Virus record (IMG/VR): IMGVR_UViG_3300021181_000439 | Location: 1-47,846 of that record | Source of the DNA: a virus | Length of the DNA stretch: 47,846 bases | Reading direction: 5' to 3' (one strand) | Shown: piece by piece, positions 1 through 47,846 of the stretch | How the letters are laid out: the number at the start of each line of letters is the position of its first letter | Numbering within the stretch: position 1 is the first letter of the stretch | Notes under the pieces: model-generated | What the model was told of the DNA's origin: nothing | The model's input: only the letters and a program-made list of their open reading frames with translations | The model's database searches: none | Translations under genes and position numbers: made by a program

Positions 1-1110
1 ATGTCCAAGTTGCACATGACGGATATCGTTGTGTCGCGGCTCAAGGACTGCGGCACCTACTGGGACGAAACAACACCCGCGTTCGGTTTGCGCGTCGGTA
101 AAAATCGCAAGACGTGGTTCGTCATTCGTGGTCGCGAGAGGTTGCGATCAAATATCGGTCAGTACCCTTCAGTGGGGCTCGCGGAGGCTCGCAAGGAAGC
201 CAGGAAGCTTCTCACCGAAGAACCCGTGAAGGGCGACCGGATAACTTTCAATGCGGCATACGAGCTGTTCAAGGAATCAATAAAATCCAAGAAGCCCAGG
301 ACGCAGCACGACTACAAGCGAGTGATCGAAAAGCACCTGCAACCCGTTCTCGGTTCCAAGAAGCTCTCTGAAATCGAATACGACCAGATTACCCGCATCA
401 CCGACAAGCTGGCGATCAGCGAGAAACGGAACACCCTCGCGGTGGCCCGTACGTTCTTTCGCTGGTGTCTAAAGCCCCCTCGCCGGTACATCAAGCACTC
501 CCCACTTGAGGGCGTCGAGCTACCAAAACCCAAGCGGCGGAAGCGCATCTTGGACGAAACGGAACTTTTGACCGTCTGGCAGGCGTTGCAGGAACAGGGG
601 TATCCTCACGGAACGGTCTGCCAGCTACTCGCCACCACCGGCCAACGCAGGGGTGAAATAGCCAACCTGCGCCGGCCTTGGATTAACGAGCGCGACCGTA
701 CGATCACACTACCCGAATGGCTGACCAAGAACTCACGGGAACACACTTTTCCTTATGGGGATCTCGTTGCGGGCATTCTGGAGAGTATCCCCCGCCGGAA
801 TGATACGGACCTGCTCTTTCCCTCGGAAGTCTCGACCGAGCGGCCGCTCTCCGGATGGAGCAAATACAAGAAGCAGCTCACGGACGGCCTGCCCAACTGG
901 ACCCTCCATGACCTTCGGAGAACCTACAGGAGCATGCATGGCCAGATCGGTACGCCTTCTGACATAGCCGAGCGCCTCATCAACCACGCTGCTGCGGTGC
1001 AAACAGAAGTAGAAGCGATATACGATCGGTGGAACTATTTGCCACAGATGCGGATGGCGGTTCTCAACTTCGAGAGCCACCTACAGGTGCTTTTGGCCCG
1101 CGCAGCTTAG
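1..1110 (+). CDS. int: tyrosine-recombinase integrase
   Basis: This is a 369-residue site-specific recombinase of the phage/ICE integrase class. Residues 1-70 match the arm-binding domain (WDETTPAFGLRVG, then a NIGQYPSVGLAEARKEA-type segment). Residues 75-165 fit the SAM-like core-binding domain. The catalytic domain shows R217 (TTGQRRGEI), K243, H303 and R306 (HDLRRTYR), H329 (LINHA) and the probable nucleophile Y341 (IYDRW). All catalytic residues are present, so it is probably active. It stands first in the window and is followed by its own terminator and the excisionase-like gene, which is a normal lysogeny arrangement. The upstream region, and so its promoter, lies outside the window. 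Confidence 0.96.
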   Translation: MSKLHMTDIVVSRLKDCGTYWDETTPAFGLRVGKNRKTWFVIRGRERLRSNIGQYPSVGLAEARKEARKLLTEEPVKGDRITFNAAYELFKESIKSKKPRTQHDYKRVIEKHLQPVLGSKKLSEIEYDQITRITDKLAISEKRNTLAVARTFFRWCLKPPRRYIKHSPLEGVELPKPKRRKRILDETELLTVWQALQEQGYPHGTVCQLLATTGQRRGEIANLRRPWINERDRTITLPEWLTKNSREHTFPYGDLVAGILESIPRRNDTDLLFPSEVSTERPLSGWSKYKKQLTDGLPNWTLHDLRRTYRSMHGQIGTPSDIAERLINHAAAVQTEVEAIYDRWNYLPQMRMAVLNFESHLQVLLARAA

Positions 1111-1124
1111 CGGGCCAATTTTTT
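1093..1124 (+). terminator. intrinsic terminator of the integrase gene
   Basis: A perfect 9-bp stem (TTGGCCCGC at 1093-1101, GCGGGCCAA at 1110-1118) with an 8-nt loop is followed by six T. It overlaps the integrase stop codon at 1108-1110. Confidence 0.9.
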
Positions 1125-1163
1125 GCACCGCAGCAAAAACATTTCTCGTCTTGGTGCATGATG

Positions 1164-1245
1164 GTGAAAGCCCCTGCGTTGACACCGTAGGGTGACGGAG
1201 TCAGATTTTGCAAGCCGGCAGCAATGCCGTCCGGACGGCTTTCAC
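1164..1245 (+). ncRNA. structured leader upstream of the AlpA-like gene
   Basis: An outer 9-bp perfect stem pairs 1164-1172 (GTGAAAGCC) with 1237-1245. It encloses a hairpin at 1180-1203 (TGAC-A-CCG with CGG-A-GTCA) and a hairpin with a GCAA tetraloop at 1216-1229. A 14-bp palindrome, GCCGTCCGGACGGC, lies at 1226-1239 and can compete with both stems. The element ends 5 nt before a strong Shine-Dalgarno (AAAGGAGG, ending 1255). It could be an RNA regulator or a DNA site (integrase arm or excisionase binding, or attP). The sequence alone does not decide. Confidence 0.45.
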
Positions 1246-1260
1246 TCAAAGGAGGCAGTC

Positions 1261-1458
1261 ATGGACGACGAAGCTGTGGTCTACTACGAAGACCTCGAAA
1301 ACGACTTTGGACTGAAGATATCCAGGACGCACATCAAGAGACTTGAGAATGACGGGAAATTTCCGCCTCGGGTTAAACCCAGCGAAATTCGCGGTTCTCG
1401 CTTTTGGTATCGGCGTCGGGAGGTTCGCAAGTACGCTCAAGGTCAGTGGCAGCCCTAA
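1261..1458 (+). CDS. AlpA/MerR-like small DNA-binding protein, candidate excisionase
   Basis: The 65-residue protein has the size and layout of AlpA-type regulators or excisionases. It has an N-terminal helix-turn-helix (YEDLENDFGLKISRTHIKRL), then a wing with FPPRVKP and GSRFWYRRREV, where AlpA proteins have FP.PI and R.W. The start is set by the AAAGGAGG ribosome-binding site 5 nt upstream; an in-frame upstream extension to 1192 is not needed. It lies just after the integrase and likely directs excision or controls int. It could instead be a general transcription regulator. Confidence 0.8.
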   Translation: MDDEAVVYYEDLENDFGLKISRTHIKRLENDGKFPPRVKPSEIRGSRFWYRRREVRKYAQGQWQP

Positions 1459-1488
1459 TCGGCACCAGGCTTTCTTAGGGGAGCCAAG

Positions 1489-1523
1489 GGGCGGTCGGAG
1501 TGCACATCCGGCCGCCCTCTTTC
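1489..1523 (+). terminator. intrinsic terminator after the AlpA-like gene
   Basis: The stem pairs GGGCGG-T-CGGA (1489-1499) with TCCG-G-CCGCCC (1507-1517), including one G-U pair, with a 7-nt loop. A pyrimidine tract, TCTTTCTTT, follows. Confidence 0.8.
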
Positions 1524-1539
1524 TTTGAGGACGAAAGTC

Positions 1540-1584
1540 ATGAAAGAACGGCCTAAAAGTGACCGAAGCTTCCACGCTCCATAG
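1540..1584 (+). CDS. possible 14-residue mini-gene between two terminators
   Basis: An ATG at 1540 is preceded at good spacing by GAGG (1527-1530) and opens the 14-codon frame MKERPKSDRSFHAP, which stops just before the next terminator. It has a ribosome-binding site, but nothing is recognisable in the peptide. It may be chance. Confidence 0.2.
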   Translation: MKERPKSDRSFHAP

Positions 1585-1591
1585 GAGCAGA

Positions 1592-1621
1592 GGCCGGAGT
1601 TAAAATTCCGGCCCCTTTTTT
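1592..1621 (+). terminator. intrinsic terminator
   Basis: A 7-bp GC stem (GGCCGGA 1592-1598, TCCGGCC 1607-1613) is followed by six T. It isolates the lysogeny region from the next operon. Confidence 0.88.
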
Positions 1622-1636
1622 GTCCGAGACAAACCT

Positions 1637-2239
1637 ATGCATCTTGATTCCACTCGATGCCTTCAGTGCGGCACGCAAAACAAAAAGCCGCCATGGCCGC
1701 TCGGAAACAATTTCACGACGTATCCGGCCATCGACAACGACCGGAACATTATTGGTACCGCTTATTGGCTATGCTCGGACGAATGTTATGACCGCGCTCT
1801 CGCGCCACACATTGATCCACACTACGGACTTTTTAAATCTGCGAGAGATCATCCGACCTTTAAACAACTTGACGCGATTCCCAACGAACATGACCCCGAC
1901 GTTGAACCCAATTGTCATTGGCTTGCAGAGGGTCTTCACATGGATCATACAATAGAGTTTCACGCTCTTTGGAAGATGCGCCAACAACAACAAATAAACA
2001 GCGCGCATCAAGCTCTGTTGACCAACATTAAATACCGGGAAGAGCAAAATAGGATAGCCGAAGAACAAAAGGCCGTCGTGTCCGAACAACGTGCAGCCGA
2101 GAGAGACGCTGCCCGCGTACAGCGAGAACGAGAGCGCGACGCAGAGCGACAACGATTGTTAGCAGAAAGGCAAGCGATACAAGACGCCGAACGTCGCATT
2201 GAAGAAGAAAAGTGGCGGCCTGGCCCGTTTAACATATGA
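1637..2239 (+). CDS. Cys/His and coiled-coil protein upstream of the coupling ATPase
   Basis: The 200-residue protein is not recognised. Its N-terminus has a zinc-binding look (CLQCGTQN near residue 9, then CSDEC near residue 50, an FCS/MYM-type spacing). Residues 110-190 form a long charged helix rich in E, R, Q and A (repeated EEQ and RERERDAERQRL), predicted coiled coil. Its stop overlaps the next start by 4 bp (ATGA), so it is translationally coupled to the ATPase and may be its partner. There is no clear Shine-Dalgarno or -10 hexamer before the ATG, only the terminator 16 nt upstream. Confidence 0.75.
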   Translation: MHLDSTRCLQCGTQNKKPPWPLGNNFTTYPAIDNDRNIIGTAYWLCSDECYDRALAPHIDPHYGLFKSARDHPTFKQLDAIPNEHDPDVEPNCHWLAEGLHMDHTIEFHALWKMRQQQQINSAHQALLTNIKYREEQNRIAEEQKAVVSEQRAAERDAARVQRERERDAERQRLLAERQAIQDAERRIEEEKWRPGPFNI

Positions 2240-3756
2240 ACCCCGAAACTCGCTTCTCAGGACAGTGGATCGTAGCGCGACAAGGGGCTGGAAAGACCAA
2301 TCTGCTGTTGAATATGCTCTGCGCCGATCTACAGAGAAATGCATGTATCATAACTATTGATCCAAAAGGCGAACTCACTAAAGCAATTAAAGACCTCGAC
2401 CTGGGTGAACGTTTGGTTCTAATCGATCCGAGCGAGCCCTTTGCATTCAATCCGCTTGATGTACCAAAGACCGATATCAAACGTGCGACTAATCAAGTCG
2501 AATACATCTTTCGCGCGATGCTCGACACCGCAACGACGGACAAGCAAAAATCACTCCTGCGCGCACTTATACGGGCCTGCATCATTGCGTTTCCAAATCC
2601 ATCGCTACAGACGATACAAGATCTAATCGTTTCTGGTCTCTCTAACTATTTGCCATACATCGACAAGCTACCTCCTGATCTCAAATCTGTTTTCGACACT
2701 ACTCCTAAAACAGGGGAATGGCATTCATACGATGGAACGCGCACCGAATTGAAATGGCGACTCCGGACCCTCCTTGAATCCGAGCTTATCCAGAAAATGT
2801 TTTCTGCCCCATCCACGCGCTTCCGTATCTCCGATGCAATGGATTCCGGGAAGATCGTCGTTATTGATAATTCTGAGGAAAAAGTGCATTCCGACGGTGC
2901 CAAGTTTCTCGGCCGCTATTTCATCGCCCAAATTTGGATGGCTGCCACGGCACGCTCCATTCGCCCGCAGCACGAAAAACCTCCCGTCTATGTTTACATA
3001 GATGAAGCGGACCTCGTCATCGACGAAACAGTGGCAGAAATCATCGACCGTTGCCGTAGTCAACGGATTGCGCTGATTTTAGCTCATCAGCGTGTTTCAC
3101 AAATTCAAGATAAAACAATTCTCGGCGCTCTAGAAAATTGCGCAATCAAAATGGCGAACGTCAATGCATCAGAAACCGCCTATTTCAGTAAACATCTCTA
3201 CATCCCTGAAGAGCGTCTAACCAATCTTCTTGTCCCGCCCGCGGGCAGTCAGTTTGCGGCTCATATTCGCGGCGAACCGAAAGAGAGTTCGATATTCGAC
3301 ATCCCGAAAGCTTCATTACCTTTTCCAGAAATGAATGCCAAACAACAGTCGGCTCTACGAGATCGAATGCGTTCCCTGTACGGAATCGAACAGCCCGCGT
3401 CTCCCAAGAAAAACCCGGACTTAGTTCAATCAAGCGAACCGCCACCCGCAAAACCATCAACCGCTCAGCCAACACCATCTACGCTTCCCAACCGCACAGG
3501 CTCCTACGAATGGGATATCACAGTCAGCCCCCGCATCGCTCAAAATGGCGGCTCAATCCCACTCGTCGTCCAGAAGAAAGGCACGCCCACAAAAATTGAA
3601 GTTACGATTCCTCCCAAGACCGCGCATAATAGCGTGATACGTTTGGTCGGCTTCGGTTACTTGAGAGCCGACAACACATACGGCGATCTTTATCTCACGG
3701 TAAAAGTCCCCCCTGCTCCACAACAGGATGATCCCGATTCTTCCTCCGAATGGTAG
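2236..3756 (+). CDS. TraD/VirD4-like coupling ATPase with a C-terminal DnaJ-CTD-like domain
   Basis: The 506-residue protein is a P-loop DNA-pump ATPase of the conjugative coupling or HerA-like group. The Walker A motif is RQGAGKTN (15-22). The segment DPSEPFAFNPLD (64-75) is typical of the family. Walker B is VYVYIDEADLV (251-261), with D256 and E257. The ILAHQR segment (281-286) fits the sensor motif. No N-terminal membrane segments are visible, unlike true VirD4. Residues from about 427 to 492 resemble the substrate-binding C-terminal domain of DnaJ (WDITVSP, then IEVTIPPKT, IRLVGFG, YGDLYLTVKV). A Pro-rich linker (about 385-420) separates the two parts. This fusion is unusual. The gene is coupled to the coiled-coil protein before it and may drive DNA transfer, partition or packaging-like movement of the phage genome. 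Confidence 0.85.
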   Translation: MNPETRFSGQWIVARQGAGKTNLLLNMLCADLQRNACIITIDPKGELTKAIKDLDLGERLVLIDPSEPFAFNPLDVPKTDIKRATNQVEYIFRAMLDTATTDKQKSLLRALIRACIIAFPNPSLQTIQDLIVSGLSNYLPYIDKLPPDLKSVFDTTPKTGEWHSYDGTRTELKWRLRTLLESELIQKMFSAPSTRFRISDAMDSGKIVVIDNSEEKVHSDGAKFLGRYFIAQIWMAATARSIRPQHEKPPVYVYIDEADLVIDETVAEIIDRCRSQRIALILAHQRVSQIQDKTILGALENCAIKMANVNASETAYFSKHLYIPEERLTNLLVPPAGSQFAAHIRGEPKESSIFDIPKASLPFPEMNAKQQSALRDRMRSLYGIEQPASPKKNPDLVQSSEPPPAKPSTAQPTPSTLPNRTGSYEWDITVSPRIAQNGGSIPLVVQKKGTPTKIEVTIPPKTAHNSVIRLVGFGYLRADNTYGDLYLTVKVPPAPQQDDPDSSSEW

Positions 3757-3786
3757 AATATACGCATGGTGCGCCATGGTGCTTAG
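3754..3786 (+). promoter_or_regulatory. leaderless-type promoter and 6-codon ORF before the replication-relaxation gene
   Basis: TGG-TAGAAT (hexamer 3754-3759, overlapping the previous stop) is followed after 6 nt by ATG at 3766. That ATG opens the frame MVRHGA, which stops at 3786. A small palindrome (CATGG...CCATG) lies in it. It may be a leader peptide for the gene at 3834. Confidence 0.35.
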
Positions 3787-3816
3787 CCGCGCCCTGTGAC
3801 AGCTATTATTTCTTTG

Positions 3817-3822
3817 TATAAA
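3817..3822 (+). promoter_or_regulatory. candidate -10 (TATAAA) for the gene at 3834
   Basis: TATAAA lies 11 nt before the ATG at 3834, in an AT-rich stretch with no Shine-Dalgarno. This would give a 5' UTR of only a few bases. Confidence 0.4.
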
Positions 3823-3833
3823 TAAATGGGGCT

Positions 3834-4769
3834 ATGGATGCCCAGAAGAACTACGACCGATATTCAAACGCTCCCATTCTAAACAAGAAGGGCGTACCGG
3901 TTGTTGCGTTGATGGTCGATAGACAACCGGCCATCCTGAAAGCGCTCGCCGAACACAACACCCTTACAGTCTATGATCTCCACACGATCGTCGGTGGCAA
4001 TCTTCGGGCGCTGCGCCAGTCGATGGCTGTTCTCAAAGCCAAGCCCAACGAATACATCCGCATCCTTCCTGAGCAACTCCGTACCCGTAACCTCAGGGAA
4101 AACATCTACTACCAGCTCGCCCCCCGCGGCGTTGAATGGCTCAATGCCAACGGCGAACACGTCCAGCAGCCGCGCAGGGTCTATAATCTGGGCCACACCG
4201 GCCTCGTCTCGCACATCATGGCGTCGATCACTGCCGGCGTCGCGCAATCTTCCAGTGCCAAGCTCATCTCGTGGGAAGAGATGCAGACGCATCCGAAATT
4301 CCCGCGAGAAACGATAACTGCCAAGGACAACACCGCCGTCCCACATCCGACAAAGGGACACATCCGACCTGATACTCACCCCTTCGGTATCGAGCTTACG
4401 AAGGACGGCAAGAAAGCCTTTCGCTTCTTCGTCATCGAGGCTGACAACGGTACCGAGACGATCAAGCCTACCAAGCCGGTCGAATACACCGGCAATTCGA
4501 TCTATGCCAAATTCGAAGCCTATCTGGATTTCATTGAGAGCAAGAGCTTTCACGCCCGATATGGCCTGCCCAATTATTTCGTGCTTTTCGTTTTCACGAA
4601 TCGGACGCGCCTGGACAATGCCAAAGCACTCCTCGCCTCAATGACACGTGGCGGGTCGCGCTACATCCTTTTCCAGCTCGCATATCAGGAACATGCCGCC
4701 CCCGGCTACATCTTCACCAGCGCGTGCGAACGCGTTGGCTTTGAAGCCCTGTTTCTCAACAAACCATAG
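3834..4769 (+). CDS. replication-relaxation family protein
   Basis: The 311-residue protein has an N-terminal winged-helix part (residues 22-100: AILKALAEHNTLTVYDLHTIVG, then YYQLAPRGVEWL). It continues into a nuclease-like fold with GHIRPDTHPFGIEL (about 173-186) and RFFVIEADNGTE (about 193-204). The D and E/D residues in these strands match the Replic_Relax family, which is found on plasmids, conjugative elements and some phages and has a PD-(D/E)XK-like core. The family is linked to plasmid replication or relaxation, but its biochemistry is poorly known. Together with the upstream coupling-type ATPase it gives this block a plasmid/mobilisation character. Confidence 0.82.
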   Translation: MDAQKNYDRYSNAPILNKKGVPVVALMVDRQPAILKALAEHNTLTVYDLHTIVGGNLRALRQSMAVLKAKPNEYIRILPEQLRTRNLRENIYYQLAPRGVEWLNANGEHVQQPRRVYNLGHTGLVSHIMASITAGVAQSSSAKLISWEEMQTHPKFPRETITAKDNTAVPHPTKGHIRPDTHPFGIELTKDGKKAFRFFVIEADNGTETIKPTKPVEYTGNSIYAKFEAYLDFIESKSFHARYGLPNYFVLFVFTNRTRLDNAKALLASMTRGGSRYILFQLAYQEHAAPGYIFTSACERVGFEALFLNKP

Positions 4770-4785
4770 ATAGGAGGTGAGACTA

Positions 4786-4962
4786 GTGGACGACAAACTT
4801 AGGCGCATCAAGGACCTGAAAGAACAGAAGCTCAAGATCAGCGATGAAATCGCAAAATTGGGCGAGGAACTTGCCGCTGAAATGAAGGCGGTTCTTTCTT
4901 CAGGCAAACCCAGAAAGCAGCGTACCCAGCCCGTGAGAGGAGGCGCAAATGGGAGTGTTTGA
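4786..4962 (+). CDS. small coiled-coil protein
   Basis: The 58-residue protein starts at a GTG chosen because AGGAGG (4772-4777) sits 8 nt upstream. An earlier in-frame GTG (4777) overlaps that site. The sequence is a single charged helix (KLRRIKDLKEQKLKISDEIA) with a basic tail rich in K, R and Q. Not recognised; it may be an adaptor or DNA-associated protein. It overlaps the next gene by 14 bp. Confidence 0.65.
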   Translation: MDDKLRRIKDLKEQKLKISDEIAKLGEELAAEMKAVLSSGKPRKQRTQPVRGGANGSV

Positions 4963-5179
4963 ATGGTTATTCAGCTACGAAGAACCGCCCGAAGAGAAAC
5001 AGCCCGAGATCGACGAAGAAGACCTGCCTCATGGTCCCGAGCCCGACATGGAAGTCGAGGGCTTTCAGGAACTCAACGACCGTATCAACGAAAATCAAAC
5101 CGTTGGCATGGAGGACGGAATGGAGGGATTTGAAGACGACGACGAAGACGAGGAAGAAGACGAGGAGGACGAGCTGTGA
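4949..5179 (+). CDS. small highly acidic protein
   Basis: The 76-residue protein follows a good Shine-Dalgarno (GAGAGGAGG). It begins MGVFEWLFSYEEPPEEKQP and ends in an almost pure Asp/Glu tract (last 20 residues). Such acidic proteins can act as DNA mimics or antirestriction factors, but no specific family is recognised. The GTGA overlap with the next gene indicates translational coupling. Confidence 0.7.
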   Translation: MGVFEWLFSYEEPPEEKQPEIDEEDLPHGPEPDMEVEGFQELNDRINENQTVGMEDGMEGFEDDDEDEEEDEEDEL

Positions 5180-5334
5180 GCGTCTTTCGAAGAAACGTAT
5201 GGCTGAATTGCAGCTCTTGCGGCAGGCACTGGCGGCAATCTGTAAGCATCCTCGATGGATACACCATCCGCTGCAAATGCGGGCATATGGCCTATCCAAC
5301 TCGATGGTCGCGCTTTCAGGCGTTACCCGACTAA
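5176..5334 (+). CDS. small zinc-ribbon protein
   Basis: The 52-residue frame starts at GTG 5176, overlapping the previous stop by 4 bp (GTGA). It contains two Cys pairs, CSSC (positions 12-15) and CKC (33-35), in a typical zinc-ribbon layout (WLNCSSCGRHW, then TIRCKCGHMAYP). The frame ends at TAA 5334, just before a terminator hairpin. It is probably a nucleic-acid or protein-binding accessory of the operon. Confidence 0.7.
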   Translation: MSVFRRNVWLNCSSCGRHWRQSVSILDGYTIRCKCGHMAYPTRWSRFQALPD

Positions 5335-5363
5335 AAAAGGAGGGGCGACCGGTGGCCGTCCCT
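5333..5363 (-). terminator. intrinsic terminator between convergent genes
   Basis: The arms at 5341-5350 and 5354-5363 pair with one mismatch and one wobble. On the minus strand the hairpin is followed by CCTTTTTT (5340-5333), so it mainly ends the gene at 5376-5627. It may also slow plus-strand transcription. Confidence 0.75.
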
Positions 5364-5375
5364 CTTCTTGCTCGA

Positions 5376-5627
5376 CTACTCTTCGATCGGTTCGTCCTCA
5401 TTGAGGAAGGGAGGAACGAGAACCATGGCGCCGTTCCATTCACCAATCGGCAGCGTGTTGAGCTTCACAGTGAAGCCCTCAAGTCCGTTGCGGCGAGCGA
5501 ACGCCACGCCAACAGGCGACCAGTCACGAGGACCAGGACCCGTTTTTGCGCGAACATAAAATGCGATCTCGCGCCGCTCCGCCTGTTGACCGCGCCGCGT
5601 GGGGCGCGTCTCGGTATCGGTACTCAT
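5376..5627 (-). CDS. small conserved protein of a type common in alphaproteobacteria
   Basis: The 83-residue protein starts at the internal Met preceded by GAGAAAGAGAG, not at the longer upstream frame. Its core (EIAFYVRAK, WSPVGVAFARRNGLEGFTVKLNTLPIG) resembles a family of small proteins frequent in Rhizobiales and other alphaproteobacteria, where a strand with FTVKLN..P is typical. Function unknown. It is transcribed divergently from the primase-like gene across a repeat-rich intergenic region. Confidence 0.65.
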   Translation of the reverse strand: MSTDTETRPTRRGQQAERREIAFYVRAKTGPGPRDWSPVGVAFARRNGLEGFTVKLNTLPIGEWNGAMVLVPPFLNEDEPIEE

Positions 5628-5648
5628 TGCATGCTCTCTTTCTCTCGC

Positions 5649-5828
5649 TTCGAGTGCGAGTATGCGGCGGCGAGGATTTGCCGAGCGTCCCGAAGAACGA
5701 CTCGTATAGTCACCTCGCATGCGGATTAATCAATGCGTACGACATTGGGTTATCCCGCATGTTCTACCGTTGTCAAAGCGGCATTTGTGCGTCTACCTAT
5801 TCCGCCACGCCGCATATCCGCACTCGAA
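5649..5828. repeat. inverted repeat pair in a divergent intergenic region, candidate origin or operator
   Basis: A 21-bp unit at 5649-5669 recurs inverted at 5808-5828 with 19 of 21 matches. Its core (GTGCG..TATGCGGCG) has further partial copies between the arms (CGCATGCGGAT near 5717). The region (5628-5906) separates two divergent genes and lies before the primase-like gene. Iteron-like origin DNA or operators for a divergent promoter pair are both possible. Confidence 0.5.
5705..5710 (+). promoter_or_regulatory. candidate -10 (TATAGT) for the primase operon
   Basis: TATAGT lies in the intergenic region inside the inverted repeat. An ATG follows 8 nt later (5719), but the frame it opens looks non-coding, so this more likely drives the primase-like gene with a long leader. 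Confidence 0.35.
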
Positions 5829-5906
5829 TAGCCTATGCACAGCATACCAAATGCACCTCCGACTGCATGTCAAAATGGGGATAGGCACATTCACACGGAG
5901 GCTCTC

Positions 5907-6599
5907 ATGCCAGAACGCCAGAAGCTTGATTTCGCTGCGATCAAAGACGGAGTATCGCTTGAACAGGTGATGAATCTGCTTCAGCTCCCCGCCAAAAAAA
6001 GCGGCGGCCAGTATCGCTGCGACTGTCCAGCCCATCCAGGCAACAGCCGCGGCCTCGCCATCACGCCAGACAAGGGCTTTTACTGCTTCGCCGAAAAGAA
6101 GGGCGGCGATTGCATCGCTCTCTACGCCCACATCAGAGAGTGCAACAACTACGACGCTGCGCTTGCCCTGTCACAGCATTTCAAAGTGGGAGGAAAAACC
6201 TCTATTCGACCCGCTTTGGACGAAAATTCGTCGAAAGAGTCCGGAAACGGGTCGAAAAATCCCGGATTCGTTACAAGCAGCCTTCAGCCGCTGGCCTATC
6301 TGGAGCACCAGCACGAAGTTTTAGACCTTCTGGGGCTGTCTCAGGACGTTTGTGAAGCACTCGGCGCAGGGTATGCCCCGAAAGGCACGATGCTCGGACG
6401 GATCTGCATCCCTCTGCGTCTGCCCGACGGCACGCTTTGCGGCTATCTGGGCATCGCTACGAAGCCTGACCAAGCGCCTCTTTTGAAATTCCCGCCTAAC
6501 CTTGCGGACTTTTGTCCGGCTGGGGGAACTGAACGGGAAGCGGAGCAAGAACCTCCGAAATCCAAGGACGAGCTGCGCCGCTTACTACGCGTGGTCTAG
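5907..6599 (+). CDS. CHC2 zinc-finger primase-like protein
   Basis: The 230-residue protein starts after ACACGGAGG. Residues 35-75 match the CHC2 zinc finger of DnaG-type primases: YRCDCPAH (C38, C40, H43), then GFYCFAEKKGGDCIAL (C60, C69). The usual CFxC second pair is altered to CFAE, so zinc may be held by C38 or C69, as in some phage variants. Residues 145-210 (LLGLSQDVCEALGAGYAP, GRICIPLRLPDGTLCGYLGIA) resemble the N-terminal part of the primase catalytic core. A full TOPRIM domain and a helicase domain are absent, so it is a short primase-like or origin-priming protein. Confidence 0.8.
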   Translation: MPERQKLDFAAIKDGVSLEQVMNLLQLPAKKSGGQYRCDCPAHPGNSRGLAITPDKGFYCFAEKKGGDCIALYAHIRECNNYDAALALSQHFKVGGKTSIRPALDENSSKESGNGSKNPGFVTSSLQPLAYLEHQHEVLDLLGLSQDVCEALGAGYAPKGTMLGRICIPLRLPDGTLCGYLGIATKPDQAPLLKFPPNLADFCPAGGTEREAEQEPPKSKDELRRLLRVV

Positions 6600-6725
6600 T
6601 CTCTGATCGCCTCCCATCCGGACGGATGCAAGATACGACCACGGGCGCGTGTGCGCTTGCGTTTGGGGAATTTGGAGAACGCCCTGTACGGAGTTAAAGT
6701 CTCCGCAGTGCTCCAACGCGATTTG

Positions 6726-6758
6726 CCGCCATGCCCGAAAAGGTGTGGCGGTCTTTTT
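6726..6758 (+). terminator. intrinsic terminator
   Basis: CCGCCA (6726-6731) pairs with TGGCGG (6746-6751), followed by TCTTTTT. It lies just before the next promoter and so separates two transcription units. The preceding 120 bp (6600-6725) hold no gene, but include a small CATCCG/CGGATG hairpin near 6614. Confidence 0.75.
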
Positions 6759-6763
6759 CATGC

Positions 6764-6769
6764 TATTAT
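6764..6769 (+). promoter_or_regulatory. extended -10 (TGC-TATTAT), leaderless
   Basis: TATTAT with TG one base upstream ends 7 nt before the ATG at 6777. There is no Shine-Dalgarno. Confidence 0.7.
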
Positions 6770-6776
6770 TGGACGC

Positions 6777-7091
6777 ATGAACTACGAACTCGCAAACGGA
6801 TTAAAGGATGCTGGGTTTCCGCAGAAAGAACACGGAAATTATTTTAGACACGGCACAATCCTACATTCAGACAGCAAGGGCGAGAACATCATTCATCCGC
6901 CTGCTGATTGCTACATCCCCACCCTCGAAGAACTCATAGAATTGTGCAAAGGAACGATCATCAAGCTATGGATTCTCGCGGATGGTCGCGCTGGTGTTCA
7001 GCTCGAAGGTCAGTCTCTCGAAGATGTAATCTATTACTCAACTCCCACCGAAGCCGTAGCGCGCCTATGGCTCGCACTCAACAAGAAGTGA
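6777..7091 (+). CDS. small phage protein, paralogue of the 12333 protein
   Basis: The 104-residue protein begins MNYELANGLKDAGFPQKE and ends STPTEAVARLWLALNKK. Start, middle (PTLEELIELC) and end are shared with the 96-residue protein at 12333 and more loosely with the 141-residue protein at 39946. This family is seen repeatedly in phage genomes but has no known function. The ATG is chosen because of the family start and the leaderless promoter; the longer upstream frame crosses a terminator. Confidence 0.8.
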   Translation: MNYELANGLKDAGFPQKEHGNYFRHGTILHSDSKGENIIHPPADCYIPTLEELIELCKGTIIKLWILADGRAGVQLEGQSLEDVIYYSTPTEAVARLWLALNKK

Positions 7092-7169
7092 ACAATTCGC
7101 GCCATAGCACATAGCGCACCACGGCAACCGTCTCATCTTCTCAGCGATTTGCCGCGCAACGCATCGTGT

Positions 7170-7287
7170 TAAAATATCGTTGGCCCCCAGCCCAAACGAC
7201 CGATGGCAAGGAATGCCCAACGATAGATATCAAATCGCTCTCTTGGTGCTTGTGAAACTGCCTCGGTGACGATCGAGGCATTTTTTT
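7170..7287 (+). ncRNA. candidate small RNA with promoter, long-range stem and terminator
   Basis: TAAAAT (7170-7175) could act as a -10. A perfect 9-bp inverted repeat (TATCGTTGG 7175-7183, CCAACGATA 7217-7225) follows, and a canonical terminator ends at 7287. No credible ORF lies between 7092 and 7324. The overlap of the -10 with the 5' stem arm argues for caution. Confidence 0.35.
7259..7287 (+). terminator. intrinsic terminator
   Basis: TGCCTCG (7259-7265) pairs with CGAGGCA (7274-7280) around an 8-nt loop, then seven T. Confidence 0.88.
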
Positions 7288-7293
7288 ATGCGC

Positions 7294-7299
7294 TACAAT
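7294..7299 (+). promoter_or_regulatory. -10 (TACAAT) for the gene at 7325
   Basis: TACAAT lies 25 nt before the start codon. A normal leader with Shine-Dalgarno AAAGGAGG follows. Confidence 0.55.
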
Positions 7300-7324
7300 G
7301 AGGTGCAGACCAAAGGAGGTTTGC

Positions 7325-7528
7325 ATGCTTCAAAACGCAAAACGCATCTACGCCCTCGCTGGCTATACCGTCGAACACCGCGCCAAAGGATGGTTCTTCA
7401 AAAAGACTTACACCGAGGACGACTGGCACGGACCGTACAGCTCCGAGACAAGCGTCTCCCTGATGCTCGCCCGCCAGCTCAAGCGGGAGATCGTCAAACG
7501 GGACGCCGTTCACCAGCTTCCCGAGTAG
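7325..7528 (+). CDS. small hypothetical protein
   Basis: The 67-residue protein starts at the ATG after AAAGGAGGTTTGC. The sequence has alternating strands and a helix (GYTVEHRAKGWFFKKTYTED, then SLMLARQLKREIVKR) and no recognised motif. It is a single-gene unit with its own promoter and terminator, so it can be expressed independently, for example in the lysogen. Confidence 0.65.
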   Translation: MLQNAKRIYALAGYTVEHRAKGWFFKKTYTEDDWHGPYSSETSVSLMLARQLKREIVKRDAVHQLPE

Positions 7529-7540
7529 CTTCTCCCCAAC

Positions 7541-7568
7541 TGCCCTGCTTTCGCGGGGCATCTCTTTT
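7541..7568 (+). terminator. intrinsic terminator
   Basis: TGCCCTGC (7541-7548) pairs with GCGGGGCA (7553-7560) with a TTTC loop and one wobble, followed by TCTCTTTT. Confidence 0.85.
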
Positions 7569-8121
7569 AGGCACAGCATTGCAATCTCGATATCGTTGAA
7601 TCCGACACTTTAAAGTCCCGCGCGATAGACGCGACATCCTCTCCGCCGCGCTTACGCTCGCAGGCTGCACGACGTTGGTTCTCATCGAGTTTAGGGCGCC
7701 TACCGAGCCGGACACCCATAGCGACAGCCCGCGCACGCCCTTCCGCCGTCCTGGACTTAATCAGCTCCCGCTCAAACTCTGCCACGCCCGCTAAGACGGT
7801 CATCATCAGGCGACCGTGGGCCGTCGTTGTGTCTGCCCACCCATCGCCGAGTGAGCGAAAGCCGGCGCTTTTGCCGTTTACAAGAGCCAGGATGTTGAGA
7901 AAGTCGCGCGTAGATCGCGCAAGCCGGTCCAGTCGCGTCACGAGCAGAATATCGCCGTTGCGAAGCGCGCGTAGCAGTTTCTTGAGTTCAGCTCGGTCGG
8001 TCTTTGCGCCGCTCACCTTTTCCCGGAAGATCCGCGCACAGCCGGCCGCTTCAAGCTGAGCCACCTGGGCATCAAGCGCCTGTCCGTTCGTGCTTACCCG
8101 GGCGTAGCCGTAGAGGTTCAT
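7567..8121 (-). CDS. serine recombinase, resolvase/invertase family
   Basis: The 184-residue protein has the full small-serine-recombinase layout. The N-terminal catalytic domain has YGYARVSTNGQ with nucleophile S10, then LVTRLDRLARS (about 60-70), and FERELIKSRTAEGRARA leads into the long E helix. The C-terminal helix-turn-helix is DVASIARDFKVSDSTISRL. Closest types are Tn3 resolvase and Hin/Gin invertases. It is encoded against its neighbours, and a pair of inverted 13-mers lies just upstream of its start. Likely roles are resolution of multimers of a plasmid-like form, or inversion of a small segment. Confidence 0.93.
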   Translation of the reverse strand: MNLYGYARVSTNGQALDAQVAQLEAAGCARIFREKVSGAKTDRAELKKLLRALRNGDILLVTRLDRLARSTRDFLNILALVNGKSAGFRSLGDGWADTTTAHGRLMMTVLAGVAEFERELIKSRTAEGRARAVAMGVRLGRRPKLDENQRRAACERKRGGEDVASIARDFKVSDSTISRLQCCA

Positions 8122-8133
8122 AGCCGGGCAAAT

Positions 8134-8296
8134 ATCTTGATTTCTGCAAGCGACAGTTGAGAGACGGGTAAAGAAATACGAAATAGCGACGTTTTGGGCG
8201 GTAAAAGCGGTTGTGTTTCATTTCTGGAACTCACTCAGGTAGTTTATCAAATGCTAAGCGATATCAGTACTTTACAGGTCCGTCAGAAATCAAGAT
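8134..8296. repeat. inverted 13-bp repeats flanking the recombinase upstream region
   Basis: ATCTTGATTTCTG (8134-8146) recurs inverted at 8284-8296 (CAGAAATCAAGAT). The 137 bp between them hold no clear gene. The right copy also sits in a CCGTCAG/CTGACGG inverted repeat (about 8280-8317). These are candidate recombination or operator sites for the serine recombinase encoded immediately to the left. Confidence 0.5.
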
Positions 8297-8323
8297 TTAT
8301 GCTTTTAATGCTGACGGTTCTAT

Positions 8324-8629
8324 TTGAGATTGAAAGCCGTGCACATTCTTCCCTCACTTGAATCCCTGCTTGTTGAAGCTCAGGATCACACCCGTGAGCG
8401 CGGCTCTTCGTCTGTCTCCCTCATATCTCTGTACTGCTTCATCTTCCGCGCCGTCGTCATCGGCAAGACATTTGAACGCCAAGCAATCGCGAATGCCCTG
8501 CATCAAGAGCCGAGACCGAACAAGAGCAGGGAATGGCAAGACGGCTACGATGAGGCGATGCGTGATGTGAACGGACTCCTCAAAGAGCGCACACATCTAT
8601 TCTCACTACTCGCGAGCCGTCTTCAGTAA
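8324..8629 (+). CDS. small hypothetical protein
   Basis: The frame from the TTG at 8324 gives 101 residues; a GTG at 8339 is an alternative, and the start is uncertain. The second half (ERQAIANALHQEP, EWQDGYDEAMRDVNGLLKE) looks coding and helical. No family recognised. A short overlapping frame (8251-8361) starting MLSDISTLQVRQKSRF could be an upstream peptide or a frameshifted N-terminus. Confidence 0.45.
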   Translation: MRLKAVHILPSLESLLVEAQDHTRERGSSSVSLISLYCFIFRAVVIGKTFERQAIANALHQEPRPNKSREWQDGYDEAMRDVNGLLKERTHLFSLLASRLQ

Positions 8630-8633
8630 CTCG

Positions 8634-8670
8634 CCCCACCAGTGCAACTCAGCCCCTTGCATTGGTGGGG
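8634..8670. other. 14-bp hairpin just upstream of a promoter
   Basis: Positions 8634-8647 pair with 8657-8670 (13 Watson-Crick pairs and one wobble) around a 9-nt loop. No T tract follows on either strand, so it is not a standard terminator. It could insulate the next promoter. Confidence 0.5.
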
Positions 8671-8676
8671 CCATGT

Positions 8677-8758
8677 TATAATCGACACAGCGTTTCATCC
8701 CCTCAACAGAAATGTTGGGGTCCGAACTTTTCTCCCCGCACGCATTTGCGTCGGGGGG
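8677..8758 (+). promoter_or_regulatory. extended -10 and folded leader of the VRR-NUC gene
   Basis: TGT-TATAAT (hexamer 8677-8682) should start an RNA near 8689. The leader holds a hairpin with a GAAA tetraloop (8699-8720) and a second hairpin (8731-8759). In the second hairpin the purine-rich ribosome-binding segment GGGGGG is paired with CTCCCC, up to the ATG. This would block ribosome entry until the hairpin opens. Confidence 0.6.
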
Positions 8759-9082
8759 ATGGAACGTAAGCTCAAAGAAAGCGACATCCAGGCGGCGATC
8801 TGCGATTACCTCAGTCTCAAGGGCTATCTTTTCTCGCGTACCAATAACTCGCCGATCTACGACAAAACGCGTGGCGCCTTCCGAGCATTACCCAAGCACA
8901 CGCGGCGGGGTTGGCCAGATATCTGCCTTCTGCATAGAGGCACGTTCTACGCTATTGAAGTAAAGAGCGCGTCTGGGAAGCAAAGTCCTGAGCAGACACA
9001 ACTCGAAACCGAGGTGGTCCTTAGCGGTGGCAAGTACATCGTCGCTCGATCAATCGACGACATCCAATCAGCCGGCCTATGA
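8759..9082 (+). CDS. VRR-NUC domain nuclease
   Basis: The 107-residue protein is a stand-alone VRR-NUC (PD-(D/E)XK) nuclease, a common small phage protein. Visible motifs are ESDIQAAICDYLSLKGY at the N-terminus, RRGWPDICLL (catalytic D) and FYAIEVKSASGKQSPEQ (E-x-K). They are followed by the usual GGKYIVARSIDDI end. The start is the ATG at 8759, since the family begins with this helix. Known members act on branched or nicked DNA in replication and repair. The next gene overlaps by 4 bp. Confidence 0.9.
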   Translation: MERKLKESDIQAAICDYLSLKGYLFSRTNNSPIYDKTRGAFRALPKHTRRGWPDICLLHRGTFYAIEVKSASGKQSPEQTQLETEVVLSGGKYIVARSIDDIQSAGL

Positions 9083-9249
9083 ACGACGACGAGCCGAATA
9101 CATTCCTGCTCGATAACGATCCCGCAAAGCTTCTTCCCTTCTCAAAGCGCATAATTGCCGAAGATCCCGATGTCGTCATTCTGCCCAACGCGCACCACAC
9201 CTCCCGCATGTTCGATGATGATTATGGACCCCGTTATACAAACGGCTGA
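9079..9249 (+). CDS. small acidic protein coupled to the nuclease
   Basis: The 56-residue frame starts at an ATGA overlap with the nuclease stop (MNDDEPNTFLLDNDPAKLLP) and ends in RMFDDDYGPRYTNG. It is rich in Asp and has no recognised domain. The tight coupling supports a real gene. Confidence 0.6.
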   Translation: MNDDEPNTFLLDNDPAKLLPFSKRIIAEDPDVVILPNAHHTSRMFDDDYGPRYTNG

Positions 9250-9382
9250 GGTGTGCGTATGCGCCGTAATGGCCGCAGCAACGGTCCTGATCTTGCTTGG
9301 TATCTTCTGGGCGATGTGCCGGATATGCAGAGACGCCGTTCGCTTGCTCGACGATATAGACGAGCTAAACCTGCCGAGGTAG
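9224..9382 (+). CDS. small single-pass membrane protein
   Basis: The 52-residue frame has one hydrophobic segment (AVMAAATVLILLGIFWAM) with flanking Cys, and a charged tail (RDAVRLLDDIDELNLPR). The ATG at 9224 overlaps the previous gene; a GTG at 9251 right after its stop is an alternative. A holin-like or signalling role is possible but unsupported. Confidence 0.45.
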   Translation: MDPVIQTAEVCVCAVMAAATVLILLGIFWAMCRICRDAVRLLDDIDELNLPR

Positions 9383-9384
9383 AT

Positions 9385-9720
9385 TCAGTGGTGCTCAACC
9401 TCGCACCGATAATCCCTGTCTTGGTAGCAATATACGTGCCCCTCTCTATCTATCGAGCAGTTAGGATTCCGGTCATCGCGTTCACAACGAACCCGTACAT
9501 GAGGCACTTCCGCTTCCGGCGGCGGCGGCGCAGCGGCCGTCGCAGCAGCAGGCGCCTGATAATTCGGAACACTAGTATTTGGAGCACCGACAACGGCGCC
9601 TGGGGAGGCGATCGCCGATCCTAAGTTGTTGTTATAAATCTCCGGAGCGCGTTCAAACCCTCCAGCCCACAACGTTGAGGATAGCGCCAGAAAGATTATC
9701 ACTGAAATCAGCGCACGCAT
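9385..9720 (-). CDS. secreted Cys-containing protein
   Basis: The 111-residue protein has a signal peptide (MRALISVIIFLALSSTLWA, cleavage before GG). A Pro/Ala linker (about 53-72) follows, then a small C-terminal part with four Cys (VRCERD, NCSID, YCYQD, YRCEVEHH). The start is fixed by ATCGGAGG upstream on the minus strand; the longer frame is antisense to the next gene. It may be a lysogenic-conversion or envelope protein. Confidence 0.75.
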   Translation of the reverse strand: MRALISVIIFLALSSTLWAGGFERAPEIYNNNLGSAIASPGAVVGAPNTSVPNYQAPAAATAAAPPPPEAEVPHVRVRCERDDRNPNCSIDREGHVYCYQDRDYRCEVEHH

Positions 9721-9799
9721 GGATGCCTCCGATTTAAGCTTCGACCCACCCACTCTAGTTCTTTTCCCCATCCACCGCAACTTATAAGCGAATTGGTGA

Positions 9800-9805
9800 T
9801 ACACT
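9800..9805 (+). promoter_or_regulatory. extended -10 (TGA-TACACT), leaderless
   Basis: The hexamer ends 8 nt before the ATG at 9814, with no Shine-Dalgarno. A box ATCCACCGCAACTT starts 30 bp upstream (9770) and resembles one before the promoter at 18564. Confidence 0.65.
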
Positions 9806-9813
9806 GGCCCGAT

Positions 9814-10224
9814 ATGCCTACCTTTACGGCCGCACAGCAAAAGGAACACCGCGAAGCTTTTATCCAAGAGTGCCGCCAGAAAGCTTGGAGCGCGGCCTGC
9901 CACGCCAACTGGATCGGCGACCAGCTCGACAAACTCATCGAGGACTACGGTAAGCTCAAAACGGATGACGAGGCGCTGGAAGGGGAAATCAAAACTCTGG
10001 AAACCGCGGTCGACTACCACACCGTGGAAAATCGCGGCAAGCGCAGGATTCTACAAGAACGTCGCAACGCGCTCGCCAAGCAAATGGAAGCAGTCAGCGC
10101 CGGCATCCAACAGGGCCAGCGCGGTCTCAACGAACTTCACCAGAGCATCGAAGCCAACTTGCAGTTAGCTAAGCATGCGGAGACGTGGGAGTGGAAGGAG
10201 GTCGCCTGCGCACTCTCCCGTTAG
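9814..10224 (+). CDS. coiled-coil hypothetical protein
   Basis: The 136-residue protein is almost wholly helical, with a long heptad-like region (LDKLIEDYGKLKTDDEALEG, then RRNALAKQMEAVSAGIQ). Not recognised. The ATG at 9814 is chosen by the leaderless promoter rather than the earlier TTG. It stands first in the pre-terminase block and could be a structural or DNA-associated protein. Confidence 0.65.
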   Translation: MPTFTAAQQKEHREAFIQECRQKAWSAACHANWIGDQLDKLIEDYGKLKTDDEALEGEIKTLETAVDYHTVENRGKRRILQERRNALAKQMEAVSAGIQQGQRGLNELHQSIEANLQLAKHAETWEWKEVACALSR

Positions 10225-10288
10225 GATAGCCTAGGAGCTTTAGATCGAATATAAACTCACGGTTCAACAATAATCGGGGAACGCTCAG

Positions 10289-10933
10289 GTGGGCGCCACA
10301 TTTGCCGCAATTGCCAGCGCCGTAGCCGCTATCGGTTCTGCTATCGCTGCGGTCTACGCGCTTCTGTTCCTCGCTCATCAGGAAGAAATCTCCAAAGCTC
10401 AACTACAAGCTATGTATTTTAGTAATCTATACAGCAAACAAGTAGATCAACTAGCCATCGCTTACTCCAGCTTTGATGACTTACGATTGTCCGCTCAGTT
10501 CGGACTCTTTACTCGACAGGGTATGGAGAGACTTGGCCTAAGTGATGTTGAGCGGATTAGATCCATCTTATTTACCGATAAAGATGCTGACCAGATTAGA
10601 ACTATTATCCATCAGTTGGAAGCTACAAAGTTGGCACTTCCACCATCAGCCACTAAGGAGATAGATTACGGTATTGCGCTTCTATTGGAATTTCTAGTCG
10701 AAGCGGCGAAATTTCAGAATGGCTCGCACACGGAACCCGCACTGCAGAACTTCTACGATAAGGAAACCAAAAACATAAATGATTTGATCAAATGGCAAAT
10801 GACCTTTTTCGACTGCGCACACAACATTTTTGCACGCGGCCATTCTATAGATGACGACGAGTTCAAGAAATGTAGTCTAAATTCCGATCCTGACGCCTTA
10901 TTCAAGGAACTAGCCAAAATTAGGTTACAATAG
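10289..10933 (+). CDS. membrane-anchored helical protein, AT-rich cargo
   Basis: The 214-residue protein starts at GTG 10289. An N-terminal hydrophobic segment (residues 4-27, AAIASAVAAIGSAIAAVYAL) precedes a long soluble helical domain resembling bacterial proteins with one TM helix and a cytoplasmic tail. The DNA is clearly more AT-rich than its neighbours, which suggests recent acquisition. It could be an exclusion or defence-type cargo gene; no catalytic motif is visible. Confidence 0.65.
   Translation: MGATFAAIASAVAAIGSAIAAVYALLFLAHQEEISKAQLQAMYFSNLYSKQVDQLAIAYSSFDDLRLSAQFGLFTRQGMERLGLSDVERIRSILFTDKDADQIRTIIHQLEATKLALPPSATKEIDYGIALLLEFLVEAAKFQNGSHTEPALQNFYDKETKNINDLIKWQMTFFDCAHNIFARGHSIDDDEFKKCSLNSDPDALFKELAKIRLQ
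10926..10931 (+). promoter_or_regulatory. -10 (TACAAT), leaderless
   Basis: The hexamer ends 7 nt before the ATG at 10939 and overlaps the end of the preceding gene. There is no Shine-Dalgarno. Confidence 0.65.
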
Positions 10934-10938
10934 TCCTC

Positions 10939-11493
10939 ATGCGAATTGTACCCGAGTTAGACCACAAAATCCGCCGCGAAATCCGCGACGCCCGCGCCAA
11001 AGACCCCCTTATCAGCGTCGTTGCACTGCAAGAGCAACTTGAAAAGCAATTCAACCGCACTTTTTCACGCAAATACATCACCAAGCTAGCGTTCAAAGTC
11101 GAGCGCCAGGCATTGCAGGAGGCCGACCGCACCAAGATCGAGGAGCGCATGAACTTCACGCGAGAGAACTACCGCATGATCCGCGAGCGCCTTCTCAAAA
11201 TTCTTTATTGGAAACCAGAGGACGGCGGCAAACCACCCGCCAACCGCGACGTGAACGAAGCTGCCAAGAACATCGTCATGATGGATCTCGCGATCCTACA
11301 GGCTGAGGCCGCCGCCGGCATGTACAAAAAGCCGCTCGAAGTCCTGGCAAGGGAAGTTCACTACGAGCCGTTGCCGGCCGAAGTTCGCACCGTTGTCATC
11401 GCCGCGTGGACGCGTGGGGGATTGCTACCGAGGGCGGCTATACAGAAGCTGGTACCCGAGAAAAAACTCGAAGCTAACACCCCTTCCGGTTGA
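10939..11493 (+). CDS. helix-turn-helix protein, possible small terminase subunit
   Basis: The 184-residue protein has an N-terminal homeodomain-like segment (VALQEQLEKQFNRTFSRKYI), a central helical region and a C-terminal part with basic and acidic patches. Size, fold type and position upstream of TerL fit a small terminase subunit. The intervening cargo genes and lack of a diagnostic motif keep this tentative. Confidence 0.55.
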   Translation: MRIVPELDHKIRREIRDARAKDPLISVVALQEQLEKQFNRTFSRKYITKLAFKVERQALQEADRTKIEERMNFTRENYRMIRERLLKILYWKPEDGGKPPANRDVNEAAKNIVMMDLAILQAEAAAGMYKKPLEVLAREVHYEPLPAEVRTVVIAAWTRGGLLPRAAIQKLVPEKKLEANTPSG

Positions 11494-11583
11494 ACTCTTT
11501 GCTCTTTTCTAGCATCTTTACCGGCGCGCCCACTTGCAATAGGCAGCACACTGAAAGAAGCGGTCGTCGGAAAAGAGGACACC

Positions 11584-12198
11584 ATGCGATATCTGATTTT
11601 ACTTCTACTAATCTTCGCCGATGTCGGAATAGCGAAAGCCGGGCAAACGACGTGCAAACTGTCGCCCGACTTCTCCTTGCTGAAGGATTTTGACACAGCT
11701 AACCCAAGCAACGCTAACTCTTGGGCGTTGCTTTATAAAGGCCGCGTTATTTACCAGATCGATCTCCATGATGTCTATGGCGGCGCAGGGCCGCCATTCG
11801 ATTGTTCAAACATTGTTGTAAATCGCGACAACTTCGGTTTGATAGTGGGACATGAAAATGATCTTCTCATTGCAGTCGGAATAGCGTCCGGGGCACATGG
11901 TCCGACGGCAATTAATCTCCTGCATTATTACCCCCACGACGGGCGTATGAGACTCGCGAGCGACGGCGACAGCCTCCTTTTGACGTGGGGTGAAGAGAGC
12001 GATTTGACCACGAGGCTATGCTGGAGTCCTAATAACGATAATCACTGGTGGCATGTCGATAATCACCAAACTGGCGGCCACTTCGCAGGTTGCACTAGGT
12101 CCGATTGGATTTGGCATCAAGGCAACACGACTGGTGTGTGGGGTACCGATCCGAGCAAAGATCATTCTCGGATAGACCACATAATTCAAATCGAATAA
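11584..12198 (+). CDS. secreted protein, cargo gene
   Basis: The 204-residue protein has a signal peptide (MRYLILLLLIFADVGIAKA) and a Trp/His/Asp-rich mature region (NNDNHWWHVDNHQTGGHF, SDWIWHQGNTTGVWG). A Shine-Dalgarno (GAGGA) precedes the ATG. No family recognised. It looks like a single-gene insertion expressed by the lysogen, acting in the periplasm or at the surface. Pairs of Cys could form disulfides. Confidence 0.65.
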   Translation: MRYLILLLLIFADVGIAKAGQTTCKLSPDFSLLKDFDTANPSNANSWALLYKGRVIYQIDLHDVYGGAGPPFDCSNIVVNRDNFGLIVGHENDLLIAVGIASGAHGPTAINLLHYYPHDGRMRLASDGDSLLLTWGEESDLTTRLCWSPNNDNHWWHVDNHQTGGHFAGCTRSDWIWHQGNTTGVWGTDPSKDHSRIDHIIQIE

Positions 12199-12258
12199 TC
12201 CTGCAGATAATGCGCTTCCCTGAACGGTTACTGAATACGGCTTCTACGGTGTGCTAAG

Positions 12259-12332
12259 ATATAGTCGTATCAGCTAGCCCGTTCGAGTGTGCGCCTTTGC
12301 GGCTAGCGGGGCGCACGTTCGAGCGAATATTT
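12259..12332 (+). promoter_or_regulatory. -10 and folded leader for the gene at 12333
   Basis: TATAGT (about 12259-12264) is followed by a leader. GTGCGCC/GGCGCAC and GCTAGCC/GGCTAGC can form alternative hairpins, and CGTTCGAG occurs twice. There is no Shine-Dalgarno near the ATG. Confidence 0.4.
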
Positions 12333-12623
12333 ATGGATTATGAATTAGCGAAGCAGTTGAAGGATGCAGGGTTTCCGCAGAAAGAACCGAATGGATTTAG
12401 TGGTCTCCTCGCGCACGTAAAGGGTAATGCCGATGACAGCACGTATTATCCCACCCTCGAAGAACTCATAGAGGCGTGTGGCGACCATTTCTTCACACTT
12501 GAGCTTCGTAACGGCGGATATAAGCGTTGGGAAGCGCACGAGGCCTACTACAATAACCATCATGACGGCTCAACCCCCACCGAAGCCGTAGCGAGGTTGT
12601 GGCTCGCACTCAATGCAAGTTAA
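12333..12623 (+). CDS. small phage protein, paralogue of the 6777 protein
   Basis: The 96-residue protein (MDYELAKQLKDAGFPQKE, then YPTLEELIEAC and TPTEAVARLWLALNAS) shares its ends and centre with the protein at 6777. Its middle differs, which indicates an old duplication or repeated acquisition. Function unknown. Confidence 0.8.
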   Translation: MDYELAKQLKDAGFPQKEPNGFSGLLAHVKGNADDSTYYPTLEELIEACGDHFFTLELRNGGYKRWEAHEAYYNNHHDGSTPTEAVARLWLALNAS

Positions 12624-12657
12624 GCAGGGGGCTATCGCTAGCTTGACCGACGTTTGG

Positions 12658-13011
12658 CTAACAAACACTTTCTTTCACGCCCGCGGGATGGCAACCATCA
12701 CGTGGCGGAGGCGTAGGCGTAGGACATCCTGATGCCGGCCCGACCAACGTCCCTCCACCAGGTACAACGGTCACAGTGCAATCTTGCGGAGGCTTTGGCA
12801 CTCCCAAGCGAGCTAGGCCACTTTGTTTCACGACTCCGTCGCAGACAACCTCAAAAATAGTACATCCGTTGAGACATTCCGCTTCAGTGTAAACCGGATA
12901 CGTGCCGCTAGCACCGCTGCACTGACATGCCTGACAGGTTTGGGCAGTTGCACTTGTGTTGAGAGCGGTTGCAATGAGAACAAATAAGGCAGTCGCCACG
13001 CCCCTAAGCAT
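12658..13011 (-). CDS. secreted Cys- and Pro-rich protein
   Basis: The 117-residue protein starts at the ATG after AAGGGG on the minus strand; a GTG two codons earlier is possible. A signal peptide (MLRGVATALFVLIATALN, to about residue 24) precedes a domain with at least nine Cys (CQACQCSG, CLNGC, VVCDG, DCTVTV). A Pro-rich tail (CPTPTPPPRDGC) follows. It is probably disulfide-bonded outside the cytoplasm. No family recognised. It lies antisense just before TerL. Confidence 0.65.
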   Translation of the reverse strand: MLRGVATALFVLIATALNTSATAQTCQACQCSGASGTYPVYTEAECLNGCTIFEVVCDGVVKQSGLARLGVPKPPQDCTVTVVPGGGTLVGPASGCPTPTPPPRDGCHPAGVKESVC

Positions 13012-13065
13012 GTTCACACCCCTTCGTTTTTCGTGCCGTACCTAGAGGTTACAAGAGGTTCCTGA

Positions 13066-13071
13066 TACAAT
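13066..13071 (+). promoter_or_regulatory. extended -10 (TGA-TACAAT) for terL
   Basis: The hexamer ends 12 nt before the ATG at 13084. The 5' UTR would be about 5 nt, with no Shine-Dalgarno. Confidence 0.6.
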
Positions 13072-13083
13072 CAACGATATTGT

Positions 13084-14529
13084 ATGAATGAGACCCTCCA
13101 GCTTGAGCGTCTCGTAGACGACCCGGAAATCCGGCGCGCAGCGGCCAAGACCCTCAAGGGCTTCTGCCTCACCTACCTTCCCCACCACTTCCCGCTCGAA
13201 CTATCCGACTTCTTCGACGAAATGTGTCAGGCACTTGAGGACTTCGCCCTCAAGCGCGTGGAGATGATCGGGTTTCGTGGTTGCGCCAAATCCACGCTCG
13301 CCTCGCTCGCCCTTCCGCTCTGGGCAGCGCTTGAACACCCGGAGCTGTATCCGTTCATCATTCTTCTAGCCGACACACGCGGCCAGGCCAGCATCAACGC
13401 TGCTAGCGTCCAATACGAGCTGCGCAACAACGACCCGATCCTCAGGGATTACGGCCACCTCAAATACAAGAAGATAGACGACCCGCGCCCGGAGCCGACG
13501 CTGGAGAGCGACGAGGACTGGCAGGCGATGAACTGCGTCCTCGACAATGGCGTCCGTATCCTCTCGCGCTCCCGCGGCCAGAAGGTGCGCGGTGTCAAGC
13601 ACCGCCAACATCGTCCCAAGCTTGTTATCGCCGACGACGTTGAGGGATTGGACTGGGTTCGCACACAGGAGAACCGCGACAAATCGGACAGGTGGTTCCG
13701 CGGCGACGTACTGCCGTCAATCGACGAGAACGGCCGCGCCGTCCTCATCGGCAACTGGCTGCACACCGACGGCCTTATGGCCAGGCTCAAGAACACCGGG
13801 ATCTTCACCGTCCTTGAGTTTCCGCTTCTACGCGAAGGCGACGGCACCGACATCGAGCGGTGCACGTGGAAAGCCAAATACCCGACACAGGAAGCGATCG
13901 ACCTCAAACGGCAGGAGCTAGGGGACATCGGCTTCCGCCGCGAGATGCTGTTGCAGGTCGTGCCGGAGGAAGGCCAGGACGTTCTACCCGAAGACATCCA
14001 CTATTACGACGATCCGCCTTTCGACGATGGTAACTACCTCGCCCACGGCGTTGACCTCGCGATTAGCACGAAGGAAAGCGCTGACTACACGGCTATCGTG
14101 AGTGGGGAGGTCACGTGGCCTAATGGCAAGCTGGAAATCTATGTCCAGCCACATCCGATCATCAGGCACATGAACTTCAGCGATACGATGACCGCGCTCG
14201 ACAACGTGCGGCATTCGACCACGATGAGCAGCGAGTTCTTTGTCGAAGCCGTTGCCTACCAGCAAGCCGCTATCGAGGAAATGGAGCGCCGAGCGTTCGC
14301 TGTCACGCCGATGCACCCGATCAAAGACAAACGAGCCCGACTTCGCGTCGCGGCACGCTACATCAAAATGGGCATCGTGAAGTTTCCAAGGGCAGGATGC
14401 GAGCAGCTTATGACGCAGCTACTTGGGTTTGGCAGCGAGAAGCACGACGATGCGGTTGATGCGCTTGTCTACTTGATTTTGGGGTTGGTTGGTGATGGGA
14501 TTGAGGCACAGAAGGTCCACTACATATGA
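13084..14529 (+). CDS. terL: terminase large subunit
   Basis: The 481-residue protein is the packaging motor. The ATPase domain shows Walker A GFRGCAKST (63-71) and Walker B LVIADDVE (180-187). The RNase-H-like nuclease domain shows HGVDLAIS (D324), with a further acidic cluster KHDDAVDALVY (about 453-462). It cuts concatemeric DNA and drives it through the portal. The last 22 codons are present a second time at 14854-14922, which indicates recombination at its 3' end. Confidence 0.96.
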   Translation: MNETLQLERLVDDPEIRRAAAKTLKGFCLTYLPHHFPLELSDFFDEMCQALEDFALKRVEMIGFRGCAKSTLASLALPLWAALEHPELYPFIILLADTRGQASINAASVQYELRNNDPILRDYGHLKYKKIDDPRPEPTLESDEDWQAMNCVLDNGVRILSRSRGQKVRGVKHRQHRPKLVIADDVEGLDWVRTQENRDKSDRWFRGDVLPSIDENGRAVLIGNWLHTDGLMARLKNTGIFTVLEFPLLREGDGTDIERCTWKAKYPTQEAIDLKRQELGDIGFRREMLLQVVPEEGQDVLPEDIHYYDDPPFDDGNYLAHGVDLAISTKESADYTAIVSGEVTWPNGKLEIYVQPHPIIRHMNFSDTMTALDNVRHSTTMSSEFFVEAVAYQQAAIEEMERRAFAVTPMHPIKDKRARLRVAARYIKMGIVKFPRAGCEQLMTQLLGFGSEKHDDAVDALVYLILGLVGDGIEAQKVHYI

Positions 14530-14530
14530 C

Positions 14531-14770
14531 CTAATCGCTGTCGATATTGAACGAAAACGTGTCGCCGTCCTCGATACCAACTTCACCAAGTAGTTCGTCC
14601 CTGACATATACCTTGCAAGACACATGATGACCTGACGGTTCGAATGTTGCCCAACCGTCGCTATCTGTAAACTCTTCCAGCCAGCCACCTAGCGAGTCGA
14701 AACTAACGCTAACCTTTATATCCGAAACCCCATCTCCATCTTCGTCGATAATTCGTATTGAAAATTCCAT
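14531..14770 (-). CDS. small beta-sandwich cargo protein
   Basis: The 79-residue protein (IRIIDEDGDGVSDIKVSVSF, then TDSDGWATFE) looks like a single carboxypeptidase-regulatory or Ig-like beta-sandwich domain, with an Asp-rich first loop that could bind calcium. A GGGAG Shine-Dalgarno lies upstream on the minus strand. It sits antisense between terL and a second copy of the terL 3' end, so it is exchangeable cargo. Function unknown. Confidence 0.6.
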   Translation of the reverse strand: MEFSIRIIDEDGDGVSDIKVSVSFDSLGGWLEEFTDSDGWATFEPSGHHVSCKVYVRDELLGEVGIEDGDTFSFNIDSD

Positions 14771-14820
14771 GGTTGCGCTCCCAATATTTCCACGCTTCCA
14801 CCAAATCAGAGAGAGACAAG

Positions 14821-14922
14821 TGCCACACTTAAAGCACCTCTAAGCTTGCTTCCTCGCTGGTTTATCTCATTCTTGGTCTGGTTGGAGATGGGATTGAGGA
14901 GCAGAAGGTGCATTACGTTTAG
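14821..14922 (+). pseudogene. terL 3'-end remnant with a portal-promoter-like sequence
   Basis: Positions 14854-14922 encode SLVYLILGLVGDGIEEQKV and end HYV-stop. This matches the TerL C-terminus (ALVYLILGLVGDGIEAQKV...) apart from the first residue, E for A near the end, and V for I at the last position. Many synonymous base changes separate the two, so it is a diverged homologue rather than a fresh duplication. Just upstream, 14825-14838 is identical to the 14 bp before the portal gene (15499-15512), within a 26-bp match of about 22 positions. Together they are scars of a second terL-cargo-portal junction. Confidence 0.85.
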
Positions 14923-15493
14923 CACGCACCGCCGCAATTGTCGTTGCCAGCTGTTCACGGTTCGCGCGCCCTGACTGCGGAAAAAGATTGCGAGCAATTA
15001 TGTACAATAGCCCAATAAACTGGATGGGGGTCTCAACGATTAAAGCCGTGATCGCCGTACCGGTTATTCCCCATTTTTCGATGCTGTTGAAGACAATGAT
15101 GCCATACGAAAGTAGCGTGAAAAATATCGTTGCAACTAGAAACGCAACACCGAATTGCTTCTTTAAGCTCCGATCAAGCTCATTCGAGAGCATAAGGTCG
15201 AAAAGATGCGGATCAATCCCGGCCTGCGACAGCTCTTGGAGGAGACCGAGTTGAGTTTCTCTTACACCAACCTCTGTTCTTTCGGCCTTTTCCGTTGAAA
15301 ATCGGACGCCTGAAACACCCGCTACATCTAGCGAAACGTTGGCTAGCGCCTTAACGATCGGCCCGAGTGATGCGCGATGACGCGCCCAAGCATTTGCCTC
15401 GCGGAATTTCTTCGTCTCTTTCGGTTCGTCAGTCACTTCGCCCTCGCTGGCACGGTAGTATCCCCACTCGCAGCTAAATTTGGGTAGACGCAA
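14867..15493 (-). CDS. two-TM membrane protein, cargo gene
   Basis: The 208-residue protein has a soluble N-terminal half (residues 1-115) and two hydrophobic segments (about 120-140, VAFLVATIFFTLLSYGIIVF; about 148-170, ITGTAITALIVETPIQFIGL). A basic tail follows. The two-TM layout recalls the 2-TM modules that accompany signalling or exclusion proteins, but identity is not proven. It is antisense in the late region, and its 3' end overlaps the terL remnant. Likely superinfection-exclusion or other lysogen cargo. Confidence 0.6.
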   Translation of the reverse strand: MRLPKFSCEWGYYRASEGEVTDEPKETKKFREANAWARHRASLGPIVKALANVSLDVAGVSGVRFSTEKAERTEVGVRETQLGLLQELSQAGIDPHLFDLMLSNELDRSLKKQFGVAFLVATIFFTLLSYGIIVFNSIEKWGITGTAITALIVETPIQFIGLLYIIARNLFPQSGRANREQLATTIAAVRAKRNAPSAPQSHLQPDQE

Positions 15494-15497
15494 ATGC

Positions 15498-15503
15498 TAC
15501 ACT
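15498..15503 (+). promoter_or_regulatory. extended -10 (TGC-TACACT) for the portal gene
   Basis: The hexamer ends 12 nt before the ATG at 15516, the same spacing as at terL. No Shine-Dalgarno. Confidence 0.6.
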
Positions 15504-15515
15504 TAAAGCACCACT

Positions 15516-17861
15516 ATGCCTCGCATCTTCCGCGCGATCGGCGACGAATTCAACGACAGATTTAGCCGCAAAGACACGGCACCCGTCAATACTTTTGAGG
15601 GGTTTACCTCTGCCGGCGCCGTCATCGTCCGCGACCGCCGCGGCACCCTCAAAGCCGAAATCCCGAACGTAAGCGAGAAGTCCGAAACCCTCGGCAACGA
15701 CCCGCTCGCGATCTACAAGCCATCTGGCGCAAAGACAGTCGATGCCGCCAAGGCGATGAGCAACTTCACCGGCTGGACGTTCGCGGCCGTGAACGCCATT
15801 GCGTCTGAAGTCGCCAACATCCAATTCCGGCTCTACCAGATAGCGGGAGACGATCAGGAGGAGCTGGATGACCATCCCCTCTTGACGCTCCTCGAAGGCG
15901 TCAATGAGACGATGACCGGCATCGAACTCAAGTACGTCACGATGGCGCACTTGGAGCTGACCGGCAATTGTTACTGGCTTCTTGACGGAGTGAAGAACGA
16001 TACCGACCCACCGCGCGCGATCTACCCGCTCAATCCTGGTCGCGTAAAGGTGAAGCTAAACAAGGACAGCTTCCCGTACAAAATCGACCACTACGAATTC
16101 ACGATCGACGGCAAGGTCTATCACTTCCAGCCGTATCAGATCCTGCACATCAAATATCCCGACCCGAGCGACCCATTTGTCGGCATCGGCGTCCCGCAGA
16201 CAATTCCCGTCTGGATCGACAGCGACAACTACGCGATGGAATACAATCGCAAGTACTTCCTCAATGGCGCGCAGATCGGCCTTTACGTCCAAAGCGACAC
16301 GAACGTCGAAGGAAACATCGAGCGCATCAAGCGCAGCATGCGCGACGGATACGGCGGCGTGGAGAACGCGCACAAAATCCCTGTCATGCCTAAGGGCGTG
16401 AAGCTCGAACACACTGGCGTCACGCACAAGGACATGGACTTCCAGAACCTCGCAGAGACCACGCGCGACCGCATCTTGGCCGGCTTCCGCGTCTCGAAAA
16501 CCATCCTCGGCACTGCTGAAAGCGATACCAACCGCGCCACCGCCGAGACGGCCGACTACGTATTCAGCAAGCGAACGATCAAGCCGAAGATCGAACTTGT
16601 CCTGTCCTATCTCAATGAATTCTTGGCACCGAGATACGGCGACGATCTGTACCTCACGTTTATTGATCCGGTGCCAGAGGACAAAGCGTTCCGCACGCAG
16701 GAAATGCAGGCGACCGTCGCCAGCATGCCGCTCATGACCCAGAATGAGGCACGCCAGAACTACCTTGGTCTTGGTCCGATCTCGGGCGGGGAGCAGCTCA
16801 TGCGCCCCAGCACAATGCAGCCGGCCGGCCAGACGATTGAGCCAGAGGGCGACGACCTCTCGCCCGAAGCCGAGCCATCCGGCGGCAAGCAGCCCCCCAC
16901 TCCCGAAAAGCTCTTCCGGCGGCAGGCCAAGACGGTAGAGGGTTGGCAGGCTCGCCCGATCCGCGTTCGCACGGGGGGAAAATCGGAGCACAGCGCGTCA
17001 GCCGAGATGCGCCGGGCGCTCACCGATGCCTTCACGAAGCAGCTCGATAAGACACCGGCATTTCAGGTCAAGAGCATCAAGGACCTCTCCCATGCCGAAT
17101 ACATGGAGCATTGGAAGCGGTTTTCAGACCGAACCGAGCGAGCGGTCGAGGATCTCCGCAGGGTCTTCAAAGGCATCAACGCCAAGCAGCGAGAAGACGT
17201 AATCGCGGGTCTACCCGAGACGACCGGCGTCACCAAAGACCTGGACGACCTGTTCGACCTCAAGGAGTGGATCGGCATCACTATCGACCTCGCCACGCCC
17301 ATCCTTACGTCTTTGACGAGAGACGAAGCCACGGCCGCCCTCGCCATGATCGGCGCCCAGCATCAGGACATTCTCGCTAACGACGGAGTACGAAGTGCCC
17401 TTGAGCAGGGCATCTCCAAAATGGCCCGCAGTTATAACGAGACGACGCTCGACAACCTCAAGACCGTCCTCACCGAGAAGCTCGCTCAGTCCGGCGGTAC
17501 AAACCTCACCGAACTGACCGAGGCAGTTGACGGCGTTTACAGCTTCGCAGATACGCGCCGCGCTGGATTGATCGCCAAGACCGAGAGCTTCCGCGCGTCG
17601 AACCTTGCCAACAAAGACGCTTGGCGGCTAAGCGGCGTCGTTCAGACCGTGAAATGGTATACAGCGGAAGACGCCAAAGTATGCGAGTTTTGCGAGGCCC
17701 AGGACGGTAAAGAGATCGGCATCGAAGACAATTTCTACGATGGCGGAGACGCGATCGAGGGCGCGAACGGCAAGATTATGACCGCTGAATACGGCGATAT
17801 CGAAGCGCCGCCACTTCATCCGGATTGCAGATGCTATATCCGCCCTGCTACTATCGGTTGA
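15516..17861 (+). CDS. portal protein fused to a MuF-like head morphogenesis domain
   Basis: The 781-residue protein has an HK97-type portal part (residues 60-420: GWTFAAVNAIASEVANIQF, YPLNPGRVKVK, ILHIKYPDPSDPFVGIG). A linker follows, then a C-terminal MuF domain (about 650-781) with TVKWYTAEDAKVCEFCEAQD and PPLHPDCRCYIRP, the Cys/His signature of that family. The portal forms the dodecameric DNA channel; MuF proteins are head-associated and often separate genes. The fusion is known in some phages and saves a gene here. Confidence 0.93.
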   Translation: MPRIFRAIGDEFNDRFSRKDTAPVNTFEGFTSAGAVIVRDRRGTLKAEIPNVSEKSETLGNDPLAIYKPSGAKTVDAAKAMSNFTGWTFAAVNAIASEVANIQFRLYQIAGDDQEELDDHPLLTLLEGVNETMTGIELKYVTMAHLELTGNCYWLLDGVKNDTDPPRAIYPLNPGRVKVKLNKDSFPYKIDHYEFTIDGKVYHFQPYQILHIKYPDPSDPFVGIGVPQTIPVWIDSDNYAMEYNRKYFLNGAQIGLYVQSDTNVEGNIERIKRSMRDGYGGVENAHKIPVMPKGVKLEHTGVTHKDMDFQNLAETTRDRILAGFRVSKTILGTAESDTNRATAETADYVFSKRTIKPKIELVLSYLNEFLAPRYGDDLYLTFIDPVPEDKAFRTQEMQATVASMPLMTQNEARQNYLGLGPISGGEQLMRPSTMQPAGQTIEPEGDDLSPEAEPSGGKQPPTPEKLFRRQAKTVEGWQARPIRVRTGGKSEHSASAEMRRALTDAFTKQLDKTPAFQVKSIKDLSHAEYMEHWKRFSDRTERAVEDLRRVFKGINAKQREDVIAGLPETTGVTKDLDDLFDLKEWIGITIDLATPILTSLTRDEATAALAMIGAQHQDILANDGVRSALEQGISKMARSYNETTLDNLKTVLTEKLAQSGGTNLTELTEAVDGVYSFADTRRAGLIAKTESFRASNLANKDAWRLSGVVQTVKWYTAEDAKVCEFCEAQDGKEIGIEDNFYDGGDAIEGANGKIMTAEYGDIEAPPLHPDCRCYIRPATIG

Positions 17862-17880
17862 GAGGCCTGATCGCTAGGGG

Positions 17881-18519
17881 ATGCGCGTGGGAAAAATTCT
17901 CGAAACAGTCATCATAGCCAGCTTGGTGGGTCTGCTGATTTCTGGCAGTTGGGAATTGATAAAAGGTCCATTTCTGGAACTCAAATCGGGTTACAAAGCC
18001 TTGATCGGCGCGAGCATCGCCAGCGCTGCATTGGCTCTGGCTTACCTTGCAAGCCTTCTTCCTGAGACTGAGCAAACGCATTTTAAGATTCCGATACCCA
18101 TTCCTCACTTTTCTGGCTCACCTGTAGTCATCGAACAAATAACTTTGACTGCAAAGGCTCATGTTCCAGCAAGCATCATGTTTGGAGTAATAGTTGCTGC
18201 ACTAGCAATCTCCGATACGCTGAAGAAGCTGCAGAAAACCATTCCTCCATCGATTGCGAACCCTCCGCAATCTCTATTCAGACGTTTCGCTGAAAGTCCA
18301 TTATTTTTATATCCGGCCCTGGCACTCGCTTACAAGACGTTTCTTCTCGAACAGACAAGTCCAAACTTTTGGTCAGGGTATGTTGTCGTATCTTCAATTT
18401 TAGGCGGCCCTGTCTATTCACTTCTCGAACACGACACCTTTTCCATCGGCCGCATAATCGCGATTGTCGCACTCGGTTTCTTGTTAGCTGCGGTGATCGC
18501 GCTCGCCGCTTTTTTCTAA
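17881..18519 (+). CDS. multi-pass membrane protein, cargo gene
   Basis: The 212-residue protein has about five hydrophobic segments (near residues 8-24, 43-60, 97-112, 138-150, 155-172 and the last 25 residues). The ATG abuts AGGGG, so the GTG two codons later (17887) may be the true start. The gene is AT-richer than its late-gene neighbours and is not a known head gene. It is likely inserted cargo acting at the host membrane. Confidence 0.6.
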   Translation: MRVGKILETVIIASLVGLLISGSWELIKGPFLELKSGYKALIGASIASAALALAYLASLLPETEQTHFKIPIPIPHFSGSPVVIEQITLTAKAHVPASIMFGVIVAALAISDTLKKLQKTIPPSIANPPQSLFRRFAESPLFLYPALALAYKTFLLEQTSPNFWSGYVVVSSILGGPVYSLLEHDTFSIGRIIAIVALGFLLAAVIALAAFF

Positions 18520-18563
18520 ACCCCTATCCACTGCAACCTGCTAACACCGCGTCACTCCAATGC

Positions 18564-18569
18564 TATCAT
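18564..18569 (+). promoter_or_regulatory. extended -10 (TGC-TATCAT), leaderless
   Basis: The hexamer ends 9 nt before the ATG at 18579. The box ATCCACTGCAACCT lies 38 bp upstream (18526). Confidence 0.65.
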
Positions 18570-18578
18570 TAAGCGCAT

Positions 18579-19127
18579 ATGAGCGCTCTCGATAGCGTCG
18601 CCAATTTCATCGAGGTCCAAGCCTCCACCGGCTATAGCTCATCGACAACGTCGATCACGCTTCAATCCGGTCAAGGTTCAAAGCTTCCTGCTACGCCCTT
18701 CAACCTCGTTTGGTGGAATAGCACCGACTATCCGAATCCCGCCAACGACCCGAACGTCGAGATCGTCCGCGTTACCAATATCAGCAGTGACACCATCACC
18801 ATTTCTCGCGGTCAAGAAGGCACAAGCGCCGCAAACCACAACACCGCCGCCAAAACCTACAACCTCGTTCTCGGCATCACCGCCAAAATGATTAGCGACC
18901 TCGCCGCGCAGACAGGAAATGGCATACCGGTCGAGAACGAAGTTGTCAGCGGATCTGGTACGTCGTGGACGCTCGCCAACACGCCGGTTTCAGGCAGCGT
19001 GAAGCTTTACGCGGGCGGCATCCGGCTCAACCCCGGCGCCGGCAACGACTACACGATCAGCGGAACCACCATCACGACCGCACAAAGTTATTCCACAGGC
19101 GCGCTAATCGCGGACTACAGAAAGTAG
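18579..19127 (+). CDS. virion structural protein, fibre- or head-associated
   Basis: The 182-residue protein is Ser/Thr/Gly-rich and beta-type (TTSITLQSGQGSKLP, EIVRVTNISSDTITISRGQE, then AKMISDLA). This pattern is shared by many phage fibre-base and capsid-decoration proteins. The C-terminus (TSWTLANTPVSGSVKLYAGG) resembles a small tail-fibre module. It lies in the head cluster, so it may decorate the head rather than the tail. Confidence 0.65.
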   Translation: MSALDSVANFIEVQASTGYSSSTTSITLQSGQGSKLPATPFNLVWWNSTDYPNPANDPNVEIVRVTNISSDTITISRGQEGTSAANHNTAAKTYNLVLGITAKMISDLAAQTGNGIPVENEVVSGSGTSWTLANTPVSGSVKLYAGGIRLNPGAGNDYTISGTTITTAQSYSTGALIADYRK

Positions 19128-19129
19128 GC

Positions 19130-19135
19130 TATGCT
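19130..19135 (+). promoter_or_regulatory. -10 (TATGCT), leaderless
   Basis: The hexamer ends 8 nt before the ATG at 19144. No Shine-Dalgarno. Confidence 0.55.
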
Positions 19136-19143
19136 TATCTCAT

Positions 19144-20340
19144 ATGGAAGAAAAATGGTTTGAGAGGACTTTAATCGTACTTGGGATCGTCGGCCTCTTG
19201 GTTCTGTTCTATGCGAGCGTCGCCAACGCCGCAGGGACTGTCTGTCAGATCGGCAACGGATGCACCGGCACTTCCACCGCTCCGAGTTACGGCCAGGTCC
19301 TCGTCGGCAACTCGTCCGGAGCCTATAACCTTACGGCCACCTCATCTCTGGGCTTTCCGACCGGTGGCTCCGGTACGGTCACCTCGGTCGGCCTCTCATC
19401 GCCAAATTCAACGCTTACGACGGGTGGCACCAATCCCGTCACAGGCAGCGGCACGATCAACCTCGACATCAACTTGGGGAACAGCAATCAGTGGACGGCC
19501 TCCACCACCTTTACGAAAGTCGTCAACCTAGCGAACGCGTCCACCTCAATCGAAACCGCCGGCCTCGTCTACAACACGGGCATCACCTCGGCCCTCGACC
19601 TTTTCAATTCGAGCCATCAGCAAACAGCCTTCGGCGGCAGTAACTGCTCATCGCACCAATACGCCAATTCCATAAGCGCGGCAGGTGCTTTCTCCTGCGC
19701 CCAGATCACGCTGACAACCGATGTCACTGGCATCCTTCCGATTGCGAATGGCGGCACGAACGCGACATCCCTTACGACCGGCTATCTTCTATATTTCAAC
19801 GGCACGTCCATTGCGGCCACCAGCTCGCCGCTCACTTTTGGCAACTTCATCGCGTCAACAACGGTCGCATCAAACTTCATAGAAGGAGAGCTTGGTATCG
19901 CCACCACAACGACGCAGCTCTCTCAGTTTGGCATTTCCGGGATGAACGTCGGCACATCGACGATCGTATCCGGAGGCCAGCTTGTAAACACGGTCGCCTC
20001 ATCCACGTGTGCAACGGCCTGCACCATCAACTGGAACAACGGGAATCAACAAGTATTTCTCCTCAATGGCCCAGCCCAATTCAATCTCACTGGCACGACA
20101 TCAAATGCAGTAAATGGCGCCTACTACAGCATCTACATCCAACAAGATTCAGTCGGCAGCCGAGCAGTCACGTGGGATGCGCAAAACATTCGCTGGGCGA
20201 ACGGCACCACGACGATATCAAGCGCCGCCAATTCATGCACCCTAATCGGCTTCCACTACCTTTCCAGCGTTCCAAATGGCCAGCAAACAGGTGGCATCTA
20301 TCTCGCCATCGCCTCTTCAACTGCTACAACCTGCATATGA
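19144..20340 (+). CDS. exported or membrane-anchored fibre-like protein
   Basis: The 398-residue protein starts with a signal or anchor (TLIVLGIVGLLVLFYASVANA). A long Thr/Ser/Gly/Asn-rich beta repeat region follows (LPIANGGTNATSLTTGYLLY, then SIAATSSPLTFGNFIASTTV) and a C-terminal domain (SSTCATACTINWNNGNQQVF, GSRAVTWDAQNIRW). The style is like fibre or surface proteins frequent in candidate-phylum bacteria and their phages. A signal peptide on a phage fibre is unusual. It may be displayed on the host surface or membrane. The next gene overlaps by 4 bp. Confidence 0.65.
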   Translation: MEEKWFERTLIVLGIVGLLVLFYASVANAAGTVCQIGNGCTGTSTAPSYGQVLVGNSSGAYNLTATSSLGFPTGGSGTVTSVGLSSPNSTLTTGGTNPVTGSGTINLDINLGNSNQWTASTTFTKVVNLANASTSIETAGLVYNTGITSALDLFNSSHQQTAFGGSNCSSHQYANSISAAGAFSCAQITLTTDVTGILPIANGGTNATSLTTGYLLYFNGTSIAATSSPLTFGNFIASTTVASNFIEGELGIATTTTQLSQFGISGMNVGTSTIVSGGQLVNTVASSTCATACTINWNNGNQQVFLLNGPAQFNLTGTTSNAVNGAYYSIYIQQDSVGSRAVTWDAQNIRWANGTTTISSAANSCTLIGFHYLSSVPNGQQTGGIYLAIASSTATTCI

Positions 20341-20945
20341 GGCGTCTCGCTTTATTTTTCGCCATCCCTCTCTTACTACTACCACTTACGGCCTCCGCCG
20401 CCTCGATATGCTCGATCAACAACGCACTGAGCGTGAATTTTTATAACAACTACTTTTTCAACTCAGGTTCTAATAGCCAAGGAGGCGCAGGCTATTGCTT
20501 CACGCCGGCTACGTCCTGCAAAATTACCGCAGCAAGCATGTACCTCGCCCAAAAAGGCACGCCCACCGACAGCATTACATTGTCTATCTGGACTTCAGCT
20601 TCCAATCTTCCGTCGTCGCAACTCGAAACTGGCAGTTCTATTGCAGCTTCAAGCCTCACCAGCAGTTTCGCGTGGGCCACGAGTACATTTTCTGGCAGTA
20701 CCTTGCTGACCGGTGGGACTATGTACTGCTTAGTCGCTATGCGCTCAGGCTCCTATTCAACGACCAATACCTATCTGATTGGTGCCCAAGACCCCAGCGT
20801 TGGAGGCAATGGCCTCTCGTTTTACAGCGGCACTTCCTGGTCCCTGAATGATGCAGGAGACACATTCTATTATGAAGTAGATGGAAATCCCCCCACCGGA
20901 ACTACCTACGACACCTCGAATTGGTGGCCATTTCTTAGCCTTTGA
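20337..20945 (+). CDS. secreted beta-rich protein
   Basis: The 202-residue protein starts at an ATGA overlap and has a signal peptide (MRRLALFFAIPLLLLPLTAS). The mature part resembles a jelly-roll or choice-of-anchor-type domain (NNYFFNSGSNSQGGAGYCF, TDSITLSIWTSASNLPSSQL). Coupled to the fibre-like gene, it may be its partner on the cell surface. Confidence 0.65.
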   Translation: MRRLALFFAIPLLLLPLTASAASICSINNALSVNFYNNYFFNSGSNSQGGAGYCFTPATSCKITAASMYLAQKGTPTDSITLSIWTSASNLPSSQLETGSSIAASSLTSSFAWATSTFSGSTLLTGGTMYCLVAMRSGSYSTTNTYLIGAQDPSVGGNGLSFYSGTSWSLNDAGDTFYYEVDGNPPTGTTYDTSNWWPFLSL

Positions 20946-20946
20946 T

Positions 20947-21228
20947 ATGCCAGAGCCAAAGGAACTCGTTGAATACAAGACTGATCACGATCTTCTCATT
21001 GAATTGCGTGTGGAGATGCGGGGTGTCCGCGACGATATTCAGAAATTGACGGACGGAACATCAGGCACCCTTAGCGATCACGAAAGGCGCATTCGTTCGC
21101 TGGAGGATACCCGTCAAGCAAGCGTCGGCCGATCCGGCGCGATATCTTGGATCGGCGGCGTCACCTACGCGATCATCGCGGTTGTCGCGGGTCTTGTCGG
21201 CTCGCTAATCCAAGCTGGCAGACTTTAA
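20947..21228 (+). CDS. coiled-coil and one-TM protein, holin-like
   Basis: The 93-residue protein has an N-terminal charged helix (LLIELRVEMRGVRDDIQKL, then DHERRIRSLED) and a C-terminal hydrophobic segment (GGVTYAIIAVVAGLVGSLI). This is the layout of XhlA-like proteins and class III-type holins. It starts 2 nt after the previous stop. It lies in the head region rather than next to the lysin, so function is uncertain. Confidence 0.6.
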   Translation: MPEPKELVEYKTDHDLLIELRVEMRGVRDDIQKLTDGTSGTLSDHERRIRSLEDTRQASVGRSGAISWIGGVTYAIIAVVAGLVGSLIQAGRL

Positions 21229-21271
21229 TGCTATCCACACGTACAAACAATCGGAGTTGACCTAACCGTTA

Positions 21272-21306
21272 TACAATTACCACATATGAGCAAAGTCCTC
21301 TCCTAA
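21272..21306 (+). promoter_or_regulatory. -10 (TACAAT) and leaderless 6-codon ORF before the protease gene
   Basis: TACAAT (21272-21277) ends 8 nt before an ATG at 21286, which opens MSKVLS and stops at 21306. The prohead protease ATG follows after 3 nt. A ribosome could load at the leaderless mini-ORF and restart at 21310. Confidence 0.6.
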
Positions 21307-21309
21307 CAT

Positions 21310-22989
21310 ATGGATGCCCTAAAGCTTACTGACCAGATCGCCGCCGACATTAAAGCTCGCGTAAAGACGCTCGATTTCAAGGCTCTCGAAAAGGCACGGA
21401 AGGCGGGTAAGGACGACAACGGCACATTTGACGTTATCATTTCCACCGAGGATACCGACCGCTCGGGGGAGATCGTAAAGCAAAGCGGCTGGGAGCTGGC
21501 AAACTACAAGAACAATCCCATTGTCCTTTGGGGCCATGATTACTACTCGCTCCCCATCGGCATTTGCACCGAGACCTATCTGACCGAAAAGAACGGCGTA
21601 CCGGCCCTTGGCGCCCGCGGCGTTTTCCTATCGGCCGACATCAATCCACTCGCGCAACAGGTCCGCAAGCTCTACGAGTTCGGTCTCAAAACGGGCCACA
21701 ATGTAGGCTGCACCACATCCGTCGGCTTCATTCCCAAGGAATTCGACGAGAACGCTCGCAATACGATCACCAAAGCTGAATTGCTGGAATTCTCGTTTGT
21801 AGACGTGCCGGCCAACCAGGATGTCGGACCCGCACAAGGCCGCCATCTCACCTTCGAGGAAGCCCGTGAACTGCACCTCGACACCGCACTTCTTGTCAAG
21901 AAAGGTCTCACACTCGTTGAGGCCGAAAAGAAGGACGAAGAGAAAAAAGAAGCCCAGGCTGGCGACGAATGCACGACTGATGACGGTTCGCCGGGTGTCC
22001 TAACATCCGATCCCAAGGACCCCGACGGCGCTTTGGTCTGCCTACCGCAGGACCAGGACAAGTCGGCAAAGGCAGAAAACCCCGGCAAGAAGCGACTTAT
22101 GGCCTCGCTGAGCGAAGAACACGAGCGCCACGCCGAGGAGGTCCAAAAATCCTTCGACACGTTCCAAAAGGCGGTAGCGGAGGATCGAAACGAGGAAGAG
22201 CCGAACGAGGACGAAGGCAAGAAGGCCAAACGCCTGTCCGACGAAGCTCGCGAGATGCGCGCCAACCTCAAGGATCTGCGCTCCGCACTTGCCGACGAGC
22301 ACACGATGCACCGCGCCAAGTCTATCGCTGCCTTCCGCAGCTTCGAACCGTCGGATAAGGCATTCGACAAGGACGAACACCTGAAGGCGCTCCGCGATGA
22401 GCACGACACCTACGAGACCAAATGCAACAAGTCCCTCGATAGCTTCGAGGAAAAGTGCATGAAGAGCATTCAGGGCGGCCCAGGCACAACCGACGAACAC
22501 ACCGACTGGATCACTGGCAAGATGGAGACCCACCAGAACGTCCACCAGAAGGCCGTTACGAAGATCGCCAAATCCATGTGCAAGTCCGCATACGGCGAAG
22601 AGGACGAGGCGGACGAAAAGACGCTCGCGATCATCAAAGAATTCCTCACCCCGCACGTTGACGCCCAGCTCTTGCCGGCAGTCGCCAGCAAGCTCGGTAT
22701 GAAACTTGCCGCATCAAATCGGGAAAAGCTGAGCGAGGCTCACCAACAACTGAAAGCTGCTACCGCCATTGTCGCGGCACTCCACGGAGGCCTCGGGAAT
22801 GACGATGGGGAGGAAAGCCGCAGCACCGACGAAAAGTCGGAATCGGCTCCCGCAAAGAAAAGGTCGAGGCCTCCGGAGGATGTCCGAGACGACGAGCTTA
22901 ACGCTCACCTTCTCGCAAAGGACATTCTGCGCGGGATAACTACCGTAGCACAGGACGGCCTCAAAACACTTAAGCAGGCCCGAAAATAA
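21310..22989 (+). CDS. prohead protease fused to scaffold region
   Basis: The 559-residue protein has an HK97-type serine protease domain (residues 38-190): DVIISTEDTDRSGEIVKQSG, then VLWGHDYYSLPIG with catalytic H76, and NVGCTTSVGF with S137. The rest (250-559) is a highly charged helical region with many E/K/D, typical of scaffolds cut out during maturation. Residues 217-246 hold a Cys-flanked module (CTTDDGSPG...LVCLP) also found in the 24368 protein. Confidence 0.92.
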   Translation: MDALKLTDQIAADIKARVKTLDFKALEKARKAGKDDNGTFDVIISTEDTDRSGEIVKQSGWELANYKNNPIVLWGHDYYSLPIGICTETYLTEKNGVPALGARGVFLSADINPLAQQVRKLYEFGLKTGHNVGCTTSVGFIPKEFDENARNTITKAELLEFSFVDVPANQDVGPAQGRHLTFEEARELHLDTALLVKKGLTLVEAEKKDEEKKEAQAGDECTTDDGSPGVLTSDPKDPDGALVCLPQDQDKSAKAENPGKKRLMASLSEEHERHAEEVQKSFDTFQKAVAEDRNEEEPNEDEGKKAKRLSDEAREMRANLKDLRSALADEHTMHRAKSIAAFRSFEPSDKAFDKDEHLKALRDEHDTYETKCNKSLDSFEEKCMKSIQGGPGTTDEHTDWITGKMETHQNVHQKAVTKIAKSMCKSAYGEEDEADEKTLAIIKEFLTPHVDAQLLPAVASKLGMKLAASNREKLSEAHQQLKAATAIVAALHGGLGNDDGEESRSTDEKSESAPAKKRSRPPEDVRDDELNAHLLAKDILRGITTVAQDGLKTLKQARK

Positions 22990-23003
22990 AGCGCTGCGGT
23001 AGA

Positions 23004-23009
23004 TAGCTT
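23004..23009 (+). promoter_or_regulatory. -10 (TAGCTT) within a dyad, for the capsid gene
   Basis: TAGCTT ends 11 nt before the ATG at 23021 and lies in the inverted repeat ATAGC-tttcta-GCTAT. No Shine-Dalgarno. Confidence 0.4.
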
Positions 23010-23020
23010 TCTAGCTATTT

Positions 23021-24289
23021 ATGGAGATCACAAAAGAACAAATCAAAGAAATGCACCTCACCGTTTTCGATGAGGTCATCAAAGAACGCTTGCCGGCAAT
23101 CATGTCGGAAGAGCGCGCGCAAACGGTCACCGAAGTCGTCTCGAAGCTTCGCCAACAGCGCGAAACCTTCGGACGCGACATCACGGGTTTGTCGGAAGCT
23201 CAAAAGAAGGATTTCGCGAAAGTTGCGCAAGCAGCTACCCGCGGTAACTTCAATCTCGACACCAAAGCAAACGAAGCTTTGATCGAGCAGCAAGACAACC
23301 GCGGCGGTTACCTTGTGTCCCGCGAACTTGCCGATGCGATCCTTCGCATTGCGGCTTCCGTTGGTACGGTTCTCAGTCAAGCCACGCATTGGGATATGAC
23401 GAGTGATGAACTCGCCATCCCCAATTACACCGGCGCGTTCCTCACCGGCGCATTCGTCGGTGTAGACGCTCCCGGTCAGGTGACTGGTCTCACCTTCGGT
23501 CAGACGCAGCTCATCATCAAGACCTGGCAGCTTGCCTTCGTGGTCGGAAACGACCTCTTGAAGGACGCCTCGGTCAACATCGCGGATTGGCTTCTCGCTC
23601 TCGGAGCGGAAGCGCTCGCGAACTATGTTGACTACCAGACCTTCGTTGGTGGCGCCAACACCGGAGATCCGACGATCGGTTTGCTCAACCAACCGACCTC
23701 GACGACCATCCAGCCCAATGGGCAACAGGTCAACAAGGTCTACCAGGGTGGCAGCTCGACTTCCACGATGACCACGTTCGAAAAGTACGCGGTCATCGAC
23801 GACTCGTCGCGTCTCATCGCTGCGATCGAAGAGTCGATTCTCCCGGACTGCGGGTTCTACATGCACCGCACCGTCTGGAACAACATCGTCACTGACAAGG
23901 ACACCGCTGGCAACTACGTGTTGCCGTATGCGGGATGGGCCAAAGTCGAGCCGATGGTCGAAGACGTGAAGGGCGGTGGGCCGCTCAAACCTGCGGGTTA
24001 TATCCGCGGTTACCCGGTCTACACGAACCGCTGGATGCCGGCTATCGGTGACAGCAACCGCAACGGCTTCTCCGATGGGGCAGGCAATCCAGCCGTACTC
24101 TTCGGCGCCATGAAGACCGTCGCCTTTGGCGACAAAGGCGAAATGGAAGTGGACCAGTTCAATTCCGGTTCTTTCGGCGGCAAGGAGATCGCTCTGGCAA
24201 ACCAGCGCGGCATCATCTATCGCCGTCGCTGGAACGTCAGCCCGACGCTTTTGCGTGCTTGGGCTGTCGCCTACACCTCGTCCTCTTAA
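23021..24289 (+). CDS. major capsid protein, HK97 fold
   Basis: The 422-residue protein has an N-terminal helical delta-domain-like region (1-85). The HK97-type shell domain follows: GGYLVSRELADAILRIAASV, TWQLAFVVGNDLLKDASVNI, PAGYIRGYPVYTNRWMP, AVLFGAMKTVAFGDKG, and the closing IALANQRGIIYRRRWN. Position after the protease/scaffold confirms it. The N-terminal ~80 residues are the likely protease-removed part. Confidence 0.93.
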   Translation: MEITKEQIKEMHLTVFDEVIKERLPAIMSEERAQTVTEVVSKLRQQRETFGRDITGLSEAQKKDFAKVAQAATRGNFNLDTKANEALIEQQDNRGGYLVSRELADAILRIAASVGTVLSQATHWDMTSDELAIPNYTGAFLTGAFVGVDAPGQVTGLTFGQTQLIIKTWQLAFVVGNDLLKDASVNIADWLLALGAEALANYVDYQTFVGGANTGDPTIGLLNQPTSTTIQPNGQQVNKVYQGGSSTSTMTTFEKYAVIDDSSRLIAAIEESILPDCGFYMHRTVWNNIVTDKDTAGNYVLPYAGWAKVEPMVEDVKGGGPLKPAGYIRGYPVYTNRWMPAIGDSNRNGFSDGAGNPAVLFGAMKTVAFGDKGEMEVDQFNSGSFGGKEIALANQRGIIYRRRWNVSPTLLRAWAVAYTSSS

Positions 24290-24305
24290 TCGGCTCGCTG
24301 ACCGA

Positions 24306-24333
24306 GGCTTTTGCGTAATCCTCACGCAAAGCC
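24306..24333 (+). terminator. hairpin after the capsid gene
   Basis: GGCTTTTGCGT (24306-24316) pairs with ACGCAAAGCC (24324-24333) with one bulged T. No long T tract follows, so it may attenuate or protect the 3' end rather than stop transcription fully. Confidence 0.5.
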
Positions 24334-24353
24334 AATCAGCCAATCTTACTCGG

Positions 24354-24359
24354 TAACAT
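24354..24359 (+). promoter_or_regulatory. -10 (TAACAT), leaderless
   Basis: The hexamer ends 8 nt before the ATG at 24368. No Shine-Dalgarno. Confidence 0.5.
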
Positions 24360-24367
24360 TTCTCTGT

Positions 24368-24583
24368 ATGAGCGACGAACCAGTAGTCGTCGGCAGCGAA
24401 ACTCCCGGCGAACAACCGGCACCCGAAAGCACTCCGGCTCCGGCCGAAACGCCTTCGGAGGTGCCGAGTGGGGAAGTTCCTGCCGAGCAAAAGGCCGGAG
24501 ACGCGTGCACTACGCCCGACGGGCGTCCGGGCACGCTTTCCGATCAGGAAGGGCAGCTCGTCTGCCTTCCGAACCAGGGCTAA
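24368..24583 (+). CDS. small Pro/Glu-rich protein with a Cys-flanked module
   Basis: The 71-residue protein has a disordered Pro/Glu/Ala-rich N-terminus. A C-terminal module (residues 43-68, AGDACTTPDGRPGTLSDQEG, then LVCLP) matches one in the protease/scaffold protein (217-246). Located right after the capsid gene, it may bind the capsid or the scaffold. Function not known. Confidence 0.65.
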   Translation: MSDEPVVVGSETPGEQPAPESTPAPAETPSEVPSGEVPAEQKAGDACTTPDGRPGTLSDQEGQLVCLPNQG

Positions 24584-24630
24584 CAGGCCACGCGGTCGCC
24601 CGCCGCACCCGCCGGATCGACGCGCGGTAA

Positions 24631-25152
24631 GTGGCAAAATTCAAAATTCGTATGCGTTTCAATCCATACGATGACGTGTACACGAAGCAGTCAACCGTAA
24701 GTTCTGTCGGCATTCTGTCCTTGACGGGCAGCAGCGCCCAGACCGGCGACAGCTTCGATACGTCAGTCGGCCTTGAGTCGTTGATGGTCCGCGTCCGCGC
24801 GGAGATCGCTTCCGGCTCGCCGTCGGCGGCCAGCGTTGCCTGGGCTCTCCAAGAGTCTTCCGACAACAGCACGTGGGCCGCAGCCGTCGATAACACGGGC
24901 ACCGCGATCGGCGCGACACTCAACGTGCTTTCTGCGGCACAAGTCAGCGAAGCGCGTGTTGAGGGCATCATGCTCTACAACAGCAATGCTTCCGCTGCGC
25001 CATACGGTGGCCGCAAGCGCTATCTGCGCATCGTGCTCACACCCGCTTTCACGGGCGGCACGAGCCCGGCCATCCTGGCGGACGCCATGTTCATTGGCGC
25101 GCCCGGAACCGGCATGCAGCTCCCGGTCCGCACGACCGTCTCGAATACCTAA
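24631..25152 (+). CDS. capsid decoration or cement-like protein
   Basis: The 173-residue protein is a beta-rich Ser/Ala/Thr protein (LSLTGSSAQTGDSFDTSVGL, VAWALQESSDNSTWAAAVDN, KRYLRIVLTP). This resembles phage capsid-cement or auxiliary head proteins encoded after the capsid gene. The start is either GTG 24631 or ATG 24652; neither has a clear ribosome-binding site. The GTG gives the more usual N-terminus. Confidence 0.65.
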   Translation: MAKFKIRMRFNPYDDVYTKQSTVSSVGILSLTGSSAQTGDSFDTSVGLESLMVRVRAEIASGSPSAASVAWALQESSDNSTWAAAVDNTGTAIGATLNVLSAAQVSEARVEGIMLYNSNASAAPYGGRKRYLRIVLTPAFTGGTSPAILADAMFIGAPGTGMQLPVRTTVSNT

Positions 25153-25211
25153 CGTATTCGACCCTCGCTTTGCCTCTGTTCACGCGGAGGCAGCGACGAG
25201 GGCAACCCTCG
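25142..25211 (+). promoter_or_regulatory. alternative hairpins in the 25153-25215 leader
   Basis: CGAATAC/GTATTCG forms a hairpin over the previous stop (25142-25160). CCCTCG (25162-25167) can pair with CGAGGG (25197-25202), extended by TGCCTC/GAGGCA. The same CGAGGG can instead pair with a second CCCTCG at 25206-25211, right before the start codon at 25216. The two folds exclude each other. Confidence 0.45.
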
Positions 25212-25215
25212 ATCT

Positions 25216-26112
25216 ATGGAACAAGTCTCACCTTTCGCTTTGACGACCTTACAGCGGGTAAAAGACCTGCTCTTCGACCCTAACAAGCTCATAACGATAA
25301 CGGCTACGACGACCAACAATAGCCCCGCACTATCGAGCGTCACGATCCCAAGCGGCAAAACCGTGCTGGTGGGACAAATAATCACGGGGGGCGGCGTTCC
25401 TACCGTCGCGACAAACGGAATACCCGTTGGCACCGTCATTACGGCGCTCGGCAGCGGCGCACTCACCATGTCGCAGAATGCCACGGCATCGGCGACCGTA
25501 ACCCTTTACATCATCGACCAGCCGGTCGCTTTCGATACGGTGCTGACACGCCTTATCAACTGGGCCACCAACTACATCAATAACGAATGCGGGCGGCCGG
25601 GCGGCTTCGTGCAGCAGACCTACGCCAATGACACGTACTCGATCGACAATCCGTGCCAAAGCTTCCTTCTCCTTCGAAACACCCCGGTATTCTCCCTTAC
25701 AAGCCTCCAATGGCGCGCAGGCACGCCCACCAACCCGAACTGGACCGACTTCATCCCCGATCAGTTCGAACTGGTAGACCCCCGGACAGATCCCATTTCA
25801 GGCACTACTTGGTATCCCTCCGGCCAAGTCCGCGTCTACGGCGTCCTGCCACGCATCTACAACAACATGATCCGTGCGACCTACACCGCTGGCTATCCGG
25901 TCAATTGGGCCAATCCCGAAGACCACAACACCCATTGGCTTCCGGGCGACCTCACGAACGTCTGCGAAAACCTCGTCGTCAGACGGTTCAACCGTCGTCA
26001 GCTTGCAGGGAAGTCGTCCGATCGCGTCGGCGACGCATCAACGACGTACCGCAATGAGATTGACGCAGAAGACCTCGACGTGCTCGGCCAATACCGCCAG
26101 CTCAATTTCTGA
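25216..26112 (+). CDS. head-tail connector (gp6-like) with an inserted beta domain
   Basis: The 298-residue protein has the helical connector core split around an insert. Residues 1-22 and 100-298 (FDTVLTRLINWATNYINNEC, MIRATYTAGYPVNW, CENLVVRRFNRR) fit the phage DNA-packaging/connector family. Residues 25-98 form an Ig-like module (VGQIITGGGVPTVATNGIPV, then TMSQNATASATVTLYI) that recurs in the tail tube protein. Confidence 0.75.
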   Translation: MEQVSPFALTTLQRVKDLLFDPNKLITITATTTNNSPALSSVTIPSGKTVLVGQIITGGGVPTVATNGIPVGTVITALGSGALTMSQNATASATVTLYIIDQPVAFDTVLTRLINWATNYINNECGRPGGFVQQTYANDTYSIDNPCQSFLLLRNTPVFSLTSLQWRAGTPTNPNWTDFIPDQFELVDPRTDPISGTTWYPSGQVRVYGVLPRIYNNMIRATYTAGYPVNWANPEDHNTHWLPGDLTNVCENLVVRRFNRRQLAGKSSDRVGDASTTYRNEIDAEDLDVLGQYRQLNF

Positions 26113-26114
26113 AT

Positions 26115-26564
26115 ATGGATTTTCTCGTACGCATAAATAACATTGACCAGCTCATCGCGGCTTTTCGGCAAGCGCCCTCAATCGTCCCACCCATCGTGCA
26201 ACGTGCGCTTCTCGCATCGCAGGCGGTTCTCGCGAAATATACGACCCGCGACACTGTTCCCTTCATCACGGGCTTCCTCCTCCAGAGTTTCAGCGCGTAC
26301 ATGGAACCAGGCATCCTTCACTGGTATCCGACAGCCAGCTACGCCCGCTTTGTGGAATTTGGTACCGCCCCGCACGTTATAGAGCCGAAGAACGCTCGAG
26401 CGCTCTATTGGCCGGGCGCACAGCACCCTGTCAAACGCGTCAATCATCCAGGCACGAAGCCCAACCCCTACATGGAGCGCATCATCGCGGCCGCCACACC
26501 AGACATCAACGCCACGTTCGTCACCGCCTTACAGCAGATCACCAAGGCAATTGCCGCACAATGA
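26115..26564 (+). CDS. HK97 gp10-like head closure protein
   Basis: The 149-residue protein shows the family features: an N-terminal helix, RDTVPFITGFLLQSF, then YPTASYARFVEFGTAPHVI and NPYMERIIAAATPDI. The ARFVEFGT segment is diagnostic. It starts 2 nt after the connector gene. Confidence 0.85.
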   Translation: MDFLVRINNIDQLIAAFRQAPSIVPPIVQRALLASQAVLAKYTTRDTVPFITGFLLQSFSAYMEPGILHWYPTASYARFVEFGTAPHVIEPKNARALYWPGAQHPVKRVNHPGTKPNPYMERIIAAATPDINATFVTALQQITKAIAAQ

Positions 26565-26567
26565 TAT

Positions 26568-27020
26568 ATGGCTACCGATCTTGCAAAGCCCATTAAGACT
26601 CAAATACTCGCAAACCTTCAGGCCCTCGTCACGGCGGGTAAGCTTAGCTCTTTCATTTCACTCGACCAGCACCCCGATCCGCTCTCAATCCAGCCGACCG
26701 CCGGTTATCCGTTTGCCATTGTTGGAATGCCGAGAATTGCGTCAGACTTCGAAGATCAGGCGAATAACCTCCGCACCTATCGCTTTGACGTTCTCTTTGT
26801 CATCGACCCTTCGGCGCTTGCCAATCCGGATACGGATGTAGAAGACCTGATCGACGCTGCACTCAACCAGTTCGACAGCAACTTCACGCTCGCTGGCGCC
26901 GCCAATGCTGCTTTGCTCCCAGCTACCGTCCAAGGCCAGCCGGTATCCACAGGCACGAAAGACCTCCTGGTATTCGTGATAACATTAGAGGCAAGGAGTA
27001 CATATCAAACAGGAACATGA
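26568..27020 (+). CDS. tail terminator/completion protein
   Basis: The 150-residue protein has the expected size, position and alpha/beta pattern (IKTQILANLQALVTAGKLS, RTYRFDVLFVIDPSA, DVEDLIDAALNQFDSN, DLLVFVITLEARS). It starts 3 nt after the previous stop and overlaps the next gene by 4 bp. Confidence 0.75.
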   Translation: MATDLAKPIKTQILANLQALVTAGKLSSFISLDQHPDPLSIQPTAGYPFAIVGMPRIASDFEDQANNLRTYRFDVLFVIDPSALANPDTDVEDLIDAALNQFDSNFTLAGAANAALLPATVQGQPVSTGTKDLLVFVITLEARSTYQTGT

Positions 27021-27271
27021 GCCTCAACCAACCGCCATCCAACAAAATGCTCCAAACGCCCGTCGCGAAGAAGGGCTTCCATTTCGCCAGCGACGGCATT
27101 CACTTCGCAGAATTCATCGAGGCCGCTACGATCGAGGAAGCGACAGACATTTATCACAAGGTCAGGCGCGTCATGTCCCCAGCGGCTACGGCCATCGAAC
27201 CGCCAGCCGCATCAGCAACCGAAGAGCAATCCACACCCCTTCCCGAAGAAGAGGAGCAAAATAACAGCTAA
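27017..27271 (+). CDS. small protein before the tail tube
   Basis: The 84-residue protein starts at an ATGA overlap. Residues 15-55 (KKGFHFASDGIHFAEFIEAA, then DIYHKVRRVM) look folded; the rest is acidic and Pro/Ala-rich. No family recognised; possibly a tail assembly accessory. Confidence 0.65.
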   Translation: MSLNQPPSNKMLQTPVAKKGFHFASDGIHFAEFIEAATIEEATDIYHKVRRVMSPAATAIEPPAASATEEQSTPLPEEEEQNNS

Positions 27272-27274
27272 ACT
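27269..27274 (+). promoter_or_regulatory. -10 (TAAACT), leaderless
   Basis: The hexamer overlaps the previous stop and ends 8 nt before the ATG at 27283. Confidence 0.55.
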
Positions 27275-27282
27275 TACCGTAT

Positions 27283-28464
27283 ATGTCATCCAAAGGAATC
27301 GGGCGACTAATCCAAGTAGGAGTGGCCAAAGAAAGTACCCGCGGAACGGCTCAGTCTTCCGCCTCCTACTGGAATCCGTGGAGCGATCTCACGCTCGACG
27401 AGAAAAAGGAATTTGCTGTCGACGACCAGGCCTACGGCATCGTCGAGGACAACACCAACCTCACCCAGACGAAGAAGTGGGCGCAAGGCTCCCTTGCCGG
27501 TAACGTGGCCGATCAGACCATCGGCCTCATCGTCTATTCGCTCTTCGGCGCTCATGCCGTCAGCGGTTCCGGCCCCTATACTCACACCTTCAGCATCGCC
27601 GAAAGCGCCCAGCACCAGAGCTTGACGCTTTTCAAGCACGATCCGCTCACCGGCGTCGATTACAGCTACGCCAACGGCGTAGTCGAGAAGCTTGAGCTTT
27701 CCGTTGCCCTTAAGAAATTCGTGATGTTCACCGCTTCGCTACTCGCGCAGAGCGGCGTTTCCCAATCGGCATTCACGCCTTCTACCACGACCGAGAACCG
27801 CTTTGTCCCGCAGTATCTCGCGGCGAAATTCGCGCTCAACTACACTGGCCTCCAAGGCACCTACACCGTCACCGGCACGACGGACGGAACCACGGCCGTC
27901 ATCACAAGCGTATCCAGCACAGCCAATATCAAGGTGGGCATGTCGATCACCGGTACGGGCATTCCTGCAAACGCTACCGTCCTTTCGACTACTTCCAATA
28001 CCATCACCATCTCAGCGAACACGACCGCTTCGGGCAGCGGAGTGACACTCACTCTTGGACCGGTTTCGATCGCTCTCAAAAGTGCAAAGATCACGATCAA
28101 TCAGAACGTCGAAGCCCAGGAAGTTCTCGGCTCTCTTTCACCTGCGGATTTCCTCAACAAGGAATTTTCGGTTGAAGGAACATTCGAAGCGATCTTGCAG
28201 AATGAAAGCGACTTCAAGACCCAATTCATGGGTCCTACGCCCATTTCAATGCGTCTCGACCTCGTGAACACCGATGCCATCGCAGGCGGTTCAACGCACC
28301 CCGAACTCTACATCGATCTGCCAAAGGTAACCCTCCGAGAATACGGCACGCCCTACAAAGTGAAGGACCTCGTATATCAGTCGCTGAAATTCAAAGCTTC
28401 CTACAGCATCTCCGACACGCTGCTTGCCAAGGTCGTCCTCATCAACAGCGTTTCGAGCTACTAA
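27283..28464 (+). CDS. major tail tube protein with an Ig-like module
   Basis: The 393-residue protein fits a siphovirus tail tube protein: RLIQVGVAKESTRGTAQSSA, QSLTLFKHDPLTGVDYSYAN and the closing KDLVYQSLKFKASYSISDTL. Residues about 188-256 form an inserted beta module (VGMSITGTGIPANATVLSTT, then TISANTTASGSGVTLTL) like the one in the connector. Such modules often decorate the virion surface and bind weakly to cell glycans. Confidence 0.82.
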   Translation: MSSKGIGRLIQVGVAKESTRGTAQSSASYWNPWSDLTLDEKKEFAVDDQAYGIVEDNTNLTQTKKWAQGSLAGNVADQTIGLIVYSLFGAHAVSGSGPYTHTFSIAESAQHQSLTLFKHDPLTGVDYSYANGVVEKLELSVALKKFVMFTASLLAQSGVSQSAFTPSTTTENRFVPQYLAAKFALNYTGLQGTYTVTGTTDGTTAVITSVSSTANIKVGMSITGTGIPANATVLSTTSNTITISANTTASGSGVTLTLGPVSIALKSAKITINQNVEAQEVLGSLSPADFLNKEFSVEGTFEAILQNESDFKTQFMGPTPISMRLDLVNTDAIAGGSTHPELYIDLPKVTLREYGTPYKVKDLVYQSLKFKASYSISDTLLAKVVLINSVSSY

Positions 28465-28496
28465 CACCCGCTCCTTGCGCTTTTCCTGCCTCGTTG

Positions 28497-28502
28497 TACA
28501 TT
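28497..28502 (+). promoter_or_regulatory. -10 (TACATT), leaderless
   Basis: The hexamer ends 8 nt before the ATG at 28511. No Shine-Dalgarno. Confidence 0.55.
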
Positions 28503-28510
28503 GACGGCAT

Positions 28511-28630
28511 ATGCTACTTTTATTCATTCCGGTCATCCTAGGCGCGGTATTCCTCGCAGCTTGGATGTTCGCCGGCTTCGCGTTTCTCGGCTATAAATTT
28601 ATCCGAGGCGTTATTAAACTATTCTCATAA
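28511..28630 (+). CDS. 39-residue membrane peptide
   Basis: The frame (MLLLFIPVILGAVFLAAWMF, then AGFAFLGYKFIRGVIKLFS) is a hydrophobic helix with a basic tail. A leaderless -10 before the ATG and exact fit between two genes support expression. It could be a small holin-like or inner-membrane peptide; its place between tail tube and chaperone is odd. Confidence 0.6.
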   Translation: MLLLFIPVILGAVFLAAWMFAGFAFLGYKFIRGVIKLFS

Positions 28631-28636
28631 TCATTT

Positions 28637-28978
28637 ATGTCAGACCGCGAAACGTATCAGTTCACGACCCCCACTGGCACGGCCGTAGTCCTTCGTTCCT
28701 ATCTTTCTGGCCGAGAGGCATCCGATATCAAGAACCTCATGCTTTCATCGCTCAAGATGAGCATGAGCGACCTTGAGAATAAGAAGATCGACATGGGCGG
28801 GATCTCCGGTGACGTGATCGCCCAGCAGGAACGCAAGACCCTCGATTACTTGGTGGTCTCGGTCAATGGCGAAACAGAAAACGCCGTCGAGAAGCTCCTC
28901 GACCTTCCCTCGACAGAATACGACGCCGTTCTCAAGGAAATCGAAAAAATCAAAAACCCTACGAAGCCGGCGAACTGA
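28637..28978 (+). CDS. tail assembly chaperone, short form
   Basis: The 113-residue protein (TGTAVVLRSYLSGREASDIK, TLDYLVVSVNGETENAVEKL, EYDAVLKEIEKI) has the size, fold type and position of lambda gpG-like chaperones. A TATTCT at 28620-28625 ends 11 nt before the ATG. The downstream -1 frame is open and coding, so a longer product is expected. Confidence 0.82.
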   Translation: MSDRETYQFTTPTGTAVVLRSYLSGREASDIKNLMLSSLKMSMSDLENKKIDMGGISGDVIAQQERKTLDYLVVSVNGETENAVEKLLDLPSTEYDAVLKEIEKIKNPTKPAN

Positions 28979-29160
28979 GGTCTGCCTGGCATCGTTACTT
29001 TTCGACCGGCGCCGTAGAATACGAAGCCCAGCTCATTGCCGTCCTGTGCCGCGAAATGGCATGGACATACGAAGACTACCTCTCCCAGCCGCCCTGGTTC
29101 GTTTCCATGCTTCTTGAACTCATGAGGGCTGAAATCAACCACGCCAACAGCAGGGTATAA
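28637..29160 (+). CDS. tail assembly chaperone, -1 frameshift long form
   Basis: The -1 frame continues from the 3' end of the short form without a start codon of its own. It encodes ELRSAWHRYFSTGAVEYEAQ and onward to EINHANSRV, ending at 29160 just before the tape measure gene. This is the lambda G/GT arrangement. The A-rich stretch GAAAAAATCAAAAACCC (28943-28959), where both frames are open, holds the likely slip site. The exact heptamer is not canonical. The fused product would be about 174 residues. Confidence 0.8.
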
Positions 29161-29161
29161 T
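29156..29161 (+). promoter_or_regulatory. -10 (TATAAT), leaderless, for the tape measure gene
   Basis: The consensus hexamer overlaps the chaperone long-form stop and ends 6 nt before the ATG at 29168. Confidence 0.7.
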
Positions 29162-29167
29162 TGGGGC

Positions 29168-31339
29168 ATGTCTGATGCCCAACTGCAAATTGTCATCAGC
29201 GTCATCAACGACGCGGCTGGACAGTTGGCCGAAGTCGGTTCCCAGTTAGCCAGCCTTGCCGAACAAACCAGCACCGATGCGTCCGAAATGTCGGACAGCA
29301 TGTCGAGCGCGGCAAGCTCCATTTCCAGCAGCCTCACCGCCGCCGAGGAAGCCGCGGCCGAGGCTGCGACACAGACGGCAAACCAGTGGATCGACGCCGC
29401 CGATGAGATGGACACCGCCGCGAGCAGCACCGCCACGGCCGTAAGTGACAGCTACAGCCAGATTTCCGACTCCGCACTTGCTGCAGCCAGCGCCGCAAGT
29501 GCGGGCTGGCAGGAAAGCCTTAGCGAGATCGCCTCGCTGGGCGCAGCGACGGAAGAAGAGGTAAACGCGCAGTTCGCTGGCATGGCCGATGAAGCCGCAG
29601 CCGCAGGCGAGGAAATGGAATCGAGCATCAGCTCCGTTGGCGGCAAATTCCAAGCGGTAGGCATTCAAGCGGGGTTGGTCGGTGCGGCCTTCCTGGCACC
29701 TGTCGTCGAGTCCGTCCAGGACGCCGCGGATAAGACTTCGGCGCTCGCCCAAGGCCTCAATCAGATCAATAACATCATCAACAACGCCGGTAGCGGATCA
29801 ACCGCTGAAAACGCGACCCAAATCGCGAGCCTCACCGCCCAGATCAATGCCCAGAAGGCCTCGATTGCCGAGGATGACGCCGCGCTGCAACGGTGGACAG
29901 GAACCACGTTGGAAGTGGGCGCGGCGCACGAAAAGGCCGCCGCCAGCATCGCCACAGCCAACGTCAATATCGGCAAACTTCAGGCCGAACTCACGCCGCT
30001 CGCTTCACAAGGCGATCTGGTCGGCCAGTCGGCACAGGGCATTTCGAACAGCTTCGAGGGCCTCGCCACCCAGAACACCAATCTCGGCATCTCGTTCGAA
30101 GACAGCTATAACGCACTCGTTAGCTTTCTAAACCAAACCAAGAGCGTCAGCGACGCGACCGCCATGTATGGCGCTGCCGTTGACTTAGTCGCCTCCGGCA
30201 AGATCCCCGACATGACGACTGCGGTTCAGGACGTCACCCAGTCCTTCAGGGGAATGGGACGCGGCCTGCAACAGGTCATCCCCGATATGCAGGACGGCGT
30301 GTCAGGCATGACCGCCATCACCGAGATCACCACGGCCCTTGCAGGCTCTCCGCAGGTCGCCTTGCAGCAATACAACACCCAGGTAGCAGCGCTCGGTCAA
30401 CATTTCAACGAACTCGGAGCGGCGATGGCGAGCAACCTCCTGCCCGCCCTCACCCAGTTCCTCGTTATGGTCGATAACATCGTTCAAAAGCTGACCGCCT
30501 GGGCCGAAGCACATCCCAAGCTCGCCGAGGCTATTCTGGTTTTCCTCGGCCTTATGGGCGCCGCTCTCATTGTCCTCGGTACGATCCTCGTCCCGCTCGG
30601 TATGCTCATCATCGCAACAGAGGCACTCAATACCGGCTTGGCCCTTCTTGGCATCACCGCCAGCATCACGCTAGGCGCACTCTTCCTCTACATCGGCGCA
30701 TTCGTCGCCATTGCCGCCGTTGTTGCGCTTGTCATCGTCTACCACCAGCAGATCATGGACGCGATAAAGACCGCCTGGGACTGGATCGTCAATTTCATCC
30801 GGCAGGAGTGGCAGACGATCGTCCAAATCCTCTTTCCCGGAATGGGCGCCCTCGTATCATTCCTTGCCGATAACTGGACCACGATTCGGGGTGATGTAGA
30901 GGTCGCATGGAACGCCATCGCGACATTTATCTCGACGATCTGGGGAAGCATCGTTTCAGACGCGCAAACCGCCATCAGCAAGATTCAGTCGCTAATTAAT
31001 AACATCATGGCGCCGATCAGCACCCTGACCAGCGCCGCATCCAATATCGTAGGTGGCATAGGCGGCGTCGCCAACCTTGCAGTCAAGGCCTTCGCCGAGG
31101 GCGGAATCGTGTCCGGCCCTACTCTTGCGCTTGTCGGAGAAGCCGGTCCGGAGGCAATCATCCCGCTCTCAGCCTTTACTGGCGGCCCGTCATTGGCCGG
31201 AGCCGGCGGCGGCGGATCGGGGGCCGGCATCGTCATTAATATCAATGGCGGTAGCTATCTCAATCAAGGCGGCGCTCAACAGATCGCCCAAGCGCTCGCC
31301 ACAATGATCGGACAACAGCTCAAGCTCAAAGTCCGCTGA
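29168..31339 (+). CDS. tape measure protein
   Basis: The 723-residue protein sets tail length. The N-terminal third is Ala/Ser-rich coiled coil. The middle has the conserved tape-measure segment (VSDATAMYGAAVDLVASGKI, FRGMGRGLQQVIPDM), then hydrophobic segments (about 455-535, LGLMGAALIVLGTILVPLGM and IGAFVAIAAVVALVIVYHQ). The C-terminus has EGGIVSGPTLALVGEAGPEA, a usual tape-measure ending. At 723 residues the predicted tail is about 100 nm, by the usual 0.15 nm per residue. Confidence 0.93.
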   Translation: MSDAQLQIVISVINDAAGQLAEVGSQLASLAEQTSTDASEMSDSMSSAASSISSSLTAAEEAAAEAATQTANQWIDAADEMDTAASSTATAVSDSYSQISDSALAAASAASAGWQESLSEIASLGAATEEEVNAQFAGMADEAAAAGEEMESSISSVGGKFQAVGIQAGLVGAAFLAPVVESVQDAADKTSALAQGLNQINNIINNAGSGSTAENATQIASLTAQINAQKASIAEDDAALQRWTGTTLEVGAAHEKAAASIATANVNIGKLQAELTPLASQGDLVGQSAQGISNSFEGLATQNTNLGISFEDSYNALVSFLNQTKSVSDATAMYGAAVDLVASGKIPDMTTAVQDVTQSFRGMGRGLQQVIPDMQDGVSGMTAITEITTALAGSPQVALQQYNTQVAALGQHFNELGAAMASNLLPALTQFLVMVDNIVQKLTAWAEAHPKLAEAILVFLGLMGAALIVLGTILVPLGMLIIATEALNTGLALLGITASITLGALFLYIGAFVAIAAVVALVIVYHQQIMDAIKTAWDWIVNFIRQEWQTIVQILFPGMGALVSFLADNWTTIRGDVEVAWNAIATFISTIWGSIVSDAQTAISKIQSLINNIMAPISTLTSAASNIVGGIGGVANLAVKAFAEGGIVSGPTLALVGEAGPEAIIPLSAFTGGPSLAGAGGGGSGAGIVININGGSYLNQGGAQQIAQALATMIGQQLKLKVR

Positions 31340-31342
31340 TGT

Positions 31343-33016
31343 ATGCCGCCGTACTCTTCGAGCATTCAGGTATTAAACGGCACTGAGGACATCACCTCTC
31401 TGATCGAGTTCGATGCCAGCTTCAATATCCAGTCCGTGCTCACGAAACAGAAAGGTCAGTTCACCTTCAGCATCAAAGCGCCGGCCGCACCAACCCTCCC
31501 TGCGAACATGCCGGTGATCGGCGACGACATCTACGTCAAATATACGATCAACAGCACCACAAACCTCATCTTCGGAGGCACGCTCGTCACCGTTGAGCCC
31601 ATCGTCGCGAGCGGCGTCGTTCTTTATTACCAGTGCACCGCAATGGATTGGGGCTACCTTCTAGACTCGCTGGTTGTGAAGAAGAACTATGCAGGAATGG
31701 ACCCGCACGACATTGTGGTCGATATTATCACGAACTTTACCCCTTCCGGATCAGGCTTCACCACCAATCACGTTGCGGTTGGCGGCTTCCTCGTAAGCAC
31801 GATGCAGTTCAACTACATGCCGGTCAGCAAGGCGCTCCAAAAGCTCGCGCAACAGATTGGCTGGGATTGGTACGTAGACCCGAATAAAGACGTGCATTTC
31901 TATTTCGCTGAAGGCGACGCTGCGTCGAGTTCTGAGGTCATCCCGGCTCCTATAATCATCGACGACACCAGCGGACAAATCGAATGGCCAACGCTCGATG
32001 TGCAGATCGACATTACGAACATGAAAAACGCCGTCTATGTGGTCGGCGGCACCTACGCGAAAGACTTTGTCCTATCCCCCAATCCGTCCGCAACCCCACC
32101 GCAGTATGCGCCCGTGGACGTATACACCTCTGTCGCCGGCACGTTGGTCTATCCTCTCGCCTACCCGTACAGTGAGAGCACTTTGACGATTACTCTTGCC
32201 GGCGTCGGCCAAGCGATCGGCACCGACCAGCAAACCGACCCTTCGACGGTCCAGGTTCTCTATAACGATACCGGCCGGTTCATTCGATTCACCACCGATC
32301 CAGGAAGCGGTCACCAGATCATTGTGCAAGGCGAAGCACAGATCCCGATCCTCGCCTACGTGACGAACCCAGCCTCTATCGCTATTATGGCTGCCCTCCT
32401 TGGCACGGACGGAATTATCGAAGATTCAATCGTAGACACGAGCATTTTAAGCGTTGAGGAGGCCCAGGAACGTGCCCAAACCGACATCGATATGTTCGGC
32501 CATCCGGTCTACACCGTCAAATTCAGCACGATCGATCAGCACACCAACCTACTCGCCATAGGGCAACAGATCATCTTGAACTCCGCCAAGTTCGGGGTCG
32601 CCAACAAAACGCTCATCATCAAACAGATCAACTTTGTCGCCCGCACGCCTTTCCAGCTTGAGGCCCAGGTCCAGTGCCTTGGTTCTGAGAACGTGACCTA
32701 CAACGACATCATGTTGCAGCTCCTTCAACAAAACCTCGGCAACCAGTCCACCCCTTCTTCAACGGTCCTCCAAGTCCTTCTGCCAGTTGGTGAGAACATT
32801 GTTGTCGCGGAAACCATCTCGGTAACGGCGGCCAGCGGACCGTACGTCTGGGGACCTGCTATCACCAACTTACAGAACGCCGAAGGAGGAGCGCAGTACG
32901 GCTCCTTTGGATACGGCAGCTTCGCTTATGGAGGAGGACTGCCTTATGCCGACGACGCTCCGTCTACTATCCAACAGCCTCTGATCGTTTGGGGCCTTTT
33001 CACATGGCAAGCATAG
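31343..33016 (+). CDS. baseplate/tail hub protein
   Basis: The 557-residue protein follows the tape measure by 4 nt. Residues 1-230 (YLLDSLVVKKNYAGMDPHDI, QIGWDWYVDPNKDVHFYFAE) resemble the distal-tail/hub proteins of siphoviruses. The later part has repeat-like beta domains and ends in a Gly/Tyr-rich segment (YGSFGYGSFAYGGGLPYADD). It probably forms the tail tip that holds the fibres. Confidence 0.7.
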   Translation: MPPYSSSIQVLNGTEDITSLIEFDASFNIQSVLTKQKGQFTFSIKAPAAPTLPANMPVIGDDIYVKYTINSTTNLIFGGTLVTVEPIVASGVVLYYQCTAMDWGYLLDSLVVKKNYAGMDPHDIVVDIITNFTPSGSGFTTNHVAVGGFLVSTMQFNYMPVSKALQKLAQQIGWDWYVDPNKDVHFYFAEGDAASSSEVIPAPIIIDDTSGQIEWPTLDVQIDITNMKNAVYVVGGTYAKDFVLSPNPSATPPQYAPVDVYTSVAGTLVYPLAYPYSESTLTITLAGVGQAIGTDQQTDPSTVQVLYNDTGRFIRFTTDPGSGHQIIVQGEAQIPILAYVTNPASIAIMAALLGTDGIIEDSIVDTSILSVEEAQERAQTDIDMFGHPVYTVKFSTIDQHTNLLAIGQQIILNSAKFGVANKTLIIKQINFVARTPFQLEAQVQCLGSENVTYNDIMLQLLQQNLGNQSTPSSTVLQVLLPVGENIVVAETISVTAASGPYVWGPAITNLQNAEGGAQYGSFGYGSFAYGGGLPYADDAPSTIQQPLIVWGLFTWQA

Positions 33017-33034
33017 GATCGCTCTTCAGGATGT

Positions 33035-33040
33035 TATAAT
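33035..33040 (+). promoter_or_regulatory. extended -10 (TGT-TATAAT), leaderless
   Basis: The consensus hexamer ends 6 nt before the ATG at 33047. No Shine-Dalgarno. Confidence 0.75.
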
Positions 33041-33046
33041 TTCCGT

Positions 33047-33547
33047 ATGAATGACCTATCGCTGCGGGATGGAGCGCGAATAGTTGGCACCGTTCGCGTT
33101 TACAGCCATCCGGTCGGCACAGACTTCCGCACACACGGCAAATTGGAGGTCGAACAGAAAAACATTCTCATGCAGAGCCCGAATCACGGACTCGACCTGT
33201 TTATCCAGGCGCTCATAGGCATCACGACATATCCGCTTACCCTGTCGTTTGCCGAAATTGGCACTGGAGCGACCACCCCAACCACTATGGACACCGCGCT
33301 CACCGCGCCTACCAATCGAGCGGCCGTCACATTCCAACAGGACTACGGCTCTACGGATTGCATCCTCAATTTCATCTTTTCCGATTCGCAGCTCGCCAAC
33401 GAAACGTATTACGAGTTTGGCGTTTTTTCCGGTGGCACATCGACTATCGCTTCAGGGCAGCTTTTCAATCACGCGCTTTTTTCCACGCCGTACGTAAAAA
33501 CATCGGGGCAAGATACGACCGTGCAGTGTGATTTCTCCTTCTCTTAG
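33047..33547 (+). CDS. tail tip or minor tail protein
   Basis: The 166-residue protein is beta-rich (VGTVRVYSHPVGTDFRTHGK, GLDLFIQALIGITTYPLTLS, NETYYEFGVFSG). The pattern is typical of small phage tail proteins with a leading strand and the E-x-G-VFSG turn. It is placed between the hub and the fibre. Exact role unknown. Confidence 0.65.
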   Translation: MNDLSLRDGARIVGTVRVYSHPVGTDFRTHGKLEVEQKNILMQSPNHGLDLFIQALIGITTYPLTLSFAEIGTGATTPTTMDTALTAPTNRAAVTFQQDYGSTDCILNFIFSDSQLANETYYEFGVFSGGTSTIASGQLFNHALFSTPYVKTSGQDTTVQCDFSFS

Positions 33548-33548
33548 T

Positions 33549-34127
33549 ATGCAATTTGTCAAAGGGCAGAAAGGATATTGGGCGGGGAAAAAACGACCGG
33601 CATTCTCAGCCGAATGGCGTGCAAAGATCGGAGCGTCCAACCAAGGACACATCGTTTCTGCCGAGACCCGTGAAAAACAACGAGTAGGCAATCTCAACAA
33701 GCATAATCGCCCAGCTACTCCGCAAGCTCGACGCCTGCTCTCCGCCAAAAATAGTGGAAATGGCAATCCGTTCTTTGGAAAAACCCACTCCGACGAGTCA
33801 CGGAGAAAGATCGGCATCGCCTCACGCGGCCGATGGTCCGGTTCTCGCAACCCCAAATGGCGCGGCGGAACAGCGCGCCCGAATGAGATCGTGCGCGGGT
33901 CGGCTGCCTACAAGAAATGGCGCAGAGCTGTCTTTGAACGTGACAACTACGCGTGTGAATGCGGGAAGCGCGGAGGCCAACTAAACGCTCATCACATAAA
34001 GCCGTTCGCATTCTTCCCCGATCTTCGTTTCGCTGTTGAAAACGACAAAACATCATGTGAACCCTGCCACAAACAGACCGAGACATATGGCAAGCCTTAT
34101 GACGTTTTAATCGCGATCAACTCCTGA
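33549..34127 (+). CDS. HNH homing endonuclease with NUMOD3-type motifs
   Basis: The 192-residue protein has NUMOD-like DNA-binding repeats at the N-terminus (KRPAFSAEWRAKIGASNQGH, then NPFFGKTHSDESRRKIG). A C-terminal HNH nuclease follows (FERDNYACECGKRGGQLNAH, HIKPF, then TSCEPCHKQTE). It lies 2 nt after one tail gene and 4 nt before the fibre gene, which is a free-standing homing position. It likely spreads by cutting related phages. Confidence 0.9.
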   Translation: MQFVKGQKGYWAGKKRPAFSAEWRAKIGASNQGHIVSAETREKQRVGNLNKHNRPATPQARRLLSAKNSGNGNPFFGKTHSDESRRKIGIASRGRWSGSRNPKWRGGTARPNEIVRGSAAYKKWRRAVFERDNYACECGKRGGQLNAHHIKPFAFFPDLRFAVENDKTSCEPCHKQTETYGKPYDVLIAINS

Positions 34128-34130
34128 TCT

Positions 34131-35789
34131 ATGCGCTCCGCAAGAGTCACTCCGAACACCATAGGATATCCGAGCGACTACAACGCGCTATTGGGCGACG
34201 CGGCCGGTGGCGGCAACCTTCTCGCCCACCAGATGTTCGGCACGATCGCGCTACCGACCAACCCGTCAAATGGACAAACGCTCACCTTCGACATCAACGG
34301 CAACAACGTCGTCATCACATTCGTTACCGCGATCGGATCGGCCGCCGGAAACGTTCTCATCGCAGCCACCGCCGCGGGCACACTGGCGAACCTTATCCAG
34401 CTCTTGCTCAACCCGACTATCACCAATTCGACGCAGGTAGCCATCGGCGTCAATACATCGGTCAACGTCACCCTCATCAACTACATCAATTGGTCGGCTT
34501 CCGGCACAAATCTGATCGCCAGCTCATTCAACTCGTCGCTCTACGCGCCGGCGTCCAGCTTCTCCGCTTCGACTACCGTTACCAGTGGCACCTACACGGC
34601 GAACACGATGGCCCTCTACGTCGAGCCGGGCGTCGTCTACGTTAACGGGACACGCGTAATCTTCGCTGGTGCCTCCGCTCCAACCGTCACCGCTCCCAGC
34701 TCGCATCCCCGCATCGACGTACTCACAATCGACAACACCGGGACACTTGCCTGGACGACCGGCACCGAGGCTTCCTCACCTTCAGCGCCAGCCTATCCGG
34801 CCGATAAAGTTGCCCTCTGCGAGCTGTACAACGTTGTCGGCGAGACGGCACTCTACGACAATGCGAACCAGGCGAACGGCCAAGGTTACATACTCAACGA
34901 TGTCCGCCCTATTCTTGGTCTTCAATTCAATCCAGCGGCCATCTCTGACTCACTGCTCCCCGACGCGGACGGAACGCGCAATCTTGGCAGCCCGACTTTT
35001 GAGTGGAATAACATCTACGCCAAGTCCGCTATATACGTGAACGGCTTAGCCCCAGCGATCACCAAGTTCGGCGGAACCGGAACCGACGGCGCTTTATCGA
35101 TCACAAGCGGCACAACCACAATCGCATGCGGTAGCGCATCGTACGTCGAGAAAAACTACACTTCGATATCAATCACCGGCACGACGGCGAAACTGGCATT
35201 CTCCGGTGCAAATGCAATTTTTGGGACCTCGGTCACATTGCGCTCACAGGGCAACGTAACGATAACTTCTTCCAATAACCCGGCCATCGACATTACAGGC
35301 ATGGGCGGCGGTCCGGGCAATGCCGTAAAACTCGTAGATAACGGCGGCTCTCCAGGAGCCGTCAGTGGTGCAGGAGGTGGGAGCACAGCCGCTGCCGGGA
35401 CTTCTCAAACAAGCGCCACGTTCATTTTCCTCTCCATCGGAGGCCCGCTTCTGCCTACTTTGAGCGGCTTTGAACGACAGATATTGCCCGGTGGCAACGG
35501 CGACAGCGGTGCGGCTAACGGCGGCACTCAAGGAACGGGCGGTCGCGGCGGCGGCGGTCTCTATATAGAATGCGCAGGCGCCTACAATTGCACCGCCACG
35601 ATCAATGCCGCGGGCGCAAATGGCAATGCAGGAACCGGCGGTGGCGGCACCGGTGGTGGTGGTGCCGGTGGCAACATTCTGGTCCTGTATGCCACGCTGA
35701 CCGCCGACAGCGGAACTTACACAGTAACCGCCGGCACAAATGCCGGCGCCGGCTCGTCATTACGAATAGCTAACACCTATCACGCATAA
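34131..35789 (+). CDS. tail fibre/spike with Gly-rich receptor-binding end
   Basis: The 552-residue protein has an N-terminal fibre-like region (ARVTPNTIGYPSDYNALLGD, LTIDNTGTLAWTTGTEA, NLGSPTFEWNNIYAKS). From about 380 it has a Gly-rich C-terminal domain (GMGGGPGNAVKLVDNGGSPG, GGTQGTGGRGGGGLYIE, GTGGGGTGGGGAGG). Gly-rich motifs like these form polyglycine helices in receptor-binding tips of other phages, so this is the main host-recognition candidate. Confidence 0.78.
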   Translation: MRSARVTPNTIGYPSDYNALLGDAAGGGNLLAHQMFGTIALPTNPSNGQTLTFDINGNNVVITFVTAIGSAAGNVLIAATAAGTLANLIQLLLNPTITNSTQVAIGVNTSVNVTLINYINWSASGTNLIASSFNSSLYAPASSFSASTTVTSGTYTANTMALYVEPGVVYVNGTRVIFAGASAPTVTAPSSHPRIDVLTIDNTGTLAWTTGTEASSPSAPAYPADKVALCELYNVVGETALYDNANQANGQGYILNDVRPILGLQFNPAAISDSLLPDADGTRNLGSPTFEWNNIYAKSAIYVNGLAPAITKFGGTGTDGALSITSGTTTIACGSASYVEKNYTSISITGTTAKLAFSGANAIFGTSVTLRSQGNVTITSSNNPAIDITGMGGGPGNAVKLVDNGGSPGAVSGAGGGSTAAAGTSQTSATFIFLSIGGPLLPTLSGFERQILPGGNGDSGAANGGTQGTGGRGGGGLYIECAGAYNCTATINAAGANGNAGTGGGGTGGGGAGGNILVLYATLTADSGTYTVTAGTNAGAGSSLRIANTYHA

Positions 35790-35792
35790 CTT

Positions 35793-35972
35793 ATGGCCCT
35801 AATTATCGACCAAAACACAAATGAACGCGTCTACGAACTCCGCTGCTGCCAGTGCGGCGCAAAGGGTGGAGAAGACCGCTTTCCCGAGAAGCACGGCCGC
35901 CAAAGCGACCAAGCCCTCGAAAAGGAACTGGACGCGATCTATACCCATACCTGCCAACAGCATTCGAATTGA
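35793..35972 (+). CDS. small zinc-ribbon-like protein
   Basis: The 59-residue frame starts 3 nt after the fibre gene (MALIIDQNTNERVYELRCCQ). It has a Cys pair (CCQCGAKGGEDRF) and a late Cys/His cluster (IYTHTCQQHSN), a possible zinc site. Not recognised. Confidence 0.6.
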   Translation: MALIIDQNTNERVYELRCCQCGAKGGEDRFPEKHGRQSDQALEKELDAIYTHTCQQHSN

Positions 35973-35977
35973 GGTGC

Positions 35978-35983
35978 TATAAT
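35978..35983 (+). promoter_or_regulatory. extended -10 (TGC-TATAAT), leaderless, for the lysin gene
   Basis: The consensus hexamer ends 8 nt before the ATG at 35992. No Shine-Dalgarno. Confidence 0.75.
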
Positions 35984-35991
35984 TTCCCCAT

Positions 35992-37047
35992 ATGCGATCG
36001 CTTTCACTTCGCATCCTTGCCAACAACGAAGCCGGCACATGGGCATCTTGGCCCGAAAAGATTGCAGCTATAAAGGAGTTCTACGCTCCGGCTTGTGAGC
36101 TGAATATCACCCTCACCCCGACGATGCTCACACCGCAATTCGTGCCCTACTCTCCAACATCAGGTAGCGGCACCGTCTATCGCGTTGACGAAAATTGGTA
36201 CGAGCAAAACGTCAATCCGCTTGCGGCTGGCGCCGATCTCATCATGTTCGTCGTCCCGCCTTCCGATCATCCAACCATTATCACGCTTATGGGCCTCGAC
36301 GTATTCCAACCGGGCAAGTCCGGAGAGATGACAGTCTTCTCGGATGAGACCTCGCACACGTACGTCACCGAGATCGATCAGGGAGAAACGGCGGTCGTCT
36401 ACGCCAAGCATGAGCTATCCCATGCCTTCTACGGCCTCCTCGCCAAGGCCGACAACACGCACCTCTACTTCTATGCCGGTACGCCCGAAAAGGTCCTGGC
36501 CGACTTCGATTTCGACGAGCAAGAGCTAGCTTGGTACCAGCAGATCGCCCAGGACCTCGAACAGGAATTGGGGCTAATAAGGGCTCGCCAGATCGCCCCT
36601 CAGGCCGACACAGCCCCAGAATCGCAAAATTCTGCCCCTCCACCTGTGCCGGACCAGACACCGACCGAAGTCCTATTTCCCCCTAAGATAACACTGTGGG
36701 CATCGATTATCACAAAGGAGGAAGGTGCCAACCCCTTACTTAATAATCCCGGCAATCTCAAATACAGCACACTCACCGCTACATGGAACGCCGTCCCCGG
36801 ACCTAAAGCATCGGATGGAGGCACCCTTTGCAAATTTTCTACTCTTGCGGAGGGACAGGAAGCGCTCTGTAATTTCCTTGTTCTCGGCTGTCAGGACGAA
36901 CTTCTGGCCTTTCACTCATCTGAAGCCAGGACGCTCGCCGGCTTCACGAAGATCTACGCCGGCAATCCGCGGCAGGGATATGTAGATGCGATCGTTCAGG
37001 CGATGGGAGGCGACGCGAACGTCCAAATCAGCACGTTCCTCACTTAG
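35992..37047 (+). CDS. two-domain lysin: HExxH metallopeptidase-like plus lysozyme-like
   Basis: The 351-residue protein has an N-terminal domain with the zinc motif HELSH (140-144) and a possible third ligand H157, which suits a zinc peptidase. A Pro-rich linker (about 203-230) leads to a C-terminal domain (KITLWASIITKEEGANPLLN, NPGNLKY, then FSTLAEGQEALCNFL). That domain matches the muramidase-like domain found in phage lysins and virion-associated transglycosylases, with E243 or E244 as the likely acid. There is no signal peptide. The next gene is holin-like, so together they form the lysis cassette. Confidence 0.72.
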   Translation: MRSLSLRILANNEAGTWASWPEKIAAIKEFYAPACELNITLTPTMLTPQFVPYSPTSGSGTVYRVDENWYEQNVNPLAAGADLIMFVVPPSDHPTIITLMGLDVFQPGKSGEMTVFSDETSHTYVTEIDQGETAVVYAKHELSHAFYGLLAKADNTHLYFYAGTPEKVLADFDFDEQELAWYQQIAQDLEQELGLIRARQIAPQADTAPESQNSAPPPVPDQTPTEVLFPPKITLWASIITKEEGANPLLNNPGNLKYSTLTATWNAVPGPKASDGGTLCKFSTLAEGQEALCNFLVLGCQDELLAFHSSEARTLAGFTKIYAGNPRQGYVDAIVQAMGGDANVQISTFLT

Positions 37048-37053
37048 CGGTCG

Positions 37054-37263
37054 ATGTTTATAAACCCAATCCAACGAAATATGTCTTCAGGAGAAATTGC
37101 AAATATCGTCGGCATCCTCGGGATGCTTTTCACGTTCTTCAACATCAACGTTGACCCCCAGCTGCTCTACACGGCGGTTCAGGGCATCGTTGCGATCGTC
37201 ACCATCGCAGCCTTGTGCTGGTCTTGGTACATTCATCGCCAGACCTCATCACAAACCACATAG
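37054..37263 (+). CDS. holin-like small membrane protein
   Basis: The frame gives 69 residues from 37054, or 60 from the ATG at 37081. Two hydrophobic segments (IANIVGILGMLFTFFNI; AVQGIVAIVTIAALCWSWYI) around a short polar turn and a basic end (HRQTSSQTT) fit a class II-like holin. It directly follows the lysin. Confidence 0.72.
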   Translation: MFINPIQRNMSSGEIANIVGILGMLFTFFNINVDPQLLYTAVQGIVAIVTIAALCWSWYIHRQTSSQTT

Positions 37264-37267
37264 CGCT

Positions 37268-37302
37268 CCGATCTGCGGCTCAGCTTGTGAGCCGCTAATC
37301 GG
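37268..37302. terminator. hairpin between the convergent lysis and membrane genes
   Basis: GCGGCTCA (37275-37282) pairs with TGAGCCGC (37288-37295), extended by CCGAT/ATCGG. No T tract follows, so it is a probable but non-canonical terminator for either strand. Confidence 0.5.
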
Positions 37303-37322
37303 GACACTAACAACAAGTAACC

Positions 37323-37622
37323 TCAATCTTCCTCGTCGTCGTCTTCCGCTTCATCGTCACTGCTGACCTTCTTTACGGCATTCGCCAACGCCTCACCCTC
37401 GTCATTGCCGTAGCCGGTACCTTGTTCGCCCTCATCATTCGTGGCCGTCGATTCGTACGCTGTCCCAGTCAGGTTTCCGAACAAGTACGTCGATTCATCC
37501 ACCGTCGCGTGAACGACATCATCGGGCAAATTCACATATTCCTTCTTTCCATCAGGCATTTCAAACTCTCCTATTTCAGCGAAAGAGAACCAACCAGCCT
37601 CCAGCCCCTTTGGTTTCTCCAT
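37323..37622 (-). CDS. small acidic protein
   Basis: The 99-residue protein starts at MEKPKGLEAGWFSFAEIGEF and ends in a long Asp/Glu tract (VSSDDEAEDDDEED). The start is 26 nt after the stop of the upstream minus-strand gene, so the two form an operon. Function unknown; the acidic tail may mimic DNA. Confidence 0.6.
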   Translation of the reverse strand: MEKPKGLEAGWFSFAEIGEFEMPDGKKEYVNLPDDVVHATVDESTYLFGNLTGTAYESTATNDEGEQGTGYGNDEGEALANAVKKVSSDDEAEDDDEED

Positions 37623-37648
37623 CACGCTAATTTGACAAAAACCCGACT

Positions 37649-38080
37649 CTACCGCATTGCCTGCATTTGTATCGTGACGATCCTGTCGATCGTTATATAC
37701 ATTCCTATCGTCATTGCCGGCAAAATCAGTCCCAAAAGCGCTGCTCCAATACCAATCGCTAGTTTCCGCCGCCATCCCTGCGACTTGAATTCAAGTTTGT
37801 ACCAGAACTCCTGAGCGTAACTCTCGCTGTAAGCGAGCAGAGAGAACGCGGCAATGAAAGCAATCCCATAAATCCACCAATCGCCCGAACGCCGTGCCAG
37901 AAAGAATAGTGTAGCGACGACCAGTCCATTACGAACGAACTCCAACAACCATTTATGAATTGCTCTGCTCAATAAGTTTGCCTTGACCGGCCGCTCTAAC
38001 TTCGCGGCCAGCTGCGCGATCTCTCGTTGCCGCTCTTCCTCACTCAACTCCATCAGTTCTTCATAGCTCTTCAGCTTCAC
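37649..38080 (-). CDS. membrane protein with two to three TM segments
   Basis: The 143-residue protein starts at GTG 38080, preceded by GGGAGGG. A charged N-terminal helix (SYEELMELSEEERQREIAQL) is followed by hydrophobic segments (LVVATLFFLA; WWIYGIAFIAAFSLLAY; LAIGIGAALLGLILPAMTIG). Possibly superinfection exclusion or cargo; not recognised. Confidence 0.6.
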   Translation of the reverse strand: MKLKSYEELMELSEEERQREIAQLAAKLERPVKANLLSRAIHKWLLEFVRNGLVVATLFFLARRSGDWWIYGIAFIAAFSLLAYSESYAQEFWYKLEFKSQGWRRKLAIGIGAALLGLILPAMTIGMYITIDRIVTIQMQAMR

Positions 38081-38206
38081 CGAACCCTCCCATTAATAGC
38101 CGCACTTTTTCCCCCTCCTACGTTCGGGTACTCGGTCGGTCTTCCGGCAACAGTATCTCTCAATGCCCTCTCATTAGAATTCTCTGTAACATTCACAGTG
38201 AGATTT

Positions 38207-38385
38207 TAATTTCGCTGCGTCATGCGCTTTGGAGGTCGCTCGTTGTCAGTGCGGAGGACAGCGCGAGCGATTTGAAGGCGCACGATTTAGGATGATTTCT
38301 GGCGTATCCTAGAAAGCCATGCCGGAAGTATGAAGGTACAAACTACGAAGACCCCGACCTCTTACGAGATCAGGGTCTTTTGTAG
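38207..38385 (+). ncRNA. candidate small structured RNA with promoter and terminator
   Basis: TAATTT (38207-38212) could start RNA near 38219. The RNA would fold into a stem TGCGC/GCGCA (38223-38227, 38278-38282) closing TCGCTCG/CGAGCGA (38236-38242, 38264-38270). TAGGAT/ATCCTA follows (38288-38293, 38306-38311), then a terminator-like hairpin at 38343-38385 with CTTTT in the 3' arm. No credible ORF is present on either strand. Confidence 0.5.
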
Positions 38386-39040
38386 ATGTTCGCCTGAAAA
38401 GGCGCGAGAAGTGCGTCGAAGCCGCAGCTCTCGTACCTCAATTCTACCCTTTCTTCGAACATTTCGTAACCGTACCACGGTGGACAATCCAAACTCCCAG
38501 CCAAGCTGGGGATAACCATCAATCCTTCACACACCGCTGCACACGCCCCTGCAAACATACACTCACTATGTTTGCAGGTATACCGTGCATGTTCCGGCTT
38601 TCAAAAAGCCGCGTCAATTCAGCATATTCCGCCACTGTGCCGTCGGGCTATCCAGCCCCGACCAATTCCAATTCTGGCTGGTTACTGTTCTCCCTTCCTC
38701 TCACGAGGGACAACACCCGATTCCCAGCTCGGCCCTCAAGGGCCTCGCTCCGGAGACGCGGCAAGCCGTCGTCTCCCTTCCTGATCTACCCGATCAGGGT
38801 TCAAGCTAAAGAACAGTCCGTTCTAAAAAGGACAGCAGAGCCGTCCTTTTTCCCCGTCCCGTTCTTTAGCTTGAAGACAGCTGTCCCTTACTGTCCGATA
38901 CACTTCCAGCACGAATTGGAATTGGTCGGGGCTCACAGCCCACGACGTCACAGGGCGGCAATTCACATTTGACAATTTCGTCGATGAAACGCCGAACAGG
39001 TTATACACTTGCGCATATTCCCTTTGGGAATACAATTATT
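38386..39040 (+). ncRNA. candidate large structured noncoding RNA region
   Basis: About 650 nt without a gene carry nested inverted repeats. A first part has ATGTTCG/CGAACAT (38386, 38456), CCCAGC-caa-GCTGGG (38496-38510), an 11-bp hairpin (38549-38577) and CGGCTTT-caa-AAAGCCG (38595-38611). A second domain (38641-38947) is closed by a 21-bp perfect stem (38654-38674 with 38913-38933) extended both ways. Inside are hairpins at 38731-38744, 38752-38776, 38780-38798, 38800-38875 (15 bp plus 9 bp) and 38876-38895. A hairpin ATTCCC-ttt-GGGAAT near 39017-39031 may mark the end. Strand is inferred. Confidence 0.6.
38549..38577 (+). promoter_or_regulatory. 11-bp dyad centred on a -10-like hexamer
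   Basis: CTGCAAACATA and TATGTTTGCAG flank TACACT (38558-38563), which sits at the dyad centre. It may be an operator and promoter for the large RNA domain downstream. Confidence 0.4.
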
Positions 39041-39064
39041 CCGTATCAAACTAATTCATTTCCT

Positions 39065-39226
39065 ATGAATTCAACCGACGATTTGCGCGAAGTAATTACT
39101 GCCGTTCTCTTGGCTGCGTCTGCCCGCTGCCTTGATGACGAAGAGGACTTTCAAGCTGTCCTCGACAGTCTCGTCACCACCCTCTCCCAGACATTCAGAA
39201 TTAGCCGCCCAGTTCCGACCGACTAG
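39065..39226 (+). CDS. small helical protein heading the early operon
   Basis: The 53-residue frame (MNSTDDLREVITAVLLAASA, then DFQAVLDSLVTTLSQTF) looks like a small all-helical protein. No family recognised. TACAAT at 39031-39036 gives a short leader. It is followed after 3 nt by the YopX-like gene. Confidence 0.6.
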   Translation: MNSTDDLREVITAVLLAASARCLDDEEDFQAVLDSLVTTLSQTFRISRPVPTD

Positions 39227-39229
39227 CGT

Positions 39230-39574
39230 ATGCGGGAAATCAAATTCCGAGCAAAAGACACTCACGACCATGATTGGTTCTATTTCACACTCGCCGATCT
39301 AGCTTTTGCTGCCCCTGACTACCTCGAAGGTATCGATATAACCGATACGCTCGGACAATTCATCGGCCTTCAAGATAAACGCGGCGTTGAAATATTTGAA
39401 GGCGATATTCTTCGAATGAAGAACGACAAACGGCCATACTTCGTCAAATGGTTGGAGGGTACCGCGACTTTCTGCCTCTCACATGACGAAGACAGCCTTG
39501 TCGGATTCCATTTCGAAGCATCGTTAAGCGAGATTATTGGCAACATCATCGAGCATCCCGATCTACTCAACTAA
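39230..39574 (+). CDS. YopX-like protein 1
   Basis: The 114-residue protein matches the YopX family common in Gram-positive and proteobacterial phages: MREIKFRAKDTHDHDWFYF, then QFIGLQDKRGVEIFEGDILR and the closing SEIIGNIIEHPDLLN. Function unknown. A second copy follows directly. Confidence 0.88.
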   Translation: MREIKFRAKDTHDHDWFYFTLADLAFAAPDYLEGIDITDTLGQFIGLQDKRGVEIFEGDILRMKNDKRPYFVKWLEGTATFCLSHDEDSLVGFHFEASLSEIIGNIIEHPDLLN

Positions 39575-39580
39575 AATTCT

Positions 39581-39949
39581 ATGCGTGAAATCAAATTCAG
39601 GGCGTGGGATAGAGAACAGAAACAAATGGTGGGCGCTGGCAGTTCGCGAAAGATTGTGTTTCCCGCTGATGGCTTGGGACTTCCCAACTACGAACTCATG
39701 CAATTCACCGGCCTCCACGACAAGGACGGGAAGGAGATCTTTGAGGGGGACGTAATTCGTGCGGTTGACAGTCTTTGGGCAATCCAGTGGGACGAGACTA
39801 ACGCCGGTTTCTGGGCTGTTTGTGATTTCGCTCGCAAAACACTGTTCGACGACAAGAGCGGTCTTGCGTGGCTCAATATCTCGCTTGCTTGTAGCTCCGC
39901 TGAGGTCATCGGCAACATCTACGAAACTCCACAACTTCTCTCCGTATGA
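39581..39949 (+). CDS. YopX-like protein 2
   Basis: The 122-residue paralogue of the preceding protein has MREIKFRAWDREQKQM, LMQFTGLHDKDGKEIFEGDV and AEVIGNIYETPQLLSV. The pair probably arose by tandem duplication and then diverged. Its stop overlaps the next start by 4 bp. Confidence 0.9.
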   Translation: MREIKFRAWDREQKQMVGAGSSRKIVFPADGLGLPNYELMQFTGLHDKDGKEIFEGDVIRAVDSLWAIQWDETNAGFWAVCDFARKTLFDDKSGLAWLNISLACSSAEVIGNIYETPQLLSV

Positions 39950-40371
39950 ACCTCGAACACCAAGTCGTCTCCCTGCACCTCGCCAAGCGGCTGAAGGAGT
40001 TGGGAGTGAAGCAGGGGAGTTATTTCTACTGGCGCGGTGTCACATGGAATACGCCAGAGGCAAAGACCGCCTTCCCTGTCTGGGAATTACGCGCTAAAAA
40101 TTATAGGGAAGAACGAGAAGGCTACCGCACCAAAGACATCGTTGCTGCCTTCACCGTCGCAGAGCTTGGGGAGATGTTACCGCAGCTTCAGTTCGACAAG
40201 AAGCATTGCGTCGTGTGTTCGTACCAGTTCGCGGGAACGAGTGGATACGCTTGTGATATCGTATCTGTACGTGGCGGAGGATATCTCCACCGCGAGATGG
40301 GGCTAACAGAAGCAGACGCCCGAGCCAAAATGCTCGTATATTTACTGGAGAACAAACTCATCAGCGTATGA
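39946..40371 (+). CDS. early operon protein, distant relative of the 6777/12333 family
   Basis: The 141-residue protein shares the family plan: an N-terminal HLAKRLKELGVKQGSYFYW, central FTVAELGEMLPQL, and C-terminal ADARAKMLVYLLENKLI. This copy is longer, with extra strands. Function unknown. ATGA overlaps on both sides place it in a tightly coupled operon. Confidence 0.75.
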   Translation: MNLEHQVVSLHLAKRLKELGVKQGSYFYWRGVTWNTPEAKTAFPVWELRAKNYREEREGYRTKDIVAAFTVAELGEMLPQLQFDKKHCVVCSYQFAGTSGYACDIVSVRGGGYLHREMGLTEADARAKMLVYLLENKLISV

Positions 40372-40634
40372 CCCACATCGAACAAGCAATCAAAGAGGCG
40401 GTGACATACGGCCTCGACGCTGGACCTCACGTCCACGCTCGCTTTCCTGCTGGCCAACATGACATCCGAGAAAGTGAAGTGTTCCTCGACCCCTCTTTCT
40501 GGCAGGCACTCGGTAAGGCGAGGGGGTGGGCACCTGAAACGGAAGAAAAGCAGTGGCTATATTACTGGCACCGCTTCATCGACCACCTTGCGGAAGGGAA
40601 GGATCTCGAGAGCTTTTTCGCCGATCTGATATGA
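40368..40634 (+). CDS. small early protein
   Basis: The 88-residue protein (MTHIEQAIKEAVTYGLDAGP, EVFLDPSFWQALGKARGW, YYWHRFIDHLAEGKDLESFF) is of a type often seen in phages, but without known function. It overlaps its neighbours by 4 bp at each end. Confidence 0.7.
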   Translation: MTHIEQAIKEAVTYGLDAGPHVHARFPAGQHDIRESEVFLDPSFWQALGKARGWAPETEEKQWLYYWHRFIDHLAEGKDLESFFADLI

Positions 40635-40798
40635 AGAAACAAACCTACACCCTCACCGACGCCCAGATCGCCGCGCTCAGAGTTCTGTTCAAAAAGACGG
40701 GCATGAGCAAATCCGAACACATACGACGCGCGCTCGATGCTTACATCCACGGCACCAACCCGAACCGAAACAAGCCGCGTATCAGCCAGAGTCGCTAG
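40631..40798 (+). CDS. ribbon-helix-helix DNA-binding protein
   Basis: The 55-residue protein has the CopG/RHH plan: strand KQTYTLTDAQIAALRVLF, then KKTGMSKSEHIRRALDAYI. It is a likely regulator at the end of the early operon. Its 3' end overlaps the convergent gene by 17 bp. Confidence 0.8.
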   Translation: MKKQTYTLTDAQIAALRVLFKKTGMSKSEHIRRALDAYIHGTNPNRNKPRISQSR

Positions 40799-41324
40799 AC
40801 AGCATTGGCCGTTCCGGCCACGGATCGTCAGTGTGGCGCCCTTCTCGCAGTTTGAAACGCAAGGCCGTCGCGAAGATACATATCTTCCGAAGTTGCTGCT
40901 CATAATGAGCGTACTCCTTCAATACATCTTTGCCGTCCAGCTGCTTCGCATTGCGGTTGCCCGGACCCGGCACCGGATACAGCCGGCTCACTCCCTCAAC
41001 CTCAAACAGACCGTTAAGCGGCGCGTGAACGCCAACATTTCTCTGCGCTGACAGAAGCGTATCGGTTTTGTTTAGAAGCCAATTCAGCTCTTCGAGACCT
41101 TTCTTGTTCCACGCCAGATAGGTGTTGGCTGCCGTACGCAACAGCCTTCGCTGAGTTCGGTCATTATCTAAGCAGTGCCAAATATCGAGCGCAGTCAGAT
41201 AGTGTGACTTCGTGAACAAGCTCGCAAACAGACTCCCAAGTACCTCGTGATACTCATTCCAAGCCATCGCGATTTTTCCTATCGCCAACGCATAAGCATC
41301 TCGGTTCGCATCATCTTTCGACAC
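40782..41324 (-). CDS. helical hypothetical protein
   Basis: The 180-residue protein starts at the GTG preceded by GGGAGG. It is helical throughout (IGKIAMAWNEYHEVLGSLFA, ALDIWHCLDNDRTQRRLLRT). This resembles a family of unknown function in proteobacteria with an AWxxxE start. It lies after the 41373 gene on the same strand. Confidence 0.65.
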   Translation of the reverse strand: MSKDDANRDAYALAIGKIAMAWNEYHEVLGSLFASLFTKSHYLTALDIWHCLDNDRTQRRLLRTAANTYLAWNKKGLEELNWLLNKTDTLLSAQRNVGVHAPLNGLFEVEGVSRLYPVPGPGNRNAKQLDGKDVLKEYAHYEQQLRKICIFATALRFKLREGRHTDDPWPERPMLSSDSG

Positions 41325-41372
41325 CGCATTCCTCCCACATTTCCCCCAGCCCACCGCGAACCTGAGAGAGCC

Positions 41373-42104
41373 CTACCCGATCGCGGCCGCCACGAAGTCG
41401 CTGTAGCCTACCGTTCCGGACGCCAGCCGGTTATATCTCGCCAGCGTCTCCGCGTCCTCATATGTTGTGCCGGCAGCCACCTTCTCTCTCATCAAAAGCA
41501 CAGCCTGCCTCAGCTTCGGAGACAGTTCTTCCAGGGTATTTACACCGGCGATCAGGCGGTTTTCGCGTTTCAAACCCGCGTGGACATCTCGACCGTAGAA
41601 GCCAAAGTCAGGGACAACGACCTGTCCTTTGAAATGCGACATGAGGAGGAGACCGAGAACGAGTGCATCAAACTCGCCCAGCTCGGCTCGATCGAACCTC
41701 GCTAAATTGACCGAGTTAGGATTGAAGGTGAAATTGGGCGGACTGCACAGCACGCACTTGAGGACCGGTGACATCAGGATATCGCCGATCATGCCCTCGA
41801 CTTCCTCGTCGCCCCGCACCTCGTCGAATCTCTCCGCTTTCAATAAGGCCTTCAGCAGCGCCCGCTTGCCGTTGCGCACCGTCAGCGTGTTCTCGCCCTG
41901 CGGCGATATCGTGTACAAAACGTCGGCGATCTCCCGCGCCTTTTTGTAATCCAGATCCTTCAGCGGATTGAAAGAGTGCTTGTGCGGATCAAATAGCCGC
42001 GGCCGGCGCCAGCTTGGTATTTCCGGCACCTCATCGTTTATGAAAAGAAAGCCGCCCTTCGGTAGCTCGATCTCCTTTGTGAATCCGACGTAGAGTTTAT
42101 TCAT
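41373..42104 (-). CDS. coupling-ATPase-like protein apparently lacking Walker A
   Basis: The 243-residue protein resembles the TraD/VirD4/HerA ATPase core without a GxGK[ST] loop. RLFDPHKHSFNPLKDLDYKK parallels the DPSEPFAFNPLD segment of the 2236 protein, and QGENTLTVRNGKRALLKALL parallels its following helix. GQVVVPDFGFYG stands at the Walker B strand with D but no following E. RENRLIAGVNTLEELSPKL parallels the sensor strand. It may be an inactive partner or a recognition subunit. The assignment is by pattern, not search. Confidence 0.5.
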   Translation of the reverse strand: MNKLYVGFTKEIELPKGGFLFINDEVPEIPSWRRPRLFDPHKHSFNPLKDLDYKKAREIADVLYTISPQGENTLTVRNGKRALLKALLKAERFDEVRGDEEVEGMIGDILMSPVLKCVLCSPPNFTFNPNSVNLARFDRAELGEFDALVLGLLLMSHFKGQVVVPDFGFYGRDVHAGLKRENRLIAGVNTLEELSPKLRQAVLLMREKVAAGTTYEDAETLARYNRLASGTVGYSDFVAAAIG

Positions 42105-42298
42105 GGGCGACTGGCGCGACGGATAGAGCCTCGTGCCGTTGGCAAGGGATGCCCGCAGGCCAATCGCCGCTAAAGAGAACTGCCTACGATAATTCTAGCG
42201 TATTTTCTCTTGCTCTCTGGAATGGGGCTGGGGGAACGGTAATCAGTTGTCTTTCCGCGCGGCTCAACCTACCATTCTGGTCAGCAGGCGGTCTTTAG

Positions 42299-43096
42299 AT
42301 GGTCGAAAAACCTCCCTTCCTTGAAGATGGCTCTCAGTTTGGCGTCTCTCGCACGGCCTTCCGGCGTATGCGGAAGGACGAGAAGCGTGAGCTTATGGTG
42401 GCTTGGTTTCACCAGAATTACGAAGACCCCGCACAAAGGACTTCCTTCGTCTCAGCCGAGGGTGGCTATCTCTGGAATCATGGCGGTCCGCATGACGCGA
42501 GAGAACAGCTCGTCGATATGTTTGGCAATCTTGCGTCCGAAAAGCTGATTGAGGAAGTCGCCGAAGAGGTAGAAGCCGAAGGAATCACCGAATGGGCGCC
42601 TACCCATGACGACTACGACGACGAGGAGTTCCTAGGAGACAGTCCTTCATTGGACGCCTTCAGCGATCAGCCGACCGAGCAATACGGATCGGCGCTCGAC
42701 TTTGAAACGCGAGAGCGCGTCCGAGGAGTGCTGCAAGAACTGCTGGCGAAGCTAGATGAACCGAGAGCGGTTGGCATCGGCCACAACAATCCGCCGGAAG
42801 AGATTGACATTGAGGCGGTTGCAGCGCTGCGCAACGACGTGTTGGCGCTTCATGCCGAGTTTGGCAGATCGAAACCATCAATCTCTATCGTGAAGAAGCT
42901 TGCGCGTGCGCTCGGAAAAGCAGCGTTCGCTTCAATTAAGTGGGTTGGTGGGAAGATTGACCTTGCGATCAACACGGCGATTACGACCGGCATTCCCGCA
43001 GCCGGAGTTGTCATCGGTGCTACATACAATGATCAAATTCACAAAGCGCTGGACGCTGTGAAGATTTGGCTAGAGATCGTCGCCCAAAAGTTCTGA
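42299..43096 (+). CDS. IGHNNPPE-motif protein
   Basis: The 265-residue protein has an N-terminal part (REQLVDMFGNLASEKLIEEV), a disordered acidic middle, the motif VGIGHNNPPEEI (about 156-167) and a C-terminal amphipathic/hydrophobic region (LAINTAITTGIPAAGVVIGA). The GHNNPPE motif is frequent in alphaproteobacterial proteins of unknown function. Start uncertain; no ribosome-binding site is visible. The 42105-42298 stretch upstream holds no gene. Confidence 0.7.
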   Translation: MVEKPPFLEDGSQFGVSRTAFRRMRKDEKRELMVAWFHQNYEDPAQRTSFVSAEGGYLWNHGGPHDAREQLVDMFGNLASEKLIEEVAEEVEAEGITEWAPTHDDYDDEEFLGDSPSLDAFSDQPTEQYGSALDFETRERVRGVLQELLAKLDEPRAVGIGHNNPPEEIDIEAVAALRNDVLALHAEFGRSKPSISIVKKLARALGKAAFASIKWVGGKIDLAINTAITTGIPAAGVVIGATYNDQIHKALDAVKIWLEIVAQKF

Positions 43097-43113
43097 TCCT
43101 TTGTCCACACCCT

Positions 43114-43123
43114 GCTTGCAAGC
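43114..43123. promoter_or_regulatory. palindromic operator candidate GCTTGCAAGC
   Basis: A 10-bp perfect palindrome lies just upstream of the promoter at 43130. A related palindrome (CCTTGCTTGCAAGG, 43296-43309) lies after the gene; both share TGCTTGCAAG. Confidence 0.45.
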
Positions 43124-43129
43124 GTGTGA

Positions 43130-43135
43130 TATAGT
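43130..43135 (+). promoter_or_regulatory. extended -10 (TGA-TATAGT), leaderless
   Basis: The hexamer ends 6 nt before the ATG at 43142. Confidence 0.7.
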
Positions 43136-43141
43136 GTCCGC

Positions 43142-43285
43142 ATGACGCTCACTGTTACAGAGTTCGCCCGTAAAGGCGGCATCGCGCGCGCAAAAAAACT
43201 CTCCAAGAAACGCCGGAAAGAAATCGCCACGGCCGCCTCAATGGCCGCACTTGACAAGCGACGCAGAACAATTCCGACTGACTAA
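43142..43285 (+). CDS. small basic regulator-like protein
   Basis: The 47-residue protein (FARKGGIARAKKLSKKRRKE, then IATAASMAALDKRRR) matches a known family of tiny basic phage and plasmid proteins with the GGxARAxxLSxxxRxEIA plan. It is probably DNA-binding. Palindromes on both sides could be its operators. Confidence 0.75.
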   Translation: MTLTVTEFARKGGIARAKKLSKKRRKEIATAASMAALDKRRRTIPTD

Positions 43286-43295
43286 ATGTGGATAA

Positions 43296-43309
43296 CCTTG
43301 CTTGCAAGG
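43296..43309. promoter_or_regulatory. second palindromic operator candidate CCTTGCTTGCAAGG
   Basis: It lies 10 bp after the small regulator gene and before the next candidate promoter, GACAAT (43324-43329). Confidence 0.4.
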
Positions 43310-43337
43310 TGCCCCGTGTGTGAGACAATGACCGCAG

Positions 43338-43454
43338 ATGGAACGAAGCGGTGCGCCGGATCGGGTGGCGCTCAATACGAACCGTGTACGCTCTGCGCAG
43401 CCGAAAGGCGACATCGTACTAGAAGCGAGCCGCTTCAATCCGTCTGATCTCTGA
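43338..43454 (+). CDS. possible 38-residue gene
   Basis: The frame MERSGAPDRVALNTNRVRSA to RFNPSDL starts 8 nt after GACAAT, an imperfect version of the leaderless -10. No Shine-Dalgarno. Codon use is plausible, but the peptide is unrecognised. Confidence 0.35.
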   Translation: MERSGAPDRVALNTNRVRSAQPKGDIVLEASRFNPSDL

Positions 43455-43513
43455 CAACGTGGTGAGTGGACTGCTGGACGACGTAAATGCTGTTCTTGTG
43501 GAGGTTTCAACCT

Positions 43514-43561
43514 ATGAAGCAAGATACTTCAGCGTCCAGCCGCCCACTCATCACCTCATAA
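43514..43561 (+). CDS. possible 15-residue leader peptide
   Basis: The frame MKQDTSASSRPLITS has a strong GGAGG at 43500-43504. A hairpin downstream (43601-43611 with 43623-43633) lies before the gene at 43657, which would suit an attenuation-type control. Apart from this and the 43338 frame, 43286-43656 holds nothing else I can support. Confidence 0.3.
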   Translation: MKQDTSASSRPLITS

Positions 43562-43656
43562 GCCAGACACGACATTACCAGTTACAAGCACGAACCTTCC
43601 AGCAGCAGCCGTTACATTCGTGCGGCGGCTGCTAGAGGGAATTAATCAACTCACTT

Positions 43657-43842
43657 ATGGAAACAGTTCCTGGATACATCTCTGAGTGTTGCGGCGCTCC
43701 GATTGAGCAGCAAGCCATTCACGACCGACACGGCGTCGAGATTCCGGGTTGCAGCCGATTCTGCACGAAATGCTGGCGCGGCGTTTATTCGATGAAGCCG
43801 AAGGAAAACGGCGGCTACATTAATCTCGGCGGCGACGAATGA
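43657..43842 (+). CDS. small zinc-binding protein
   Basis: The 61-residue protein has two Cys pairs (ECCGAPIEQ near residue 10, then CTKCWRGVYSMKP near residue 36) in a zinc-ribbon layout. Such proteins are common in phage early operons and lack a defined function. Confidence 0.7.
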   Translation: METVPGYISECCGAPIEQQAIHDRHGVEIPGCSRFCTKCWRGVYSMKPKENGGYINLGGDE

Positions 43843-43843
43843 T

Positions 43844-44092
43844 ATGGAATTCCACCTCTACCACGACAGCATCGAAATAGCCGGGCCGGCGATCTACGCC
43901 CACGACCTCAAAGCCTACGCGGCCGACAGCAAACGCAGCCTCGCAGACCGCATCACCCGCAGACGCACCGCGACCCGCTCCAGCATCAAAACGCACTGGA
44001 ACAACATCATGGGCCGCACGACGCTGCCCAACTCCGCAGTCTCAATGGCCTTCTTAGCAGCCTTACTCGCCTCACACTCACTCTATGCCTGA
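43844..44092 (+). CDS. small early protein
   Basis: The 82-residue protein starts 1 nt after the previous stop. It has a strand-rich N-terminus (MEFHLYHDSIEIAGPAIYAH) and a basic middle (RSLADRITRRRTATRSSIKT). Not recognised. It overlaps the next gene by 8 bp. Confidence 0.6.
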   Translation: MEFHLYHDSIEIAGPAIYAHDLKAYAADSKRSLADRITRRRTATRSSIKTHWNNIMGRTTLPNSAVSMAFLAALLASHSLYA

Positions 44093-44255
44093 AAACACAA
44101 GCCCCATCCAACTCAAAGAAGAGGGCGTCAAGATCATCTACCGCAACGGCCAGCCGATCGCCTGCTACAAGCAGAACGGCACCCTCAAAATGTACAAGCT
44201 GGTCGAAGTCTCGTACGCCGATATCTCGGAGATTTACGAGCCGCAAACGTCATGA
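44085..44255 (+). CDS. 56-residue early protein
   Basis: The frame (MPENTSPIQLKEEGVKIIYR, NGQPIACYKQNGTLKMYKLV) is beta-rich with a repeated turn and overlaps both neighbours. Coupling and composition support a real gene; function unknown. Confidence 0.6.
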   Translation: MPENTSPIQLKEEGVKIIYRNGQPIACYKQNGTLKMYKLVEVSYADISEIYEPQTS

Positions 44256-44314
44256 GCCGCGACTGGCAGGAAGAACTCGACCTCGAAAACCAATTAGCAA
44301 ACGAAGGAGAATAA
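44252..44314 (+). CDS. 20-residue mini-protein
   Basis: The frame MSRDWQEELDLENQLANEGE starts at an ATGA overlap and ends 15 nt before the nuclease gene. It may serve to pass ribosomes to the next gene. Confidence 0.45.
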   Translation: MSRDWQEELDLENQLANEGE

Positions 44315-44329
44315 TCACCAACCAAAAGT

Positions 44330-45262
44330 ATGAAAAAAATAATCCGAAATGCCGATGAAAAGCGCGGCATTTACCAGATCACCGTAAGCGACGAACGTTG
44401 GTATCTCAAGCCAGGCCGAGACCCGCAATCCGACCTTCCCACTTACACCCCTGTCCCGTCCGTCACTTGGATAGCCGGATACTGGCCCAAGGGCATCGGC
44501 TTCTACAAATGGCTCGCAGATCGAGGCTGGGATGAGGCCGAGGCCGCTAAACAGGCGGCCGGCGACAAGGGCTCCCGCGTCCACCTCGCGATCGAGAAGA
44601 TCCTCAAAGGCGAGGAATTCCGCATCGACACCAAAGTGGAGGATAAGGGCCGCAGCACTGAACACGACACGGCCTTTTCCGAGCTTTCCTACGAGGAGCT
44701 TCTCTGCGTCAAATCGTTCATCGACTGGCGTAACGAGGTAAAGCCAGAAGTCATCGCCACCGAGACAACGGTATTCTCGGACATTCACGGCTACGCCGGC
44801 ACCGTTGACCTTGTGTGCCGCATCGACGGCATTCCCTACGTCATCGACTTCAAGACCTCGAAGCAGGTTTGGAAGGAATACGAGCTACAGATCAGTGCCT
44901 ATCGGGTGGCCCTCGAAAACGGAGAGAATCCGCTCTACGAGAAGAACCCGAACGGCACCGAGACTGACAAGCTGGTAAACGTCTCCGGTCTCAAGACCGC
45001 CATTCTGCAAGTCGGCTACGAGCGCAACAAGGCCGGCTACAAATTCACCGAAATCGACAACGCCTTCCCGCTCTTCAAGGTCGCCCAGCAGATTTGGAAA
45101 GCCGAGATCGGCGACAACACGCCCGGCTTCACCAAGCGCGACTTCCCCATCGTCCTCTCTCCGGCGAAACTGGCGCCCAAGGTCGATGAGACGCCGAAAA
45201 CCACACCTGCGCCGGAGAGGGGAACGAAATCCACTAAGTCTAAAAGTCAATCTAAGTCATAA
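44330..45262 (+). CDS. RecB/Cas4-like PD-(D/E)XK exonuclease
   Basis: The 310-residue protein has the RecB-type nuclease motifs. These are an H in GDKGSRVHLAIEKILKG (about 78-94), then GYAGTVDLVCRIDGIPYVID (catalytic D), FKTSK (K of D/E-x-K) and ELQISAYRVALE (QxxxY-type motif). A disordered Lys/Ser-rich tail follows. The next gene is SSB-like, so this pair is likely a recombination or DNA-end-processing module. Confidence 0.9.
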   Translation: MKKIIRNADEKRGIYQITVSDERWYLKPGRDPQSDLPTYTPVPSVTWIAGYWPKGIGFYKWLADRGWDEAEAAKQAAGDKGSRVHLAIEKILKGEEFRIDTKVEDKGRSTEHDTAFSELSYEELLCVKSFIDWRNEVKPEVIATETTVFSDIHGYAGTVDLVCRIDGIPYVIDFKTSKQVWKEYELQISAYRVALENGENPLYEKNPNGTETDKLVNVSGLKTAILQVGYERNKAGYKFTEIDNAFPLFKVAQQIWKAEIGDNTPGFTKRDFPIVLSPAKLAPKVDETPKTTPAPERGTKSTKSKSQSKS

Positions 45263-45280
45263 ACTAGTCAAAAATCATCT

Positions 45281-45991
45281 ATGTCCAAAACTGAAACGAG
45301 CAGCAGCAACAAGCAATACCTCTCAATCGTTCAAGGCTCCCTCCGCCAGAGCGTCCCCGAAGGCACGCCTGAGGCGGTACGGCGCGAATGGGAAGCGGGA
45401 GGAGATAAGGGCGTCAAGCACGAGATCGTCTTCAAGGCCATCACTGGCATCATCACCGATGTCAATTTCTACGACGGCGAGAGCAACGGCCGCAAGTTCA
45501 CCAATCTAAACATCGTCCTAGACGAGAACGAAAGCGGCAAGAAGCCCGTCATCTCCGTCGGCGTCGGCACCCGGTACGCCTCAGACATCCTCAAAAAGCT
45601 TCCCAACGTCAACTTCAACGAGGAAGTCCGTATCCGTCCCTATGCATTCACGCCGGATGGAGAAGACAAGACTGTCACGGGCGTTGAGATCACGCAGAAA
45701 GACCGATCAGGCGAGTTTACCCGCAAGGTCGATAGCTTCTTCCATGCCAAGGCTGGCGACGGGAAGACGATCATCAAGAACGGCTTTCCGAAGCCGGAGG
45801 GAGACACGCGCGACTACACATCCGACGACTGGAATGTCTTTTACGTCCAGGTCCGCCGGTTCCTCGTGAACTACACCAAGGAGCATATCTGCACGCGGTT
45901 TGAGAAAGGCCAGCAGAGCGAGAAGGAAGCCGGAGCATCCGGCATCGAGTATCCAAAAGATGAAGTTACGCCCGACGATATTCCCTTCTAG
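45281..45991 (+). CDS. single-strand DNA-binding protein candidate with SSB-type tail
   Basis: The 236-residue protein has an OB-like core (HEIVFKAITGIITDVNFYDG, NLNIVLDE, VEITQKDRSGEF). It ends DEVTPDDIPF, the acidic tip that SSB proteins use to recruit partners. This tail and the position after an exonuclease support an SSB-like role. The core lacks a clear classical SSB signature, so it may be a phage-specific OB protein. Confidence 0.7.
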   Translation: MSKTETSSSNKQYLSIVQGSLRQSVPEGTPEAVRREWEAGGDKGVKHEIVFKAITGIITDVNFYDGESNGRKFTNLNIVLDENESGKKPVISVGVGTRYASDILKKLPNVNFNEEVRIRPYAFTPDGEDKTVTGVEITQKDRSGEFTRKVDSFFHAKAGDGKTIIKNGFPKPEGDTRDYTSDDWNVFYVQVRRFLVNYTKEHICTRFEKGQQSEKEAGASGIEYPKDEVTPDDIPF

Positions 45992-45994
45992 CGT

Positions 45995-46462
45995 ATGGGC
46001 TTACTCAATTACACGACGAGGATTGACCCCGACAAAACGGCCGCCGAAATTGCGAAATGCCTCTCCTTGCATGGCGCATCAGCAATCCTCACAGATTATG
46101 AAGAGGGAGTTCTTGCTGCGATTTCCTTTCAGGTCACGATTGGCGAACGAAAGATCGGCTTCCGACTGCCTTGCGATTGGCGTCCGGTTTTGGAGATCAT
46201 CACGAAAGGCAAGAAACGACCGCCAGAGTGGCAAGAAGCTCGGCGAGCGCACTTCGATAGCGAGTGGCGCGCACAGGCGGTTCGCACCGCCTGGCGCATC
46301 GTGAAAGACTGGGTAGAGGCGCAAATGGCTTTGGTCGAAACCCAGATGGCCACGACGCAGGAAGTCTTTCTTCCCTACGCGGTGATGCGCGATGGCCGCA
46401 CGCTCTCGCAACACGTTGAAACTGACCCGTCATTACTCTTGGGCGACGGCCAAAATCTATGA
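45995..46462 (+). CDS. conserved phage protein of unknown function
   Basis: The 155-residue protein resembles a family recurring in phage replication or recombination clusters: LLNYTTRIDPDKTAAEIAKC, ISFQVTIGERKIGFRLPCDW, RTAWRIVKDWVEAQMALVET and EVFLPYAV. The VAWRIIKDWVEAQ helix is diagnostic of it. Function unknown. It starts 3 nt after the previous stop (TAG-CGT-ATG). Confidence 0.82.
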   Translation: MGLLNYTTRIDPDKTAAEIAKCLSLHGASAILTDYEEGVLAAISFQVTIGERKIGFRLPCDWRPVLEIITKGKKRPPEWQEARRAHFDSEWRAQAVRTAWRIVKDWVEAQMALVETQMATTQEVFLPYAVMRDGRTLSQHVETDPSLLLGDGQNL

Positions 46463-46725
46463 CCACCCAACTCGAACTCAGCTTCACCGAAACCTTCGCC
46501 GCCATGTCCCTACACGCGAGGCAGCGCGACGCGGTGAAGGGCTACCTGATGAAGCATGGCGTGATCGACCGCGACTTCGCCCACAACATCGGCCTGCCTC
46601 AGTGCGGCAAGATCAAAAATCTCGGAGCAAGAATCCTCGATCTCAGGAAAGAGGGGATGCACATCGAGACCGACCGCAAGACCGATCCGGCGAATTGTCA
46701 TTACAGGTTAATTGCCAGCGTATGA
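46459..46725 (+). CDS. small winged-helix DNA-binding protein
   Basis: The 88-residue protein (MSLHARQRDAVKGYLMKHGV, FAHNIGLPQCGKIKNLGARI, LDLRKEGMHIETDRK) shows the helix-turn-helix plan of small phage wHTH proteins with the LGARILDLRKEG segment. ATGA overlaps on both sides. Confidence 0.78.
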   Translation: MTTQLELSFTETFAAMSLHARQRDAVKGYLMKHGVIDRDFAHNIGLPQCGKIKNLGARILDLRKEGMHIETDRKTDPANCHYRLIASV

Positions 46726-46877
46726 AAGACCAACTGCTCAGATACATCGAGTATCTACGGGAGCTGGCAACGCACGATCGCCCGCTTGCTGCTGATGCTC
46801 CTACCAATACGTTCGATGCGGGCTGGAACTGCGCGCTCGACTACATGCAAGCGGAGATCGAGAAGCTTACAAACTAA
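46722..46877 (+). CDS. small helical early protein
   Basis: The 51-residue frame (MKDQLLRYIEYLRELATHDR, AGWNCALDYMQAEIEKLTN) resembles tiny phage proteins with a C-terminal GWNxALDxxxxEI helix. It overlaps the previous stop by 4 bp. Confidence 0.65.
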   Translation: MKDQLLRYIEYLRELATHDRPLAADAPTNTFDAGWNCALDYMQAEIEKLTN

Positions 46878-46910
46878 CGACGCGCAATCTGTGTTTTGCG
46901 AAGTAAAAAT

Positions 46911-47300
46911 ATGAACGAAACAACAATCTATCAACTGCAACAAATAAACGACACTCTGCACGGCGTTATCGGCCGAGTGAGTATGCACACCTCGGAGCAT
47001 CCTCGCCTCAAAGAAGCTCATCAGATGGCGATTCGAGCAGCCAACAAGGTAGACCACCTGATCGAGACAATGGATGGCTGCTCGGAAGACGAGGCACCAC
47101 ATGAGGAAGTAGAACCGGCGAAAGACCCGCTCTTCGATGAAGCGCTCGCCGCCGTCCGCACCGAAGGCCGAGCCAGCACATCGCTTCTCCAGCGCAAGCT
47201 TAACATCGGCTACGTCAAGTCATCGATCCTGATGGATCAGCTCGAAGCACACGGAATTATCGGTCCTAAGGACGGCGCGAAGCCGCGCAAGGTGTTATGA
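46911..47300 (+). CDS. stand-alone FtsK-gamma-domain protein
   Basis: The 129-residue protein has an N-terminal helical region (TIYQLQQINDTLHGVIGRVS, LKEAHQMAIRAANKVDHLIE). The C-terminal domain from about 70 matches the DNA-reading gamma domain of FtsK: DPLFDEALAAVRTEGRASTS, then LLQRKLNIGYVKSSILMDQL and EAHGIIGPKDGAKPRKVL. The FtsK motor is absent. It may bind the host's KOPS-type sites or act as a regulator. TTTGCGAA lies just upstream (46895-46902). Confidence 0.85.
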   Translation: MNETTIYQLQQINDTLHGVIGRVSMHTSEHPRLKEAHQMAIRAANKVDHLIETMDGCSEDEAPHEEVEPAKDPLFDEALAAVRTEGRASTSLLQRKLNIGYVKSSILMDQLEAHGIIGPKDGAKPRKVL

Positions 47301-47572
47301 AAGAGTTTTGTCCGAAATGTAAGCGCGATTTAGTTGCAGGAGATTTGCAGCGCTTCGAGACGCTCGTCGAACACGTCTCTGATCCCAATGCGTTCATGTA
47401 CCGAGAACCGCCGCTTCGACCGACGCTTGTCTGCCCGAACAGATGTTATGGCGCGTCTTTCTGGGATCACTGCGGTGACGCATATTCGGTTCCTGGCGCC
47501 ATCCGACGTTTTCTTTGGCGGCTGACGGACTACAGGTGGCCAGCGGCGATCGCTGTTCCAGACCTCCGATAA
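47297..47572 (+). CDS. zinc-ribbon protein
   Basis: The 91-residue protein starts at an ATGA overlap. It has CPKCKRD (residues 5-8) and CPNRC (about 46-50) as two Cys pairs, with a Trp-rich C-terminus. Not recognised beyond the zinc ribbon. Confidence 0.68.
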   Translation: MKEFCPKCKRDLVAGDLQRFETLVEHVSDPNAFMYREPPLRPTLVCPNRCYGASFWDHCGDAYSVPGAIRRFLWRLTDYRWPAAIAVPDLR

Positions 47573-47575
47573 CAC

Positions 47576-47600
47576 TTCGCAAAATGTTATACTTTGCGAA
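47576..47600 (+). promoter_or_regulatory. 8-bp dyad centred on a leaderless promoter
   Basis: TTCGCAAA (47576-47583) and TTTGCGAA (47593-47600) flank the -10 TGT-TATACT (hexamer 47588-47593), which ends 7 nt before the ATG at 47601. A repressor here would block RNA polymerase directly. Confidence 0.65.
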
Positions 47601-47846
47601 ATGAGCAAAGGCGGCCAAGCGTTCAGGAAGTCAGGAGATTGGTTCCACCCACATTTCCGCGAGATCATCCGAGCGATGATGAAACGCGATGGCCGGGACT
47701 TTAACCAGTGCGAACTTTGCCCAGTCTATATCCCTGACGGCAAGTACGAAATCCACCACACCAAATACGAAGGCGCGACCTATTACGATTTGCGGATTGT
47801 CTGTAGCTCCTGCAATCACAAGCCGGAGAATTGCTTGCTGTCCTAG
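47601..47846 (+). CDS. HNH endonuclease
   Basis: The 81-residue protein has the HNH/beta-beta-alpha-metal layout: CELCPVYIPD, then YEIHHTKYEGATYYDLRIVC and SSCNHKPENC. HH gives the catalytic and metal His; two Cys pairs hold a structural zinc. It resembles the small HNH proteins that help TerL at packaging ends of HK97-like phages, or free homing nucleases. The stop is the last base of the window, so it is probably complete. Confidence 0.88.
   Translation: MSKGGQAFRKSGDWFHPHFREIIRAMMKRDGRDFNQCELCPVYIPDGKYEIHHTKYEGATYYDLRIVCSSCNHKPENCLLS

Follow-up and report, generated by a model that had tools for sequence, protein, structure and literature searches.

The window, the whole 47,846-nucleotide stretch of viral DNA analyzed here, carries an intact gene for the terminase large subunit, terL (13084-14529, + strand; PHROG 38 terminase, E = 4.9e-63), and, downstream on the same strand, an intact gene for a portal protein with a Mu F-like C-terminal domain (15516-17861; Pfam Phage_portal, E = 9.6e-54, and Phage_Mu_F, E = 1.9e-11). 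The junction between them is tandemly organized: terL with its own tail is followed by a first cargo gene, a decayed copy of the portal leader, a displaced terL tail, a second cargo gene, the portal leader in use, and portal itself. The two cargo genes (14531-14770 and 14867-15436, both on the - strand) show no detectable relation to each other, in agreement with the sequence-only reading, in which two different antisense cargo genes stood in a row in the terL-portal gap. Rfam and tRNA scans yielded no matches, and sigma-70 and terminator scans, which bear on whether the cargo has a promoter and terminator of its own and is expressed from the prophage, as in morons, scored near the chance level.

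The displaced terL 3′ end (14854-14922, + strand) comprises codons 460-481, encoding SLVYLILGLVGDGIEEQKVHYV, and the stop codon. When the window's own record was searched with tblastn, the true terL and 14848-14919 (E = 4.5e-7) were the only matches, and the homology of the displaced copy starts at TerL codon 460 (14854). Displaced and resident tails align over 62 nt at 77%. In a scan of 62 distinct junctions for second terL ends, the displaced tail scored 105, compared with a maximum of 42 in any reverse-strand control. Both the tblastn search and the junction scan thus bear out the earlier observation of a second TerL 3′ end at 14854-14922, diverged but in frame. The two tails differ at 17 of 66 nucleotides, yet at only 3 of 22 residues; in 50,000 simulations of as many random changes, 10.8 amino acids were altered on average, no run altered as few as 3, and a stop codon arose half the time. 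Because the differences are almost all synonymous, the tails diverged as parts of functional terL genes, in separate phages, and were joined later. The displaced tail is nearest to the tail of one relative, L012 (0.83), and less similar to the resident terL tail of its own genome (0.74); its mean similarity to the clade is 0.71 vs 0.66 for the resident tail, a small difference. One of the two tails is thus of foreign origin. The near-synonymous differences and the affinity to L012 support the proposal, already made from the window, that two related phages carrying different cargo recombined here, and we regard such recombination as well supported by the sequences compared.

The portal leader in use (15457-15515, + strand) consists of an upstream box, TATCCCCAC, at 15459, an extended -10-like element, TGCTACACT, and a dyad. 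Its decayed copy (14783-14845, + strand) retains a -10-like element and dyad region and an upstream box at the same -57 spacing (14785-14793), which reads TATTTCCAC vs TATCCCCAC in the live leader. Over 63 nt, the copy is identical to 15457-15519 at 41 positions, compared with 30 of 63 for the runner-up place in the window. The window contains exactly two occurrences of the 14-mer ACACTTAAAGCACC, compared with 0.11 expected by chance even when 2 mismatches are allowed. The repeat of the portal-promoter sequence noted previously (14825-14838, equal to 15499-15512) is therefore confirmed and forms part of a longer copy than had been claimed, of 63 nt. Among the relatives, the leader nearest to the copy is that of L003 (0.85 over 34 nt). 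As the box has changed at two positions and the start codon, ATG, has become AAG (at 14842), the leader copy is most likely dead. Leader homology stops at ~14845 and terL homology starts at 14854, so that the novel joint between the copied leader and portal start and the displaced terL tail falls within 14846-14853.

Cargo 1 (14531-14770, - strand) encodes an acidic protein of 79 aa, for which AlphaFold2 predicted an all-beta domain of seven strands (pLDDT 78). Foldseek comparison of this model, with 3e8v as the top match (E = 2e-4) followed by CnaB- and transthyretin-like folds, points to an Ig/CnaB/transthyretin-like fold, and Pfam matches to DUF7382 and CarboxypepD_reg were weak and below threshold. 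One family of homologues was found, in L006/L010 (53% identical), where it lies behind a displaced terL tail; a search of the phages collection returned no homologue. Cargo 2 (14867-15436, - strand) would encode a protein of ~189 aa with two membrane-helix-like stretches. Its likely start is the GTG at 15436, which is preceded by a ribosome-binding-site-like stretch, and the reading frame is open to a TTG at 15493. Read antisense, the displaced terL tail provides the last ~17 codons of cargo 2. No homologues of cargo 2 were found in the viral_contigs, phages, and plasmids collections, Pfam and PADLOC gave no match and PHROG no informative one, and the AlphaFold2 model was too poor to use (pLDDT 47). 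Likewise, no allele with cargo 2 alone was found in the collections searched.

Sixteen close relatives with a readable junction were identified among viral contigs by TerL searches (TerL identity of 60-89%), and a search with portal brought in a more distant clade, in which most portal identities were ~38-50%; a genome scan contributed a single distant TerL, from a Peribacteria MAG. In the close clade, all inserts sit between the terL stop codon and a TATCCCC box, which marks their right edge. The window and each of the 16 close relatives have this box, at a distance of 52-62 nt upstream of the portal ATG. This slot is occupied in 15 of the 16 by inserts of 0.3-1.9 kb, sense or antisense and mostly mutually unrelated, and is empty in L019, with 55 nt separating terL and portal. 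The inserts include HNH genes, a GIY-YIG-like gene, a nucleotidyltransferase fragment, a TPR protein, and small membrane-protein-like and secreted-looking proteins. Several slots hold at least two genes, and those of L002 and L017 contain internal leader-like boxes. The different inserts among relatives and the empty slot of L019 corroborate the suggestion that the junction is an insertion hotspot, and the locus resembles a moron-type hotspot in that related phages carry unrelated genes at one position and an empty allele exists. Given that the terS-terL junction and the junction of portal with the next gene are likewise variable, this slot is one of several hotspots. Recognized anti-phage systems, the mark of a P2/P4-like antiviral hotspot, were not detected in the cargo with PADLOC, which was run on 10 proteins and gave a single weak TPR match and no recognized defense gene. 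The comparison of terL-portal junctions proposed in the sequence-only reading had a divided outcome: cargo 1 and cargo 2 occur together in none of the 16 close relatives, whereas that reading would have been refuted had all relatives carried both, but no clean single-cargo allele matching either gene was found.

An HNH or GIY-YIG-like gene is located at the terL-portal junction in five relatives. The junction HNHs belong to Pfam family HNH_3 (PF13392; E = 1.4e-8 in L003 and 1.6e-12 in L006). The scan of each junction for a second terL end identified, besides the window, L006/L010 and L100, with a weaker, probable case in L089. Another candidate, L101 (score of 45), was rejected on inspection. 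In L006/L010 and L100, which represent two different clades, terL is followed by an HNH gene and the displaced tail begins right after the HNH stop codon; the L006/L010 scar was recovered from two metagenomes, and in L006, the homologue of cargo 1 comes after the displaced tail. The displaced tail of L006 resembles those of L008/L002, near relatives by the TerL body, whereas its resident tail matches nothing above 0.68. Similarly, the displaced tail of L100 matches L098, the nearest phage by the terL body, whereas its resident tail is nearest to that of L055, another HNH carrier. The scan for HNH family members additionally revealed an unrelated phage, L143, in which a terL-like gene, an HNH gene, an 11-codon repeat of the terL-like end, and a portal-like gene follow one another. 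No tail duplications were found at the terS-terL junction and none that were convincing after portal, where L004 gave a weak portal-tail-like match. At loci with HNH or GIY-YIG-like genes, terL tails are more divergent (permutation p = 0.0025, 12 loci), which lends weak support only because the group mixes the two kinds of endonuclease and the sample is small.

The phylogenetic behavior of terL itself was also considered. The correlation of the tail with the terL body drops toward the 3′ end, but tail-specific conflict was discarded as an argument proving that terL was broken at its nuclease motif III because, once divergent loci are left out, terL is mosaic everywhere, so that the conflict is not specific to this motif. 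Along its full length, terL is mosaic in this clade, the distances computed from its two halves correlating at r = -0.13; given this mosaicism, recombination reaches beyond motif III.

Elsewhere, members of the junction HNH family are found mostly in TerL inteins. In 70 of the 80 loci of this family, the HNH gene lies within a longer open reading frame but is read in a different frame, and most of these longer frames have intein ends. The insertion point is straight after HDD or HDDx for at least 36 of these nested-HNH inteins, and the host protein was TerL in all 10 cases tested against PHROGs. Among cultured phages, Tetrasphaera phage TJE1 has a related HNH inside terL, whereas Lactobacillus phage CL2 and Exiguobacterium phage vB_EauM-23 each have one in a split terL, which is divided in the manner of an intein in CL2 and at motif III in vB_EauM-23. 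In Pseudomonas phage PAE1 and in Shemara, a related HNH lies between terL and portal, and these two have no displaced terL tail. In the phage of the window, the motif III codons (H-D-D-A-V-D-A, residues 454-460) occupy 14443-14463 on the + strand, and the insertion point of the family-HNH inteins in the TerLs of other phages, right after HDD/HDDx, would place a putative homing site at the D456/A457 boundary, between positions 14451 and 14452 (H454-D455-D456 / A457-V458-D459-A460). The first codon of the displaced tail is 457 in L006 and 460 in the window, compared with intein insertion between codons 456 and 457 or 457 and 458. The HDD of motif III is absent from every displaced tail, as expected if the downstream piece starts at or after a cut there. 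In L100 and L089, the displaced tails begin about 8-12 codons further downstream, and trimming must be assumed for these two.

On balance, we favor, by a modest degree of belief, a scenario in which the scar in the window arose from a break at motif III, probably made by the homing endonuclease of a co-infecting phage, and repaired from a relative carrying the other cargo. The terL gene of a recipient phage carrying cargo 2 would have been broken at or just past the motif III codons (HDDAVDAL). The upstream end would then have been extended by copying from a cargo 1 donor, acquiring the terL 3′ end, cargo 1, the portal leader, and the first bases of portal, and this extended end would have been joined to the broken downstream end of the recipient without homology-based resolution. 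As the downstream end would begin inside the terL tail and run into cargo 2, the leader, and portal, the joined product would have the order observed. The cutter would be a homing endonuclease of the junction HNH family that either acted from a co-infecting carrier or was the product of a gene later lost. We infer the role of the endonuclease in this scar from the relatives because the window encodes no HNH of the junction family. Repeated breaks of this kind would keep the slot recombinogenic and account for cargo turnover.

The main rival, because terL is mosaic over its whole length in this clade, is ordinary unequal (illegitimate) recombination between co-infecting relatives, with no endonuclease involved and a crossover between the portal start of one phage and the terL end of the other; this is the model of the sequence-only reading, unmodified. 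The foreign, diverged tail copy would be expected under such an exchange, recombination pervades terL in this clade, the window encodes no HNH of the junction family, and the short matches ATGC and CGCT are common to the portal start and the terL tail near the joint. What this explanation leaves unaccounted for is the recurrence of displaced tails in several lineages, starting just past motif III, and their position right behind an HNH gene in L006, L100, and L143, with none that are convincing at the neighboring variable junctions. We therefore consider it a serious contender, though less likely than a break at motif III.

The remaining explanations appear far less probable than either a motif III break or plain illegitimate recombination. 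The extra tail and leader might have been retained for a function, such as supplying the end of the cargo 2 coding sequence or exerting antisense control, given that the frame of cargo 2 passes antisense into the displaced tail, which encodes its last residues, and ends there; but the leader copy has no start codon and has partly lost its box, remnant lengths and partners vary by locus, and most relatives have no remnant, which makes this improbable. A tandem duplication within this phage of both the terL end and the portal leader, followed by decay and the later gain of one cargo gene, would produce the observed direct repeat of both flanks and fits the decay of the leader copy. The near-synonymous differences, however, imply divergence in a functional terL rather than in a decaying copy, and the displaced tail is nearer to L012 than to its own resident tail; we judge such a duplication slightly less credible still. 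An assembly chimera of two co-occurring strains would be compatible with the derivation of the window from a single environmental virus contig and with the exact junction having been seen once, but the tails, at 74% identity, are too dissimilar to mislead an assembler and a like structure is present in L006 and L010, from two metagenomes, so we rate this possibility the lowest.

The closest precedent comes from fungal mitochondria, where mobile endonuclease open reading frames (mORFs) replace the 3′ ends of host genes, namely, atp6 of Allomyces macrogynus and atp6, atp9, cox2, and nad3 of Glomus sp. (PMC3630166). Their signature is a foreign, in-frame C-terminus together with an endonuclease, both lying ahead of the displaced native C-terminus, the two C-termini differing mostly at synonymous sites and the displaced one matching close relatives (PMC3630166). 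L006, L100, and L143 show the same layout for phage terL, and in L006 and L100, a displaced tail similar to those of close relatives is combined with a foreign resident tail. These loci differ from the fungal ones in that they involve bacterial viruses, terL, and HNH enzymes, whereas the fungal enzymes are LAGLIDADG or GIY-YIG endonucleases. The window shares with the mORFs a displaced 3′ end of the host gene, in frame and situated behind the insert (14854-14922), but its insert comprises non-endonuclease cargo and the leader of the next gene. The endonuclease gene that is present in the inserts of L006/L010, L100, and L143 is absent here, and the scar in the window is therefore not an mORF.

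The junction HNHs resemble the free-standing HNHs of phages, such as the mob genes of T4 (PMC2988022) and the I-HmuI-like HNHs of Skunavirus (PMC12724721), in their location between conserved genes and their patchy distribution; co-conversion of flanking sequence is known for these enzymes (PMC2988022, PMC12724721). The family also resembles the out-of-frame "hidden" HNHs exemplified by the ShiLan element (PMC11855218) in that its members lie nested out of frame within an insertion element. Unlike these, the junction family has nuclease motif III of TerL as its proposed target and is associated with displaced-tail scars and cargo exchange; the published TerL inteins of mycobacteriophages are located in the ATPase domain (PMC5050341). 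An HNH at the terL-portal junction is likewise known in HrdP, the GVE2-like packaging HNH, but HrdP occurs in every Skunavirus genome and is thought to act in packaging (PMC12724721), whereas the junction HNHs described here belong to HNH_3, are found in a minority of relatives, and occur with displaced tails. As in the P2/P4 defense loci (PMC9122126) and morons, a short slot with conserved flanks undergoes high turnover of unrelated genes, sometimes with more than one per slot; unlike the P2/P4 loci, this slot has no defense genes recognized by PADLOC and holds a candidate break-making enzyme. Finally, in the SegB-mediated segmental amplification of T6, homing endonuclease activity similarly leads to tandem gene arrangements and can carry useful genes (PMC13096335), but there, one segment is amplified, whereas in the window, two different alleles are joined.

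Each of the three components, gene-tail displacement by mobile endonucleases, TerL inteins, and cargo hotspots in phages, is already known by itself. In the open-access literature, we found no report that combines them by interpreting displaced terL tails as marks left by HNH homing at motif III, of which cargo exchange would be a by-product. On how cargo slots stay fixed in place while their content changes, the P2/P4 hotspot study could only speculate, invoking cos ends (PMC9122126). Displaced terL tails offer a countable mark of past breaks, pointing to one site and one enzyme family. Tentatively, and with somewhat less confidence than we place in the origin proposed for the scar in the window, we suggest that homing endonucleases cutting at motif III could power cargo exchange at the terL-portal junctions of temperate phages in general, reshuffling even enzyme-free phages upon co-infection and leaving displaced tails as a fossil record. 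A single HNH family would then occur there in three forms: as a free-standing gene following terL, as an out-of-frame gene nested in TerL inteins, and, in cultured phages, as an insertion splitting terL. If this is the case, selfish endonucleases would supply the breaks that move passenger genes among temperate phages.

The terS-terL junction is variable among the window and its close relatives with readable terL-portal junctions, as is the terL-portal junction itself. The upstream gene directly adjoins terL in four of these relatives (L008, L011, L018, and L019, the last with an empty terL-portal slot), and 0.15-2 kb of other genes precede terL in the remaining relatives and in the window. 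In the window, this upstream region (11494-13083) includes an antisense gene between terS and terL (12658-13017) that encodes a cysteine-rich, secreted-looking protein. Displaced tails were searched for at the terS-terL junction of the window and the relatives, and none were seen. The junction 3' of portal varies as well: the gap is 2-4 nt in L003, L006, L007, and L011, and 630-720 nt in L001, L004, and the window (17862-18578). Among these relatives, the portal frame of L008 (L008:3619-4436) has one break near the start and a second further on, and the nucleotidyltransferase cargo of L005 (L005:1538-1759) ends prematurely; these represent either sequencing errors or decaying genes.

Immediately 5' of the portal start, a dyad spans a -10-like element in the window (15493-15518) and in the leaders of L001, L005, L016, L018, and L019. 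The sequence of the arms changes between phages but their complementarity is kept (GGTGCT/AGCACC, CTTGCAT/ATGCAAG, GCGTGCT/AGCACGC, and GTGAT/ATCAC), and a similar layout is found at the terL start of the window (approximately 13056-13086; TGATACAATCA). The dyad could be a phage-specific operator, and the mRNAs might have almost no leader. The TATCCCCAC box, together with an extended -10-like element, is also located ahead of another start codon in the relative L002 (L002:1716) and, given this occurrence, might serve these phages more widely as a promoter element.

The integrase gene at window positions 1-1110 (PHROG 1, E = 9.4e-50) indicates that the phage is temperate. The sole host hint found comes from L023 (JAHFJM010000006.1), a contig binned as Candidatus Peribacteria that encodes a TerL with 49% identity and a related portal; L023 may be a mis-binned virus.

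In 70 loci (L114-L188) out of the 80 of the HNH family found at the terL-portal junction of relatives, the HNH endonuclease gene overlaps, out of frame, a larger ORF that in most cases includes an intein, and at least 36 of these TerL inteins are located at nuclease motif III, after HDD or HDDx (for example, L117:1280-3694 and L120:1027-3366). In two cultured phages, Lactobacillus phage CL2 (L191:506-2850) and Exiguobacterium phage vB_EauM-23 (L190:1077-3130), the annotated terL ends early and its C-terminal piece (CMDATRYFV... and CDATRYAM..., respectively) is found beyond the HNH gene, an interruption not marked in the existing annotations. The CL2 interruption looks like an intein, with the junction between HN and C, and that of vB_EauM-23 looks like an intron or an intein. 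Because the published mycobacteriophage TerL inteins are in the ATPase domain (PMC5050341), the motif III TerL inteins with a nested HNH seem to be a class apart, and a common one.

Follow-up and report, generated by a model that had tools for sequence, protein, structure and literature searches.

The sequence considered here, hereafter the window, is the whole of the 47,846-nt IMG/VR virus record IMGVR_UViG_3300021181_000439, which contains integrase, portal and tail genes. It includes a gene-free stretch (38348-38962) situated in the intergenic space between divergent transcription units, upstream of two adjoining YopX-like genes (39230-39571 and 39581-39949, plus strand), the first of which matches Pfam YopX and the second of which is alike by eye. 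On its other side lies a minus-strand gene (37649-38080). Additionally, the minus-strand gene at 41373-42104 encodes a protein family of 243 aa (PKGG...PDFGFYGR) that matches nothing in Pfam or PHROG and for which the structure prediction is of low confidence (pLDDT 59); it is common to seven of the eleven phages bearing the element described below, plus the terminase relative G014, and is found within about 0.4-3.3 kb of the element in six of the seven phages carrying both. Elsewhere, 2236-4769 (plus strand) shows a weak match to a TraG/TrwB-like coupling protein followed by a Replic_Relax protein, in the same record as the phage structural genes, and 19144-20340 (plus strand) encodes a protein with a TATSSLGF-type sequence, reminiscent of structural proteins of Patescibacteria prophages. 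Genome contigs scanned with the RNA pattern and with the terminase yielded nothing, and hence no host was identified.

Inspection of the gene-free stretch confirms the perfect 21-bp closing stem of the original prediction exactly as claimed, with 238 nt between its arms (P3 in Table 1). Across the 47.8-kb record it is the sole inverted repeat of at least 16 bp whose arms are separated by 60-450 nt, and none was found by the same criterion in 647 kb of background viral DNA. The nested inverted repeats that had been reported inside the stem are likewise present as a 15-bp perfect hairpin, a 12-bp hairpin and at least four more, with further hairpins outside it down to 38348. A 716-nt region covering these features folds at -294 kcal/mol on the plus and -344 kcal/mol on the minus strand, as against shuffled means of -191 and -244, giving z-scores of -12.5 and -14.1, and none of the shuffles reaches so low an energy; all eleven members of the family fold far below their shuffles. 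The original prediction also held that no credible ORF exists, and what is found is a mechanical 134-aa ORF (38568-38972, plus strand) lacking a Pfam or PHROG match. A comparison of the window with its best homologue, G009, shows substitutions spread over the three codon phases as 58/53/60 and gap lengths of 11, 10, 1, 2, 2, 2, 1, 1, 1 and 2 nt, none a multiple of three; a protein-coding reading is disfavoured by these even phases and frame-breaking gaps. Further, the proposed search against RNA family models found no family in Rfam 15 that matches the element, whether from the window or from its ten relatives.

These ten homologues, all from IMG/VR records, define together with the window a family spanning eleven uncultivated viruses. 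Two were recovered by sequence similarity alone and eight via inverted repeats or a 3'-flank pattern; terminase relatives were gathered in the process. The region retrieved G009 (IMGVR_UViG_3300027965_000180) by blastn at 73% identity (E 1e-23), in which the element occupies the same place as in the window, downstream of a 70%-identical lysin; the G009 sequence retrieved G001 (E 1e-3). Both are unselected for pairing and each carries a perfect 22-bp stem of different sequence. When the relatives were searched for long inverted repeats, G002, G013 and G017 joined the family, with conserved blocks of this kind in their flanks. A pattern scan of IMG/VR using only the 3' arm, the linker and GCGGAA matched 56 stretches, seven of which possess a complementary upstream arm (score 18-25, the rest scoring at most 9); two of these were already known and five are new (L177, L181, L170, L154 and L146, respectively G029-G033). 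The new records gave no terminase or portal match, in searches run without a positive control, but have other genes in common with the group; the RNA thus seems to move between mosaic relatives. The motif is absent from the remaining fetched relatives, many of them fragments. A DNA similarity search of GenBank phages and plasmids with the region gave no RNA homologue, an exact 16-mer of the stem gave chance matches only, and a first conserved-block pattern gave G009 alone besides chance matches.

Each record contains one copy of the element, and all members have a common architecture of basal helices (CCGC...GCGGAA, diverged in G017), a closing stem of 14-30 bp (GCCnCGA...TCGnGGC) and a multibranched interior. 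The interior varies so much in length (66-238 nt between the arms) and in sequence that, for most of its helices, an alignment covering every member is not possible. The alignment of homologous loci, which the original prediction had proposed as a check, comprises the base and the closing stem, and extensive compensatory change is found in both. In the closing stem, where the counts are partly selected because eight members (G002, G013, G017 and the five pattern loci) were accepted by their inverted repeat, 99.4% of cells are paired and 9 of the 15 aligned pairs have changed on both sides. Double changes occupy 42 cells, counting sequences (most of them very diverged) rather than independent events, while shuffles average 13.5 (0/500 reaching 42) and partners slid by 1-3 columns give at most 11. 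The covariation score of the tested pairs is 0.549; shuffling brings it down to 0.142 (0/500) and sliding to 0.151 or less. The outer GCCnCGAC is conserved in sequence, with variation only at its fourth and eighth positions, which covary.

The basal helices played no part in member selection, and the basal flanks pair better within their own record than with permuted partners (0/20,000 permutations as low), G017 being the one poor fit. P1b, for example, reads CUGUG/CACAG in the window, CCGU/ACGG in G009 and AACGGUUCG/CGAACCGUU in G002. Within the interior, P5 has counterparts of different sequence in four further members (G017, G029, G030 and G031); counting that of the window, each of the five versions contains 10-15 perfect pairs, with 46-57 nt in the apical part. 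The alignment of the window with G009, read by eye, additionally displays compensatory changes in P7, P8, P10 and the terminal hairpin. As a separate observation, the GGACAGCnnnGCCGTCC hairpin at the tip of P5 recurs in G009 as two hairpins elsewhere in that record (L048:5612-5688), between convergent genes.

Fold z-scores fail to separate the two strands; however, the predicted RNA strand is minus on the combined evidence of hairpin, energy, purine content and U.G pairs. Terminator-like hairpins were found on the minus strand only, the sense fold energy is below the antisense one in 11/11 members, and unpaired bases on the sense strand are 65-87% purine across the eleven. Further, P2 contains U.G pairs in G001, G002 and G031 (L170), which would become A.C mismatches on the other strand. 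Scans for sigma-70 promoters were uninformative, no convincing promoter being found. The element spans about 615 nt with approximate ends (Table 1), the RNA probably having its 3' end at the terminator-like hairpin. The upstream hairpins originally described as reaching 38386 are real, but the element continues to about 38348 and, the RNA strand being minus, they constitute its 3' domain. The opposite boundary, formerly drawn at 39040, does not hold: the 5' end is placed near 38962 because the basal helix starts there.

Table 1. Parts of the predicted RNA in window coordinates, with the long-stem elements of G014 in the last row
Feature	Position	Strand	Details
Whole structured noncoding RNA, ~615 nt	38348..38962	-	Fold z -14.1; syntenic homologue aligned over most of span
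5' strands of basal helices P1a (CCGCC), P1b (CUGUG) and P2 (CGUCG-UG-GGC, GUCGU bulge)	38938..38958	-	
P3 closing stem, 5' arm AGCCCCGACCAAUUCCAAUUC	38913..38933	-	Inverted repeat, covariation
P3 closing stem, 3' arm GAAUUGGAAUUGGUCGGGGCU	38654..38674	-	Inverted repeat, covariation
Linker (GGAUA) and 3' strands of P2, P1b, P1a	38627..38653	-	Ends in conserved GGCGGAA
Interior hairpin P4 (GGACAGUAAGGGACAGCUGUC)	38876..38896	-	
Interior long hairpin P5, 15 bp perfect	38800..38875	-	38861-38875/38800-38814; tip hairpin (12 bp) 38825-38851
Interior hairpin P6 (CCUGAUC/GAUCAGG)	38780..38798	-	
Interior hairpin P7, CUUG loop	38752..38776	-	CGG/CCG to CAG/CUG in G009
Interior hairpin P8 (GC-GA-GGCCC/GGGCC-GA-GC)	38727..38748	-	GGCCC/GGGCC to GUCCC/GGGAC in G009
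3' domain hairpin P10	38596..38612	-	GAGGCU/AGCCUC pairing instead in G009
3' domain hairpin P11 (CCUGCAAACAUA/UAUGUUUGCAGG)	38548..38578	-	CAAACAUAGUG retained in G009
3' domain hairpin P12 (CCCAGC/GCUGGG)	38496..38510	-	
3' terminal hairpin, terminator-like, GUAA tetraloop	38348..38379	-	G009: stem altered yet paired, loop retained
G014 long-stem elements	L106:18841-19026 and L107:6128-6304		Record 38841-39026 and 46128-46304

The lack of an Rfam match, together with the compensatory change at homologous loci, makes the element a good candidate for a new structured noncoding RNA, as first suggested, now with the strand corrected to minus. On the sequence evidence, we put the probability that it represents a new structured noncoding RNA family, of a fast-evolving kind and distributed in several uncultivated phages, at roughly 0.8 to 0.85. 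Its covariation-backed structure and absent coding signal are those of large structured phage noncoding RNAs as a kind. The original prediction had placed it on the scale of GOLLD and ROOL without recognising either, and, as far as sequence comparison goes, the element is indeed the same kind of large ornate RNA as these two while being homologous to neither by covariance model.

ROOL is a phage-encoded, stand-alone, highly branched RNA of ~600 nt with unknown function (PMC12286853). It forms a homo-octameric cage and often lies near tRNA islands. For both ROOL and GOLLD, assembly into cages made of RNA alone, whose purpose is unknown, was demonstrated recently (PMC12286853). The predicted transcript of the element is comparable to ROOL in being phage-encoded, about 600 nt long, stand-alone and highly branched. 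However, no member of the family matches the ROOL covariance model or any other in Rfam, and a single long, almost perfectly paired closing stem surrounds the branched core, whose interior ranges in length from 66 to 238 nt. No tRNA occurs in the window, as opposed to the tRNA islands near ROOL; G001 and G017 have single tRNAs, at distances of ~2.6 kb and 16 kb from the element, respectively. GOLLD is likewise a large, ornate, phage-encoded RNA with a conserved and a variable part, its 3' region being universally conserved and its 5' region less so (PMC12286853). The element shares this general organisation; in contrast to GOLLD, besides the missing Rfam match and tRNA, its conserved blocks flank the variable interior, the base being formed from both ends of the core rather than from a 3' region. 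The OLE RNA, for which PMC12286853 again served as reference, is likewise large and ornate, with a function that is little understood, but it is bacterial rather than phage-borne, and again is not matched by the element in Rfam.

In functional terms, a stand-alone RNA of ~600 nt would be transcribed leftward, on the minus strand, from the intergenic space and would probably end at the terminal hairpin. Its conserved base, consisting of the CCGC/GCGGAA helix, the GUCGU bulge and the GCCnCGAC/GTCGnGGC stem, could serve for recognition by a protein or by a further RNA copy, and the variable multibranched interior could be the body of an RNA scaffold or particle that the phage makes for use in infection, a role modelled on proposals for ROOL and GOLLD. 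The coupling of a conserved base to a hypervariable modular body suggests that the former might be a recognition or assembly site and the latter a variable scaffold. By this analogy the RNA might have a structural or scaffold role, a proposal to which we give less than even odds. Somewhat more speculatively, the family could be a new class of phage RNA particle, in which a conserved basal/closing-stem module presents a freely evolving, modular body with many branches; such particles might assemble with themselves or with a phage protein, their variability perhaps stemming from an arms race with the host. We take the closing duplex of ~22 bp to be a plausible RNase III substrate, cleavage of which would be a processing step and not the function. 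ROOL and GOLLD are two of the very few large structured RNAs known from phages. A further family that is unrelated by covariance model and combines a conserved base with a hypervariable body would be an independent case for the role of such RNAs, with eleven natural variants at hand for asking what they do.

The position of the element between divergent transcription units could alternatively befit a leader acting in cis on phage genes, or an antisense regulator acting on them in trans, for instance on 37649-38080 or the divergent YopX genes. This is an unlikely reading. A same-strand ORF does follow the RNA in the window, G009, G030 and G031; however, the downstream genes differ among members, the next ORF is convergent in G001 and G013, and the nearest plausible downstream gene in G001, G013 and G017 is off-strand or convergent. 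These differences indicate that the RNA is probably not a leader, at least not generally so. Moreover, in the window the terminator-like hairpin separates the RNA from the downstream gene at 37649-38080.

A decoy function, in which GGA motifs in loops would titrate a CsrA-type host regulator, appears improbable. As in the CsrB/RsmZ-type sponge RNAs, the eleven cores are enriched in GGA (143 versus 105 expected, z 5.0), and G017 and G030 (L181) each display four GGA-containing apical loops. Unlike those sponges, several members have no such loops (none in G002, G009 and G013), the number per member ranging from 0 to 4 with one in the window (AAGGGACA), and the element lacks the Rfam match; further, the enrichment of GAA at least equals that of GGA. 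These phages encode no CsrA, but the target could be that of the host.

The near-perfect pairing of the closing stem, almost purely Watson-Crick and with no G.U in the 15 aligned pairs, raises the possibility of an element acting as DNA, i.e., a long inverted repeat or cruciform used in replication, packaging, transfer or recombination; the coupling-protein-like and Replic_Relax genes of the record could be aligned with such a role. We consider this slightly less probable still than the decoy. The shortage of G.U stems in part from the selection of perfect repeats, although G009 and G001 were not so selected, and G.U pairs do occur in other helices. Additionally, the arms lie 66-238 nt apart with nested hairpins between them, the loops are purine-rich on one strand, and the GUAA loop persists although its stem is altered. 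A MITE-like mobile hairpin, which the inverted arms resemble at first sight in the manner of terminal repeats, or a functionless assembly artefact is very improbable given one copy per record, the same relative position in the closest pair, and the preservation of pairing in several helices, despite altered sequence, across eleven independent contigs.

Beyond the structured RNA family favoured here, other structured elements were noticed in the related records. The terminase relative G014 has two other long perfect inverted repeats, of 22 and 19 bp, which enclose structured DNA; they lack the family motifs and are therefore not counted as members, but may be further long-stem RNAs. In G001, about 0.5 kb from the RNA, L005:15286-15395 (plus strand) matches the EGFOA RNA family (RF02955) with 50 bits, above the cut-off.
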